Below, piece after piece: positions 1 through 64,000 of a stretch of 64,000 nt of DNA. Position 1 is the first letter of the stretch, and every line of letters starts with the position of its first letter. Source of the stretch: Gymnopilus junonius (lineage: Eukaryota > Basidiomycota > Agaricomycetes > Agaricales > Galerinaceae); NCBI GenBank assembly GCA_015501075.1, contig JADNYJ010000096.1, positions 86,114 to 150,113 of the forward strand, read 5' to 3'. The position numbers were made by a program, and so were the translations under genes. Under the pieces are notes generated by a model. It worked only from the letters and a program-made list of their open reading frames with translations, did not search any database and had not been told where the DNA came from.

Positions 1-13
1 CATCTTTCCTTGA

Positions 14-1130
14 TTGTCAGCCTCACCCATGGCATCCGTCTTGAACCATTTCACCCAACTTCCCTTGTCTGTGGCTCCCAACATAGGCAATCAGACTGTC
101 AACAATCCATATCCTGTTGTGCCTCAAGTTCTCCCTCATGAGGTCACTATGACTGAGAACCAACCCCAATATGTGACCGACCTCAACATGCGCATGTTTG
201 GTGTCTTGACAGAAAAACCAGGTCACCTTTCAAACAGACTCTCACTCAGGTCCTTTATGCAGCAACAGCAACAACAGCCTGCCCCTGCTGCCTTGATTTT
301 CTCTGGGAAGCATGAAGAAGTTATTCCTTTCCTCTACACAAAATCGAACGCATCATTGCCTTCAACTCGATCAGTTTTTCTACTGACCATCACAAAGTCC
401 TCTTCCTATCACTCTATCTCAAGGATGGATCCGGTCGAATGGTTCAACTACCTCGAGACTTCTTCTTCCCCCATGCTTTTCAACTGGCCAAATTTCATTG
501 CTACTTTCAAGCAGAAGTTTCAAGACCCTGCTCATGTTCAGAACTCCCAACGTAAACTTGACAATCTTGCCAGACTGGTTCGCACACCTATCTTACTCGT
601 TTTCTCGAAATCTCTTCGCACCTGACCTTACGAACAAAGTAAGATCAAGTACTTCCTCTGAGGACTCAAGCCTATGGTCAAGGATGCTCTTGTCAATGTC
701 ACGGACAAACCTTTGACTTTGATGGCTTGGGAACCCATCGTCCTCATGATGATTCCAACATTTCAGAACGCGAAGCTCAGAGGAAAGAAGACGACCAGAA
801 GAAGGCCCCAAAGCAACAGCAACGTGGCTCCTCATGTCAAGAATCACCTGCCACTACCCTTCCATCTACAACCATGACTTCTTTGACCACTAACGATGTT
901 GTTCCATGGATGTCGATGCTATCACTACCGCACCTGCGACTGGTCCTCGAGGCCCTCTTACGAAGCAGGAATGCGATCATGAATCAAGAACAACCTCTGT
1001 CTTTACTGTGGTCACCCTGGGCACACCATTGAAAACTGTAGGAAGTGTCAAGCTAAACAGCGCCAAGAATAACTCCTCGGCTACTTCCAACAGCGCACAG
1101 GGAAAAGCCAAGCCGGAGAAGAAGTAGTTC
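14..1130 (+). pseudogene. gypsy gag remnant with CCHC zinc knuckle
   Basis: The first ~200 codons read as a retrotransposon Gag capsid region (FSGKHEEV, then a W-P-x-F-x-x-x-F-x-x-x-F segment near 480-520, typical of the retrotrans_gag domain). The frame then breaks. A CCHC zinc knuckle (C-x2-C-x4-H-x4-C, starting LCLYC and ending IENC) is readable at about 995-1039 in another frame. Frameshifts around 600-700 and stops mean no Gag protein can be made. What is seen is the motif order; that it once packaged the element RNA is family knowledge. Confidence 0.75.
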
Positions 1131-1159
1131 CAACTTCTTCGGCGACGGATGGAGCTGAT

Positions 1160-3560
1160 CTTCTCCCTCTCCGTCGACCCCTGCCTTTCATCCGAGCCAA
1201 GAATGGTGATTGGTTTTCTATTTCTGCGATTCCTAATTTCTTGTTGCATCATCATGTCCGTACCGATCCTTTGAACAGAGCTCATTTCTTCATTCCTATC
1301 ACTCTGTCCTTTCCCAACCAGAAAAGCACCAAGACTTTCGCATTCATAGACTGTGGCTCGATGAAATCTCATATCAGTAATTGGTTCTCTCAATGTCATT
1401 CCTTACCCCGCATTGCCAAGCCTCACCGATCCGATTTATATGATCGATGATCGACCCCTTACCTCCGGACTTCTTACGCACACGATCATTGCTAAATTAA
1501 AAGTGCGCATCATTCGAAGTCCTCATCTCGGCGTTGTCAACATGCCGTACCCCGTTCTTCTTGGTCTCGATTGGCTCAAGCAGCATAACCCGGACATCGA
1601 TTGGGTTCGCGGTAAGCTTACCCTTTTCTTGCTGTGGTGCTAATCATTCCTTCCCCATCTCGCTTTGGCAAAGGCTACAGTCTTGGAAGCCGGAAGAATC
1701 CTCCATTTCACTATTTCCTCTGTCGGTCTAGGCCTTCATCTTAACATGGCAGTCCCTCTCGTGCTATTATCCCTGACCTTTCTTTAGTGCCGAAACCAAC
1801 TCGAAGTCTTTCCATCTGGCATTTTTGCTAATTTTAGGTCTTTCCCATCCGTCCTTCATCCTGCGACTCTAAATGGCCCTAGTCATGCCGAGTTAAAGGC
1901 AATCTGGTTATCCCCTCAACCTCCGGACCCCGTCTATGGCCCTCCCAATAAGCCCATCGACATTTCTCATGTCACTCCGGGTCGATTCCACAAATATGCA
2001 AAAACCAAAATCTTCTGTATCTGGTATATGCCAACAATGACCTTGAAGATGTATCAACACTTTAACTTCTGAACCACCAACTGCACCACACCCACCAGCA
2101 CAACCCCCTCCTGAACCTCCTCCGAAATCCCTAATGACGTTCCTGATCCTGACGAGGAAATACGGCAGCTCGTTCCTTCCAAATACCATCTCTCGATTTT
2201 CTCACCTATTGAAGTCCAATGGTTACCTGATCATCGACCTTATGACATCAATATCGAACTCGAGATGGCAAACAACCTCCTTTTGGTCCAATTTACTCCC
2301 TCTCTCCAGATGAATGAAAAGCCCTTTCGGATTATATTCAAGAACATCTCGCAAAGGTTTCATTCGATGTTCAACTTCATCTGCCGCTGCTCCCATCCTG
2401 TTCATCAAATGGAAGACTGGCGACCTATCTTTGTGTGGATTACCGTGGACTTACGCTATCACCAAGAAGAATCGTTATCCCTTACCTCTCACACAAGATC
2501 TTATGGACCGGGTCGCCGGCTGCGACAAATTCACCATCATCGACCTCAAGAATGCTTTCAACCTTATCCGCATCAAGGAGGGAGACGAGTGGAAGACCGC
2601 CTTTCATACCCATCTTGGCCTCTATGAGTACACTGTCATGCCTTTTGGATTAACTAACGCACCCGCACTTTCCAAGCTTTTATCCAGGATACTTACTGAA
2701 TTCCTCGATATCACCTGCATGGTTTACCTCGATGACATCCTCATTTTTTCAAACCAGACCAAGACCATACGACCACTTCGTCCGTCAAGTCCTCGACTGC
2801 TTACGCTCTGCTCATTTGTTCCAATGCCAAGAAATGCGAATTTGATAAGTCTCACATCGAATATCTTGGATTTATCATTTCTTCTGCAGGTGTTCAAATG
2901 AATCCCAAGAACTTAGCACTGTCACGAGTGGCTGGTTCCCAAGACTGTCAAGGACATTCAATCTTTTTAGGTTTTGCCAACTTTTACTGCCATTTCATTC
3001 ACCATTTCTCCTGAAATTACTCTTCCCCTCACTTCCCTTACCATGAAAGCTGCCAGAGAAAACTTCAAAGGATTAATGGACACTGCTCGTCAAGCTTTTG
3101 AATCCCTGAAACTCGCTTTCACCACTGCTCCCATACTCCACCATTTCGATCCTCAACTCCCCTCTACCATCATCACAGATGCCTCCAACTTTGCTCTCAC
3201 CTTCCGTTCACCTCCAACCTGATGAGTCCGGTTTACTTCATCCTCGCATATCATTCACGAAAGCTCTCCCTGCAGAAATCAATTATGACATCCATGACAA
3301 GGAACTTCTGTCTATCGTTGACACTTTCTGTGATATGCGCTCCTGGCTCATTGCATCTCCTCATCCCATCACCGTTATCTCCGATCACAAGAACCTCGAA
3401 CACTTTATGACCTCATGGGTACTCAATCAATGACAAGCGCACTGGGTGCTTCTATTATCTGAGTACAATTTTCAATTGGATTATGCCCCTGGACATCAGA
3501 AACCCGGCTGATGCTCCTCAAGATGCCCCAATTTTGTACCTCAACAGGGGGATGACGTCC
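1160..3560 (+). pseudogene. gypsy pol remnant (protease, RT, RNase H)
   Basis: A retropepsin-like remnant lies at about 1240-1640, with DCGS where an active protease has D-S/T-G and, later, LLGLDWLKQHNPDIDW. Reverse transcriptase is readable from about 2440 to 2900: [21 protein letters not shown] and the catalytic box [10 protein letters not shown]. RNase H follows at 3060-3440, with ITDAS, EINYDIHDKELLSI and DHKNLEHFM. The blocks sit in all three frames and are separated by stops. The sequence ends after the HPGH-type RNase H tail near 3590, where the LINE begins. This is a dead copy. Confidence 0.85.
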
Positions 3561-3639
3561 TCCTCGGTCAACAGAAAATTCTTTTTACAGATTACCATTT
3601 ACAATGCCTCTTTCCTCGCCCTTCCACTCCCAACGACCA

Positions 3640-4555
3640 GCAACCAGACATGTAGTGTTCGATGGAGAATGTGTCAGCCAGATCCTAGGCCTACACACTG
3701 CTGGAAGACAGAATACCCAAACTCGATGCTGCATGCACATCGGTGAGCATCGCCATCGACAACCAGGCATCCCTACATTGACACCTCCAATGCAAACCCC
3801 AGCCAGGCTCACACTTCATCGAGGAAATACAGAGGATATACAAGAGGATCACGGACAACCACCCAAACATCAGCATCAAGTTCAGATGGGTACCAGGACA
3901 TGAAGGCATCGAGGGGAGCGAGAGGGCAGATGAAGAGGCAAAAAGAGCAGTGGAAGGAGCACAGGAGAACAAAGAGGAAACAGAGGCCCACTCAGGAAAG
4001 CTGTCCCAACCAGCAAGGCAGCAGTCTGACAGGAACTGAGGAGCAAGCAAAAGGAGAGATGGAAGAAGGTGTTCCAGGAGTTGACCAGATATGAAAGGAT
4101 GACCGCAATCGACAGTACCACCCCATCCTCAAAGTACTGCCACCTCTGCAAAAAACTTAAGCTACCAAGACAGAACACAGAGCCTGCCCAGCTATGTACT
4201 GGCCACATCCCATTGCAGACATATCTGCACCGATTCAAACTAGCAGAAACACTGACCTGCCAGTATTGCAAAGCCGAACCGGAAAACAGTTATGCACTAC
4301 CTCAAGACATGCCACCACTTTTGATGCACAGTGACAACAACTCAGGAAAGACATAGGGACAGGAAAGGAAATCAACCTCAAACTCCTGGTGGATCAAAAA
4401 GCCATACGGCCTCTCTTCAAGTACATAAACAATACTGGACGCTTCAGGGAATCACATGGGGATGTAACACTGGCAGCAGAACAAGAAGCGGCAAGTGACA
4501 AAAGAAGATGACCAAGAAAGAAGACAATGGTCCAGGTAGATAAAGTTTGTTGATA
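3640..4555 (+). mobile_element. 5'-truncated LINE 3' end (RNase H and C-terminal region)
   Basis: The sequence reads in broken frames as the end of a fungal non-LTR (Tad1-like) element ORF2: FDGECVSQILGLH, an IAIDNQAS block, then an RNase H segment with FRWVPGHEGIEG and ERADEEAKRA (about 3880-3950). A Cys-rich tail follows (CHLCKKLKL, CQYCKAEP near 4140-4270) and a terminal YINNTGRF at about 4425-4450. Only the last ~900 bp is present, as expected of a 5'-truncated LINE insertion. It abuts the gypsy fragment, so it probably inserted into it. Stops in every frame make it non-functional. Confidence 0.75.
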
Positions 4556-4559
4556 GCAT

Positions 4560-4880
4560 ACTAGAGTATCTCCCTTCCCCTCTTTCTTTTCTCTTCCTTT
4601 TCTTTTCTCTCCCCTTCTTGCCCTTTCCTTCCCTTTCCTTCCCTTTCCTCTCCATTATTTGTCTCATACCTTTCTTCACCCCTCTTCTCTCACATTTTCA
4701 CTCCTCTCCCTTCTCTCTCCCTTCTTCCTTTCGCTCTCCTCTCTCTTTCTCTCCCTCACAAGGAAACACATCTGTACACAGTCCACTGTCGCATATCTTG
4801 CATTTATCTTTTTCTTTTCCTTTTCTTTTCTCTCTCCCTCTTCCTTTCTCTTTCTCCTTCTCCTCTCAATATACTCTAAT
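4560..4880 (+). repeat. Polypyrimidine (C/T) low-complexity tract
   Basis: About 320 bp are almost purely C and T on the + strand (irregular CTTTC/CCTTT/CTCTC repeats), broken only at 4760-4795. It follows directly on the LINE 3' end. It may be an expanded simple-sequence tail of that insertion or an independent purine/pyrimidine tract. Reading frames across it (Ser/Phe/Leu only) are artefacts of composition. Confidence 0.9.
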
Positions 4881-4899
4881 TCCCACTAATTTCTCCTAC

Positions 4900-7800
4900 A
4901 CTAAACATACTTTCACGTAGTACTAACATGGCATGCTCGACGTGCCCGCGCGTCTTTTCAATAGGCCCACTTTTACTTCCCCTTTTGAACAGAGTAGAAT
5001 ACATTAAAAAGAAGAGAACAAGTAGACAGCAGCACAATAGCTAGAAGTCCGACATAAGGCAATGCCTCAAAGGACAATAAATGGGAAGAAAAAAAAAAAA
5101 ATATGAAGTGGACGCAAAGCTAAGCACCGTTCTTGGTCTATGGGAAGACTTCAGCTCAATTCATTGACATGACAAATCAGGTGAGCAGAAGTAGCCGGGT
5201 CCTTTGAATACCATCTTGGGTTATTACTCCATTTCAAGTTGGCTCTTTGATCAGAGAGCGAGGAGAGAGAAGGCAGAAACGAGGGAGAGTAAAGGCTTTA
5301 ACGAATGCGACAAGTCGAATAGAATAGAGGAAGCAACAGCGAAGGACAGAGAACAATGCTGAAGAAAATTGTTATTTCTATAACACTTCACCTGGACTCG
5401 ACTGCGAATGCGGAGCGCGAGCGTCAGCAAGTATGATGTACAGTTGTCCCGGCATTATTCTCGTCATGCGTGACAACAGGGGGGGAAAGTGGAAAAAGAA
5501 CCAAAACGTTTTCCAGCTCACCCTTTAGATACGTATTAAGATCTGAAATGGACACCCCGACAGGATAGGTTTTGAAGGAAGCAAAGGAACAGAGAGACTC
5601 AATAGAGATGAGCGTTGGACCGGGAGAGAGAGAATGACGCTAAAGAGTAAGAAGATTTCTTCAACTGCCGAGTCTCTTCAAGTCCTCCAGCAGCTTTGTC
5701 ATCCTACAAGGACAGACAAACAGAAGCATCAGGGGATATTTTAGACGTTATTCCCGCCGATTAACATTGATCGAGTCAAGGAACGGACTTGAGGAGGAAT
5801 AGAATGATGTATCGGAGAAGGGTCAGAGGGATCGCAGACAGGGATAGACAACAAAAGGGACAAGACAGAGCGACATGATAAAGTCGGGAAGCAAGTGCAA
5901 GAAGTCCAAAAACGTCGCCGCGTAGGAAAAACGAATCAATTATAGACATTTCGCCGAAAGCTTAAGGTCAGCAGAATTAAAGACGGCTAGACGTCCCAAG
6001 TCCGAGATTCGCCCTGCGGCGACTTCCGAAAATGCATAGGGCACATCGAATTCAAATATCACTCAGCTCCAGATGTGGTATAGTATTTATACTCATTTCA
6101 GAGTAAGAATCGGCAGTGGAGAGTTTACATGTCTAACTAGAAATGAATTGTTTAGTCGGACCAGCGATGAACCTACGACCTAACGAGTTCATGGACCATA
6201 GCCCATCAGCATTATATGTCGGTTATCAAATCAAGTGGCTCATACTCAATCCGTAGAGCGACGTTCGTGGTCCTCCAACCTGGGAATGATAATAACACTA
6301 ACAATCGACTACACTACTTGGAGTACATCCTCAAGACCACTGAAGGAGGAGAAATGACGCAGAAGCGAGGGCTAGAAGTTCATATGAATCATACCCCCCG
6401 ACATGAACCTACTCTGAATCCAATCCAATTCAAAAAGCTCATAGGGCCCAAATGGAAATGGAAATGGATATGGAATAGAGTATGATGCATGTTCTTTAGA
6501 CCCATGTTCAATGTTCAGGCTTCATCTTATACAGTATTTCCAATGAAATCATAGAGCGAGTTCCATCAAGTGAATTAAAACAAACTATTGTATTTAAATT
6601 AGAATTTTCGGGGTGGAAGAGCGCAGAGAGGAGATTTTTTTTTCAAGAGTGTTACAGGCAGGCAAGATTGGGTTTAGAGTTCCTCTTCTTACTTAACACA
6701 GGGGAGGAAGGAAGGTGGCCTCGCATCTCTAGTTAAGAGGGGAGCGAGGTTATTGGGAACTGCCATTTTTCAGTCATCATTATTGTCTTACGGATCCGAG
6801 AGGATGGATTTGGGGAACTGGGTGTGGTTGGGTGAGATAATTGAGATATTGAAGGAGAAGAAGAGTCGGCGTGAGGACAGAGAATTGATGGGGATACGAT
6901 TTTTTTTTTTCCAGCTTTCCACCTCGACTCGAGGCCGAACTTGAGTACGGAGGGTGAGCGGAGATATGGTATGGTACGCAGTTTGAACCCAGGCGGCATT
7001 ATTAGTATTTAACGGGGTTGGAGGGTGTTCTTCGACTCGATGGGCATGAGGATGAAGATAAAAGATCATTGAACAGGTGAGAATAGCGCAAAAAGTAAAA
7101 ATGAACTTTTGTTCAAGTAATGTAGGCGCCTCTGTCATTCCGTAGAAGGACAAAGCCAAATGCGACACAAACGAGAAGTGAGGTGAAATTTAAACCTCAG
7201 ACGCCATTCTCGCAGATGATCTGATCTACCTTGATTGAAGCCAAGTCAAGTCAAGGTAGGGTGGGACGATGGATCAGTGAGATCAATCGTACTGTATAAT
7301 GGGAGAACAGACGAAGAGAGAGAGAGAGAGTAGAACGATAAGAAGTAGCCAGAGAAAGACGCGTTTAACCCTGCACAGTGCAGAGATAAACTCTTGTGTG
7401 GTAAAAAAAATGTAACAAGCTCTAGCTCCAGCTCCGAAGACGTCGCCGGTGTAAAGGGCCAGAAAGAAGGTCTAGACGCAGTCGGAACTAGAGTCAACTA
7501 TAGAATTCAATTCAGACCAAAATCGCTTTTTTTTTACCAGTCAGCAGTAGCGAAGAAGGCTATTGAGACTTGGAGATGTACGTTGCCAGCGTAAATGATG
7601 GTTGGGGAAAGAGAGAGCAAAGTGACTCCCGAATCTGTTTGTTGTGGACGTGCGGCAACTTCCGAAAACGGAACGGTGGGCCAATCTTCCAACCCTATCC
7701 CACCTCGAACAAATTCACCCATTTGTTCAACTTATACTCACTCCAATAAATTCCTACACATGCGCTCTTCAATTCCAACACCCTCTGCGCTTAAGCGACA

Positions 7801-8049
7801 GAAAACGGCCCAAGGGAAGGGAAGATAAAAAAGAAACGAATATTCAACCAATCTTCCAAGCTTAAAATCGCTCGGAATCCGACTGGGCTCGTGCGCCTTG
7901 CACAAGCGTGAGAAACAAAATGGGGTTTGTTGTAGGGGGTAAATGGGCTCGAACTTTGGTTTCCTTTCCTTCCCGCCCGCCCGCCTTTCCTCACAAGTAC
8001 CACCACCACCACATCCTCAAGACTCGAGACTCAAGACTTTTCGACATCA
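4900..8049. other. Gene-poor interval upstream of histone H3
   Basis: No reading frame here resembles a known protein. A splice acceptor followed by a short open stretch on the minus strand at about 5660-5707 could be a terminal exon but cannot be confirmed. An 18-mer TGCGGC(G/A)ACTTCCGAAAA occurs twice (6015-6032 and 7651-7668). The last ~400 bp before the H3 start is the probable H3 promoter. No histone H4 gene, the usual partner of H3, was seen here. Confidence 0.5.
7681..7859 (+). promoter_or_regulatory. Putative H3 promoter with duplicated CCAAT motif
   Basis: The 12-mer CCAATCTTCCAA occurs twice in direct orientation, at 7681-7692 and 7848-7859, about 370 and 200 bp upstream of the histone H3 start. 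CCAAT boxes are common in fungal histone promoters. The exact duplication suggests a functional element, but that is inference. No histone H4 gene is visible upstream, so the promoter does not look divergent. Confidence 0.4.
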
Positions 8050-9023
<974 letters not shown>

Positions 9024-10401
9024 ATGCGCATAACTCCCACACCGAAGTCGGACCAGCTTCCTACCAGACGCACCTCTGCCTCTGTATCTGTATCGGCTTC
9101 TGCGCTGTAGATCATCCACGCCCAGATCGGCCCTTGGTGTCCCCCCGCCCACTTGTTATATCGTTGACAATTTTTGATATACTGTAGCTCTTGGCTTTTG
9201 AGTCGTTAATTTATATCGATCTTCCTGCTCCCTGCTCCCCTTCTTTCCTTGAACACTATCAATGTTCACCCGGTCGTCGGGTCCGTTGTTCATTGCTATT
9301 GCTGTTGCTATCCTTATCCTTATCCCTCCCCTCTTCCTTCCCTTCCTCATCTAGTTATTATTGATCGTCATCTTTCTCCTCGTCGTCGTTGTTGTTATTA
9401 TGCCTGCATTATGTTATGTCTATGATGGACTGTCAAGTACCTTACTATGCAGGTTTCTTCCTTCCTTCCTCCCTTTCTTTCTTTCTTTTTTTTCTTGTTC
9501 GTTGTATGATAGTAATTATTCTTTCACGCTGATTCATGATGCGTGAGTATGTTGCAGTCGTTATAATACACGAACAACGGTTGTACGTACGCGCGTTATT
9601 TAGCTTGATTGATCTTTGTTCTTGGTATTGCTTGAAGGTGTGGTTGTGCCGCCCCCGTCGCCGTCGATACCGCGTGTTGGGTGTGAGGGTGAGGGTGAAG
9701 GTGATGCATACATTTTGTGCCTCGGGGGATTACTTTATTTGAGTGTGAAATGCGAGGCGTACCATGCATATGAGGCGTACGATCTGTGACACTTATCCGG
9801 GCCAGGCTCGTAGCATTGACTTTAAGTTCTAGCAAGAGGGAGGGACAGTGGACTGAGGAGCGAACGGTATTAAACTATTAATAATTAATGAGAAGGTCGA
9901 GATTAAATTTAGAGATATAAGAAATAAGAAATTCTCTTTCAACTTTTTATCCTCCCATCGCTAGTGCAGATGCTGTATATTTTATAATAATAAATTAAAG
10001 GGGTATCACAGCGTCAGCATGATATCGATGTTATCTTTATCTATACCGCGCAATTATTACTGGTACCATTCAAGACCAAGACCAAGACCGTGTCCTCGTC
10101 GTCACTCTAGATCAGTCTCGAGAATCTTCCACCCATCGTATGAGTCGAATTTCTAGTTATACTCTAGCCTAGCAGCCCGTCCACCTATCTCGACATGAAT
10201 TCGGACATTCATCATCTACATTCAGCAACATGAGCTGCTCTAATCGGATCCCTTTCTCAGAAACTCCAGCTCCAGCTGAACTCGCATCCGAAAACACCAC
10301 GTATCTCAAATAGATCTTTACACATCTGGCTCGAAAGAAAGAAAGAAAGAAAGAAAGAAAGAAGGGGAGGAATGAATAATGGATAAATGCGTACCGACAA
10401 T
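9024..10401. other. H3 3' region and intergenic sequence
   Basis: No gene is recognisable. It begins with the H3 3' UTR. It holds a T/C-rich run near 9450-9495 and AT-rich sequence at 9870-10000 that may carry polyadenylation signals. Confidence 0.5.
10333..10364 (+). repeat. (GAAA)n microsatellite
   Basis: About seven uninterrupted GAAA units, in non-coding sequence just downstream of the putative minus-strand terminal exon at 10402-10485. Confidence 0.95.
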
Positions 10402-10485
10402 TTAAGCAACGAACGTAGCAGGAAGAGGGATGAAAGCAGAAGTAGAAGTCCATTGTTCTGAAGCAGGGTCAGAAGAATTGAATAC
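10402..10485 (-). CDS. Putative terminal exon of an unidentified minus-strand gene
   Basis: An 84-nt exon reads VFNSSDPASEQWTS...PLPATFVA followed by TAA. It is preceded by a good pyrimidine-rich acceptor (TTTCATTTCTAG). Just upstream on the same strand is another coding-like stretch, FTVDTEKDGWSG (about 10,530-10,565). The two could be joined by an intron of roughly 50-57 nt with a weak donor (GTCAAG or GTTGGT) and a CTGAT branch-like sequence. I do not recognise the protein. Earlier exons could not be traced, so the gene may be longer or partly decayed. Confidence 0.3.
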   Translation of the reverse strand, partial: VFNSSDPASEQWTSTSAFIPLPATFVA

Positions 10486-10489
10486 CTAG

Positions 10490-13400
10490 AAATGAAAAGA
10501 AAAATGTACTGTATGTTATCAGATCCTTGACCCGACCAACCATCCTTCTCGGTATCAACGGTGAATTTGGGTGAGAGCTACTGAGACAGTCATGCTGTTC
10601 CCGGCGGGTGATGGGCATGTAGTAAGTATGATTTAGGCCGAGGTACGCGTATCTAGGCGAGGGCAGCATCAGTCTAAGAGGCAATCGTAAGTGATGGACA
10701 GGAGAAAGAGAGGGCTATGCGAGCATAGCCAGGAAAGTGAAGATATCACGACGAAAAAGCTGATAGGAAGAAAAAAAAAGAACAGAGGCTGGGATGACGC
10801 AACTTACATACTAAATGACAAGCTAATTCCTGTCAACGCGCACCTGCGTTGACCACAGCTCCCCCTCATCGCTCAATACCTCGTCCTGAACGCATTCCTG
10901 CCCTTCTCGGTCACCTTCGGAGATGGGTATCGACCAACGACAATCCATGGGGGGTAATACCCCCTCATAGACACTGTTGGTTGAAGCTCTGGAGGGATCA
11001 ATGGAAGAACAGAAAAGCTAAACAGCGGAGCAGGTGCGTGTATGTCAAGATTGTGTGAGAACGACCAGAATATGTTGGACATGTCGACGATAAGGAGATC
11101 CTACTCGAGAGGAGCAGTCAACCAATGAATAGGCATCGGAGTATGCACTTAGTTGCATGTGTCCATGTACACCAGACAACTAGTGCTCGGCAGACTGTAC
11201 ACCACCCCGTAATACTTAGTTCGGGAATGAGTCGAGGGACGTCAAGCCTCTTTGTGCATCTTGGTAAGTAGCGGCGATCGAGGACAACATCAGTATCTAG
11301 ATCTTCTTACACCCTTCAGCTGGCCGGTCCGCCCAGGCGCGTCGTCGACAGTGAAGGGACCCAAACATAAGGGAAATTCAAGGGAAATTCAAGGGAAGTT
11401 CCACGCTTGAAGATGAGAGCATATTCAGGCGGGACATCTAGGGGGGCAAGTAACTGGCAATGGAATATGTACTCAATCAAGATGAAAATCATACAGTTTA
11501 ATACTCTATTCTAGTGCCATTTTCGACCTGCTGGGCTTCCTCAACATCAAAATCCCCATAAAATTTATAGCCCCGATGGTATGCACTGGCATCAAGCACT
11601 ACTAGCTTGCATCGGAAGGGAAGGAGTGCAGAAAAAACTACAATGCAGGTCGAAAGGCCAGTAGAAACCGACAAATTATACACTATTACGCTATTCATCC
11701 ACGACAGTCTTAAATCTCCCCAAGGCTGCTCAGAGTCATATCACCCAATAGTCTGACCATTCCCGACAGTACTCTCGTTCTCCCCAACGATGTTATCGAC
11801 AACCCACATCATCCACCATCAGTCAACAGGTCACAGAACGATTAACCCCAGGGCCACCTATTTGTATTCGAACAGGACCAGGCGGGGGTACACAGTGGTG
11901 TTTATATCGAGGGGGAGACGATGGAGTGGAGATTGAGGCCTTGAGGTCGCACAAGGAGGTCCAGAGGCAAGCATCGGCACGTTAAGTATCGCTATCGCCC
12001 ACACACGCCTTGTAATTAAAGGGTTATCAATTGACAATAAAATTCAACCTGCTCCCATATTATTTTACTGTCACTCCCTATAAGCCCGTGACTTGCTAAA
12101 ATGATGCTAGCAGAAAGGCAAAATGTGCACACAACCACCGGGGAAGTCCTGGAGAGAAAAAAAAGGCGAAAGACCGAGACCATCCATACACCCAATCCAT
12201 CCGAGTTCTACCACCACCCATAAGATTGAAAGAAAATTATAAGAAAGAGAATTTTAAATATCAGTTACAACTACACAATCCCGCTTTATGAGGCCGTGCA
12301 CTGAAAACATACCAGTATAACAAACATAACGACGCTAGCGAAAGAAATAGACGCAAGCGCATGACATACCAGTTCCACTTGGCTGAACCAAAAAAAAAAA
12401 AATACACACCACGCAGCGACAGCGACGACCACCTCCAAGGCGGATTAGAGGGAAAAGAAGGATGACAATAATACTTCAAAACTCATCACCCATGACCGGC
12501 TGCGCAAAAAAAAGTCCAAACCCTGCCCTTCATCCGCAGAAGAATACTGAAAATCAACATAACCAGTCAAAACACTCGGAACTCATCTGCCCCATGCACA
12601 TCATGCCCATCTGAAGGGAGGAAGCAAAGGGAGGGGAGCATTTCTGGCATAGCGTACGTTGAATAAACATAAAATTCCCAGGAGACGAAAGGAGGGGTTT
12701 TTTCCCTGTTCTGTGGCTCAAAACGGAGAGAGAATGAAAAAGAGTGAAAAAGACTGTCAATCCTACTGTCTCTCATCTCTCAACTCTTGAACATTTCCAT
12801 CTGTATCCACCCGTGTATGTGTATCACCGCCCATATCAAACCCATCCACAAAGAGGTCACTTGCCCATACCACAGATCAACCCACCAACCATCCAACGCT
12901 CAATAACCCACCAAAGCCGGTACGCCAAACCGCCCTGCCTCCGCCGCATGGTACCATTTTTGGAATCAACAAAGCAAGCGCGCCAATGGAAAATAACACC
13001 TCCATATATGAGCGTAAACCAAAAGCGCAGACTATATGCTGAAAGGAACGGAGCATAAGGGCAGGGTCACAATCGCGAAAAAAATCAAAGAAGGAAAGAG
13101 AGAATACGAAAGGACGATGCTAAATCGGTGCGAGTTATTTGCTTACCTTGTCCCAATCGGCGTTAATCATGACCTTGACAGAGGGCAATCGGGCCGTCAC
13201 CTATATTCGAAAGGGAAAAGGGAAATATGAGCATACGTTTATTAGAAAAAACGAGGGGAATAGCGCCAAGGAACGCATTGACACATCCGTGTTCCGGCGC
13301 GGTCGTTGAGGATTTGCTTCTGGAGATGCCAATGTAGCTAGTTGAAAGCGTTAGTTATCGTGGCGAAATCATAAAGTAGAAAGGATGATAGAAAATGGAC

Positions 13401-13880
13401 AATGAACAGCCATGGGGCGCGGGAAGAGGATGAGGCTATGAAATTGGAAAAACGGTGCAAGGAAAGATGTTGAGAAAGATGTGAAAAGAAATGGACTGGC
13501 GTACCTTGAGCTGAGTTAAGAATCAGATGCTGGATCCTGCTCTCAAATTCTCTTAATATCAGCGGTATTCTCAATGATCACCGCAACAACGATGCCTCAG
13601 GGTCTATCTTCTCCTTAATGGGACGCCAGAAGGCGTCGATGGCCGCCGATCGAGAAATTAAAAGCGGTTCCACCACGTTGAAAGGGGACGATAATCAAGC
13701 CACCTAGGGCGCATATTTGAATAAAAACAGTATCAGTCTGGGTAAGAGGACATAGGGTAGGCAGCATGAAGGCGGAAAGACGCGGGACACAAAAAGGGAA
13801 GGAATCAAACTATCAAGACTCGCCGTGCGCTAGGATTTCCTGACAACCTCAGTCACCTTCGCCATCGCCTACATCGTAGC
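10490..13880. other. Long interval with only isolated coding-like exons
   Basis: No complete gene is visible over 3.4 kb. The best signal is a minus-strand 18-codon block at 13147-13200, VTARLPSVKVMINADWDK, bounded by an acceptor (ATATAG) and a GTAAGC donor, phase 0 on both sides. Other minus-strand fragments (around 13300-13337 and 13570-13700, e.g. SAAIDAFWRPIKEKIDPEA) read as protein but are separated by frame changes. They suggest a multi-exon gene or a decayed one. An 11-bp unit (AAGGGAAATTC) is repeated nearly three times near 11,377-11,405. Confidence 0.35.
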
Positions 13881-13889
13881 GTCGATCAA

Positions 13890-14410
13890 GTGTTTTTCAT
13901 CCTCTTCTCCCTTCCATATCCACAAACGTATACCAGCGATCGCCGTACCCACGCGGATGGCGAAGAGAGCGATGACGAAGGGCGAGGTGCATGGGTTGTT
14001 CATCGGAGCTTCCGGGCCAGAAGGCGAGTCATTTCGATGAAACAATGCGCAGAGCACCATCCGAGCTTCAAAAAAGGACGTGATCGACTTATATCAGTGC
14101 CTAATCAGCGAGTTTCGGTTCTAGGGACGTCTGCGCCGGATAACGCACCCATCGAGTTCGACCGGGTAGATATCTTTGAGATCGAGTGTATGTCGCAGTT
14201 GAGAGTGCAGGTATTCAGAGTGAGAGAGAAAAGTAGGCCCAGATTTGAGCAGAACAGGTACGTAGGGCGGAGGAGGTGGTTAGTGGTTGGCGATCGAGGT
14301 GAACGTTGACAACGACGAATCGGAGTAATCTCACGGTCATCAGTCAATTGGTCCGCCCACCTCAAAAGCCCATCTTCGAAGGTTCGAATGTGTTCCCTTC
14401 GTACGAGGGC
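13890..14410. repeat. Diverged dispersed repeat, copy A
   Basis: This segment shares ordered blocks with 16080-16550: a TTCATCCT(CT)TCTCCC...CCATATC(C/T)ACAAAC block, a TATCAGTGCCT(A/C)ATCAGCG block (14093-14112), and near the end a (A/C)TTGGTCCGCC(C/T)...GCCCATC(T/C)TCGA(A)...GTGTTC block (14348-14392). The spacing is alike, so the two are old duplicates. On the minus strand part of it reads as protein (FVIALFAIRVGTAIAG), which suggests a duplicated gene fragment, but I do not recognise the family. Confidence 0.5.
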
Positions 14411-14615
14411 GAATCCACAGTCTAAGGCTCCCTCGATTCAGGCCAAAAGTACTACTGCCATTATAACACTGAGGCAAAACAGCAAGTAAGTAGAATGCAT
14501 AGTCTAGTTCATCAGTAATACATCCAACTTGAAGCACCTTTTTTGAAGCACAAAACATGATCCATGAATAATTCGGCATTTAGTTATAATACCTTCCAAG
14601 GTAAAAAGTGGGTAA

Positions 14616-14701
14616 TTCGGGTACGGGGAATCGAACCCCGAGCTGCCGCGGACATGTTACTTCATGAAAGGCGGCAATGTTAGCCGTTACACCATACCCG
14701 A
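14616..14701 (-). tRNA. tRNA-Glu (anticodon UUC) with 14-nt intron
   Basis: The minus strand folds as a complete tRNA. The acceptor TCGGGTA pairs with TACCCGA. The A box lies in GTGTAACGGCTA, the D-loop sequence typical of fungal tRNA-Glu. The anticodon stem GCCGC/GCGGC pairs perfectly and the T-arm is CGGGG-TTCGATT-CCCCG. The anticodon loop begins CTTTCA, giving UUC at 34-36. A 14-nt intron (14651-14664) lies after position 37, the canonical site for nuclear tRNA introns. The discriminator base is A. All stems are intact, so this should be functional. Confidence 0.92.
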
Positions 14702-15053
14702 GATATAAACAATTAGGTACTGCTGCATCATCACCTTTAGGGTACACATTGTTAATCATAAAGGCAGATATTTAAAATCCTCACACAACATTGAACAAAG
14801 CCTGTGGGGCAAAAAATGATCAAATCATACCGTAAGCTTCAAACAAAAGGTAATAATCAAACTGCCACCACTCCCAGACTCTATTCAGTAATTTGATAAC
14901 TAAGCAACACACCAATATAGTTCGACTTGCAAACACCCAAATGGACTGCTAAACTGCATGGATGCCTCAGCACTCAGCTAGCGCTCAATTCCAAGCTCTA
15001 CCAAAATGCCGTCTCAAATGCAAAAAAATGTAATGCTCTTAAGACGGCACTAC

Positions 15054-15146
15054 TTCGGGTACGGGGGATCAAACCCCGAGCTGCCGTGCACTTTTATGGA
15101 TTTACCTTATGAGAGGCGACAATGTTAGCCATTACACCATACCTGA
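15054..15146 (-). tRNA. Second tRNA-Glu-like copy, possibly CUC, probably degenerate
   Basis: About 350 bp from the intact tRNA-Glu lies a related sequence in the same orientation. It keeps the D-arm (GTGTAATGGCTA), a T-arm (CGGGG-TTTGATC-CCCCG) and an acceptor TCAGGTA/TACCCGA with one mismatch. The anticodon loop reads CTCTCA, so the anticodon would be CUC. The intron would be longer (about 21-22 nt) and the anticodon stem GTCGC/ACGGC has a mismatch and a G-U pair. T-loop C56 is changed to T (TTTGATC). It could be a tandem duplicate on its way to becoming a pseudogene, or a working tRNA-Glu(CUC). Confidence 0.6.
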
Positions 15147-15149
15147 TAT

Positions 15150-16080
15150 GAAGCTGTATAAATACTGCAGCCCCTTCACCCTGATGTATTATAGGATTAT
15201 CCTCAGTGCAGATGATGTGCAGGATATGTTCAGAGAATTAGGTTTCATGGTTTCATTACCCAAAGAAAAAACAAGGGAACACCGGAAAAGGTCAATACAT
15301 GACAAGGAAGTTTAGAAGTTGAATAGAAGACAATCCATCAAGTCGCTTGACCATGATTGACCTTCAATGACTCACACAAAACTCAGAAAAATACTGTGTT
15401 CAACATTAAGATAGACATTGATGCATGATCCTCAGCTTAAGATTCGACATATACAGCTAGCGGACAATGTCATGAGTCACATCTCGAAACAAAGATTGTA
15501 AAAGAAGAGAAGAACATGCCTGATTTCATATGACACTCAATGAAAAAGGATGAACAGAGACCAGACTGACATAGCTGAATACATCACAGAAAGGAGAGAA
15601 GGAAAGAAGAAATAATCCAGATTCGAAAAGGAAGTAAGATTATGAGCATATGCTGATCAGAGGGTATGCGGAACATAGGTGATGGCACTGAGTATGATCC
15701 ACTAGATGTAGCTCAGTGACAAGATATTGATTAAAGCTACGGATGAATCGGAAGGGGATGGGAGAAGAAAAGAGAAAAGATACACCAGAGGCAGTAGACA
15801 ACAAAATGGAAATGAAGACAACAAAACAAATAGTACCATTGAGCTCTAGGTCAATGATAAGCAGAGGAAGAAGACGATGTCAAAAATTTGGAAAATAGAG
15901 ATGCATAACAAAATCAGTGTGAGAAATTAAGTCAGAGAGAGGACTGTAAAAAGCACAGTGGAAGAGTGTCATGTATCAGAGACAGCCAGGCATAATGAGA
16001 CAGGAAAACATTTACTTTATCTTTATACTCTTCCTCTTCGACAGCCCCAGTTTCCCTCATCATCAGCATATTGCTGTATC
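15150..16080. other. Intergenic, nothing recognised
   Basis: The sequence is purine-rich and full of short frames. The first ~60 bp resemble the sequence that flanks the other tRNA-Glu on the same side, so the tRNA duplication extended beyond the tRNA itself. Confidence 0.5.
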
Positions 16081-16550
16081 AACAGAACACCTTTCATCCT
16101 TCTCCCCTCATCCATATCTACAAACAGATTGTGTGATTGGTGAAAGAGGCGGTAACAGAAGGGGAGGTGTCAGAGCGATGCGTATGAGAGTGTCAAGGCA
16201 GAAAAAAGGCAGAAAACTGCGGAGCGCTGATTGTCAAAGAGAATGGCCAGATCGATCTGTATCAGTGCCTCATCAGCGCTAGTGATTTTTGACATCCAAA
16301 CCGGATGATGTACCTCTCAGTTCCGAGTCGCAGGTGTCCAGTGAAGGCAGGAGTTTGTAGCATGGGATCATCAGAAAAAGTGAGCCCCAAAGTCAAGAGT
16401 AAGCGTGCAAGCCATACGTAGTAGATAGAAGTCTGGTGGTTGAGGTCACAGTGAAGGTTCAAACCATCGTCGACATCAGAGGCTCTCACGCACGTCGGCT
16501 GATTGGTCCGCCTGCCTGAGAGCCCATCCTCGAATGTGTTCTCCTCGCTG
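16080..16550. repeat. Diverged dispersed repeat, copy B
   Basis: This is the partner of 13890-14410; the shared blocks here are at about 16095-16130, 16258-16277 and 16503-16545. A 126-codon minus-strand frame spans part of it, but the amino acid sequence is not recognisable and probably reflects chance or a decayed exon. A weaker similarity to 23,960-24,200 (ATCGATCTGTATC; TCGGTCCGC) may mark a third copy. Confidence 0.5.
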
Positions 16551-16599
16551 CAATGCAAAGACGAATACAAAAGATAATCAAAGGAATAAGGTGGACACA

Positions 16600-19500
16600 A
16601 ACGAGCCTCCTCTGCCGGTATCCATCCCATCACTATTCCCATCAGTGGCTCTTCTTATTCTGTAGGATCCAAGATAAAGTGACCTCAGTTTTCCATACGC
16701 TTCTGTCTGCCAGATTGTACAAATCCTAAACCTGCACAAGGTGAATAAATTCATGCAATGAACCTATCCACCAACATAGGTTGTAATAAGTGAATCCCGG
16801 GGACAGCAGCGTAAGGATCACGAAGATGGCAAGACTGGTGAGAACCAGAACGGTAAAGCATTACCCATAGAATTTCGATGTGCAAATAAGAAAGACGGAC
16901 GAGGAACATGAAAGCAAATAAACAAACTCACGTTATGCTCTTCGTTCCTTCACGTTCTTGAGTTGCAATGTACGGGCATAGATGAAGAACCAGAAAATGA
17001 GAAAGTTAGCAATGAACAGACAACTCAAAATACGCTGAGGGGAGGGGAAGGAAAGAATCTAAATGTTGAAGGCACTACATCGCCCATTTTAATGCAAATG
17101 GAATCAGAGGATCTGGATGATAGACCCTCCAAAGCAACATAGCATGAACTAAATCAAGAGGAGCATACATACAAAATTTCCGAGGTGAATTTGGAGCCCA
17201 CATGCGTAACGTGCTTCTCCTGGTCTATAATTGATGGTGAATCATTGGAAATGCACTGCACTTGATCCAAAGGTTCCATCTAGCATTAAAGCAAGCCTGT
17301 CAGAGTGGAAATTAAGGTAGTAACTTCGCCAATTTGGATCAGAACCAGTGGTACTGGTTAACCATCCATTCCAGAAGAAAGGAAGACTTGTTACTTTGTT
17401 AGATCCTCTTGAAGTTATGAAAATGTTCTGGCTTGATGGTGCAGTGTATGAGACCATGGATCCTGGAATGTCTTGGTCATTCTTGGTAAGAGATCGTGTG
17501 TACATATCCTCGGCTTTGGATGGTCGTCGACATTAGTTGGCAAGTGTATATAGCACAGTGAGAGAGTCGTCATAATGGAAACGTATCATTGCTGAAGAAG
17601 ACCTGAAAGAAATTCTTATTGCAAGCGCGAGCATAACCTGATGGAGAGCGCGGCGCAAGGTCCTATCTTAGTATCTAGAAGTTAAACCAGGACCAAAAAA
17701 TCGTCCCAAAGCATTGGACATATCTAAAGCCTCAACACGCGCGGCAGAGCAAGAGGTTCTCAAGGAATACTAATATAGGATTATAGGACGACGTGGTGAA
17801 CAAAAATGAAAGTTCGGTATGGAACAAAATGTAAACGAAAACCTAATCGCCAAACGAGCCTTCCAACTCCAAGCCATCCATCTTTGAGTACTCTTCACTA
17901 CATAGAGTCGGAATATAGAATTCTACCAAAAAGAAAGGAAGATTTTCGATTGGACGAACCCAAAGTGGAACCAAACCCAAGCGCCAGGACACCATTCTAC
18001 ATCCATCCATCACACAGCTCTCTAACCCCTCCTACTAAGGTACGACTCTTTCTCTCTTCCGCATGATCCAGCCCCATCCGCAACCGTATATGCAAGAGCA
18101 ACCGCCAGCTAAATCTTTTTTTTCTTTCTCCATACCCTTCAATCTGATGCAGGTCAGAATCGGACACATTTATACCTGCGCTAGCAAAACAAATCCAAAT
18201 AATGAATCCATCCACCAAGGCAAGAATAGGAGCCCCACCAGAAGTAGGGTAAGAATCATCGAGAAATAAGACGGACAAAAAAAAGAGACACGGATCTGGA
18301 TATACAGATCAAAGGGTTGATATTATCAAGGTGAGCTTATATAGCGCCAGGAAAGAAAAGGAAAAAAAGGAGAGAGGGGAAGATGAGACTCCAATCCCAC
18401 CCCTCCGAGATGGGGAATCAATAGGCATCGTCAAAGCCTCCAGACCAAAAAACGAAAACGAAAAGCAGCGCAGCACCTGAAATCGTCCTTTCAGAACGCC
18501 GACATTAAAAACCCTTCAGACATACAACACAGAAACTCTGTAAGCGTAAAGCTTTATAAAGGGGTGAGTAGGAAAGGAGGTTAAACGGAGCATGTTCTGC
18601 TCAGAATATGTCGATCCCAGGAATAGAAACATAAAGAAAGAAAGAAAAATCCGTTCAGCTGGATGGTACAACCCAGATCCCGGCCTTCCATTGTCGTATA
18701 TCCGTATCTGCTTCCCTTGAAACATTGCTTGAAAGTGTAAGATCGAAGCCGCAAAACCAAAAGAAGTTCTTTAGCCCATTCCCATCTCAAACCCCGAGCA
18801 TCTGCTCGTCATTCCCATTCTCTATCAATCCTCCCCCTTTAATTCCTTCTGTGAAAGACCGTTCCACTATACACTTCACTCAAACTACATTCTATGCAAT
18901 ACTACCAGCGCCAGTGGGATAGATGAAACAAAGAATTCATCTGCCAAAGTTGCTAGAGAAGAAGGTGCAGAAATTGAAGCGTATGTAGCAGCCATCGAGG
19001 AAAGCGGGAAGATGATGGTCCTGATCCTAACCAAAGCTGGTTGTGGTTCGAAAAAGACAGATGTCAAGGCAGGAAAAAACAGTACTGTTGACGGAGCCTA
19101 GTAGCGGTTATGCTAGTGAAAGTATAAAGGCATGAAGAAAAATGACGATGTCATGAACTCAACATAGTATGTCCCGCTCTTTTGACACCAGAGGAGGGGA
19201 CGATAAAGGGATAGAGATAAAATAAAAAAATTCTGCTTCCCCTTCACCAGCTCGAACCCAATTTTCAATGCTAAAACCAACCGCAACGAGGAAGTCACAA
19301 AGTATATGCACCGTTGAGTGCAGTACTGGAAGTCGAGAAGACGGATAGAAGTGCAGGCGATGCCGGCCGACGCGAAACGCAGGCTCAGTCAGTCAGTCAG
19401 AGAGCGCCTTTCAATGTCGACAGCAACGCCCGGGCTCGCCTTATCCTACAGGAGTTGTAAGCAATCTATATCGGAAAATTCGAGGAAATTATACACTTAT

Positions 19501-21318
19501 CATTACTCACCTTCAAAGGCCTAAAGGCCAGCCCAGCATAGCAGAGTAAGGTCCCAGCCTATCGATAGGAGATATAAGAAAAAAAAGTAAGGCCGGACAC
19601 GCTCAACGGTAACACCACGCGCACCCTGCCGCTTCCACGGGTCTAGCCGGTCAACTGTAGAGTTGACGTCATCATTTCTCACATACTTAACTCATCCAGC
19701 AGGCGCTGAGGCCGAGAGGCACTGCTGTTGGCATCTGACCATCGCTGCTTGAGTACATTATCTCCCAAAATACCTAACGACAACTTCTTTAAATATCTCT
19801 TTCCTCGTCGGAAAGCTGACTCACCTGACTTTTAACTTCGGGAATCTTCCTCAAACATCGCTATCTCTGAATCATAACCTCTGAACGTTGGAACCCTAGT
19901 GGCCCCGAAACTTTTATACAATGTCTGACCCTCCTCCTGCCTGAGCAACTACGAGCATCCAAAAATTTCCTGTCTTGTACTCATTCTCCAGATGTATCGA
20001 CTCTTTCTGAAGTAGTTCCATCCTCTATCCGAGAAAAGAAGAAAGCAGAACACAGAAAACAGGAAGCAGAAAACGGAAAGATGAAGGACGACTTCCAAGA
20101 CGCCTAAGACTGGTTGTTGTGACATTATTGAAAATGCAAATCGAAGTGAATTTGGTATCTTGGATGATCATGATGATTACCAGACGAATCATAGACCCGA
20201 GAAATGAAAATGAGAGGAGTAATACAGTTCAGAACGCATATTGAACGCGACACGTTCGACTACAGACAGGTCGACCGAAACTTGACAACAAAAAATAAAA
20301 GAAAGGAAAAAATAAGTTCTCAGGTCCTCCATCCAGGACCATGCGCGACTCGCACCCGTATCCATCTAAACACTGCGTATACTCACAGTCCCGAAACCAG
20401 CATAAAGGGAGACCATCCATTCCATCTTGATGCTCAGAGTCAGATATCTGCTCGGCATCCTCTATCTCTACCGATCACCCAACTCCAAGATCTGTCTGTG
20501 AGACACCATCCTCCTCCATACACTTCAATCCCGCATAGAAAAAGAAAAGCTTAAACCTGCACCAGCTGGGCGGATTAAGACAACGCGTCCATGGGCCGAC
20601 ATGGGCTGAACCCAAGGAGGGATAGCAGCGTAAAGGGAGTCGTCAAGGATGGCAGAAGGACGAAGTTGTGACCGAATCAAGGCGCATTACAATTTGGAGA
20701 GAATACCTTTCAAGTGAGGGAATTATGGAAGCGTCTAGAGAAGAAGATCCTAGCAGTGGACAATGGAGACATCAGCAAGGAGCACGGAACAGGAAGGAAG
20801 GATGTAGATGCAAAATGAATCGATAATACGCAGATTAGCGCACCATCTGCAAATGGCGAAGAATAGTGGTGATGGTAGGAATAAGGCAATTGAATGAAAA
20901 GAAGAGGAAGGTCCACGCATACAACAAGCAAAGGAATAACTCACCGTAACTATCGACCACTTCGACCACTTCAGCCTCCCTCTTCATACCCAAGATAAAT
21001 GCCAAAGCTGTACGCGGAGCCTTTCTCATTTCTCGTTTCCCGAATGTTCAGAAGAGCACCAAAGGTCCGAACCTCAAAGATCGGGGGTGGCATCGACGAA
21101 TCTTCGAGAGGCGAGTCGAAATGTAAGCGTGCTCGAAAACAGGAGCATGCGGGACGGATAGAAAAGTAACGGGAGTCGCCAACGTATACGAAAGCACTGG
21201 GTTGGCCTCATCCTCCGAGATGACTCTAGAAGATCAATATGATTATCAGGTCTGATTTCAATCTGAGCCAGGGATACGGGAGATTGGCTACATACTCACA
21301 GGTAACACATGCTCGGGT
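16600..21318. other. Gene-poor interval
   Basis: No complete gene could be built in 4.7 kb. A minus-strand stretch at 17271-17505 reads like real protein (SLPFFWNGWLTSTTGSDPNW, then LDGTFGSSAVHFQ and a stop) and may be a terminal exon or a gene remnant; I do not recognise it. Minus-strand sequence at about 20,940-21,230 is also coding-like in more than one frame, next to a GTGAGT donor at 20,940. A 29-bp palindromic motif at 19646-19674 recurs at 28455-28483. Confidence 0.35.
19646..19674. repeat. 29-bp palindromic motif, copy 1
   Basis: The sequence has the core TCAACTGTAGAGTTGA followed by TGACGTCA-like bases. It is 28/29 identical to 28455-28483, where the core is the perfect palindrome GTCAACTGTACAGTTGAC. 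The two lie 8.8 kb apart in otherwise unrelated sequence. They could be transposon termini, a regulatory site or a dispersed short repeat. Confidence 0.7.
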
Positions 21319-21326
21319 GGTGTAGT

Positions 21327-22014
21327 CAGTGTTGTAAACTAAGGCCTTATTAACCCCTGAAATTTTCATTAAGCCTTAAACCTTAAGTACTGGTCTTATT
21401 TAAGATTTGTATCTAAGGCCTTATTAAGGCTTACATAAGGGTTGGTAAGCGTTCACATGCACGGTTCATATTATCATTGATGATGCCAAATTCCGCTCTC
21501 TACCTTACCGCCCAGTCCTGCTGAAGCATGCTTCCTGGCTGTGCATAACGATAATGCTGATGGTACAGCAGGACAGGGCAAACTAGTACCTATAGACCCT
21601 AGTATTCATCGGGGTTGACAGCCATGAGGCATGAGCACACCTTCAATTACCCAAGATTCAGATGACAGCTTCAGTTTCTCTGGATCGTCATTGGTGAGGT
21701 CGATGGCTAATCCCTCAGGTCGCTGGGCTTCAACACATCCAATGCAGTGAGCTTGTAGATGGGAGCCATTTTGCTTGGTCCCAGCAATGAAGTATTGCCA
21801 GATGGGATGCCTTTTCCCCATAGTAGTGAGAGTTGAATAAAATTTTGATTTATCGCACCCAAGATCAGCTTTGATCACTGGCGCACTGCTCCATCACATA
21901 CTTTCTAAGGCTTAACTAAGGGTTAGAATGACCTCGGCGTGATACTAAGCCTTAGTCTTAACATCGATTTAAGTCTTAAACCTTATTAAGGGCTAACCCT
22001 TAGTTACAACACTG
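21327..22014. mobile_element. 688-bp non-autonomous hAT element with 8-bp TSD
   Basis: The left end is CAGTGTTGTAAACTAAGG and the right end is its inverted match (CCTTAGTTACAACACTG, with one base indel). The flanks carry a perfect 8-bp target duplication GGTGTAGT at 21319-21326 and 22015-22022. CAGTG termini and 8-bp TSDs define the hAT superfamily. The arms are rich in repeated CTTAA/TAAGG motifs (AAGGCTTA, TTAAGG), which may be subterminal binding sites. Inside lies a fragment of a BED-type zinc finger (21606-21878). There is no room for a complete transposase, so the element must be mobilised in trans. The intact TSD suggests a fairly recent insertion. Confidence 0.93.
21606..21878 (-). 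pseudogene. BED zinc-finger fragment of a hAT transposase
   Basis: This 90-codon frame contains HPIWQYFIAGTKQNGSH followed by AHCIGCVEAQRP. This is the start of the BED-type finger (W, KQNGSH, C-x2-C) found at the N terminus of fungal hAT transposases. The RNase H-like catalytic domain is absent. It is either a remnant of the parent autonomous copy or a short DNA-binding protein retained by the non-autonomous element. Confidence 0.6.
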
Positions 22015-22022
22015 GGTGTAGT

Positions 22023-24268
22023 GACATACGTTCTCAGATCGTGAAAGGAAGCATTAGAAGAGACGTGAATGTTGAGCAATCGAGGGAGCGCAATACTGGT
22101 CGTGGTGGATGGTCAGTGGTGGTTGGGAGTAAAGCAGTGAAGGTCCAGTGTAGATTATGATAGAGGGTGCTGAGGGCGCGCAGACGATCTGCATGAGGAT
22201 GGTGCATATGGTGCAGTCGCATCACAACATGAAGAAGGGAATGTACGTACCAGCGAGTCTCACCTCATGTAATTGACCCATTAATTCGCGATCTTTCTTT
22301 GGGTGAACCACACCTCGAGGACGGTGTTATGAGGTATAAGGCATGGTGATAAAAGATCGGGAGGCAATGAATGAGTATATCCATAGCAAAATATAGCGGA
22401 ACCAGCCAGGGAGGAGGACGGCTAAGTATGAACGTTGAACTCAGCATGGTTGACATTGCAGATGATCACACGATTTGGCCGATCAGCCCGTTGGCCATTC
22501 ATTGACTTCACGTTCGATATCGGGTCTCTTTTTGAGCCCTCTTCGTTATGTTGACCGCCAAAGCTCGCACTGTGACCAGGTGGGTATAGAACAGGTAATC
22601 AGACAATGATTGCTCATCGACGCGCGAGGGTAAAGTGTGAATAATTTTCGCGTCGGCAATAGTATACAAAAATAAAGACCATCCTGCTAGCGCTGCACCA
22701 CATCTTCAACCTAACCTCCTCATAGTTTAACATCCATCCCATAAATTACAATGACTCGAGAAGAAAATATTCCTTGCGCCAATGAAGAGGGAGTAAGTGA
22801 GCAAGAAGGAAGAATAGGCTGAAAGAGCTTATGTATGCAATTGCATCAATCTTTCCATCCGAAAGTGATCCAACTAAAGAGTTCAAATTGGAAAGAATGC
22901 CTTTCCAACTCCGACAAAGAAAACCATGTTTCGGCCACCAGCCTGAGGTCTATTCAAAATCTAATATCACCCTCCGGAAATCAACCATCCCAACAGCGAT
23001 GCCTATAAAAGAAAGGGTGAAAATTGACTCCGTCCACTTTGAAGTGGAGGCATAGAGAACAAGCACGGGCATAACACAAATTAGAAGGGATGGGCAATGG
23101 CGGGGATAAGATTAGATTTATGAAAGAGCAAGAACCAAAGGAAACACAACGAGGAGGTCTTGAAAAGAAACAGCAGAAAGCATGCGGATACCAAAAAGAA
23201 AGAAAGTCGCACCCCTCCCATGACCTTCTCCAGTCGGGAGCCTAAAGTAAAAAAATAAAAATAAAAGGAAAAAATATGTCGGTCCAATCTCATCTTAACT
23301 CTCGAGCACCTGTTCGTTGGTCTCGAACGACCGCCCATGTCTTCTAATGTCTAACCTTCCAACCCGGTAATTCTTCTCCATCCGCTCTTCCCCACGTTAG
23401 TGAAGGAAACCTCGGGCAGGTGGGTACATTCAGACCATCGCGTATAATGCACGAGGACAAAAGCATCAAAACAGGCAAAGAAAACAGAAGAACGATGAGG
23501 TGAGTCCAGCTAATGCAGGCTATGATCCCTGGAATCATAGATGATGGAAGAGGAAGCCATCGCCAATGCAGTTGGAAACGACACCATTGACCGTTGAAGG
23601 AGCCTGGTAACAGTCGGGTCAGTACGTTCCATAGGTTGCGTAGGCAGAGAATGAGAAGGATTAAAATACAACATGAAAGAGTGGCGCAAAGAGAGTGGTG
23701 TAGCATGAGCTCGACATGGGCACCACAGGCGAATCGAGGCGTAAGAGGCACGCGTACGAGAGAAAAGGGAACTCACTCTCCAGCTCCCTTCCCTGTCGCC
23801 AATACCGTGACATCGCAATCATAACGCCATACATCCAGATTTGTTGAATGCCATTCCGAAGTCGAAGGTGGTGCTTGAAGCTGCGAGCAGAAGAACAGGT
23901 AGATCTGGACGCAGACAACATTGTTCGTACCAACGCTGGCCAGGCGTCATCGATGCATCCTGCAACAAGAGGGTAATCGATCTGTATCGGGTCTAACCGG
24001 AACTTTTCAGGCACCTATAGATATCTGGATTCAATGATCTGTGAGCAAGAGTAATATCGCATCAACTCATCGACAGAGAGATCATAGATAGCGACAGCGT
24101 GTGGTGGTGGAGGCGGCGGCGGAAGGCGCAGGAGGCGGTTGAGATCAACGTTGAAATGGTTCTCACGCCTTTCAGACAGTCGGTCCGCTTACCACAATCG
24201 GGCTTGTCATCCTCCGTCCCCCATTCGTTGACATCTCTGAGCTCTCTGGTCAAAGCTTCAACATTTCA
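22023..24268. other. Interval with a possible gene start and coding-like fragments
   Basis: No full gene could be resolved. At 22751 an ATG (MTREENIPCANEEG) follows a TATA-like TATACAAAAATAAAG and a C/T-rich leader and ends at a GTAAGT donor at about 22793, which looks like a true first exon. Sequence downstream to 23055 is open, but the splicing is uncertain. On the minus strand 23,760-24,000 reads IQIDYPLVAGCIDDAW and IQQIWMYGVMIAMSRYWRQG before a GTGAGT donor. This vaguely resembles the N-terminal part of DUF6533-type membrane proteins but is not conclusive. Confidence 0.3.
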
Positions 24269-25230
24269 ATGCTCCGTTTCGCTCTAGTTATTGACTTTCT
24301 TAGAAGTATGGAAGACTGCGTGCCGACCCTTAGAAAGCGTCCGCGTCGATTTCGGTTCGGACCTATATTTGAAACACATTACGACTCTCTACATGACCCC
24401 GGATGTATTTCGCAGGTTTTGGAGAACGGTTTTGACGTGGATATTGGATATCTCCACGACGGTGCCGCTATTGACTCGGATATTCACAAGTCGATTCAGG
24501 AATCCCTAGATTACTACCACAGTTTACAAAATTGACCAGCAATGCCTCAGTCCTGTGAAGCTTAATCTGGTTTGCTATTGATTCATTGGTTTAAATCAGA
24601 GCACATTTATACCCCCATTACCAATATCTCCATTGGAAAGGATCTCGAAATTCTCACCAGCACCACCTACGTCGGACCCGACGTTTCCAAAACCTTAATT
24701 GTCAACGACGATGCCGCCTGTGTTATGGAATTTGGATTCGGTGCTGCTGATGGTGTACCCGGCGAGTAAGGTGATGAGGAAGAAAAAGGTCTTCATTGTT
24801 TTACGATAAAGGAGTTAGTATATTCAAGGATTGCTCATGTGTTAGGATCAGAGAAACTGCGAGTTGAAGTGTGGCCCCAATTTGAAGGTAACAGTCCCTT
24901 TTTATGCATTTGAGAAAATACAGTGAGAAGGGTGAAAATGATCTTACCCCATTTTAGAGCGAATTCTAGAGACTATTTCGCAATCAGGTTCGCGCTAACA
25001 GGGTCCTTCTATGGCACTCCATGTAGTTCTGGTTGGTAAAAGGTTTCTTCATTCAAGACGAGAATCACCAATGGACTGCCCAGTTTTATTTGTTACAGCA
25101 AAACACCAGACCGTTCAATTGAAATTTCGGCACCAAGGAAAAAGGAGCTATAGCGGATGAGTGCGTTATGGAGATTCAACATGTTTCTATAAGTTTAATA
25201 AAGGGGCACTGAATATCAATCCGCTATGAA
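24269..25230 (+). other. Fragments of an unidentified + strand gene
   Basis: Several open stretches look like exons: 24299-24420 (LEVWKTACRPLE, VFRRFWRTV), 24600-24767 (TNISIGKDLEIL, MEFGFGAADGVPGE) ending at a GTAAGG donor, and 24846-24888 (GSEKLRVEVWPQFE) between an acceptor and a GTAACA donor. The phases do not join cleanly into one frame. The product is not recognised, and the gene may be decayed. Confidence 0.25.
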
Positions 25231-25511
25231 GTGTTGGCGGATTATTTACCATTCCCTCCGGAATCAAAACCTCTTACCGACCATTTCATAGCGCCTTTTT
25301 ACCGAGTTAGACCCGGAAGGAACGCAGTGTGCACCGAGACATCGACTTCAAATGTAAACTCAACAGACGCGAGTCCGAAGGCCAAAATCCGCCGCTTACG
25401 ATTGTACCTTCTTTTCCTGAGGTCGTTCCCAGATAATTACTTGGCCTTCCCTGGCCCACTGATCACGAGAAGGCCCCGACTCATGTATTGTTTCGTTGCA
25501 GCAAGGGCTGA

Positions 25512-25724
25512 CACTGCTGGCACCAACCTCTGTTTCTTTGGGAAACAGCATGAAAGAAACACGTCACCTGATTTCTTTTAGGTGTTTCTCCAGAAACCAG
25601 CGTTCGGCCTTGCCTAATTTGGTATGGCCGACTGGTGTTTCTCAAGGAAACAGTGGAAAAAAAGTCATATGACGTGTTTCCTAGGTACTGTTTCCTCAAG
25701 AAACACTACTCAGTGCCAGCAGTG
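25512..25724. mobile_element. 213-bp CACTG-ended mini-transposon with TGA duplication
   Basis: The element begins CACTGCTGGCAC and ends with the exact inverse GTGCCAGCAGTG. The flanking triplet TGA is duplicated (25509-25511 and 25725-25727). A CACTR terminus and 3-bp target duplication are the hallmark of CACTA/EnSpm elements. Inside, GTTTC(T/C)...GGAAACA and GAAACACGTCA motifs recur in inverted orientation, so nearly the whole element can fold on itself. It has no coding capacity and would depend on a transposase encoded elsewhere. Confidence 0.88.
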
Positions 25725-25974
25725 TGAGTCTAAAGGGCCAATCATTGAAGCTATAAGTATTCGACCTCATTAGGAGAGTAATCCATCTCAAAGGAGTTTG
25801 GCTCACCACCCCCAATTAACGAATCTTCAAAGCCAGATTGACAATGTCATACGGCCGGCCTTTAAACGTCACCTATCCAGTTTCCGTGCAAGTTCATAAC
25901 TAGCCACCTGTCGCCAATGCTCAATGTTTTGATTTAGAGCTAGACTTGTACCTGGTCCTACTAATAATTCCCCA

Positions 25975-26304
25975 AGAAGGCGGCAAAGCGCTCTGACACC
26001 CTCCACCGTACAAAGTCATATTGTACCCTGTAAATGGGGAGCCGGCTGCCATGAGAACATCCCTGTCAACGTGCCTCGTGAGATGGTAAGACATATAATG
26101 GAGAGCCATAACGTCAGCGTTGAAGATGACCATGTGAAGTGCTGCTGGGATGGGTGCGAGGGCTTTCAGCTTGCGGGTATAGGGGGTATTGTTGTGCATA
26201 TTGTTGAATACCACCTGGGGATTGAGGTGTGCCATTGTTTGAGATGTGGGTGGTTGGAGATTCCGGGCACGATCTATGCGTGTTCTGGTCGTATGGGTTG
26301 TTAG
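25975..26304 (+). CDS. Putative C2H2-like zinc-finger protein, C-terminal exon
   Basis: An open frame runs from a possible acceptor near 25,937 (GATTTAG) to the stop at 26304. It reads CKWGAGCHENIPVNV, EMVRHIMESHN, CCWDGCEGF, IVVHIVEYHL, then CHCLRCGW. The C-x5-C...H-x4-H spacing followed by a second Cys pair with H-x4-H resembles the loosely spaced C2H2 finger proteins common in agaricomycetes. No ATG in frame precedes the first Cys, so an upstream exon is needed and was not found. It could also be a gene remnant. Confidence 0.4.
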   Translation, partial: RRRQSALTPSTVQSHIVPCKWGAGCHENIPVNVPREMVRHIMESHNVSVEDDHVKCCWDGCEGFQLAGIGGIVVHIVEYHLGIEVCHCLRCGWLEIPGTIYACSGRMGC

Positions 26305-26432
26305 TAGTAAGCGCTAGTAAGCGTTGGCAGGGATGAGCTGCAAGACTGAACACCGCGGTCATCTCGGCACTAGTGAAAACTTGATAATTATTATTGAGTC
26401 AGGAGGTCTAATGCTTATAGGTAGATATCTAC

Positions 26433-27450
26433 CTAAACTCCGGGTCCAACGGGTGCCATCCAATTGTGTTGCATCGAAGGAATCCACCGCAAAATACTGG
26501 TAACCTCTTCCTCATCATCACGGCTAAATGCGAGCATATGTAAAGATTCGAGAGAGCAGGCAGAGCGTTCGAGGAGATCAATCAAGGCATCCGCTGGCAT
26601 TGGGGTCGGACACATATACAAGTTGTGAAGATGAGGAAGAGTGACTGACAAGAACATCCTCATATACTCATCATCGATGATCATGGATGTCATTTGTATC
26701 TTGAGGAGCTGTTCGTGTACGATAGTCACATCCGGGAATTGAAAGTCCTCCTCCGATGGCTGAGAGATGTCCAATAATGTCAGGAAAGTTAAACAAGGAG
26801 CATGTTTGATGAGCTCAATACATTCGTTAACCACAATCGGGTCGAAATTCCGTACGGTGAGGTTATTCCACATGATTTCCACTGATCGGTAGTGATAGGG
26901 CATCTCATTCAGAACCACGTTCCGTGGACTGGCGCCTTCAAGATGCAATCAATGGTCGCTATTATCTGGGATCAAAATCAGTTTGATGTTTTGAAGCATA
27001 GGGCAGTTGACTTGGAAAAAATATGTCCAGGACACAGGGATGCATAGCCGTAGTTCGAACCACATCCCAGAAGATTTATTAATTAAATTGAGGAGAGAAG
27101 AAAACATTTCCGGTGCCTGTCACGGATCTGCATCGCTGGTTGGCACATGGATGGATACGAAAAGTGGCAATTGACGCGAGCGCTCAAGCCACCCTTGCAA
27201 GACTTCTGTCCAGTTCCATAGGTATAACTTTTGCAAGTGAAGTTAAATTTTTATAACCGTCCAAAGGCGAGAGAAAGTCCACGCAGTTTCCCTCCAGTAG
27301 CGACACACACGCCCCAGAAGCCAGGGCGTAATGAAAGCAGGTGAATTGGCCTCCTGAAGTGCGCTGGGGACACACAAGAGAAATATTGAAGAGGTAATTT
27401 CAGGAGGAAGATCGGTAACAAGGGTCTTCTGTGCATGAATTCCAGGGCAT
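26433..27450 (-). pseudogene. F-box/LRR protein pseudogene
   Basis: Minus-strand sequence reads continuously as an agaric F-box protein. The F-box at about 27,410-27,260 reads DLPPEITSSIFLLCV, then LLGRVCRYWRETAWTFSRLW. A linker follows with WLERSRQLPLFVSIHV. Then come leucine-rich segments (KHAPCLTFLTLL, VTLPHLHNLYM, CSLESLHMLAF) and a stop at 26433. Three in-frame stops interrupt one reading frame: TAA at 27243-27245, TGA at 27120-27122 and TGA at 26949-26951. There is no frameshift. F-box proteins recruit substrates to SCF ubiquitin ligases; this copy cannot be translated whole. The last 171 codons remain open. Confidence 0.8.
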
Positions 27451-27787
27451 GGGCCCCGTAGGGTTTATTTGTTGAAGACAAAACAGACTGTACAGATGTC
27501 TAAAGGAGGGAACTTGAATGCATAAATAAGTAAATAAATTTTTAACAGTTGATGCTACCTTACCTAAAGGACAGAAGCTTACTTAAATGTCGAATTAACC
27601 ACCGGGTACGTTAAGAGAAGTAAAAATGAGTCTTCATCAATATTGAACTGAATGTCGAAAGATCAAGCTCGAGTATGCGGAGGTCGACGGGAACCCATCC
27701 GATTCTGACGAGGAAAAATCCAAGAGAACGACTTTCAGTCAATAAGAACAGTCAGTTCAAAGACCAGGACCCAAAGAGGTCCGCACG

Positions 27788-28290
27788 TTAACCACCAACT
27801 GCAAAGATGAAACCGCGAAGATGAGCCAAGCTGCCCCAGACAAAAACAACATCCGCAAAACCATCAATGACGGCAAAGCTTAAGCTGTAGCCAAGCCAGG
27901 CGAATAAGGCGACACTGGCTCTTCTTCTAGAGGTGGACAACGTTGGAAAGTAAAGAACAACTCGGAGGGCTGGAAGCTGTACATCTAGAACCAGAGGTAG
28001 CGTGATCTGCATTGATGTAAATTGGGCATAAATGAATCAGCCACCGCACGAAAAATCAGCTATATAGAACACGCATAGAATCAATAGCGAACACTCACTT
28101 GGAGAAAGTCAACATTAGGCGACGCGACCTCAAAAACACCAGGATTGCCTTCCGTCCCAGCTCCTCTCGTAGAAATCAGATAGCGTAAAGAAGGTAATGA
28201 CGGGAGATAGGCCCCAAGAGATGAAGCCAGAACGTGCAAAGATGAGCAGAAGACGTCGACTGTATCGTGCCACGAGCAAGAACCGATATA
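27788..28290 (-). pseudogene. LRR-type C-terminal fragment of a second F-box-like gene
   Basis: Two minus-strand exons are joined by a GTGAGT...TGCAG intron. The first (low end at 28099) reads HDTVDVFCSSLHVLASSLG, then PSLRYLISTRGAG and SPNVDFLQ. The second (27788-28006) reads ITLPLVLDVQLPALRVVLYF and closes with a stop. The L-x-x-L pattern fits the LRR half of an F-box protein. It lies upstream of the F-box pseudogene on the same strand, so it belongs to a separate neighbouring copy. The frame cannot be extended above about 28,290 because of a stop, and no F-box was found, so it is a fragment. Confidence 0.4.
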
Positions 28291-28454
28291 GATTCAGGCC
28301 ATTGCAAGAGAAAACGTGGGCCCGCGTCGTCCACAGAAAGAGTATCAGAGTTTCATCGCCCCCAATAGCCTGGAGATGAACGTCGGCGACGTACAGAGGC
28401 AGTTCAGGACCATGGTAAGAATGCTGAGGACGCTCAGGTCAGTGAGCGCCTTCT

Positions 28455-28483
28455 GCCGGTCAACTGTACAGTTGACGTCATCA
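28455..28483. repeat. 29-bp palindromic motif, copy 2
   Basis: The sequence holds the perfect palindrome GTCAACTGTACAGTTGAC plus TGACGTCA and is 28/29 identical to 19646-19674. It lies in sequence upstream of the LRR fragment and 290 bp from the 3' end of the polyprenyl synthase gene. Confidence 0.7.
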
Positions 28484-28773
28484 ATTCACAGGCGATTTCC
28501 TCGTACCATTTTCGCCTCTCATGATCAAGACAGCCAGTTTTGAATCCATTGTACTGGCTGGTGTTCTTCCTGCCGATCTTCATGAGCATTATCCTCCCTG
28601 TTTTATACTTATACCTCGCCCAACTATCTCGCGCTGTGATCTTCGTGCTGTCTACGCCTGGACTCCGACTTGGAAATTTTGTTTCTGCCTTTGTCATGCT
28701 ATAATGCCACCCAATTTGGACTGAGCCATGATCAACGCTTATATTACCTAGGCTCGTCTACGCAACTAACAGA

Positions 28774-31262
28774 TTAAATACTATGGTACTCGCCCATGTA
28801 CCGACACAGTGCATGAGCAAATACTTTCGCTTGGTTGTCCTCTAAGTGTTCCTCGACCGCTGCCCATGACTCGTCCACCATCCTTTGCGCATCCTCAATA
28901 CACTTCTCAACCACGCCGTACTCCTCCAGCTTATCAATAACATTCTTGGTCGTTTCGTCATCTTCCGGCTTGCTCAATACCGTTTCCCAAACCCACTTCG
29001 CCTCCTCTAATGGCATCATCTGGCCTGCTTTAGCGATGGGAATGCTGATCTTCCCTGATCTTATGTCATCTCCTCGCCTCTTCAATGGTTTCTGCGCCGG
29101 ATTTCCCGTCCGTTGCTCCTCTTTCTGATTCTGCACCTGTGACCCTCGCCGCATATCATACACATCATCCACAATCTGGAACGCCAATCCAACCCGTTCC
29201 CACTGTGCCGCCAATACTTTAGTCTGCTCAGATTTGGCTCCAGCGAATAGCGCCGCCATCTTGGCAATATTCCCCACGACAACCGCCGTCTTCAATCGGT
29301 GCACTGACAAGATACACCTCTCCAACGCAGCAGGCTCCGTCTTCCCCGCCAATATATCATCCAACAGTGACTGCTGCTGTCCCGCAATATCCAGTGCCTG
29401 ACCTGCATGCGCAAACCGCATCGTCTCGAAGAAGATCTCCAAAACGCCGAGCTTCGTCTCAGCAGTCAAATCAGGAATTGACTGAATAGCGGTATGGAAA
29501 GCGAAGTACGCGGCTTCACCTGCGTTGATAGCGCTGGCGAGGCCCCAGACGGTGTGGACGGCCGGCACGCCGCGGCGTATGGGACTCTCGTCTTGAATGT
29601 CATCGATTATCAGGGTACCGGTGTGGACAAGTTCTATGGCGGCGACTAGAGGTCTATATGGTTCAGGATCGCAGCCCAAAATAGAGATCGAGAGCATGGA
29701 CATGTAGGATCTCCAGGATTTTCCAGTTCCATTGATGAGATGGCGGACAGGAGCAAAGACGTGCTGATAGAGGATATCCAAGGATACATTCTGCATATAG
29801 CGAAGCGGGCTACTATCACTGACAGGGTTTGACACAGCGCTAGAACCGGAATCGGATGTGCCAACGTAATCCGTCGAATTGAAGCCAAAGGTCTTCATGG
29901 CGTGTTCCGGGCTGAGGAGGCGTTCTGGATAGATCTTGGACACCTCAAGCGTGGTCAGAAGAGCAGCGCGCTTCAAGTACTTTTCGAGACTTGCGATATA
30001 CTGTGCAGGTCGAATCTGTGGAAAAAATGACGATGGGTGAGTAACTTTCCGCCTGCGAGTACCAATCTGAAAGGAAACTAATTACCTCAACGAAGCCCAG
30101 CCCATCCACGCTGTCCTCGCCCAACTTCCCGGTTACCTCAACCCTACCCTTCCAATACGCTCTCCCCTCGCATATCGTCCCAAATTCCTGCTGCGGAAAC
30201 GCTGCGTTGAGAGTGAGTTCGACCTTCATTTCCGGTATGTTCAACTTGAACTTAGTCCCATAGTCATTCAGTGTCGACATTGAAGACCAGGTATCCAGCG
30301 CTTCCAAGTCATATTCCTGGCAGATGGTTAATTTTCCTTGAGGAGAAACAAGAAAGGCCTTCTTGACGCGTAAAGTAGCACTTCCATCGAGGACGTTGAC
30401 GTCCCAGAGGGTATGGAGCTTGATATCCCAGCCATGTGAGAGCTGCAGCGCGGCTGAGATCCAAGAACTCTCCGTTTCGTTGCCTGTAACCTGATCTCGC
30501 CTCCAACATTCCCTCCAGTTTCCGTCTCGAACCACGCGAAGACCCGGTGCTATCAATAACAACGTCTGCACCGTCCAATCGCAATGTTCCAGATACATCG
30601 CAGCGCGGGACAACAGAATGGCCAGCTCCACTATCCAGCTCATAGTGGATAGGCCCTCTCTCAATCGGCAGAATAAGATCCAAGTCGAACCCATACGACC
30701 CATCCTGTGCATGTGCAGTGACGCGATACACTTCCTCCGCAGAAGTACCATCTCCATCGACCCGTCTTTCCATCCTAGCAAGATCGTCATACTTCAAGTC
30801 GAGTACGACAGAACCCTCAGTCAACACCGAGACGGAATCATCGGCGAGTAAACGATCAGGAGCTGGGACCTTCCCCTTTTCAAGCATATCGAGGAACGAG
30901 GAACGAATGAAGGGATCCATCAGCGTGTCTGCTTGCATAGTGCGCTGGAGGTGGTGGAGGTGGTTGGAGTCCATCGCGCTGGTCGAGAAGTATCGTCCTT
31001 TCGAACTAGGCTGATTCGACGCGTTGAGAACGACTCCAGTCGTAGTGGCAGTGACTGGTAGCAATGAGATAGCGAATTGGACGACATGGGAGTGAACGTC
31101 GGATTGGGCTTGCGGATGATTGACGGCAGCGGAGGTGCGGTCTTCCTCAAGAATGAGATGAATGCGGAAGCTTTTCGACCATCGACGAGTGGCAAGTGGA
31201 AGTGGTATGACCACGGTCGACGCCATTCGGAGTTGGTGAAATGTGAGGTTAAATTCGGGCAT
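28774..31262 (-). CDS. CrtC/hydratase-like lipocalin domain fused to polyprenyl diphosphate synthase; apparent frameshift
   Basis: The C-terminal exon (28774-30015) encodes a class I trans-prenyltransferase of about 410 residues. It has the first Asp-rich motif DDIQDESPIRRG, the GQALDIAG and KTA motifs and the second Asp-rich motif FQIVDDVYD, so an active GGPP/FPP-type synthase is likely. A 70-bp intron (30016-30085, phase 0) joins it in frame to GLGFVE. This ends an N-terminal region resembling CrtC/kievitone hydratase/Diels-Alderase lipocalin pairs: IHYELDSGAGHSVVP, then GRAYWKGRVEVTG. Within that domain the frame changes near 30,540, from VVIDSTG to GLRVVRDGNWRECW, so one nucleotide is gained or two are lost. 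The start is 31262 or, more likely, the Met at 31226. Such a fusion suggests a diterpenoid or meroterpenoid step. Either the frameshift is a sequence error or the gene is broken; the synthase half is undamaged. Confidence 0.82.
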
Positions 31263-32401
31263 TTCAGCCTGCAGAAGATGGGTGGCTTCACTTGCGGCAA
31301 AAATGGCAACGGAAGGTTAGGGAAATTTCGTCGGATTGCTGACGGTTATAACATTTGAACATTGAAAATTCAACAGCACTGAAGCTGAGCCAGGTGGGGC
31401 GCGTAAGGAGCGATGTCGACACATTTAGTGAAGCGGAAAAACAAGATGGCAGGAAGAACGATTCCGCCTGTCAAGAGTGTCAATACTCATCAGAACAGGT
31501 TGACTCTTCCCGCACACGTTCTGATAGACTTGCAATATTTCCCACCATCGAAAAATGGAAGACCAATCAGGGAACCCTCAACTTGAAAGGATTTGAGGGA
31601 ATTTGTTGGCTCGAACATATTTCCCGTGAACGAGCGAATAGGAAGTTTGGCTGTATTCTTTCGTACATCCATCCTTTCAAATCACAGCCGCTCGTGCTAC
31701 GTACTACCCCATCGGTCCACAATTGTGTTCTAGGAAATTTAGGAAGACATATGGAGAATTCATGACATTTGCAAAATTGGCGCTCCACTCCTTAGGCTCG
31801 ATCTTTTATAAATGAATTCATGTCATCCGGATTTCTTGGATCTCCGTAATCTAAACCGAAAACATGAGTTGGCACCTTCTGGCGACAGTGCTTCCTCATT
31901 TCAATTCGAGCTTATGGACATTCCTTGTGTACCAATAAGAATAAGACCCAACTACTCCGGCGATATATCGTAGTATTGATGAATGGAAGCCACCATGGTT
32001 AACAGCTGAACAACAGCCAGAATGGTATCTACGTCATTAATTTTCTTCAATAGTCCAAGCGATAACCATGTTTATTTTCTTTCGCCTTTGTAGGCGACGG
32101 TTTTGATTTGCAATTTACCAAGGCAGTCCACTTAATTTTCGCCCGACCTCACAAAAGCTATTCAGTTCAATGTTCTATCCGGGATCAGTCATTATCGGGA
32201 TTTGAACGGGCAATTGACGATTGGCTTACAGTCGTCGTCCTTGGATATAAGAGAGTGGATCACAGGGACCTATTAGGACCCAACTCGATAACCGTCTTCT
32301 AAACTTTGTCCACTCTCAAAATTTTACTGAAAACGTAAGCCCTTTTTGTTTATTCATTTATCTATCCCTTTGCTCATCCATATGTCTAACCGACCCATCA
32401 G
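31263..32401. other. Intergenic region between the fusion gene and the secreted protein
   Basis: No gene is recognised. The last ~150 bp before 32402, with ATATAAGAGAGTGG near 32,245 and a C/T-rich leader, look like the promoter of the secreted protein gene. Confidence 0.5.
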
Positions 32402-32905
32402 ATGAAGTTCGCCAACGTCTTCGTGCTCCTTTCCCTCTCACTGCTGAACGTCGTGCCGGTCTTTGCCACTCCTGTCGCGGACGACGCCGCCACCGCTGCT
32501 ACTGCTGCGACAGCTGCCTCTGCCGCCACCGCCGCCAGCGCTCAGGCCACTTCAGGCGTAGCACCCATCCTCGCCCAGTTGTACCCCGGTGTCATTTCAG
32601 CCGTCACTCAACTCAGCCCGGGCGCCGCTCAGAACGTCACTGCTGCCATCAAGCAAGCCTGCCATGCCGTGAAGGACATCAAGACCGACGACGCTCAGGC
32701 CACTGAGGATGCCCCGACTTCCATCTTAGCGCCCCTCACTGGTGTCGTCAGCAGCATTATTTTTGCTCTCCTTCCTACTTTGGCACCTTTTCTTAGCACA
32801 CTTTTGAGTGTTGCGACGGGAGACACTTCCGCTTCCCCTTACATTGTCGCTACTGCCCAACAAACCTGCGAGATCGTATTCAATGGTACTGATGGAGCTG
32901 CATGA
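32402..32905 (+). CDS. Small Ala/Thr-rich secreted protein
   Basis: A single-exon frame of 167 residues starts with a classical signal peptide (MKFANVFVLLSLSLLNV...FA, cleavage likely after residue 22, before TPVADD). A run of AAT/AAS repeats (residues 28-48) follows, then two weakly related hydrophobic halves, each ending near one cysteine (QACHAV, QQTCEIV). There is one N-glycosylation site in QNVT and one in FNGT. The stop TGA is followed by GTGAGT. I recognise no domain. Small alanine-rich secreted proteins are common in agaricomycetes, but the function is unknown. A TATA-like ATATAAG lies about 155 bp upstream. Confidence 0.75.
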   Translation: MKFANVFVLLSLSLLNVVPVFATPVADDAATAATAATAASAATAASAQATSGVAPILAQLYPGVISAVTQLSPGAAQNVTAAIKQACHAVKDIKTDDAQATEDAPTSILAPLTGVVSSIIFALLPTLAPFLSTLLSVATGDTSASPYIVATAQQTCEIVFNGTDGAA

Positions 32906-33952
32906 GGTGAGTCGAGTACTCAACTGTTTCTGTGGCTATTCATTTTCCTTTTGACAAGGCCGTCAAAGTCCCAACATAAGCGCGCGAAGGCGGTGGTGGT
33001 TAAAATAAGGTGTGACATTCAATTGTTCTTATCTCTCATATAGTGATTACGCTCTCTAGGAAAAGAGACATAGTTCTTACGTTTTTAGTGTCGAAGTCTG
33101 TCGAAGTCTTTCTTGTGGTTTGATCATTGAATTCATTTGTACCCTATGCCCGTTATTGGGGACACTATTGGGGATGAATGTTTAGTAAGATAGATCCTAA
33201 GAATCGAAGTACAGATTGGCATACTCAAAATTTGGACGTGATTTTGGCATTTCGAGGAGACAAGAACTAGGGGAAATAATCAATGTGAGACGGAGAGAAA
33301 TTAGTCCATATGTGCTAAGACTTGAAAAGGTAAAAGACCCTCAGGGTCATTCAGATTAGTAGAGAATTCGGTACTGTCCAAGGCAACATCGTTACTAGTG
33401 CTCGGACTGACATCACCAACTCCTTCCGACAACAATTGGGCTAAATAAGGTTGAAATAACGCTCCGACAAGTCAAGAGAAATTTGTGCACATTCAACATC
33501 AATTCAACTCTTTTTGAGCTCGAAGAAATAAACACGTTATAAATTATGGATAAGGATGAGGTCTGGAAGATGTGGGACGCGACTGACGGAGGTTGACAAC
33601 GTTTAAGCGAGGTTGCACAGGAAGTGTCGGTACGGTGTATTTACTCTTATTTACCAGGACAGTCCGAGCCTGGACCGGGCCTCGCTCGACATGTGCTCAG
33701 CCTGGTCAAGGTCAACTCTGCGATACTTCTGTTAGCTAAATCCACATTGTGCTTCTGACAGATTATTTGTATATCATTTAAGAGGTTGTTTTGCTGCTAA
33801 CATCAGGCAAGACATCGGAAATTTGATTGGAAGGAGATGTGGCAAATAGCATTAAAGTAGGAATTCTTACGTCCAAAAGGAAACCAAAACGAACCAACAG
33901 GATTCATATCATACAGGCAGCAGTACAAAGGTACAGCAAAAGAAAGTACCCC
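32906..33952. other. Intergenic, nothing recognised
   Basis: No frame with protein-like composition was seen. Reads are short and AT-rich. Confidence 0.5.
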
Positions 33953-34730
33953 CTATTTCTTTCGGAAGAACAAATCACTCCTCAGGGCATACTTGACGCC
34001 TTTTGTTACGTCTTCGCCGCTATGGTAGAGCCCCCTCTGCTGGAAGACCAGAACACGCCCCTTCTTTGGCTCGATATCAACATACCTCTCATCTTTTCCT
34101 ATAATTCGCGTCGCTCCGCCTTCCACGCCGTCTTCTCCGAGATAAATCTGAATGGTGACTCGCGCTTGCCGACCATCTGGGAGTTCGAGCTGACCGTCCG
34201 CATGAGGTCTGAAGTAATGACCTTTCTCGTATCTTAAGAAACTCAGACGTTCGTTAACACTGTAATTTTTTTGTTAAATTACGACGATCTTGATATGGAG
34301 TGTGGCATATACGAAAAACGTACCCATCTAACTCCCAAGTCTGTTTGATCTTTCCACGAGGCCCAACAACCGTCTCCCACTCATCCCCAGGCTCGATCTT
34401 GACCAGCTCTGGGATATATGGCAGAAGGCGCTGATAGATCCTATTTGCCGCCTCATGATCGAAGCGCAAGATGCGTTGACTGTTCCTGTAATCGGTGTCG
34501 ACGTATTGCTGATGAGCTTGCAAGCCGTAGTGGACCGCCGCTTGCTTCCACTCCGAGTCGGATTCAGCTAGGGCGATGAGCTCGGCACATTCCTCTGAAG
34601 TGAACACGTCATCGAGGACCTTGACGTAGAATCCTTTATAGGTCTTTGCTACTGGGGTGTTGGAGAAATCGAAGACAGGTGCGTTGACTTGGCGGGCTGC
34701 TTGACGAGCTGCTTGACGGGTCAAGGGCAT
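33953..34730 (-). CDS. 2OG-Fe(II) dioxygenase, prolyl 4-hydroxylase type
   Basis: Two exons (34324-34730 and 33953-34259) separated by a 64-bp GT-AG intron give 237 residues from MPLTRQAARQ to LFFRKK. The double-stranded beta-helix iron site is complete: H-x-D in YFRPHADGQ, the distal His in GLYHSGED and the 2-oxoglutarate-binding basic residue in KYALRSDLF. The N-terminal half (YVKVLDDVFTSEECAELIAL, then YRNSQRILRF) matches the fungal P4H-like family. Such enzymes hydroxylate prolines or small molecules using Fe(II), oxygen and 2-oxoglutarate. An upstream Met at 34880 is in frame but the stretch between is not conserved in character, so 34730 is preferred. No damage is seen. It lies 2.7 kb from the polyprenyl synthase fusion, but a shared pathway is only speculation. 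Confidence 0.9.
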
Positions 34731-36073
34731 GATAGTCTGGGCGGTCTCGAGTTTACTTAGTACGTGTGTGAATGATAGATTTGTAGAAGGAACTCTCGAG
34801 ATACATACTCGACTGTCCTTGATTATATCTTCAGAGATGTCGCGCCTCCGAGGATGACAGTAGTTCGAGTCAGGAGTCAAGAAGGAGGCTGTGCATGCAT
34901 CGTTCTGGGTACGTCAACGTGCCGAACTAACCTGTCTGTGACACTCCATGCTGCAGTGTTGCGGTGGTAGTCTGTCACTTTTAGGGAATTAATAAGTCGT
35001 AAGGCGACACCCCATGAGAAAGGTTACCATGCATAGTCAAAGATATCGTCGGATGATCAGATGGATGGCAAATGTTGAAGGCTAGACTCATTACTGTATC
35101 TAGCAGTATAGATGAAACAATCGGCAAGTTCACTGACATCGACGAGTATTCGACACACCAAAGGCGAACCCTTTCATCTGAAGGTAAAGGTCCAAAGACG
35201 TCGCAGAACCCAAATGATACAAATGTCGGAGTTACTGGAGGAAAACAGTCCATTTTTTCAGATACGCCGTCGATAGGGCGTCGAGTACAACTGAGAAGAA
35301 ATCAGCTGCTATGCGGGGGGCTTTTGAGAGGGAAACACATACTGAATCTCACTGTTTCCGTTCCCGCTAATTTCCTATATCCACCGCCCTAGATTCGAAA
35401 ATTGCGGAATCTTGAATGTATTGCGTGGCAGAACGTTGGAGGTCAGAACCAGCCTGGAGTAGGCCGAGTGAAACTAAACATATAATGAGTTAGCTACCAC
35501 ATGCTTTACTCGTAAGTGGAGAACCGACACTTACCTGATGATACAGCCTGAAAACCTCTTTTACATCAGCCAAAAGTCTTCTCATTAAAGGAATTGTTGA
35601 AGAAAGACACCGGTAATGAAAGGCCAAAGCCGGAGGGAGGTCGTAGCGTCAGATGCTGGAAAGGTTCGGCTGAGGCATGTACAGAGCAGCAAGAGGTTGC
35701 GAAGAAGTGGGACACGGTTTGGACGCGGTGGAAGAATACAGGACGCGTAAGATGTCTGTTTAATCTTGTTATCATGATCCTCCGAGCGTTCGGCATCTGA
35801 TATCACCTGTCAAACCGTCTGTACATCTGGCCCTTTTCTACGCCGACTCGCGCTTCTACAATTATATACATCTCAGGGCTCTCGAGTCCTGATAATCATA
35901 CCATACACTCCATATAAACAATATCAGATTCCGCTTCTTTGGCCTGCTCTCGAAGTGATAGCACTGGTTCATTCTCACCGCTCGCACACCAACTCGGGGA
36001 ACTCTACATAAGTTGGGACATCGAGTGCATTTAAAATACTTACTATCCAAGAAAGTATTAATCCACTGTATTC
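34731..36073. other. Unresolved interval
   Basis: Minus-strand stretches read as protein (LQAGSDLQRSATQYIQDSA near 35,400-35,460; AADFFSVVLDALSTAYLKKW near 35,250-35,310; PSDERVRLWCVEYSS near 35,150). No consistent exon chain or known domain could be assembled. They may be remnants of a decayed gene. Confidence 0.3.
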
Positions 36074-37896
36074 TCAATGAATATCGAAATATGGCAACCC
36101 CAAAACGCTGGACATTGCGATAGAAAACCCAGCAGGTCCTTCAATCAGAGCAGTCTATGCAAGCACAATTGGTCATAAACTTCACTTTAACAGGAAAAAA
36201 AGCCATACTCACTTGATCTAAAATCCAGACAACCAAACAGGACAGGTACACGGCTCCAATCCTTTAGAAACGGTACGCTATGTACTGGTCTTGAAAGTAC
36301 GAAAAGCTGAACTTCACTCACGCCAAAAAATACATGATAGAATCCCTGACGAGGATGTCAGAGAGTCGTGGGCGGTTGAATAACTTAACCATCCCATGGC
36401 CGTTGAGATGATGATCCCTCCATTTCTGATATCCATGCATCAGAGCCAAATAGCAGAGGAGGATTTCAAATGCTAAGATCGGTATCCAGAACGCAAACAA
36501 ATGCGGTTGTAGATTACCAGCACAGATTGGTCCATTTGGAGCTTCTATGGCAAAGGCTAGCATTTTCCGGTCAGATGAGCGGATAGTTAAGGTAAATCCA
36601 CAAAAGAATGCACTAACCTTGAATATCTCTAACACCTAATCCCATTACAATGGCGGCTGTTGTCGAACACACGAAAAAGGACCCCAGCATTAGGCGCACT
36701 ATGAAAGGGTTTCCGCGGTAAATCGCATATATCCGAATTTGCAGAATGACTATCCAAGGTCATCTGTCGCTGAGGGGAGTCAACAGTCTAGTGTTTTCAT
36801 TGCTTACTCTCTGCCATTATACATCCTATTAGGCCTGAAAAGCTTTCCCATATATAGTAGTTCTTGCCTAGAATACATTTAACGCAGAAAGCTTCAACGA
36901 ACATGGCTGAACTCACAACTTAACAGGTACAACGGAAGGGGCCATTTAAATATAAAGCTTGATGGTGAATGAATAATACGTACAGCTAGAAAGAGTCAGT
37001 TCGGAATAGATTGACTTAGGTTATCATCCTCACCTGCGATGAAAGTTCTGAAGGGAAGTAGACTAGAAGAATTCGTTAGTCGGATTTTGATATTTACAAA
37101 AAATGAATGTGAGTTTACTGTAGTCAGCAAATCTGATAAAAAAGTTAGTTGACGTATTAGCAAATAAGCATGAAAATGACTGTTCTTACGTCCCAGCTGC
37201 CAGGACATAATAACGGTTCTACAAATGTTGAAATTGATTAGTGATATAGTCGACGAATAAGGGGCACTGAGGCTAACGATGAGGAATATAATTTTTGGGA
37301 AGCGCCATTCTGTTCTCTATTGCCAATACTCGTGAAATGGCAATTTCCTGTGAATATACGCAGAAGCATACCCATATTAAGTTGACCTGAAACAATGATA
37401 CAACGCATAATCAGAAAAAAATCACCAAGGACGATTGGTTTTGGCGCTCGCCTCACGGTCAAAAGTGAGAACTACTCAAGTATGTGTAAGTATACTTGTA
37501 GCAATAGGGCGAGTGCTCGATTTCGTGACGCACTATAGTCGTAGAAAACAATAATAGTCGATGCCACTTGGGTAGGAGTAAACATATATAGCCAACTGGA
37601 GAAGCTTACAAGCACTTACAGCGCGCATTGCGAGAAATGTCGACTCGCTTGAGTTGCACAATTGCATCATCGAAGTGGGATGTCAAGAATGGCACCGACG
37701 CCTGCATCGGAGAGGTGGTGGAACAGTGGACGAAATGAATAATTGAGGATAAGATGGGATGTCGGATGTTCAGAATTGTCGGGGAAGCATTATATTGCGG
37801 TGCCTCTCCTGATGATCGTTTCCGCGTCTCGACTTGACTGTGTTCTGGAACACAGATAACTCTAGGAATCATTGGAATCATTCCATCATCGCTCAT
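36074..37896 (-). CDS. DUF6533-type multi-pass membrane protein
   Basis: The C-terminal exons join cleanly. IYAIYRGNPFIVRLM...VRDIQ (about 36618-36735) is followed by AFAIEAPNGPICAGN...FAFWIPILAFEILLCYLAL...DILVRDSIMYFLA (36322-36562), then IGAVYLSCLVVWILDQ (36213-36261) and TALIEGPAGFSIAMSSVLG...FDIH-stop (36074-36154). All introns are GT-AG. FAFWIPILAFE and the D-I-L-x-R-D-S-x-M-Y-F helix are the signature of the basidiomycete-expanded DUF6533 integral membrane family, whose function is unknown. The N-terminal part (37,200-37,900; DAIVQLKRVDISRNAR, then PKPIVLGDFFLIMR) is recognisable, but its exon borders are uncertain. The conserved TM helices suggest about six or seven segments. No stop was found in the C-terminal half. 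Confidence 0.7.
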
Positions 37897-38462
37897 TCGT
37901 CCTGTAATGCAGAAAAATCAGATTTCAGATTGGATGGGAGCCAAAGTAATTTTAGGAAGTGATGTCTTTGAAATTTCAGACAGCGTATTAGAGAGAGTGG
38001 AAGGCCGCCCACTTGATGGTTGATATGCTTACTGATATCTTCTCTTTATTTATAAATGGTATCTGTTTCTAAACAAAGCTTAGCCTCCTAGGCCAAAAAT
38101 TTCTTTCAATGCGAGAGGGTACTTTGATCCCTTGGTCAATCCTTCGATGTTGATACGATTCAATTGAAACCTAGCCAGCGGCTGAGATCAGGAAGTCGAC
38201 AGTTGAATGGATCAAGAAACATGTCAATCAGTTAATGGAGGTGAGAATGAGCCTTAGCAAGGTTTTAACTGTCGCGTGAGATCCCATTGCGCAAGGGATC
38301 AACTAGCTCCGGGTCCTGAGTTACTAACTATGGATCAGAAGAAAGTCTTTCTCAGCAGATTGGCTGAATTAGATACATACATTCGCTAAGATCGGCCAAT
38401 ATCCTCCATCCTCATTCTAGTCGCCACTCTTCTGTGAATAGCAAACTGATATGTCATCACCG

Positions 38463-38636
38463 CTAACACCACCCAGGCAGTATCTTCGCCGAGAAGCTGG
38501 GTGATAGAGATTGGTCAGGACTAAACTCGCACTCCGTCTCATTTCCCTTCACTTCTCGGGTATTCAAGATCAAGCGGCAACCCAACACGCTGGATAACGC
38601 GACGGAAAATACAGCGGGTACTTCAATCAGGGCGGT
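38463..38636 (-). pseudogene. Orphan terminal exon of a second DUF6533-type gene
   Basis: After an acceptor at 38637-38638, the 57-codon exon reads TALIEVPAVFSVALSSVLGCRLILNTRE and continues to a stop. It matches the last exon of the neighbouring gene (TALIEGPAGFSIAMSSVLG) but keeps a longer tail. None of the upstream exons is present in the following 400 bp, so this is a duplicated fragment or the end of a deleted paralogue. Confidence 0.7.
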
Positions 38637-39076
38637 CTGATTCCGCATACACTATCTTCTGCTTTCTCCACTATCTGAGCAAGGGGATGACCAAGTGCGA
38701 GCTATTTATAGCCCAGCAGCGTTGACGCAGGCATTTCTTCCGACGAAAAGAACGTTTCAACTTCGAGATCTTTCATTTCATAGAATTCTACTGCTACATC
38801 TATAAAGAGAATGCTATAATATCAGAAAACCAAAAAAAAAAAATCGCGCATAAGAAAGCGACTTACAAATTATATACAGTACACATACAGCCTTTCGGCC
38901 AATTCCCAACTTTTCTAACACAACGAAGTCCCAAAGCACAGGTTAAAGAAAGAAAGAAACGCATACGATATACGAGCGTGAAAAATTCAAATCGTTTCGA
39001 GTATAAGAAAACATAAGTCCGTTTGAAAGGATATCACATATCCGACCAAGGTATCAGCTTTTTGGGTTTCAGGGTA
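38637..39076. other. Intergenic between DUF6533 fragment and metacaspase
   Basis: AT-rich with short A runs. Nothing is recognised. Confidence 0.4.
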
Positions 39077-41234
39077 TCAAAGAATAAAGTCCCGGTTTAA
39101 ATCCTACATGTCAACGCTCATCACTTAGCATTTGCGCTTTCTGTCTGTATACCAAAAGGATGAAGAGACACCTGACAGGGTGGGTTCCAGAAATTTGGGC
39201 CTTTTGATGGTATTTGGGTATCAGTCGATCCCTGAAGAAGTTTTTAAAAAAAGAGCGTATAATCAGGGTCTACGCTGGAAGAAAGTGTGAGGAAGCAAAT
39301 GAAGACTAACCGCAAGTCATCCAAGAGCTGCTCATACGTCTGATGCGGTGTTCTTCCTGCAGACCGATATCATCCTCTCGCTACTTCGATGAGGAACAGA
39401 AAAGAAGAGAGATGGAGAGTGGCGTACTTAGACTGTGAATGAATTCCTACAATGATTAACCCAGCAAACGATCAGCACAGCGAATTAGAATTTAATAATG
39501 AAGCTGCATAAATAGCATGTACATAACTCATAGCTCCCGTAGCCACCACTCCATGGAACATATCAACACTCGTCTCATCGTCCTTACATGCTGCAAAACA
39601 GATCTGAGGAACGGACGACATTGTATTACATAATGTAGATGATTGGCTAATGCCCAATGCACCACATCGGAGGCCGAGGCTCTCGTTCTCTCGCATGTCG
39701 ACTGATGTGTGTGATCCCTCTCAGTCGTCCATGGGCAGAGTGCTGGAGTAAGAATTAGCTAAATGATCGATGCCCGTAAAGTCGACATAAAGAAGACATT
39801 GAGGGGCAGCGTACCTAATACTGTCCCCGAGTGACAGGACTGCACCATAAGGACTTGAAGGGCGGGATCTCAGAAGGAGGGATTGACACGTACGTCAAAT
39901 ATAGCCTAGATCATCCGAATCAGTTCCGCCATTCCACACAACATGAAGGGAAGCGAACCGTTAACCTGCACCCAGCAGGAAGAGGACGAACTAGGGAATC
40001 ATGTAGTTCCTAGAGCGAAATATCAGTGTTAAGAGGTCAAAAGGAAGGGCGAACAGGAACATCGGAGAGGACGAACATCGTCAATGATATCGTCAGTTTC
40101 GTTTGAAGTCCACAGGGAAGATCACTAAGAACAAGCGACATGTGAGGAAGTGCATAAGATGGAATCTGTACGAGCGCATACCTTCATCTTGTCCGTCAGT
40201 TTCTCGCCCAGTCTTATCAGGAGTTTGTCCACCATGACCGGAATTTTCATCGCTGTATAAGTCAAAATTCAGAGCAGGTGGAGAGGCAAGACTCACAATG
40301 GAAGAAAAGGGAATCATGGGCGTGCGCGCCTTTTACAAGCCAGTTCATGGCGTTGAATATTTCCTTGCGCGTAGGTCGCATTGAGTTGTGTCCATGACCT
40401 TCGTCCGTGAGAAGAAGGATATCTTCCGATCTGAATCCGTACACCTCTGGATGAACAGAACAATGAACTTAGAATGGCATAGCAGCAGAAAAGTGATCCT
40501 GCTTACCCATAAGAAACTGACGCATGTTCTTCGCGTCATTAGCGCATCCCTTCAGCTCACTGTCAGATCCAGTGTAGTTGATGCCAATCTAGAGTAAAAA
40601 GTTAACATTGGGTATGAAATGCGAGAGAGCAACGTACACAGACTGCCTTCTTCCTCCCAGTACACTTCGACCATACGAAGTCGCGATTAGGAGGCAACAG
40701 CTCGAATACTTTTCAACACGTCATCCAGAAAGCCCGATCTCAAGTCAACATGGTATACGGAGGCCTATGATGAGAAACACCTCCAGGCGCACTTGCATGA
40801 TAAGGAGCTCTTCCGCGTTGGATAATCATACGAAATGACGGGTATCCATAATCGCTTTGGAGGATTATGTATTGCTGGCGGCATAGTGGATTGTGGTGCT
40901 CTCGGCCATCGTGGTGTGCTGGCTGCGTAGTGAAGATCGTCATCTTGGTGCCGGCTGTGTACTGAAGGTTGGTAATCATGGTGCCGACTGCACACTGAAG
41001 GGTATAATCACGGCCATGGGAGTTACTTCTGTGAGGAGTGGAATAGGACCCATCGTCGTCGTCATGTTCCGAGTCAGTGTAGACCGCTCGAGAGTGAGGG
41101 CATGAACAGCGAGGTTCTGGGTATGCGTAGTCCCTCGGATGCAGTGAATCATGAAGGCTTAATCGTTCGGTATTGTCTTCCACAGATCTGGAAGATGATG
41201 GAATCTCGTAGGTGTCATAGATAAGAGCGACCAT
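39077..41234 (-). pseudogene. Metacaspase (peptidase C14) gene with several lesions
   Basis: Type I metacaspase. Exons in order: a His/Tyr/Pro-rich prodomain; VWSKCTGRKKAVC; IGINYTGSDSELKGCANDAK; EVYGFRSEDILLLTDE...HDSLFFH; NSGHGGQTPDKTGRE (catalytic His); VIFPVDFK; ETDDIIDD; LPAGCRLT; SCHSGTVL (catalytic Cys); CFAACKDDETSVDMFHGVVATGAMSY; QTYEQLLDDLR; KYHQKAQISGTHPV; DLNRDFIL-stop at 39077. Lesions: TGA stops at 40740-40742 and 40713-40715 in the exon before VWSKC; an acceptor before the His exon that reads AA instead of AG (40245-40246); a 1-nt frameshift between DFKR and ETDDIIDD (about 40,100). Active metacaspases cleave after Arg/Lys. This copy is probably dead despite well-kept motifs. 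The true start is uncertain; a coding-like minus exon MAFVGSGWLRLP begins at 41491. Confidence 0.85.
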
Positions 41235-42817
41235 GAGCGCCTTTGGAAGGGGATAAAACCTGGAAGTTGTGGTGTTAATGTATCAATATTTCTGATGACG
41301 TTCCGTGAAAACATTTCAACTTGCTTCGGTAACGGACCATCTGGCTTTCTGAATGCAAAGATTTAGAGAGCTATATCATACTAGACACAGAGGATACATA
41401 CACCAGCAGCTTTTGCCACGATAAATCCAAGGTTATGGGCCTTGAGTGGGACGAAGGGCAAGCGAAGCCAACCAGAGCCGACGAAAGCCATTGCCTATTT
41501 GACCAAAATAGATGATGTCATCCAGGTTATCCTTCTTGGGGATGTATCTTCCTTGGTTTTCTCCCCTCACTTGCTTCAAGCCGATTATCCTCTGGAGTGA
41601 TCTAACTCCATGTTTTATTCTACAATTTCAGGTCGTTGATTTGTTATCGATAGTAAAAACGTTTACATGGTAACTAATTGATAACATTATGATACGGTCA
41701 CATGGCTCCGAAATTTGACAGTCCACTTGTTCGCATTCAAATTTTCGGATTCCGAGGTTGAAAGGATGAAAAGAAAGTAAAATGAAACAGTAGTGTGAAG
41801 GGCGTCACTTTATCGTAATACCTGTTCTGATGGTCGTCTTCACATGGCCTTAATCCTCCTAATATCAGATCGATTCCAAATAGGTTTTTAAGGCGCACCA
41901 TCTTTCATTCTTCTAAAATACTCAAGCATTGGAGAAAGTAAAAGGATCCCAGAATGATCTGTGTTGGATCATGAATTGATATCGCGTTTTGATATCTGAG
42001 AGTATTTATATCCAATCTTGAGCGCACGCTATTGACATATCTCAGTTTGCTTTGAATATAAAGCAGTGCTTTGATTCTGTCGTCAGGAGCTCGCTGTCGG
42101 TCTAATTTAGACAAGACTAACTCTGATATCGAAGACTATGTACTTACTCGTCATCAAAGCATAAAGAACCACCATGATCTACACTTTCTATTCCTCGGCA
42201 TGTTGTCAACGAACGCGCGATGGTTGTCAGATGCAATCTTGACTGTTACTCAAGAAGCTAGTCAAACGACGTTGATGGTTGTGGGATCAGGAACTGCAGA
42301 TCCTAAATAGCAGCTGATGACCTTTAACCAATTCGTATCGACTCTTTCATATTCGAGAAACACACGGTAGGAAGGAAGATGTTAAGGAAATAGGGACTGA
42401 GACGTTCAAGATAGTGCCAGCTGATTGTTGATAGCCGTGTAAAGCTTTAAATGAAGAGGTTCATACGGATCTGAGAGCAAATAGTCCGGAGTTCGGGTAC
42501 CAAAAATCGTGAGGACAACGGAAAAATATGCAAGTGGAGATGAACCTAGATCAATCCTAGATCACAGAGCATCTTCCACGCGTTTCATGGAAATCCGCCT
42601 ATCATGTATCCTTTCGGTTTCCTTCGCTGCGATGGTGTTGACTAGGGAGCTTCAGGATATCATACGGTCTGAACTCCTAGGCAAGGACATCCGCGACCTC
42701 TAAGGCTGTGGATAAAAGGAGGGATATAAAGGTGCCTACACCGCCCATAGGGTACGACAATCAGCCGTCAATGCAGTTTTAGTCTAATCATCCACCAACC
42801 ATACGGCATAATAATAG
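41235..42817. other. Interval between metacaspase and retrotransposon LTR
   Basis: A minus-strand exon-like stretch starts at 41491 (MAFVGSGWLRLPFVPLKAHN) and ends at a GTGTATG donor. A second stretch, KPDGPLPKQVEMFSRNV (about 41,270-41,345), follows an acceptor. They may be 5' exons of the metacaspase locus or of another gene. Nothing is recognised from 41,500 to 42,817. Confidence 0.35.
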
Positions 42818-42999
42818 TGTCAGCGTTGCAACCAGAAAAGGAGAGGACAGTATATTGTGGTAGTATAGACCAGCGAAAGACTAAAGAAAGAATAACTACA
42901 CGGGACGTTATCATAATAAGACAGGATACGAAAAAGGAAATAAGCAAGATAAGGAAAGAAGAGATGCCGAGTCAGGAAGCCGAAGCACGTTTCCTGACA
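42818..42999 (-). repeat. Putative 182-bp LTR
   Basis: Bounded by the inverted hexamers TGTCAG (42818) and CTGACA (ending at 42999), consistent with TG...CA LTR ends. A purine-rich tract lies directly outside on the pol side. The chromodomain reading frame ends just before it. The other LTR is outside the window, so the length cannot be checked. Confidence 0.6.
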
Positions 43000-44424
43000 T
43001 TACCCCCCCTCTACGCCGCTGTCCTTCCTCGTCGTTCGCTAGGAACTCATTCACAAGGTTTCTCGCATTTTTCAACTCACTCTCGTCCATCCACTCATTC
43101 TCTTCCGTTGGAAAACCCAGCCACTTCACCAATAATTGCCTCTTCCCTCATCTAATCCGCTGTGAGAGAATTTGTTCAACCTCTTGTTCGGGTTCGCCAT
43201 CTACGAGCTCAGGTGGTGGGGGTTCCATGTCAGGTGCACCACGGCGATATGGAAGGAGTTTGGAGACATGAAAGACTGGATGGACTCTCCATGTGGCGGG
43301 AAGTTTTAAACGGTAAGCACGTTCTCCGACCTTTTTCTCGATCTTGAAAGGTCCGAATCGACGATGTTCCAGTTTAGGAGATGGGCGGTTCGTTTTTAGG
43401 TTCTCGCCCTCTAGGAGGACCTCATTCCCTTTTCAAAATCGGGCATATCTTGGTGTTTGCGATCATAGAAGGTCTTCATATCTCTCGCTGCTCTCTCGAG
43501 TGCCGCCTCGCCTCTTTCCTCAAACTTTCCATTCTAGTTGCAAAATCTGCTGCAGCTTCCACCTTCTCATCTCGCTTAGGTTCAATTCCTTTTCTTGGAT
43601 GTCTTCCCCAATTTAAGAAGAAAGGTGATTCATGTGTGCTCGAATTCACCTTGTCATTATGACTGAATTCTGCAACTGCCAGCCACTCTGCCCAATCGTC
43701 TTGATGGAAATTGACAAAGATGCGTAGATACTGCTCAACTTCTTGGTTCATGCGTTCGGTCTGCCCATCTGTCTGTGGATGGTAGGCTGTTGAAATATTG
43801 GTTTTGATACCAAATAGGCAAGTGAGAGCTTTCATAAAGTTTGAAATGAAAACACTTCCTCTGTCACTAATGATGGATTCAGGCATCCCAAACGTTCTCC
43901 ACACATGGTCTCGAAATAGGCGGGCAACACCCTCGGATGTGAGGGTTGTATTTGTGGGTATGAGTTTAATCATTTTCGAAAAACGGTCACAATAACGAGT
44001 ATTGAGTCATAGCCTAGACTCAAGGGTAAATCTGTGATCAGGTCCATTGAGATGCATTGCCACGGGGCGGAGGGAATAGGATTGGGTGCTAGTAGTCCTC
44101 GGGGCTTTCCTCTGTCTGCTTTAGTACGCTGGCAGACGTCGCAAGTGTCAGTGTAACGACGGACGTCAACATGAATGCGCAGCCACCAATATGAGCGAAG
44201 AATGAGCTCTGCGGTCTTGTATCGTCCAGGGTGACCAGAAATGCATGTGTCGTGGTGCATTCAGATGATGTCCAAATGAAGACTTTGGTTGGAGGTACGT
44301 ATATGCGTTTCTGCCACAGTACCAACCCCTCATCCTCTTCCCAACCTTTTTCTTTCATTATCAGCCTCTTTTCCACAATCTTCTCTCTCTGAGTCTCACT
44401 ATGAATCCTCTCCACTAGTGCCAT
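43000..44424 (-). pseudogene. gypsy integrase and chromodomain
   Basis: The minus strand reads an H-H-C-C zinc region (HPGRYKTAELILRSYWW, CDVCQRTKAD) at 44,240-44,120. The DDE core follows: MDLITDLPLS, IISDRGSVF, then HPQTDGQTERMNQEVEQYL. A GPY-like stretch (RRFGPFKIEKKVGERAYRLKLP) and HPVFHVSKLLP come next. Last is a chromodomain ending QLLVKWLGFPTEENEWMDESEL at 43,130-43,050. The chromodomain targets insertion to heterochromatin in this family. A TGA at 43148-43150 lies just before QLLVKW and a frame change lies near 43,975, so the protein is not continuous. Confidence 0.85.
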
Positions 44425-44860
44425 CCCTTCGTCACTAATTTCAACATGGATTCATTGTAAATGATGTGACCTGGTTTGTGAAGAAGCACAAAGTCATAGT
44501 TGGCGAGTTCTAGGGACCAACGTGCTTGCCGGCGGTTCAACTTCTGGGCTGTCATAAAGTATTCGAGATTTTTATGGTCTGTATGGATTTCAACAGGATG
44601 TTTTGCACCTTGAAGGTAATGTCGCCACTCTTCCAGTGCACGCATAATAGCTAACATCTCTCTATCGTGAATCTCATAGTTTCGCTCAACGTTGTTAAGA
44701 GCCTTTGACAGAAATGCAATCGGTTTCCAAGTTCCATGCTGGTTTTGGAGCAAGGTAGCACCTGTCGCAAATCCAGAACTGTCGGCTTCTACATGAAAGG
44801 GGTCATCGTCAGTAGGAAAAGCTAATACAGGCGCATGCGTAATGGCAGTTTACAATGCTT
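44415..44860 (-). pseudogene. gypsy RNase H domain
   Basis: Minus-strand sequence reads [22 protein letters not shown] just upstream of the RNase [53 protein letters not shown] and LLHKPGH. It is continuous with the integrase downstream except for frame changes. Upstream, above about 44,860, it is cut off from the RT by an insert. Confidence 0.85.
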
Positions 44861-44869
44861 TTATGTAAG

Positions 44870-46390
44870 TAAAACATCGTTCTTTTAGAGGACATTCTTG
44901 TAACGCTCTGTGATCCCGCAGCATCTCAACATGTCTGCAATCAGACAATGGCATGCTTGTTCGGCTTGGTCCGGCTCTGCAGTCAAGCCGATGGGTGCTT
45001 GTCTGGCTTTATCCGCATATTCTTCTGCCATGTTGTCTTTTTCTTCAACAAACCATTGGTTCTTGTCATGTCAGTATTCTGTGTTTGTTGTTAAATTTCA
45101 CTGCTATGAAACTTATTTTGTATGTATAAATATTAATAGGCTTGTTTGGTGGAAATATCTTTTGTAAGATGGCTGTGAATGGAGCCCTAGTGTAAGGTGG
45201 TTATATTTAGATTCAGATTATTTTTAAATGTTGCATCTTGTCCGCTGATATAAGCGGCGTCCCTCCGCCGCTTATGTAATATAATAAGTTACAAGGGCTG
45301 CTGGACCTAGTGTTTGAAAGTCCAGTCCAGTATGGTTTTTGGGTGCCCAAGGACCCTAACCAGACTGAGACCAGTTAGGTAAAATTAGAAATGTCTAAAT
45401 AACTGGACTGGACTGCAACTAACTGGTCTTGATCAGTCTTGTGCAGTTATTTGCAGTTATATAACTGGTTTTAACTGGTTACAGTTATGACCAGTTTATT
45501 TGGCATAAATAATTGTCTCATAGTGTAAACTAAATGAATCACAATTTTTGCGGTCAAAATGAGCCCAAGAACATCACAAATGGTTGAGAAATGATAAAAT
45601 TAGAGCAGATTCAATGATTTTTGCGAGTATTGCTATAACTTTTTGATTCTCAACCGAATTTTACGTTTTTGGGTCGTTCAAAAGATATAATATGTGGGTA
45701 TAATCGTGCAAAATTTCAGAATTTTATGACCAGTTTAAGTGGTTACAAAAATTCTAAAATCCAGACTAACTGCTAACTGGATGGACTGCACTTTACAGTT
45801 ACAATGGTTAGTATATTTTGCAGTTAGCATTGATTAAAGTCTGGTTTGGTCTCGGTTAATTTCCAGTTAATTAACTGGACTTCCAAACACTAGCTGGACC
45901 CTTCAAGCTCTGGCACCTATTTATTTGATAGTTTTAGTACAGCTGCACCATTGTACCCTGAATCTCTTATCTTATGTATATACATGAACAACTATATCAA
46001 TATCTGCATCAAAGGACTTGACAATACTGTCATGAAAACCTTTATCCTAATGCATTCTCATCATCAGATTATTGAACCAGAGTCTGTTAAGAAATTGAGT
46101 AGTGTGTGGCAAAATGCAGCTATATTTAGATTTGACTTATTATTAGTATCCAGAGCTGGGTGTGTGATTATATCAGCAGTGTTCCTCCACCGCTTATATA
46201 ATCTAATATCTGTGCCAAGGTACTATCAGATTTGCTGTTCAAGGTGTGTTCTATTTTATTCTGAAGGGCATATATTTAAATTTTACCTATCATCATATAT
46301 AGGTGGTCTGATACTATTATATGCATTCTAATACTATTTGCAAAGCAGGAAAAGCATCGTCCTGCCATGCGAAGCAGTGGCCCACTAAAA
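44870..46390. mobile_element. ~1.5-kb insert separating gypsy RT from RNase H
   Basis: The gypsy polyprotein is collinear on either side of this stretch but not within it. The insert includes a coding-like minus stretch (EEYADKARQAPIGLTAEPDQ, about 44,930-45,060), the hAT MITE at 45308-45892, and two diverged direct repeats of about 85 bp at 45,200-45,287 and 46,120-46,212. Each carries a hairpin-like CCGCTTAT(A)TAAT motif, the left one as ATAAGCGGCG...CGCCGCTTAT. The repeats may be the ends of an old element into which the MITE jumped. Exact insert borders are uncertain. Confidence 0.55.
45308..45892. mobile_element. 585-bp hAT MITE with 8-bp TSD
   Basis: The left end TAGTGTTTGAAAGTCCAG and the right end CTGGACTTCCAAACACTA are inverted repeats (17 of 18). 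The direct 8-bp duplication GCTGGACC flanks it at 45300-45307 and 45893-45900. TAGNG termini and 8-bp TSDs indicate hAT. The arms hold many copies of CAGTT/AACTGG in both orientations, likely subterminal transposase sites. There is no coding capacity. Confidence 0.93.
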
Positions 46391-46395
46391 CAAGT

Positions 46396-48125
46396 TTGAG
46401 ATCTTTGAAGGCTTGATTCTCCTCTCTCCCCCATTTCCAAGAAACATTGCCGGTGAGTCGGTTTAGTCTCCATGCCAGATGCGAAAAACAAGCAATAAAT
46501 CATCGATAATAGTTAGCGAAACCCAGAAATTGTTGCATTTCCTTTTTGTTTCTCGGTATTGGCCAGTCTTGTACAGCTTTCACTTTAGTAGAATCCATCT
46601 CGACACCATCTTCGGATACCATGAGACCAAGGTATTCAATCTTTGTCTTCTCCCACTCGCACTTCTCAGGCTTCAAAAACAGGTTGTTGTCTGCTAGGAT
46701 TCACAGTACCTCTTGTGTCACTCGTCGATGTTCCTCTAGGTCTTTCATGAAAATCAAGATGTCATCCATATACACAATAACCACCTCTCTTGTTATCAGC
46801 TCTCGAAATAGATCATTCATCATTGTTTGGAAAGTTGCAGGAGAATTTGTCAGGCCAAAGAACATGACGAGTGGCTCGTATAATCCGCGGTTTGTTATGA
46901 ATGCCGCCTTCCATTCATCTCCATCTTTGATACGGACATTATTGTAGCCCCAACGGATATCAAATTTCATGAAGTAACATGCACCCTGTAGTTTGTCAAT
47001 GATTTCGGAAATTAAAGGTAATGGATACCGGTTTTTGACAGTCATGGAGTTTAGCCGTCGATAATCCTGGACAGGGCATAATGTTCCATCCTTCTTCTTC
47101 ACAAAAAAGAAGGGTGATGCAATAGGACTCTTTGATGGACGTATTCTCCCTGACTTCAAATGTTCCTCAATAAATTCATCCAACTGACCCTGCTCATCAT
47201 GACTCAAAGGGTAGATCTTGCTCGTAAAGGGAGTTGCATCTTCCTTGAGTTCAATTGCATGATCCCCGAGCCGTCTTGGTGGTAAGCTATCAAAGCTTCC
47301 TTTGTCAAAGATCGGTCCGAAGTCTTTGACATATCGGTCTGGAATGGGTGCTTTAGCTTTTAATCCCTCAACACATGCAGCATCTTCTTGAGCGATGCAT
47401 TGGGATATGGTGTACTTGGTGTGAATCGTCTCTTCATCATCTGGAAGAATGAATAACTGCTCTCCCTCTTCTAGTAGGTCATCCACATCATCCACATTTT
47501 CTATCTCTTCAGTATCAGGGACTTCATTGTTCTCTTCCTCAATTGCTCTCAATTCAGCTCTTTCCTCCTCATTCCATATCTGTAGTAATCCACACTCTCT
47601 CGGGCATCGGTTAAAAAGAAGTCATCCTCTGGTCCAATCAATGTTTGGATTATGCCTACATAACCAAGCATGGCCAAGTATAACTTGATTTCGGCCAGTA
47701 TTGGTGACACCGAATGTGATTGCTTCAACATGATCACTGACTTTCATTCATAAGGTGACCACCTGATGAATGGGTCCTCCCTCATTCAATGAACCATCGG
47801 CATTATGAACTGGTATGGGATAGGAGAGGTTTTGGGGGTTCAGATGGAGAGAGTCAATTAGAGATTTGTCGATATAGCATCCTGTAGCACCAGAATCAAT
47901 AAGAGCTAGTGCTGTGAATGTCAATTCGGTGTCAGTAGTCTGGAAAATGGCAGATAAGTTTGTAGAGTTGCACTGTCCCAATCTTGAAATATAATGATGT
48001 GGGTTCCGTAAATCACTCAGATTCACCTCTGCATTCTCAGAGGGTGCTCTAAGCAGGGCGTGGAGTAAGAATTCAGTCACTTCTTCCTGCCACTGATTGG
48101 ATGTCCATTTGAGGAGTGCTTCCAT
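46396..48125 (-). pseudogene. gypsy protease and reverse transcriptase
   Basis: The protease (about 47,965-47,750) has the active-site triad as LALIDSGATGCYID. After a linker, RT spans 47,230-46,500: KSPIASPFFFVKKKDGT, CPVQDYRRLNSMTVKNRYPLP, KFDIRWGYNNVRIK, MFFGLTNSPATFQ and the catalytic box VIVYMDDILIFM, then a connection segment ending FLGFANYYR. The RT frame of 283 codons is uninterrupted. Frame changes separate it from the protease and from the downstream part, where the insert begins near 46,390. Confidence 0.88.
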
Positions 48126-48503
48126 TCTCTATCACTTTTCATCTCCCGCAGTTGTCTCAAGAATCTCTCTGCTTGTGATGCCCATGTCCCTTCTTCTTTC
48201 TTCTCCTCCTCTTCTGCTCGTTTTTCATCCTTTTGTTTTGACTTCCTCTGTCTTTTATGTTCCTTCAGTAGCTCTTCATCCACATCATTTTTACTCTGGT
48301 TCACCTCCTCAATGATGTATCTTGTGCGTGACTTCTCTTTCTTTCTCATGTGGTCATCATCCTCATCCTCTACTTCCTCTATCTCAACAGCTCATTTTTT
48401 GGGTTGTGCAGCTTGCGAAGGTGGATATGGTTGGTGTTGAACAGGTTCGTGTATTTGTTCAGTAATACTAGTACATTGTGTGGACGAAGAGGGTGCACAA
48501 CTG
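48126..48503 (-). other. gypsy gag-pol junction, Lys/Glu-rich
   Basis: On the minus strand the sequence between gag and protease reads as a charged linker (KSRTRYIIEEVNQSKNDVDE, QKDEKRAEEEEKKEE) in other frames. It belongs to the retrotransposon and is not a separate gene. Confidence 0.6.
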
Positions 48504-49486
48504 CTAATCATCCTCACTTTTGGGAAAATCCTTGTGAAGTTCATCATATAGCCCACGCCTGTCTTCCTCTGAAAGACTATCAAACATTGAATGTACTTGA
48601 TGATGGGCAGGTGGACCTCGACGAGGTTGTGGTTTTCTAGGACTAGGACAATTTCTTGTGAGGTGCCCCTTACCACTGCAGTTGAAACAAGTTATACCAT
48701 CACCAATATTCCCTCCTTGAGCACGATCAAGGTCCATTGGTATGCCGTGGCCACCAAAAGTTTGGCCTCCAGTACTCGATTTGGTGTTCATCTCTCTACC
48801 TCCACTGTGTCCACTTCCACTGATATTTCCACCTCCACTCTCACTCGTTGTTCCTGTAGTCAAAGTTCCTCCGCCACTTCCTCCACCTCCACTGGATGTA
48901 GCTCGATTAGGGTGGATTGGTGAACCCCAGTAATTTCCTCGGGGTCGATTCTCCTGATGAGATGAGAAATTTCTGAAAGTGCCGGGCTTCTTTTGGTTGT
49001 GATTGAGATTCCGCCAAATCTGATCCTTTTTGATAGCAGTCATCTTCCATTGAGCATAAGTCTCAGGTGGGGGGTTGTTGTGCATATACTCTCGCATGAG
49101 AGGCTCATTGATATGTGTTTTGACAAGATGGACTAGAGCAGTATTGTTAAATCCAGAGTCATGCAGGTACGTCTCAAATTGATCAAAGTAGATCTCGGCA
49201 GTCAGGTTTTTCTGGTACAGGTTCTCGAGGGTGACTTGAGCATCATCTCGAATGTCAAATGACAGGAATTGGCTCTTTACTGTCTCCAAGAACTCATTAA
49301 AGGTGCCTAGGCTTTTCGCAGGCTGGCCTCTTTCATCCTTTTCCTTTCGGTAAGCCTCCATGTTATTGGTGACCCATTTCTTAGCTGTACCCTCTTGCAT
49401 GAAGGATAGGGCGACATGAATCTTCTTGTCGTTGGTGTCATAGATATCAGGGTTGGCCTCGAGAAATAGGAGAAGGCTCAACATCC
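48504..49486 (-). pseudogene. gypsy gag, 3' portion, interrupted by the Plavaka-type element
   Basis: The frame reads MLSLLLFLEANPDIYDTNDK, KIHVALSFMQEGTAKKWVTN and FDQFETYLHD, then a Gly/Ser-rich region and a CCHC knuckle (CFNCSGKGHLTRNC, about 48,700), and ends SEDD-stop. The missing 5' portion lies at 63923-64000 beyond the inserted transposon (start MATKSHKEVKV, then YDGNPHKL). Joining the two across the 2-bp target duplication keeps the frame. One TGA at 63925-63927 follows HKL. Confidence 0.9.
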
Positions 49487-49488
49487 AG

Positions 49489-49518
49489 TGTCAGAAAACC
49501 CCGGGGGGCATTATAATG
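49489..49518 (+). repeat. Left terminal inverted repeat
   Basis: Thirty bases matching 63891-63920 in inverse orientation with a single A/G difference at position 5. The run CCCCGGGGGG and the palindromic GCATTATAATGC are shared. Confidence 0.95.
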
Positions 49519-49616
49519 GCCATAATGCTGGTAATTCTGGATCAAGCTCATGATGTACTTATCATGTGAAGTGGATATTCCGTAATCAAAGGCCTTGCAT
49601 TATGATTCAACGAGGT

Positions 49617-49664
49617 GCATTATAATTGATCGAGCTGCATTATAATTGATCGAGCTGCATTATA
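49617..49664 (+). repeat. Subterminal 20-bp tandem repeat
   Basis: The unit GCATTATAATTGATCGAGCT occurs at 49617-49636 and 49637-49656, followed by a partial third copy. GCATTATAAT is also part of both TIRs, so these are probably subterminal binding sites for the element's transposase. Confidence 0.85.
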
Positions 49665-49669
49665 TAATT

Positions 49670-50029
49670 ATGAAGGTTTAATTATAAGGTAGTGAAGTAA
49701 TTACGAGCAATAGGGCATATTACAATAGTGATCGTGAATTACAATGTAGGGCTATTACGAGACTAATAGAATCACTTTACTGTCAACTTACTTACTACAT
49801 TACATATTGGGCTACGCTAGGGTTCTTAACTGTTAACTAACTAACTACACTATTTACTAACTACACTACAGTATTTGGGACGCTTTTACAAGTAGGGGTT
49901 CAAGTACACTGGTAAAGGTCAGTTTCTTTAAGTTATTATTAATGGGATTACTTACTTGTCCTTACGTTTAAATTGGGTCAATATTGACCTGATAAGAGAT
50001 TAGATTAGATTAGAAAGTAATGAAATTAG
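49670..50029. other. Left subterminal non-coding region of the Plavaka-type element
   Basis: AT-rich and rich in TTAC/ACTAAC and GATTA short repeats (AGATTAGATTAGATTAG at about 49,998). No gene is seen. Confidence 0.6.
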
Positions 50030-50112
50030 TGACAACGAGCGGAATCGAACTGACGACTTACTAGAGAGAGTGCTCCAAAACTAGAATGATAACCAACTGC
50101 GCCATGAAGGCA
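50030..50112 (-). pseudogene. tRNA-like sequence inside the Plavaka-type element
   Basis: The minus strand has a good RNA polymerase III A box (TGGCGCAGTTGG) and B box (GTTCGATTCC) at tRNA spacing, after a GCCTTCA acceptor-like start. The anticodon arm is imperfect (TCTAG/CTAGT around a loop TTTTGGA) with an 8-nt insert. Neither the T-stem (GTCAG/CCGCT) nor the acceptor pairs. It is a degenerate tRNA or a tRNA-derived SINE head. Its presence within the transposon's left arm is unusual. Confidence 0.45.
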
Positions 50113-50336
50113 CTTACAATGTTATAGGCTTAGGGCAATAGATAGAGCATATTCCCTAGCTAGTTTGCCCTTCAGCTCATAGTACATGATGTCTGGTGCA
50201 TTCAAGTAGCAATGCTTGTTCATTTACACAATACTAGCAAAGATATTCACAAAGACAAACAGTTTATAATCTTCACTATTTAATCTAAGAACCCATTGCA
50301 ACATATCTAGGCCCTAATGCACCCTGCTACTTTAAG

Positions 50337-52865
50337 TTACCTGCGAGTCTTTGCCTTTGGAGCTGGACCAGGAGCAGCATTGCGACGTGGTCGCAAGGAA
50401 CGGGGAGCTTTCTCAACTGGAGAAAAGGAAGGGCCTGGAGAGGCGGATCTAAGACTGGGTGAAGGTGTGGAGCATGAAGGTTGTGTTTGACTGCGCACAG
50501 GTCGAGAAGAGATAGGCTGTTGAGTTGTCTCTGAATCAGGTACAGCTGCTGCCTTGGACACTGGGCGAGGACGAGGATGAGGGCGAGGAAGCTCTGGAGG
50601 GATTGCTTGTTCCTGGGGAGAAGTAGGCTCACCCATAAAGGCATAGGTACGTCTGAGTGGATGAGCTTCCGGAGCCAGTGAGGTATCTATGTCAACTGGG
50701 GGGCGCTGGACTACAGTCCTGTTAGAAAGGATCTCGCCATCCTCTTCATCAGTCTCATCGTCGAAGTCACTGAGAATAGAGGGGCTGCTACCGGAAGTAG
50801 CTGAATCTTCAGCCGTGCCTTGAACCTGCTGCTGTGCCTCTTCCGCTCCTCCTTCTCCTTCGTCGTCCCTGTTACCCTGATCCTCTCTCATCTCCATGTT
50901 CTGTTCAGCTTCGAGATCTCCTCGGAACTGCTCATGATCTGGTCCCACTGCCTCTATGTCCACTTCTGCAGCTTCTCCTTCATGGACGTCAGCCTGTTCA
51001 TTTTGTCCAGCAGGCTCTCTGTACAGGCCGCCAACCTCATCATTTTGCCCTTCAGCCTCTCTATTCTGCTCTCCATGCTGCCGTTCCAACTCGTCATCCC
51101 TGTCATACTGAATACCTCCCCACACCCCCTCATTGAATTCACCTTCATCCTGATCATGTATTGCCATGTCAGCTGGCTGTTGCCTACCTCCTTCCTCCGA
51201 GCTGCCCTCATCAGAACTCTCCTCGTCCATGTCATCATCGTCAATGGTAAGGCCTGCGAGCATGTCTGCAATTTCATCACCATGGGGATTAACAGAATCC
51301 GCATCATCGTCATCGTCGTCTCCAGCATCAGCGCTTTTTGGATACAATTGCTTCTGCCACGTCTTCATCACTCTCCTATGCCACTTTGGCTGTTCTTTGC
51401 TGGCCTTGATGATGATTTGGCGGTACGTCTCAAATCTTTCACAATATTTGATCTCGGAATTTTCACCCTGCCCAGGACTCTGAAATTCCTTGTCCTTCGA
51501 AAAGAGATGGATTGCCTGCAATAAAGGAAATATGCGGTCAATCAATGGATAGACTCTGTGATAAATGATAGAGGTACTACTTACCACAACACAGCACCAG
51601 GAGATTGAGCCTGGTGTGACCTCGTGAGACGCAAAGTCAGATTTAAATGCACTTCCCTTCCTGATTGGTGCCGACATGTGTTTGTACATGCTCGAGCCAT
51701 ATATAACTATTCTTCCGATCTAAAAAGCAAATTAGTGAATGACAGAGAAGTGGAATGCACATGATATTCTCACCTGGAATAAGACAGGATTTAAGAAGAG
51801 CCCGGGTTTGTTCATTGAGTCAAGGTCTTTGAACAAGAGGGGAGGCATCAACGGCATTGCTGAATAGGGAGCGGTAGCATCAGGGAGGCCAAGCAGGCCC
51901 TTCCAGACTTCTTCACGATTCCGCCGTTCCTGGTCAGCAGCGGCAGACCAGCCAAAAACAGTACTGGGCAAATTAAATAGTTCACTGCTTATCTTGCGTA
52001 TGCTGTTGATGGAAGTCCCGCGGTGCCTCCGAGCAATATGTATGAACTGTAGTGATCTGTAAGAGAACAAAATTCACATTGACAACAAGCCACTGACTTC
52101 AGTAAGAAAAGCCGATGGCAGTTCAGGCTCATCCTTGTCACTCGACTCCTTTTCTTTCCCCGACTTATCCTCAAATTCGCTGTGCCATTTATTAGGGAAG
52201 AAGTTGAACAGGATCGCAGAGAAGAAATGAGGACTGTTGTTGGATTCAAACTGAATGGGGTCGAGAGAGCTGAAGGAGGGGCGTTTAACTTTCAAAAACT
52301 TTGCTGAGGAGAGGAATGGATACTCTTCAAACTGGAACAGATGTGCTCGATGGCGTATTTCCTCTGCTAGTCCAGCCGGCTCTCCGCTCTTCATTGTGTT
52401 GCTCTTCTTGGCCTTCTGACTCTTCTCTTGCCTGCCCTTCTCTTTCCCGCCCCTCCTGCTATCAATGTTATCAGCGTTGACTTCATTGCTGGCCCCATCC
52501 TCTCTATCGCCTTTCTTGTGACTGTGTCCTCGATCAGTGTTTCCTCCCTTATCGGTCATAGGCTTGCTTCGGACACATGCGGGTACCGCTTCCATAATGG
52601 CCTGATTTCGAAGAAGCTGCTGCATTCGATGGAGCTCTCTGTCTTTAGCATCCAGAGCAAGCTGGGCCTTCTTCACGGCCTCCTACCAAGTCTATGTTCA
52701 GAACATCGGTACCCACTGATAAGCTACAAAACATACCTTGGCTGCATCCTCAGCGCTGAGTCTTTCTGAAGGTCGCCGGTGAGCATCAGCCTGCTGCGAG
52801 GTATTGCCAGTAGACGCAGGAACAGGGCGATTGCGATGGGATCCAGAACCAGAGGATGGAGGCAT
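50337..52865 (-). CDS. DUF6698-like acidic cargo protein
   Basis: The likely start is MPPSSGSGSHRN at 52865. A short coiled coil follows (KKAQLALDAKDRELHRMQQL), then a basic linker (KEKGRQEKSQKAKKS). A conserved core lies in several exons: FGWSAAADQERRNREEVWKG, LLFKDLDSMNKPGLFLNPVLFQ, IGRIVIYGSSMYKHM, EVTPGSISWCCVVV and FSKDKEF...YCERFETYRQIII. The C-terminal half is very acidic (DDDDDDADSV, DDDDMDEESSDEGSSEEGG), then Pro/Ser-rich and basic, ending KAKTRR-stop at 50337. Introns seen include 51.52-51.59 kb and ~51.72-51.77 kb. The order (small GLP/WKG block, NPVLF, a VTPG block, F-x-Y) resembles fungal DUF6698 proteins, whose function is unknown. No damage was noticed. Its position inside the transposon suggests an accessory role, possibly DNA or chromatin related; that is inference. 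Confidence 0.65.
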
Positions 52866-53537
52866 GCGAATGGTATCAATATCAATGAGTAATGATGTAG
52901 GAAGATTGGCCAAAAATGCTGATAGGCCTTGGACAGAGTTGCTTTGTTCTTATACCATTCTGGCCATCCACTTGGTTCAGCATCGCTGATTACACTGCTG
53001 GTATCAATTGGTCCTTGGAACATTGCACAAGGACTTCGAATTGCCTGGGCCTTCAGGTGATAAGTTTGCGCCGAACAGTTCATTTAAGATAGACAGTCTG
53101 ACGTACAAAAAATTGCAGCTCTTGTCATTGAAGGTGTCAGGTATCTTGAAGCGAACACCAAAAGTGTATACTTCCAATTGTAAGCACTCGAAACATTTAC
53201 CAGAAGCACAATGTGCCATTCATAATTCTAGAAGGATTGGAAAGGAGGCTGTTCAATGACAATGCAGACTCAGTGAAACAGAAATCCCGTACCTTTTTAG
53301 AGAACATCATATGAAATTGTATTCAGAGCGCTATATGTCAATGGGCGGCACTGTACACATGACCCAAATGTGATGCTAAAACGTCATCCAGTACATGCAG
53401 GAACTTCCCTTCGTTAACCAGATTGTCGGGCCTTACATTCGATATGCTCTCCACAGTCTTGAAGCGAAAAGACTGCACAAATGTTCTGGACTATTGCAGT
53501 TGCACACATGGCATCAGTTGACGCTTGCCTCGAAGGG

Positions 53538-56500
53538 TTATAAAACCATGATATGTAGTAAACAACATACATTCGGAATGATGCTATCACTACTGTGGAT
53601 ACAGTGGTTTGAGTCATATGCAGATGGAGCCAAACAGCCATTGAGATGGGAGCACAGAATTGGGTAAGAATTAAAAAACAATGGCGATGCACCGCGAGCC
53701 GAAGTAGAAGCAACGGGAGAGGCTGCAGGTATTGGCGTTGATACCGACGCTGATGAGCCCTGATGGGTAAAGGGACCATATGTGACCGGAACAATCATCT
53801 CCACGTCCTCAGCAACCGATCTCAGTGCCATGATCTGACTAGGCAGCAGCGGCTGCGGTTTCGCAATCTGAGAAACTGACGTGCTTCCAGATAAAGAGAA
53901 AGATGTGCCAATGGGGAGCATAGGCAAAGAGGGAGTTGGAGTGGTTGAAATTGTCAGTGAAGAAGAGCCCAAACTTGGTCCACCTTCAGAAGAATTTGAA
54001 GGAGGAATAGGAACAGATCCGTTTGTAGGAGTCGTCGCCGTTGGAGCAGTGGTGGATAGAACTCCAAAATTTGGCCCTGAACCAAAACTAGGACCGGCTG
54101 AATGCATCCTCACAGGTGTCTGTGGACGTGTCCCAGGTGCAGAAGGAAGCTCCTCATCTGAAGGAAGGTCCCATGGCTCGAATGGTAGACCAGCTCCTAC
54201 GCGTCCTATCCGGACCTACCAAGAAAATTAAAACATAATAAATAATGAAAAAAGAAGAAAATACTGTACCTTCTTAGTCAGCACCACATTCATCCTCGCA
54301 AGCGTATCCAGCGAAGGCAAACTCGGCCGACTCGAAAACGCAGGTCTCTGACATGCGGGCCTTGTCCTCGGCGACAAAATAGGAGATCCACGCCCAGCAG
54401 GTGGCGAAGAAGGGGCAGCAGCTAAACCCGGAACGACAGGCTTTGGAGGTGCAAGGGGTGCTAGATGTGGATGAGGAGGACGGGGAACAGAGAGTATTGG
54501 TGAGGCTGAGGCTGAAGTTGAGGCTAAGCCTGAGCCTGAGGTTGACGCGGAGATAAAGGATGACACTTGGGTTTGGGTTGAAGTTGTGGTAAAGGATGAA
54601 GAAGCTGAAGCTGAAGCTAAACTCAGGCCTGAACCTGAGACGGAAGCTAGGGCCGCGGCGTCAAGGGAAGCAAGGTTAGGCAGTGGTAATTCATGTAAAG
54701 GCGAACGAGGTATGGGTGTAGGAGAAACAGGTGATATCACCGCACCAGATCCTTCAACAGGGGTGAGTGGCAAAGGCACTTGCGCGAGTGCTAGAGTCGA
54801 TCTGCTGCTGGAAGGAAGGGGTGGAATTGGAGGAAGGAAAGGAACAGAAACACGATCGATTGGAGGCCCCGTCAAATTCGCAAACGGATCATCGTCCAGC
54901 AAAAAATCCGGAGGAGGCGAGGTCCGCGGTGAACTATAGCTGCTTATACTGAACGTAATGCTCCTCTTCCTCTGATGGTGCTCCGGCATTTGGATCATCT
55001 CTGGGCGAGAGGTACGATAGGCGGAAGTGTATCCATGTCCATAAGCGTCATTGATGACGTCGGATTACTGGAAGTGGGCATGAGAGGAATAGGGACATCT
55101 TGGGTTTGGGGGAAGTAGGAAGAAGAGGACGGAAAGGGGTAGGATGCACCTGACGGAGTGGACGGTGCAGATGGCGCTGCGCCGGACGGTTTACGCGTCT
55201 TGCCCAACCCAGAAGATGCGTATTTGGTCGGGGAAGAAGGAACGGAGGTCGTGGATAGCAAGGGGCTCTGTAGGAAAGAGGGCACAAAGATGGCTTGGAG
55301 TGAACCGCGTCTTTTCTTGGCCATGGCAGAGTCTACTGATTTGAGAGTCATGTCTTTTACTGATTTGGACTTTGTGGCGCGTTTAGGTGGGCAATTATTG
55401 GGATTAGAGTGTGGATTGGCAATAGGACTAGAATGTGCGTGATCAATATCAGAGAGCGGAAGTGGTTTGGGCGGCTTGGGAGTAGGAAAAAAGAGTTGTT
55501 CAGCCGCGTCGTCGCCGTCGTCGTAATAGTAATCATACAGGTCAGCGAAAAAATCCTCGCTCGCAGTTAGACTGGACCTGGTAGTCTTAGAAGTGGGCGC
55601 TGCGGAGGCCGCAGTGGTGCTGGAATTAAAATCCAAGCTGGGGTAATGTTGAAATCCGATTTTGGCTTTCCCTGCAACACGAGTCTGCTTGGAACCGAGC
55701 AAACATGCATCAGCGTGAGTGATTACGGAAAAATATAGAAAAAAAAGTGAGAGAAAGTAATGAGAGCTTATGAAACGCTATTTGATGCTGACAAGTGTTG
55801 ACAGCAGGCAAAAGCCAGGAACATGGGATGACGACATGTCGGGTCGCTAACGCGCACCCAAACCAATTTGGCTGACGTGTTGCAACTCTCTCAGAACGTA
55901 GAAACACGGACTCACCAAGGGAGGTTCCTCATCCTCTGCCAAAGATTCCTTGGAACGAGCAAGTCAGTCCTTAGGGGGATCTCTCACGAGAACAACGCTC
56001 TGTGCTTTGAACGGTAAAACCGGTGTGGGTGGTATGCTGTAAGTGGATCGTTTCCTTGGTCGAGGTGGAGGTGGTGTGGGTGGGCGCGAGGGCGAAAAGA
56101 AGGAAGGACTGTGCTTGCCAGACCGAGTTGTTGAAGGTGGTGGTACAAAAAGACGGTGCAAATGAGGAGGGCAGGGAATACAATGGTGATGATTGAAAGA
56201 AAGAAAAAAGAAATAGACTGGACCTGGTAGTCTTAGAAGTGGGCGCTGCGGCGGCCGCAGCAGTGCCCCGCAAAGTCATTGAAGAGGTGTGGCCAGAGGA
56301 ATCAATCGGCAGCGGATTCATTCTTGCTGCAAAAAGGCTCAGGAGAGCGGGAGCAGGGCAAATGCCTCACATGCTTGCTACTCCGGCTAGTGCTGGTAGA
56401 CGATCTCATGACGATGACGCCGACTGCAGATCGTCATCAGAGTCATCGTTGCTGCGCATCGACTGGCTGCTCTTCCGCAAATTGAAACCCGATTAAGAGC

Positions 56501-57029
56501 CGTGGGCCAACCAGATACAGAGAGGGAGGAGGCGAGTGGTGCGGAAGGAGCAGCATACGTCCACTTCGTGCAAGGCAAGTGGGCTTGGGTGCATAGGATT
56601 GAAGAGAAGGGAACTCCTCCTGCTCGGTCTTGCTGGCGAGGGAGGTGGCGAAGGTACATGGCGGTCAGAAAAAGGCACCTCTGGCTTGCATTTGCCAGCA
56701 AGGGAAGCGGAGTGCATACGAATCGTACTGTACAGACCTAAGAAAAGAAAAGAAAGTGTCAGTTTATTGATAAGAAAAAAGAAGTGGAGAACGCACTGAA
56801 CGGTCCTCCCACACCTTGGATCCCCCTTTATACAATCCCAATCTATCAGAAAGAGACCCACATCCTCATTCTGAGGGAGGGGTTGCGCTTGAGGAGACGA
56901 GTGGAGGACGGGAGGTCGAGGTGAGAGCCAAGATTGAAGGTTCGGGTCACACACGTGACATCCCGGAAAGGATGCGGCGGAGAGAAACGCAAGCCCCTGC
57001 AGGTCGAGGGATGTACGTCTAAGGTCCAA
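53538..57029 (-). CDS. Ser/Pro-rich low-complexity protein (cargo), probable multi-exon gene
   Basis: Minus-strand exons of similar character follow one another. Pro/Ser-rich N-terminal pieces lie at 57,029-55,970 (RPSRRSSLLFNPMHPSPL). Next come 55702-54995 (ASEDFFADLYDYYYDDGDD, ATKSKSVKDMTLKSVDSAMA, basic-rich) and 54998-54270 (SITFSISSYSSPRTSPPPDF, DDDPFANLTGPPIDRVS, RPSLPSLDTLARMNVV). After a 54-bp intron (54216-54269) comes VRIGRVGAGLPFEPWDLPSD with a Ser/Thr-rich tail to about 53,640. RPSLPSLxTLAxMNVV and VGAGLPFEPWD look like conserved motifs of a basidiomycete protein of unknown function, so this may be a captured host gene. The junction at 54,995 (ATGA overlap) needs a frame change: a frameshift, an undetected intron or two genes. 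A 40-bp segment is duplicated at 55,570 and 56,216. Confidence 0.5.
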
Positions 57030-57227
57030 AATATATATGTTTGTTCTTAGAATTGCGCCAAGATGCCGAATATACCTGTTTCGTGAGCCGCCGAGGTGTA
57101 ATATTGACCGAGGTGAAGCATAAGAAAGGATGATCTAGTCACGTGATATTGGCATGCACAGATCAGCGCGGTCGCGCTTCGCGTCACGTCAACGTTTATT
57201 CTTGTCATCACCACTGCTTCGGCTGAG
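57030..57227. promoter_or_regulatory. Divergent promoter between two cargo genes
   Basis: The 200 bp separating the starts of the minus-strand Ser/Pro-rich gene and the plus-strand cargo gene contain ATATATATGTTTG near 57,032 and CACGTGA near 57,140. Head-to-head genes in so short a space probably share control. This is inference from layout. Confidence 0.35.
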
Positions 57228-59701
57228 ATGCCAGAATTCAGAGAGTGTCTGGCTCATTTTCTTTACTTATTTACCCTCTGGAAACTGCATAGAAGCCGAT
57301 CTAGCTTTGTACTCCTGGGTCTCTGGGCTGATTACTCTGCCGCGGAAGTTAAACGGACAGGGAAGGGCAAAGACGGTCTGGTCCAGAAGCTTGACGCGAT
57401 GTGCACATTCAAAAGGGGCTCTAAGGGCTGCCAAACCCATATTTTCCCACAAGGGCTTCGCAAGACTCAAGCACAGAAGAATCCTCCCTCTCTGAACACT
57501 CTGGAACTCAAGGCAATTGAGCATACTAGTCGGGCGATCTTCCTGATGTTTGGAAGTATGCGCCTCAAGGTATGTTAGTCAATATATTCCTACTACTTAC
57601 TTAAGATAAATTTAGGTTGCCTACCTGATGCACACATCTATTCAATGGTACAAGCGTGCCCATTGGGATAAATGCGTCAGACATGTCTCTAAAGATGTCA
57701 GTTTTCACTTCACTGTACTTCAGCTATATAGTTCCCTTACTCTTGCATTTCATCATTTAGAATCGGGGAAAAATTGGACTTGCACTAGAGTTCAAAGACT
57801 ACATCATTACATTTATAACAAATGATCTGGTATTTCAGGTACGTTATGTTCGTTCTGCTCCTTGTATAACCAGCATCATTTTTTGATTATCAATTATTCC
57901 CATATACTCAGCCCATTTGGGAAGAAACCTTTGACAAGAAGAAAAAGAAATGGGGCCTAAATCCCATCCCGCCATCTATTTATGATGATTATTCTTATTT
58001 TTTGACTAAAGTTGCCAACTGGATAGAAACACGATCTAGGGGCATTCGCTCAGGTCTGGCCTGTGAGGTCATGAGATCTACTCAGGACGTATGGTGTGGT
58101 ATTGGCGTCTACACTGTTTGTGAACTCTTCTTTGATGCTGGCATGTTTTCCTATTGTATACTGCTTATATGAATTGGTTTTAAATAATTTTGGCAGGCAT
58201 CTCACCCTTTGTTACAGAGGCAGAAGTGTTTGATTGTCCATCCCGAACAGCTCGACTATGTGAGGCCTTTTTTTCTTATGCTCACAGGTCATACAAGAAA
58301 CTTCCGTGAGTAATTTGCTTACATTCTATGGTAAAGAACCTGATGAAAGGCTACCAGAAAGCTTTTGTGATCTGCATCAGTTGACAATATCTTAGCGCCA
58401 ACTCAGGACCAGCGACTTAGATATATGTATTGGCTCCATGTATATGCTAAAGATGCTGTTGGGATTCCGACTCATCTGGCCGCACTTATCGATGGTTACA
58501 ATGTATGTCATTTAACATAAAAGACCCCCTAATATCTAAGATAATCTTATCAGGCTGCAATACATACTCTTGGGAATCAGCCTCAAAACTGGTGCAGAGA
58601 TGACAATGAGCTCTCGCTTTATGATCCCTTTGACCCAATATACATCCAGGAGGCACTGGAAAGCAAAAGTCTCTCATTAGGCCACCTTATTTTTGGTGAG
58701 AAGGACTGGATGCACTTACAGCAGCAGAAATTTTGTCACCAAGCTACAGACCCATTAACATTAATGTTCATGGAGCGTGGTGAGTCAGACTAATCAAATT
58801 CTCATAGGAGAGTAAAATTATTGACCACTTTATTCAGGCTTGTTAGAAATGAGACACATCTTCCACCAGGCTATTATGAAAGCCTTTATCCTTCACAGCA
58901 AAGAGCTAACTATGTGCAGCGCCCAACATATGCTTATAATGCCAAAAAGCAGATCTGGTCAGTGGTTCAATGTTTCCCATCAAATTCTTGCAGCACTGCC
59001 AGATTGGAGGGGTAAGTGCTTTCACAATGGTGACCATGCCATACTAATGTGATTTTACTAGGAAAAGTGATCAAGTATATGAAGAATTTACTGGACCAGA
59101 GAGGAGACGCCGCCTTTTCTCAACTATTGTGACTGAAAGCCAGGGAGTCGCCATTGGTCCTCTGGAATACTGTGGAAATGGACGAATTCTCCAGCTCCCT
59201 TCGGGAAGAAAACAGTGCATTTAACCATCTCTATATTCAGATCTGCAATCAAATGAATTTCTTTTCAGACTTTCATTAGTTCATAAAGCAGACCCTATGC
59301 TCTCCATCCGTCAAATCACCCAACAAGCTAAACATGAGTTTCGCCTTAAGAATAATCTCGACCAGCCAGGGAAGGCCAAGGTGGCAATGACTGAGCGGCA
59401 GCATATCACACAAGCTGAGTATATCAAGACTGCGGTAGAGACATACTGGTTATCATGATCCCTATCAGAGAGCTGTAGCTCATCTCCCCCTTCTTCAAGC
59501 CCACCTCCTTCCCCTTCCAACACTACTTACCTATGTCCAGAAATAATGACCAACCCAGAAAGGAAGTCTCCACCCAGGAAGAAGCGAAGAATAAGTGCAG
59601 ACAAAAGGATAGCACTGGGAGAATGTGATTTGGATGCAGAGATGCAGGAGAAAAATAGCATTGCTACTAGACAGCGCCGTACTCCTACAGGAAAATTATA
59701 A
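57228..59701 (+). CDS. Unrecognised multi-exon cargo protein
   Basis: Starts MPEFRECLAHFLYLFTLW. Exon 1 is 57228-57569. A second exon begins at 57616 (VAYLMHTSIQWYKRAHW), and a GTCAGT...TTTAG intron leads to NRGKIGLALEFKDYIITF and a GTACGT donor. Later blocks read PIWEETFDKKKKKWGLNPIP, YFLTKVANWIETRSRGIRSG, QRLRYMYWLHVYAKDAVGIP, LGHLIFGEKDWMHLQQQKF and SIRQITQQAKHEFRLKN. An in-frame TGA at 59456-59458 follows YWLS. The same frame then stays open for 80 codons to TAA at 59701, including a strong nuclear signal (RKSPPRKKRRIS), so the TGA may be a recent nonsense change or lie in an intron. It ends 15 bp from the convergent transposase. No known domain was recognised; I looked for and did not find a TET/JBP-type dioxygenase motif. 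Nuclear action is likely. Confidence 0.6.
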
Positions 59702-59716
59702 AATAACTTTAACTAT

Positions 59717-62700
59717 TTAGTTGTGTAAAGATACAGATATCCTGAGCTTCATGGTTTGCTGCCTCCACCATATATCTTCATCCAGCTGATCAAAGAGAAT
59801 AAACTCATCATCATATTCCACATCATGGGCTGGAATCAATACTGCCCCACGTATAATTGTTTCAACATGTATAAAGGCAGCCTTTGACCTGTGATGGGCA
59901 CGAACTCTGGTGAATTTAAGGTCCTTGTCATATGCAGGCCTCTCAGGGGCTGGGATAGGAGCATCATAAGGCAGGATGAGGGCGATGTATTGTGTTTTTC
60001 CCCCAATGTAAATCCCAAAGATATACAGAAGACGTGCAAAGAAAACCCCATTATCATCAGCATCAATAATCACGCAGTCATATCTGGGCCGGTGATGGAA
60101 GGATGGATGTGCGCGTACAATATCTGTCATTTGGCGAGCTGAGACCTTTGACTCATAATTGACACGCAGGGACTGGTAAGGGGATATCTATAATATAGTC
60201 AGAGTTGCAGTTCAGAAATATATAAAGACACTGACCTCGTCAAAAATACCCAAGTTTATATGAGTACCCAACATTGAGGTAAGTGCCTTTGATAGTTGCT
60301 TCCGGAAATTTTTGAAAGCACTATCCCCATTGTGGCCAAATTGGGATTCAAGATATCCAATTGTACAGGGGGGGACTGCAGAGAACAGTGATACATGGCC
60401 TGTACCAATAAACTTGGTTTTGTTTGGTGCATCTTCTGACTCCAGATTAAGTCGTTCTACTTCTGCATCATCAAGGTCATCAATCTGTTCCCGGATCATG
60501 GTGGATATAACATCCTTCTCATTCAAGTTTAGAATCTTAGAGTTTAGGATTGACCAAGTAAATTTGCAAGTCTATTTGAAAGAAAATAATCTACCTACCT
60601 GCACGCCAAAATCCTTGAAGTTAGTCATGAGCTGATAAAAGTCTTTCAAAGGGCAATGTGCCTTTTCATTAGGCTTTGTGCTGAAATTGCGTGCAACACC
60701 TTTTCGCCAGATATCATTGAATACATGTTTGTGAGAATGAGCTTTTATGAAGTTCCAATTTTTATCTGAGTCAATGTCAATAGATGAATATTCCTGGAGT
60801 CACAGTATTAATTGCCTCTGAAAGCATGGAAAATATTTCACTCAACCTTCAATGACTTCTCAAAGTCTAAGAGAGCTGTTTCCCCAGCTTTGGTCATTGA
60901 TTCGAAGTGGAGCGTCAGTGAGGCATACATATGTAAATCCAGAAAGCTCCTAAGGACTTTGAGGAGGGCATAACCAGCTGGAGACTCTTTAGCTGTCAAG
61001 ATGTCATATGCTGCATACAAGAGCAACTAAAATCCATGGGCATTAGATACAAGATGCCTTCATGACTTGAAAAAATAAATATAACCTTGGCTATATCACC
61101 AAATTTTGAGCCATCGGTAAATTCAACTTTCATCACCTCAGAAAAATGATTGAGGCCTCTCCAATGTGGAGTTTCATCAATGCTAAAAATTATTTTCTGA
61201 GCAAATAACAAGAAAATAATGAGCTGGCATATACTATCTATCTAGTTGCTTGGATTTTTCCTTCCACCTTGGCAAAAGCCCGACAAGGCATTTTAATTCA
61301 GGAAATATATGGTCAGCAAAGAGGCCACTTTGATGAGCATGAAGTCCATCCCAGCTTAGTGCCTGATATGGATCACAAAGAAACATCTCCAGAAGATATT
61401 CTTTGCAAGAATTTAATATAGCAGCATCAATGATTAAGCAAAGGTTCTAGAAAAGAAGACAATTTGGGCCATACCTGCACATCCCGAAGCCCATATTCCT
61501 TTAGAAGCTCTTCTTTTTCAGAGGCATTGAGTTTCTTTGCTCTTTCATATATCTTCATCATCAGCTCCTTTGTTCGAAGTTCATAGGTCTCAGATAAATC
61601 AATTAGATTAAGCTGAGGAGCAAGGCAGACTGGGCATGGCATACTGCCCTTGAGACCACGTATCAAAGCCATGACACATCTGGATTTATTAGAACAACTG
61701 ATTAAGGGCATGCAAACAAAAGAAGAAAATATACAGGCTTACTGCTCCTCATAGTCAGCACTGAGGATCAAGATGATTGGGAATAACCAACGCAAGACAT
61801 TATCACCACATGTCTTGTAGAAACCTGTTTGCCCATACAACGAATAGATTCGAGGATCTCGCGTAATGCCTCATGCCAGACAACGCATTTGAAATTGACA
61901 TAGCCTTTTTTATTTGATTCTCCAGAGTCTTCAGTGATCTAGCACCAAGTGAATTTAGCTTGGAAATATGAAAGGAATAAAGAATATTTTGTACAACTGG
62001 TAGCCACCCAACAAGGCGCCCGCCACCAAATCCTTCACCATTTCGGATATCTGCAGGTAGATTTGCACATCTTGCATACACTGGGTAACCCTTTGCAGTT
62101 CCAAATGATGATAGTCGGCTTTTATCTGCATATATAAGTAAAAAAATAGGAGAGGCACCCTTGGGTAACTTTGTCTGAGAGAGGTAAGCCTTTTATTACT
62201 ATGAGGTACATTGAACATTGATCACCTGGATGTCCCACCAGTCATTGGCCATCCAAGGCTCATCAACAAATCTCTCCCACTCTTTCCCACCATATCGATA
62301 GTGGCGCTCTGCATCCCACTGAAATAGCGGAACAAGATTAGGATCATCAACAAGTTCCATGATCCAACTCCACAGTGGCCGTACAGAGACTTGAAATGGG
62401 ATCTCTGCCTTCTTGTATGGTACCGTAATTGTTTTATGTTCAAACTAGCAAAAATTTATTAAGAATAAGCATAGCTAAACATTACTGTGATACATGTCAG
62501 CTATTACTCATGCCAGTCCCTCGCGTTTGACGTGCTTCAGCCCAAATTTTTTCAAGATCGCGTGCTCCGGAAAGGGTAAAGTCATCAGGGTGGTTAATTG
62601 CCTTTTGGAAAAGAGACAGCAGGACATCAACTTGCTTTGTATTCAGATGGGATTCGAGCATAAGTTCAGCGATCTCAAAATCGAGACGAGTGCGGAATGG

Positions 62701-63458
62701 TGCCCAAGGTCGTGCCCTGGGAGTTGAAGCATCTGATTCCATAGGACGTGCATAATGTGGTCCTTGATAACCTTCGAAGTGAAAGAACTGGGTCGCTTGA
62801 TGACTGTTTGGATGAAAGCAGATTTTGATGTCATCAGGCAAGAGACTAAAATCTGGGGGTATCGTGTCAGCATCCATTTGGAGGATGTCATCAATCTCTG
62901 GCAGTGGCCCTAGAAAATAAAACGTGAATACAATGCTCAAATCAGATGACAGTATTGAACTTGTTCACCTTCATTCTCAAATCTGGTATCCAGCTCTGCA
63001 TTAGACTCAGATGCAGCCAAGTCATCTAGGGTTAAGATGTAAGAGTAAATACAATATTCAAAATTCAAAATTTAAATGCAAAAAGGACGTACCTGATCCA
63101 TCGGACTTAAACTAGATGTACTCTCATGAGAGGCTGTACTGACAGCCATATATGATTTGCAACCTGCTAGTGTTAGTCATGAAATCATTGAGATATCAAG
63201 AAACTCAAGGATTGACGTACCCTCTGAATCAGGCTCTGACTCTTCTGGGTCGAGTTCCTCCACACTCTGTGGCTGAGTATCGTGTCCATGCTCTCGGATG
63301 CATTTCCTTTGGTGGCTGGCAAGCCCACGGCGGTGAAAGAGGTCACCACAATACTCACAGATCTCAGTCTTCTGAGTTGTTGCACGTCCACGTCTTGTCT
63401 TCTGAGCAGGATGGCGGACAATTTTCTTCTTGGGCTTAGAAACTTTTGGCTTTGCCAT
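59717..63458 (-). CDS. Plavaka-type transposase
   Basis: N terminus: MAKPKVSKPKKKIVRH, then a C2H2 finger (CEYCGDLFHRRGLASHQRKC). Short acidic exons follow, then the family core: ARPWAPFRTRLDFEIAELML; FEHKTITVPYKKAEIPFQV; FVDEPWMANDWWDIQ; YARCANLPADIRNGEGFGGG...LVGWLPVV; CVMALIRGLKGSMPCPVCLAP; ELRTKELMMKIYERAK; RWRGLNHFSEVMKVEFTDGSKFGDIAK-type block; SPAGYALLKVLRSFLDLHMYASL; NFIKAHSHKHVFNDIWRKGV; NFSTKPNEKAHCPLKDFYQL; C-terminal HPSFHHRPRYDCVII and SKAAFIHVETIIRGAVLIPA. About a dozen exons with GT-AG introns were followed. No stop or frameshift was found in the parts checked. The protein would cut and join element ends at the 30-bp TIRs. Exact residue count and a few exon borders are unverified. 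Confidence 0.88.
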
Positions 63459-63890
63459 GAGAAATGTGCTGATGTGGTATGCTGGGAGAAATAGAAAGGA
63501 TGCTTACCGTGCCGCAGCTTTTAGAGCATTCCCTACTGTCAGGAACGTGTTTCCAGTGGAACTTTACTGGCACCATTGGTGTTAGTAGATCACAGGCCGT
63601 TATGTTATCTTGTGATCTAGGAGATAGCATTATGAAGCTGGTCCGGAGATTATGATAAGATAACCCAGCATCATGTCAATACTTTCACTGATCATAATCT
63701 AAAATTAAGTGTTATATCTCGTGTCATTCAATATGATTAAATCGGTCGACATTATGAACCGAAAGATGAACTCATCTTATCTTGGACTGAGTCATAAAGC
63801 CAGCTAGCCCTTGATAATCATCTCCGGTATATTACAATAGCATTATAATGCATGTCATAATGGGATTTGCCGAGAAGATAATGCGGTCAG
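63459..63890. other. Right subterminal region and transposase promoter
   Basis: No gene. It contains ATTATGAT/ATAATC motifs and CATTATAATG copies near the terminus. The transposase promoter must lie here. Confidence 0.6.
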
Positions 63891-63920
63891 CATTATAATG
63901 CCCCCCGGGGTTTTCCGACA
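63891..63920 (-). repeat. Right terminal inverted repeat
   Basis: Inverse of 49489-49518 with 29 of 30 matches. It is preceded by further GCATTATAATG and CATAATG motifs at about 63,838-63,880, mirroring those inside the left end. Confidence 0.95.
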
Positions 63921-63922
63921 AG

Positions 63923-64000
63923 TCTCATAGCTTGTGAGGGTTGCCATCGTACTGGACTGGCTGGGCAACCTTTACTTCCTTGTGAGACTTTGTTGCCATC
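63923..64000 (-). pseudogene. gypsy gag, 5' portion
   Basis: Minus-strand reading MATKSHKEVKVAQPVQYDGN then PHKL, a TGA at 63925-63927, and D. It continues into 49486 and below once the 14.4-kb insertion is removed. The ATG is at 63998-64000; the gag 5' region and LTR lie beyond the window. Confidence 0.88.

Follow-up and report, generated by a model that had tools for sequence, protein, structure and literature searches.

What kind of element lies inside a retroelement frame of the mushroom Gymnopilus junonius, and how did it come to carry genes besides its transposase? The locus belongs to a window of 64,000 nt (GCA_015501075.1, JADNYJ010000096.1:86,114-150,113, forward strand), in which a transposon of 14.4 kb occupies positions 49489-63920, with ends exact to the base. 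With a probability of about 0.8, we consider it a member of a PlavakaA lineage that combines a transposase with DUF6698 as its partner and collects host DNA between the two, which would be captured by template switching; this element holds in addition a plus-strand gene of predicted Fpg/Nei type.

Termini, insertion site and classification of the element

The element is bounded by 30-nt terminal inverted repeats (TIRs) that differ by one mismatch (left, 49489-49518, plus strand; right, 63891-63920, minus strand), and the dinucleotide AG is read directly outside both (49487-49488 and 63921-63922). Both features had been proposed in a sequence-only reading of this DNA and stand as described. TIRs with a perfect 2-bp direct repeat outside them were found in 15 of 15 elements tested, including this one; the test covered copies with both ends, leaving aside the one-ended copies of the family on contigs C133, C790, C75, C106 and C801. 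The termini, TGTCAG../..CCGACA, are of the 5'-TGT..ACA-3' type. The left subterminal region (49489-49690) contains 20-bp tandem units and six GCATTAT motifs in the left 200 bases, and the right one (63570-63920) six more in the right 350 bases. These outer segments thus hold 12 of the 13 motifs of the element (both strands), against 0.1 on average and never more than 3 in 2000 mononucleotide shuffles of its ends; the clusters are probably transposase binding sites.

The insertion target is a putative gag-like frame of an LTR retroelement on the minus strand (48504-49486, continuing at 63923-64000, the contig end). When the flanks were joined in a script, both sides shared one frame from an ATG, as had been claimed, but an in-frame TGA in the right flank adjoins the joint, so that the restoration of the frame holds only in part. 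A second gag copy that could represent an empty site was not found, the gag search giving a single match, the query itself.

The transposase gene is multi-exon (59717-63456, minus strand) and matches PF18759 with 168.6 bits (cut-off 26.3) over profile positions 13-322 of 325 when frames are read through. Together with the TGT..ACA ends and the 2-bp duplication, this confirms the proposed Plavaka-type identity and leads us, on these sequence features, to assign the element to PlavakaA. Starship elements possess a captain tyrosine recombinase and no TIRs; the TIRs, PF18759 and the length of 14.4 kb rule out such an element here, and the suggestion of a giant gene-carrying element does not fit this size, nor the 14.5 kb of a sister element described below. 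Iyer et al. 2014 reportedly dealt with TET/JBP, KDZ and Plavaka. For PF12851, taken as the sign of TET/JBP cargo, the genome gave 20 matches, 11 of them over the cut-off, and none on contigs C895 or C12, so that there is no sign of our element being of the TET-bearing kind. PlavakaA, in the available passages of Kojima 2025 (PMC12730594), has TGT..ACA ends, a 2-bp target duplication, a Plavaka transposase and agaricomycete hosts, all of which our element shares; the same passages place TET/JBP cargo among Plavaka only in PlavakaB. They describe for Plavaka neither host-gene fragments nor DUF6698 nor a glycosylase, the first two of which occur in the Gymnopilus element together with a predicted glycosylase.

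A second copy and the possible decay of the element

A second complete copy with the same genes lies on C12 between different flanks, where it has an AG duplication of its own; it is 98.6% identical, which implies that transposase and cargo moved as a unit, as expected for a complete element with passengers. The cargo is thus shared in full by C12 and in part by a copy on C75, and homologues exist for both the DUF6698 gene and the plus-strand gene; the outcome named in advance as fatal to the proposal, cargo absent from other copies or made of chance frames, did not appear.

The transposase had been thought intact. As assembled, its frame is broken by single-base length differences near 61,841 and near 61,389, two points at which it stays open in the C12 copy, and a third break probably lies near 63,095, depending on the splice model. 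Assembly error is possible at these breaks. No intact transposase and no intact glycosylase were seen among the copies read. Between the C12 and window copies, 148 of 171 differences are CpG/TpG changes, a predominance that makes the element look methylated. We give even odds to the view that the frame breaks and the single-base differences reflect true decay, both copies being dead relics: the CpG/TpG bias of the substitutions and several stops in the C12 glycosylase gene agree with it, whereas the single-base length differences are gains at some points and losses at others when these two otherwise close copies are compared, and the methods of the source paper name PacBio and Falcon, in passages that do not tie them to this species.

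Among the one-ended copies, C801 and C106 border on one and the same repeat family, at positions matching 7036-7040 of C390, the contig of the sister element. That they form a single copy split by an LTR element was rejected, since C801 has no resumed element in the part read; an assembly error may underlie their arrangement.

DUF6698 as a probable partner of the transposase

The minus-strand DUF6698 gene (50337-52865) is open over five exons (52865-52737, 52682-52098, 52046-51774, 51719-51585 and 51515-50337) that encode 766 aa, identical to residues 1-766 of the annotated protein P0001 (790 residues). Its DUF6698-like nature, already recognized by eye, is borne out by PF20414 (31.8 bits, cut-off 23.7). 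The coding sequence shows no indels in the C75 copy and five indel columns in the C12 copy. On 504 synonymous and 1794 nonsynonymous sites, the window gene differs by 10 synonymous and 17 nonsynonymous changes from C12 and by 18 and 38 from C75; as CpG changes are mixed in, the counts were set aside as a measure of selection. A protein search found two relatives, both in the Gymnopilus junonius genome, and a model from two sequences gave no usable fold (mean pLDDT 37). A tRNA-like stretch seen by eye near 50,080 was discarded, ARAGORN finding none.

The same genome contains a sister element on C390, a diverged PlavakaA, with DUF6698 in the same place and on the same strand. DUF6698 is therefore not odd cargo, and the picture of three unrelated extra genes gives way to one in which this gene recurs next to a diverged transposase of the same lineage. 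The slot between transposase and DUF6698 is filled in the sister element by different blocks matching other loci, one of them with an HSF domain, and the glycosylase gene is absent. Candidate donors of these blocks are C888 and C75, where the sequence was read, and C46 and C334, known from search matches. Weak matches (71-73%) on C221, C755 and C476 fall inside the C75-matching block, part of which may thus represent a wider family.

A captured host-gene fragment with a patchwork joint

In the window element, the slot includes a Ser/Pro-rich fragment on the minus strand (53688-56266), 95.7% identical to C668:176312-178792 over 2485 columns, with short pieces at 94%. It is a DNA copy that keeps introns and lacks the 3' end and start codon of the host gene, which is still present at C668, the likely donor; its frame is broken in the window copy. 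The proposed capture of a Ser/Pro-rich host protein therefore holds as to origin; the captured piece, truncated at its 3' end and lacking the host start codon, falls short of a whole gene. The donor family was recognized over no more than 5-12% of the query, with no G. junonius protein among the 20 matches. At the 5' end of the fragment, three non-contiguous pieces of the one donor locus are joined out of order: window positions 56214-56266, 56162-56213 and 53688-56170 correspond to C668 176862-176914, 175784-175835 and 176312-178792, with a 9-base overlap between the second and third matches (56162-56170). The stretch that follows, up to the plus-strand gene (56267-57227, searched as 56230-57140), matched only C12 (98%) and 33 bp of C390.

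We propose that the transposase would bind the subterminal GCATTAT repeats, cut at TGTC/GACA and insert with a 2-bp stagger, and that an excision gap or stalled copy would be repaired by synthesis, during which template switches at short matches could pick up host pieces; such capture would leave the host gene behind. Alternatively, two nearby elements or ends might have enclosed neighbouring DNA and mobilized it together, a route that is a section heading for plant Pack-TYPE elements in the available part of PMC8903248; the existence of one-ended pieces of the family (C133, C790) agrees with it. We regard this as unlikely, given the disordered three-piece joint with its overlap, the copy kept at the donor locus, and the lack of any TIR match when the whole element was compared by blastn with 8.5 kb of the C668 locus.

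A family with a predicted DNA-glycosylase fold

The plus-strand gene (57228-59458) is convergent with the transposase, starts with MPEFRE and contains the H2TH-like motif GIGVYTVCELFFDAG; in the window copy its frame is interrupted by a TGA near 58,370 and shifted near 58,851. One search found 114 homologous proteins, relatives in Pleurotus ostreatus and Coprinopsis among them, with many copies in several species. The product had been taken for an unknown nuclear protein; structure modelling instead predicts an Fpg/Nei-type DNA glycosylase fold. In a 593-aa family member, the fold spans model residues 2-456, followed by an extra C-terminal part, and NEIL1 aligns up to residue 455-457, with target-normalised Foldseek TM-scores of only 0.48-0.65.

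Fpg/Nei enzymes use an N-terminal Pro/Glu set (P2/E3/E6) in catalysis, and have an H2TH motif and a zinc or zincless finger with a catalytic Arg. The family resembles MutM and NEIL1-3 in predicted fold, in the N-terminal set (P2 in 40, E3 in 39 and E6 in 39 of 42 sequences) and in the H2TH-like motif (G226, G228 and Y230 in 46/46, E234 in 45/46), a strict pattern for it fitting 24 of 50 members. It differs from them by its extra C-terminal part, by being transposon-encoded here, and by its sequence: Fpg/Nei Pfam models matched none of 50 members, and a PDB sequence search gave no match at E<=1. The Fpg/Nei fold wraps DNA, and the protein might be a non-catalytic, DNA-binding accessory of transposition, as so diverged a family would allow; the retention of P2/E3/E6 in 39-40 of 42 sequences makes this quite improbable.

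Six other glycosylase-like matches occur in the genome (C878, C437, C322, C68, C91 and C138), some on short contigs, and neither PF18759 nor PF18758 (Plavaka/KDZ) lies beside them among the matches listed. We therefore dropped the idea that such genes regularly accompany these transposases, and the transposon linkage is shown for the window element only. This result, the broken gene in both copies and the sister element devoid of it would suit an ordinary host repair gene captured by chance and useless to the element, to which we give somewhat less than an even chance. Against it, no recent donor is seen, the nearest DNA relative being 73-83% identical by block, where the Ser/Pro fragment reaches 95.7%; the gene begins at the family's own ATG, which the fragment does not; and many copies in several species are unusual for housekeeping repair. 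An intact glycosylase would act on modified bases and perhaps guard the element from cytosine methylation or deamination products.

Relation to other gene-capturing transposons

Judged by gene content and donor matches, the window and sister elements are gene-capturing Plavaka with a transposase gene, akin to plant Pack-TYPE transposons. The window element holds within its TIRs a DNA copy of a host gene whose donor (C668) lies elsewhere in the genome; it is not non-autonomous in make-up, as a transposase gene lies inside the same TIRs, so that it works like, rather than is, a Pack-TYPE element. Helitrons use a rolling-circle mechanism and have neither TIRs nor target duplication. Those of Pleurotus ostreatus, also basidiomycete transposons, have captured gene pieces in common with our element (PMC4289320, in part). 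Pack-TYPE transposons, in the available text of PMC8903248, are plant TIR elements with copies of host-gene pieces, defined as non-autonomous; the Gymnopilus elements share the copied pieces within TIRs and differ in being fungal and in having a transposase gene. In Pyrenophora tritici-repentis, hAT and Tc1/Mariner elements are fungal DNA transposons that likewise unite a full transposase with a captured gene and have multiplied, called the first fungal transduplication in the passages available (PMC3538342). These belong to an ascomycete and to other superfamilies, their captured gene is H3-like and of unclear source, and a multi-piece donor patchwork such as ours is not described in those passages. 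Among the titles and abstract openings listed from the open-access literature, none names a transposon-encoded Fpg/Nei enzyme or a gene-capturing Plavaka.

Implications

These elements extend Pack-TYPE-style gene capture to a mushroom transposon with its own transposase gene and, because donor and joints can be read base by base, open the capture mechanism to study. They also uncover a large unannotated family of 114 proteins with a predicted DNA-glycosylase fold. It is a long shot that agaricomycete transposons carry in it a new Fpg/Nei-like family whose enzymes clear the element of methylated or oxidised cytosine, or of its deamination products. If true, it would do by base excision what corresponds to the work of the TET/JBP enzymes that other transposons carry, and would be a candidate for an excision step that is not known in fungi so far. 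As a hypothesis built on the predicted structure, this glycosylase type may take part in demethylation, and might help transposons to outlast host DNA methylation.

Element boundaries and family

What the sequence-only reading observed largely held, and its interpretation did so in part. The PlavakaA transposon is exact to the base as it had claimed, with terminal inverted repeats (TIRs) at 49489-49518 and 63891-63920 (30 bases each, one mismatch) and AG on both flanks. The contig (C895, of which the window is 86114-150113) ends 80 bases beyond it. End-sequence searches of the assembly (58 Mb, 898 contigs) gave 14 left-end and 16 right-end matches, this element counted, and all 15 elements with both ends have TGT-type termini flanked by a perfect 2-bp direct repeat: the window element, a second complete copy on contig C12 (21.9 kb including a nested insertion), a diverged sister on C390 (4172-18657, 14.5 kb, GT duplication) and twelve shorter elements (0.8-4.5 kb), which a transposase of the same type presumably mobilised. 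The test excluded copies having at most one end (C133, C790, C75, C106, C801). TGT..ACA ends and 2-bp duplications are described for PlavakaA in Kojima 2025 (PMC12730594).

The short relatives, sharing the TIR start and 2-bp duplications, are C69:17600-22105, C175:33529-35158, C779:116064-117788 and nine elements of about 0.8 kb; that on C69 contains extra sequence, portions of which recur elsewhere at about 67%. Outside the element, window position 43106 has a sequence like the 12 bases that open the TIR (up to one mismatch) and no matching duplication.

Further copies and state of the transposase

The search for further copies with the same cargo was successful: C12 matches the entire element at another site (98.6% over 12,705 columns and 98.8% over 1,737), with flanks that do not match those of the window. 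A third, partial copy (C75:1-4806, 97.9%) comprises the DUF6698 and captured regions, is cut by the contig end and lacks the left 346 bases. The element's right 489 bp, including the transposase start MAKPKVSKP, abuts other coding-looking sequence at C133:38590-39078 (L029:891-1379) and C790:153873-154361. This junction, common to two near-allelic contigs, suggests that promoter and start were fused to this sequence or that an internal deletion occurred; the adjoining 123-aa frame has no Pfam match, and no second TIR was found in the 20 kb examined.

With frame breaks read through and the first exon omitted, the transposase scores 168.6 bits against PF18759. It had been considered intact; as assembled, it is broken in both copies. 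The window frame is broken near 61,841 and 61,389, where C12 is open; a further break near 63,095 is probable but hinges on the splice model. In C12, single-base differences occur elsewhere and the frame is split by the nested insertion. This 7.5-kb insertion (C12:10938-18417, L024; 5-bp overlap), with direct terminal repeats of 348 bases 98.6% alike, is probably an LTR retrotransposon. Since single-base length differences run in both directions and PacBio and Falcon are mentioned in the genome paper's methods, though not linked there to G. junonius, some may be assembly errors.

CpG depletion and the predicted glycosylase

The element appears to bear the signature of methylated, deaminating CpG: substitutions between window and C12 comprise 148 CpG/TpG changes out of 171, 16 other transitions and 7 transversions, and CpG observed/expected is 0.59, against 0.84 in window bases 1-45000 and 0.88 in the C668 stretch, the likely donor locus discussed below. 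Outside CpG, 23 of about 14,000 sites differ, so the two copies are close in age. For the predicted glycosylase, base excision would be the likely chemistry. Given the CpG mark and the TET/JBP cargo of other agaricomycete transposons, we propose as our boldest reading, and an unlikely one, that it might help undo methylation or its damage; this genome gives no less support to its gene being a chance passenger. At least eight contigs have TET/JBP and KDZ matches at most 5 kb apart, in agreement with published TET-bearing KDZ transposons.

DUF6698 and the sister element

The five GT-AG exons of the DUF6698 gene give 766 open codons, identical to residues 1-766 of an annotated 790-residue protein, and the product exceeds the PF20414 cut-off. 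Transposase and DUF6698 have the same order and strand in the C390 element, at 43-74% (by stretch) and 31-44% identity, respectively, to the window; judging from the two families seen, DUF6698 therefore seems to accompany transposases of this lineage repeatedly. The leftmost 2.87 kb of the C390 family is present on C801 (98%), and much of the remainder on C106 (97.5% over 6,487 columns). An insertion of about 1.2 kb in the C390 transposase (C390:13508-14691, 8-bp overlap), absent from C106, includes 33 bp that match window 56616-56648 at 97% identity.

Capture of host DNA

The Ser/Pro-rich region (53688-56170), previously read as a probable captured host protein, is indeed host-derived, being 95.7% identical to C668:176312-178792 with introns retained, but it is not a complete gene: it lacks the host start codon and ends mid-exon, whereas the C668 open frames start earlier and extend beyond the break. 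Nothing else of the element was found in the 8.5 kb of the donor locus compared with it. The Ser/Pro open frame has 516 aa in C12, 512 in C668 and 278 in the window. A protein search with the joined donor exons, in which just the 7977 candidates with the most shared words were scored, gave 20 matches (844-1432 aa), none from G. junonius; several are named PH-domain proteins (PF21989 in 5 of 20, PF00169 in 2), and as they span just 5-12% of the query, the family name is based on a short conserved stretch.

The 5' joint is a patchwork of 53 bases of host 176862-176914 and 52 of 175784-175835, followed by the long block, whose match shares 9 bases with that of the second piece. The block ends at the identical donor base in all three copies having it, which argues for one capture, before spread. 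The 960 bases at 56267-57227, common to C12 and otherwise without sizeable genome match, are possibly another captured piece whose donor was lost.

In C390, the interval that separates DUF6698 from the transposase contains blocks that match C75:39533-41581 (92%, plus a 71-base piece of C75:42663-42733; the donor has a frame of about 600 codons), C888:29972-31959 (95%) and, by search match alone, C46:212729-213244 (88%) and, more weakly, C334:186889-187206 (73-81%), with junctions showing an 11-base gap, a 3-base overlap and a 7-base gap. An open frame in the C888-like block encodes an HSF DNA-binding domain (PF00447, 60.5 bits), a motif also visible by eye at the donor.

Beyond the demonstrated ends and 2-bp duplication, the transposase would cut and join the element and may bind its subterminal GCATTAT repeats, with DUF6698 taking part, we suggest, in the transposition process. 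Copying with the donor retained, together with template switches, fits gap repair, and the joints and donors suggest that such template-switching repair is how these elements would have captured host DNA.
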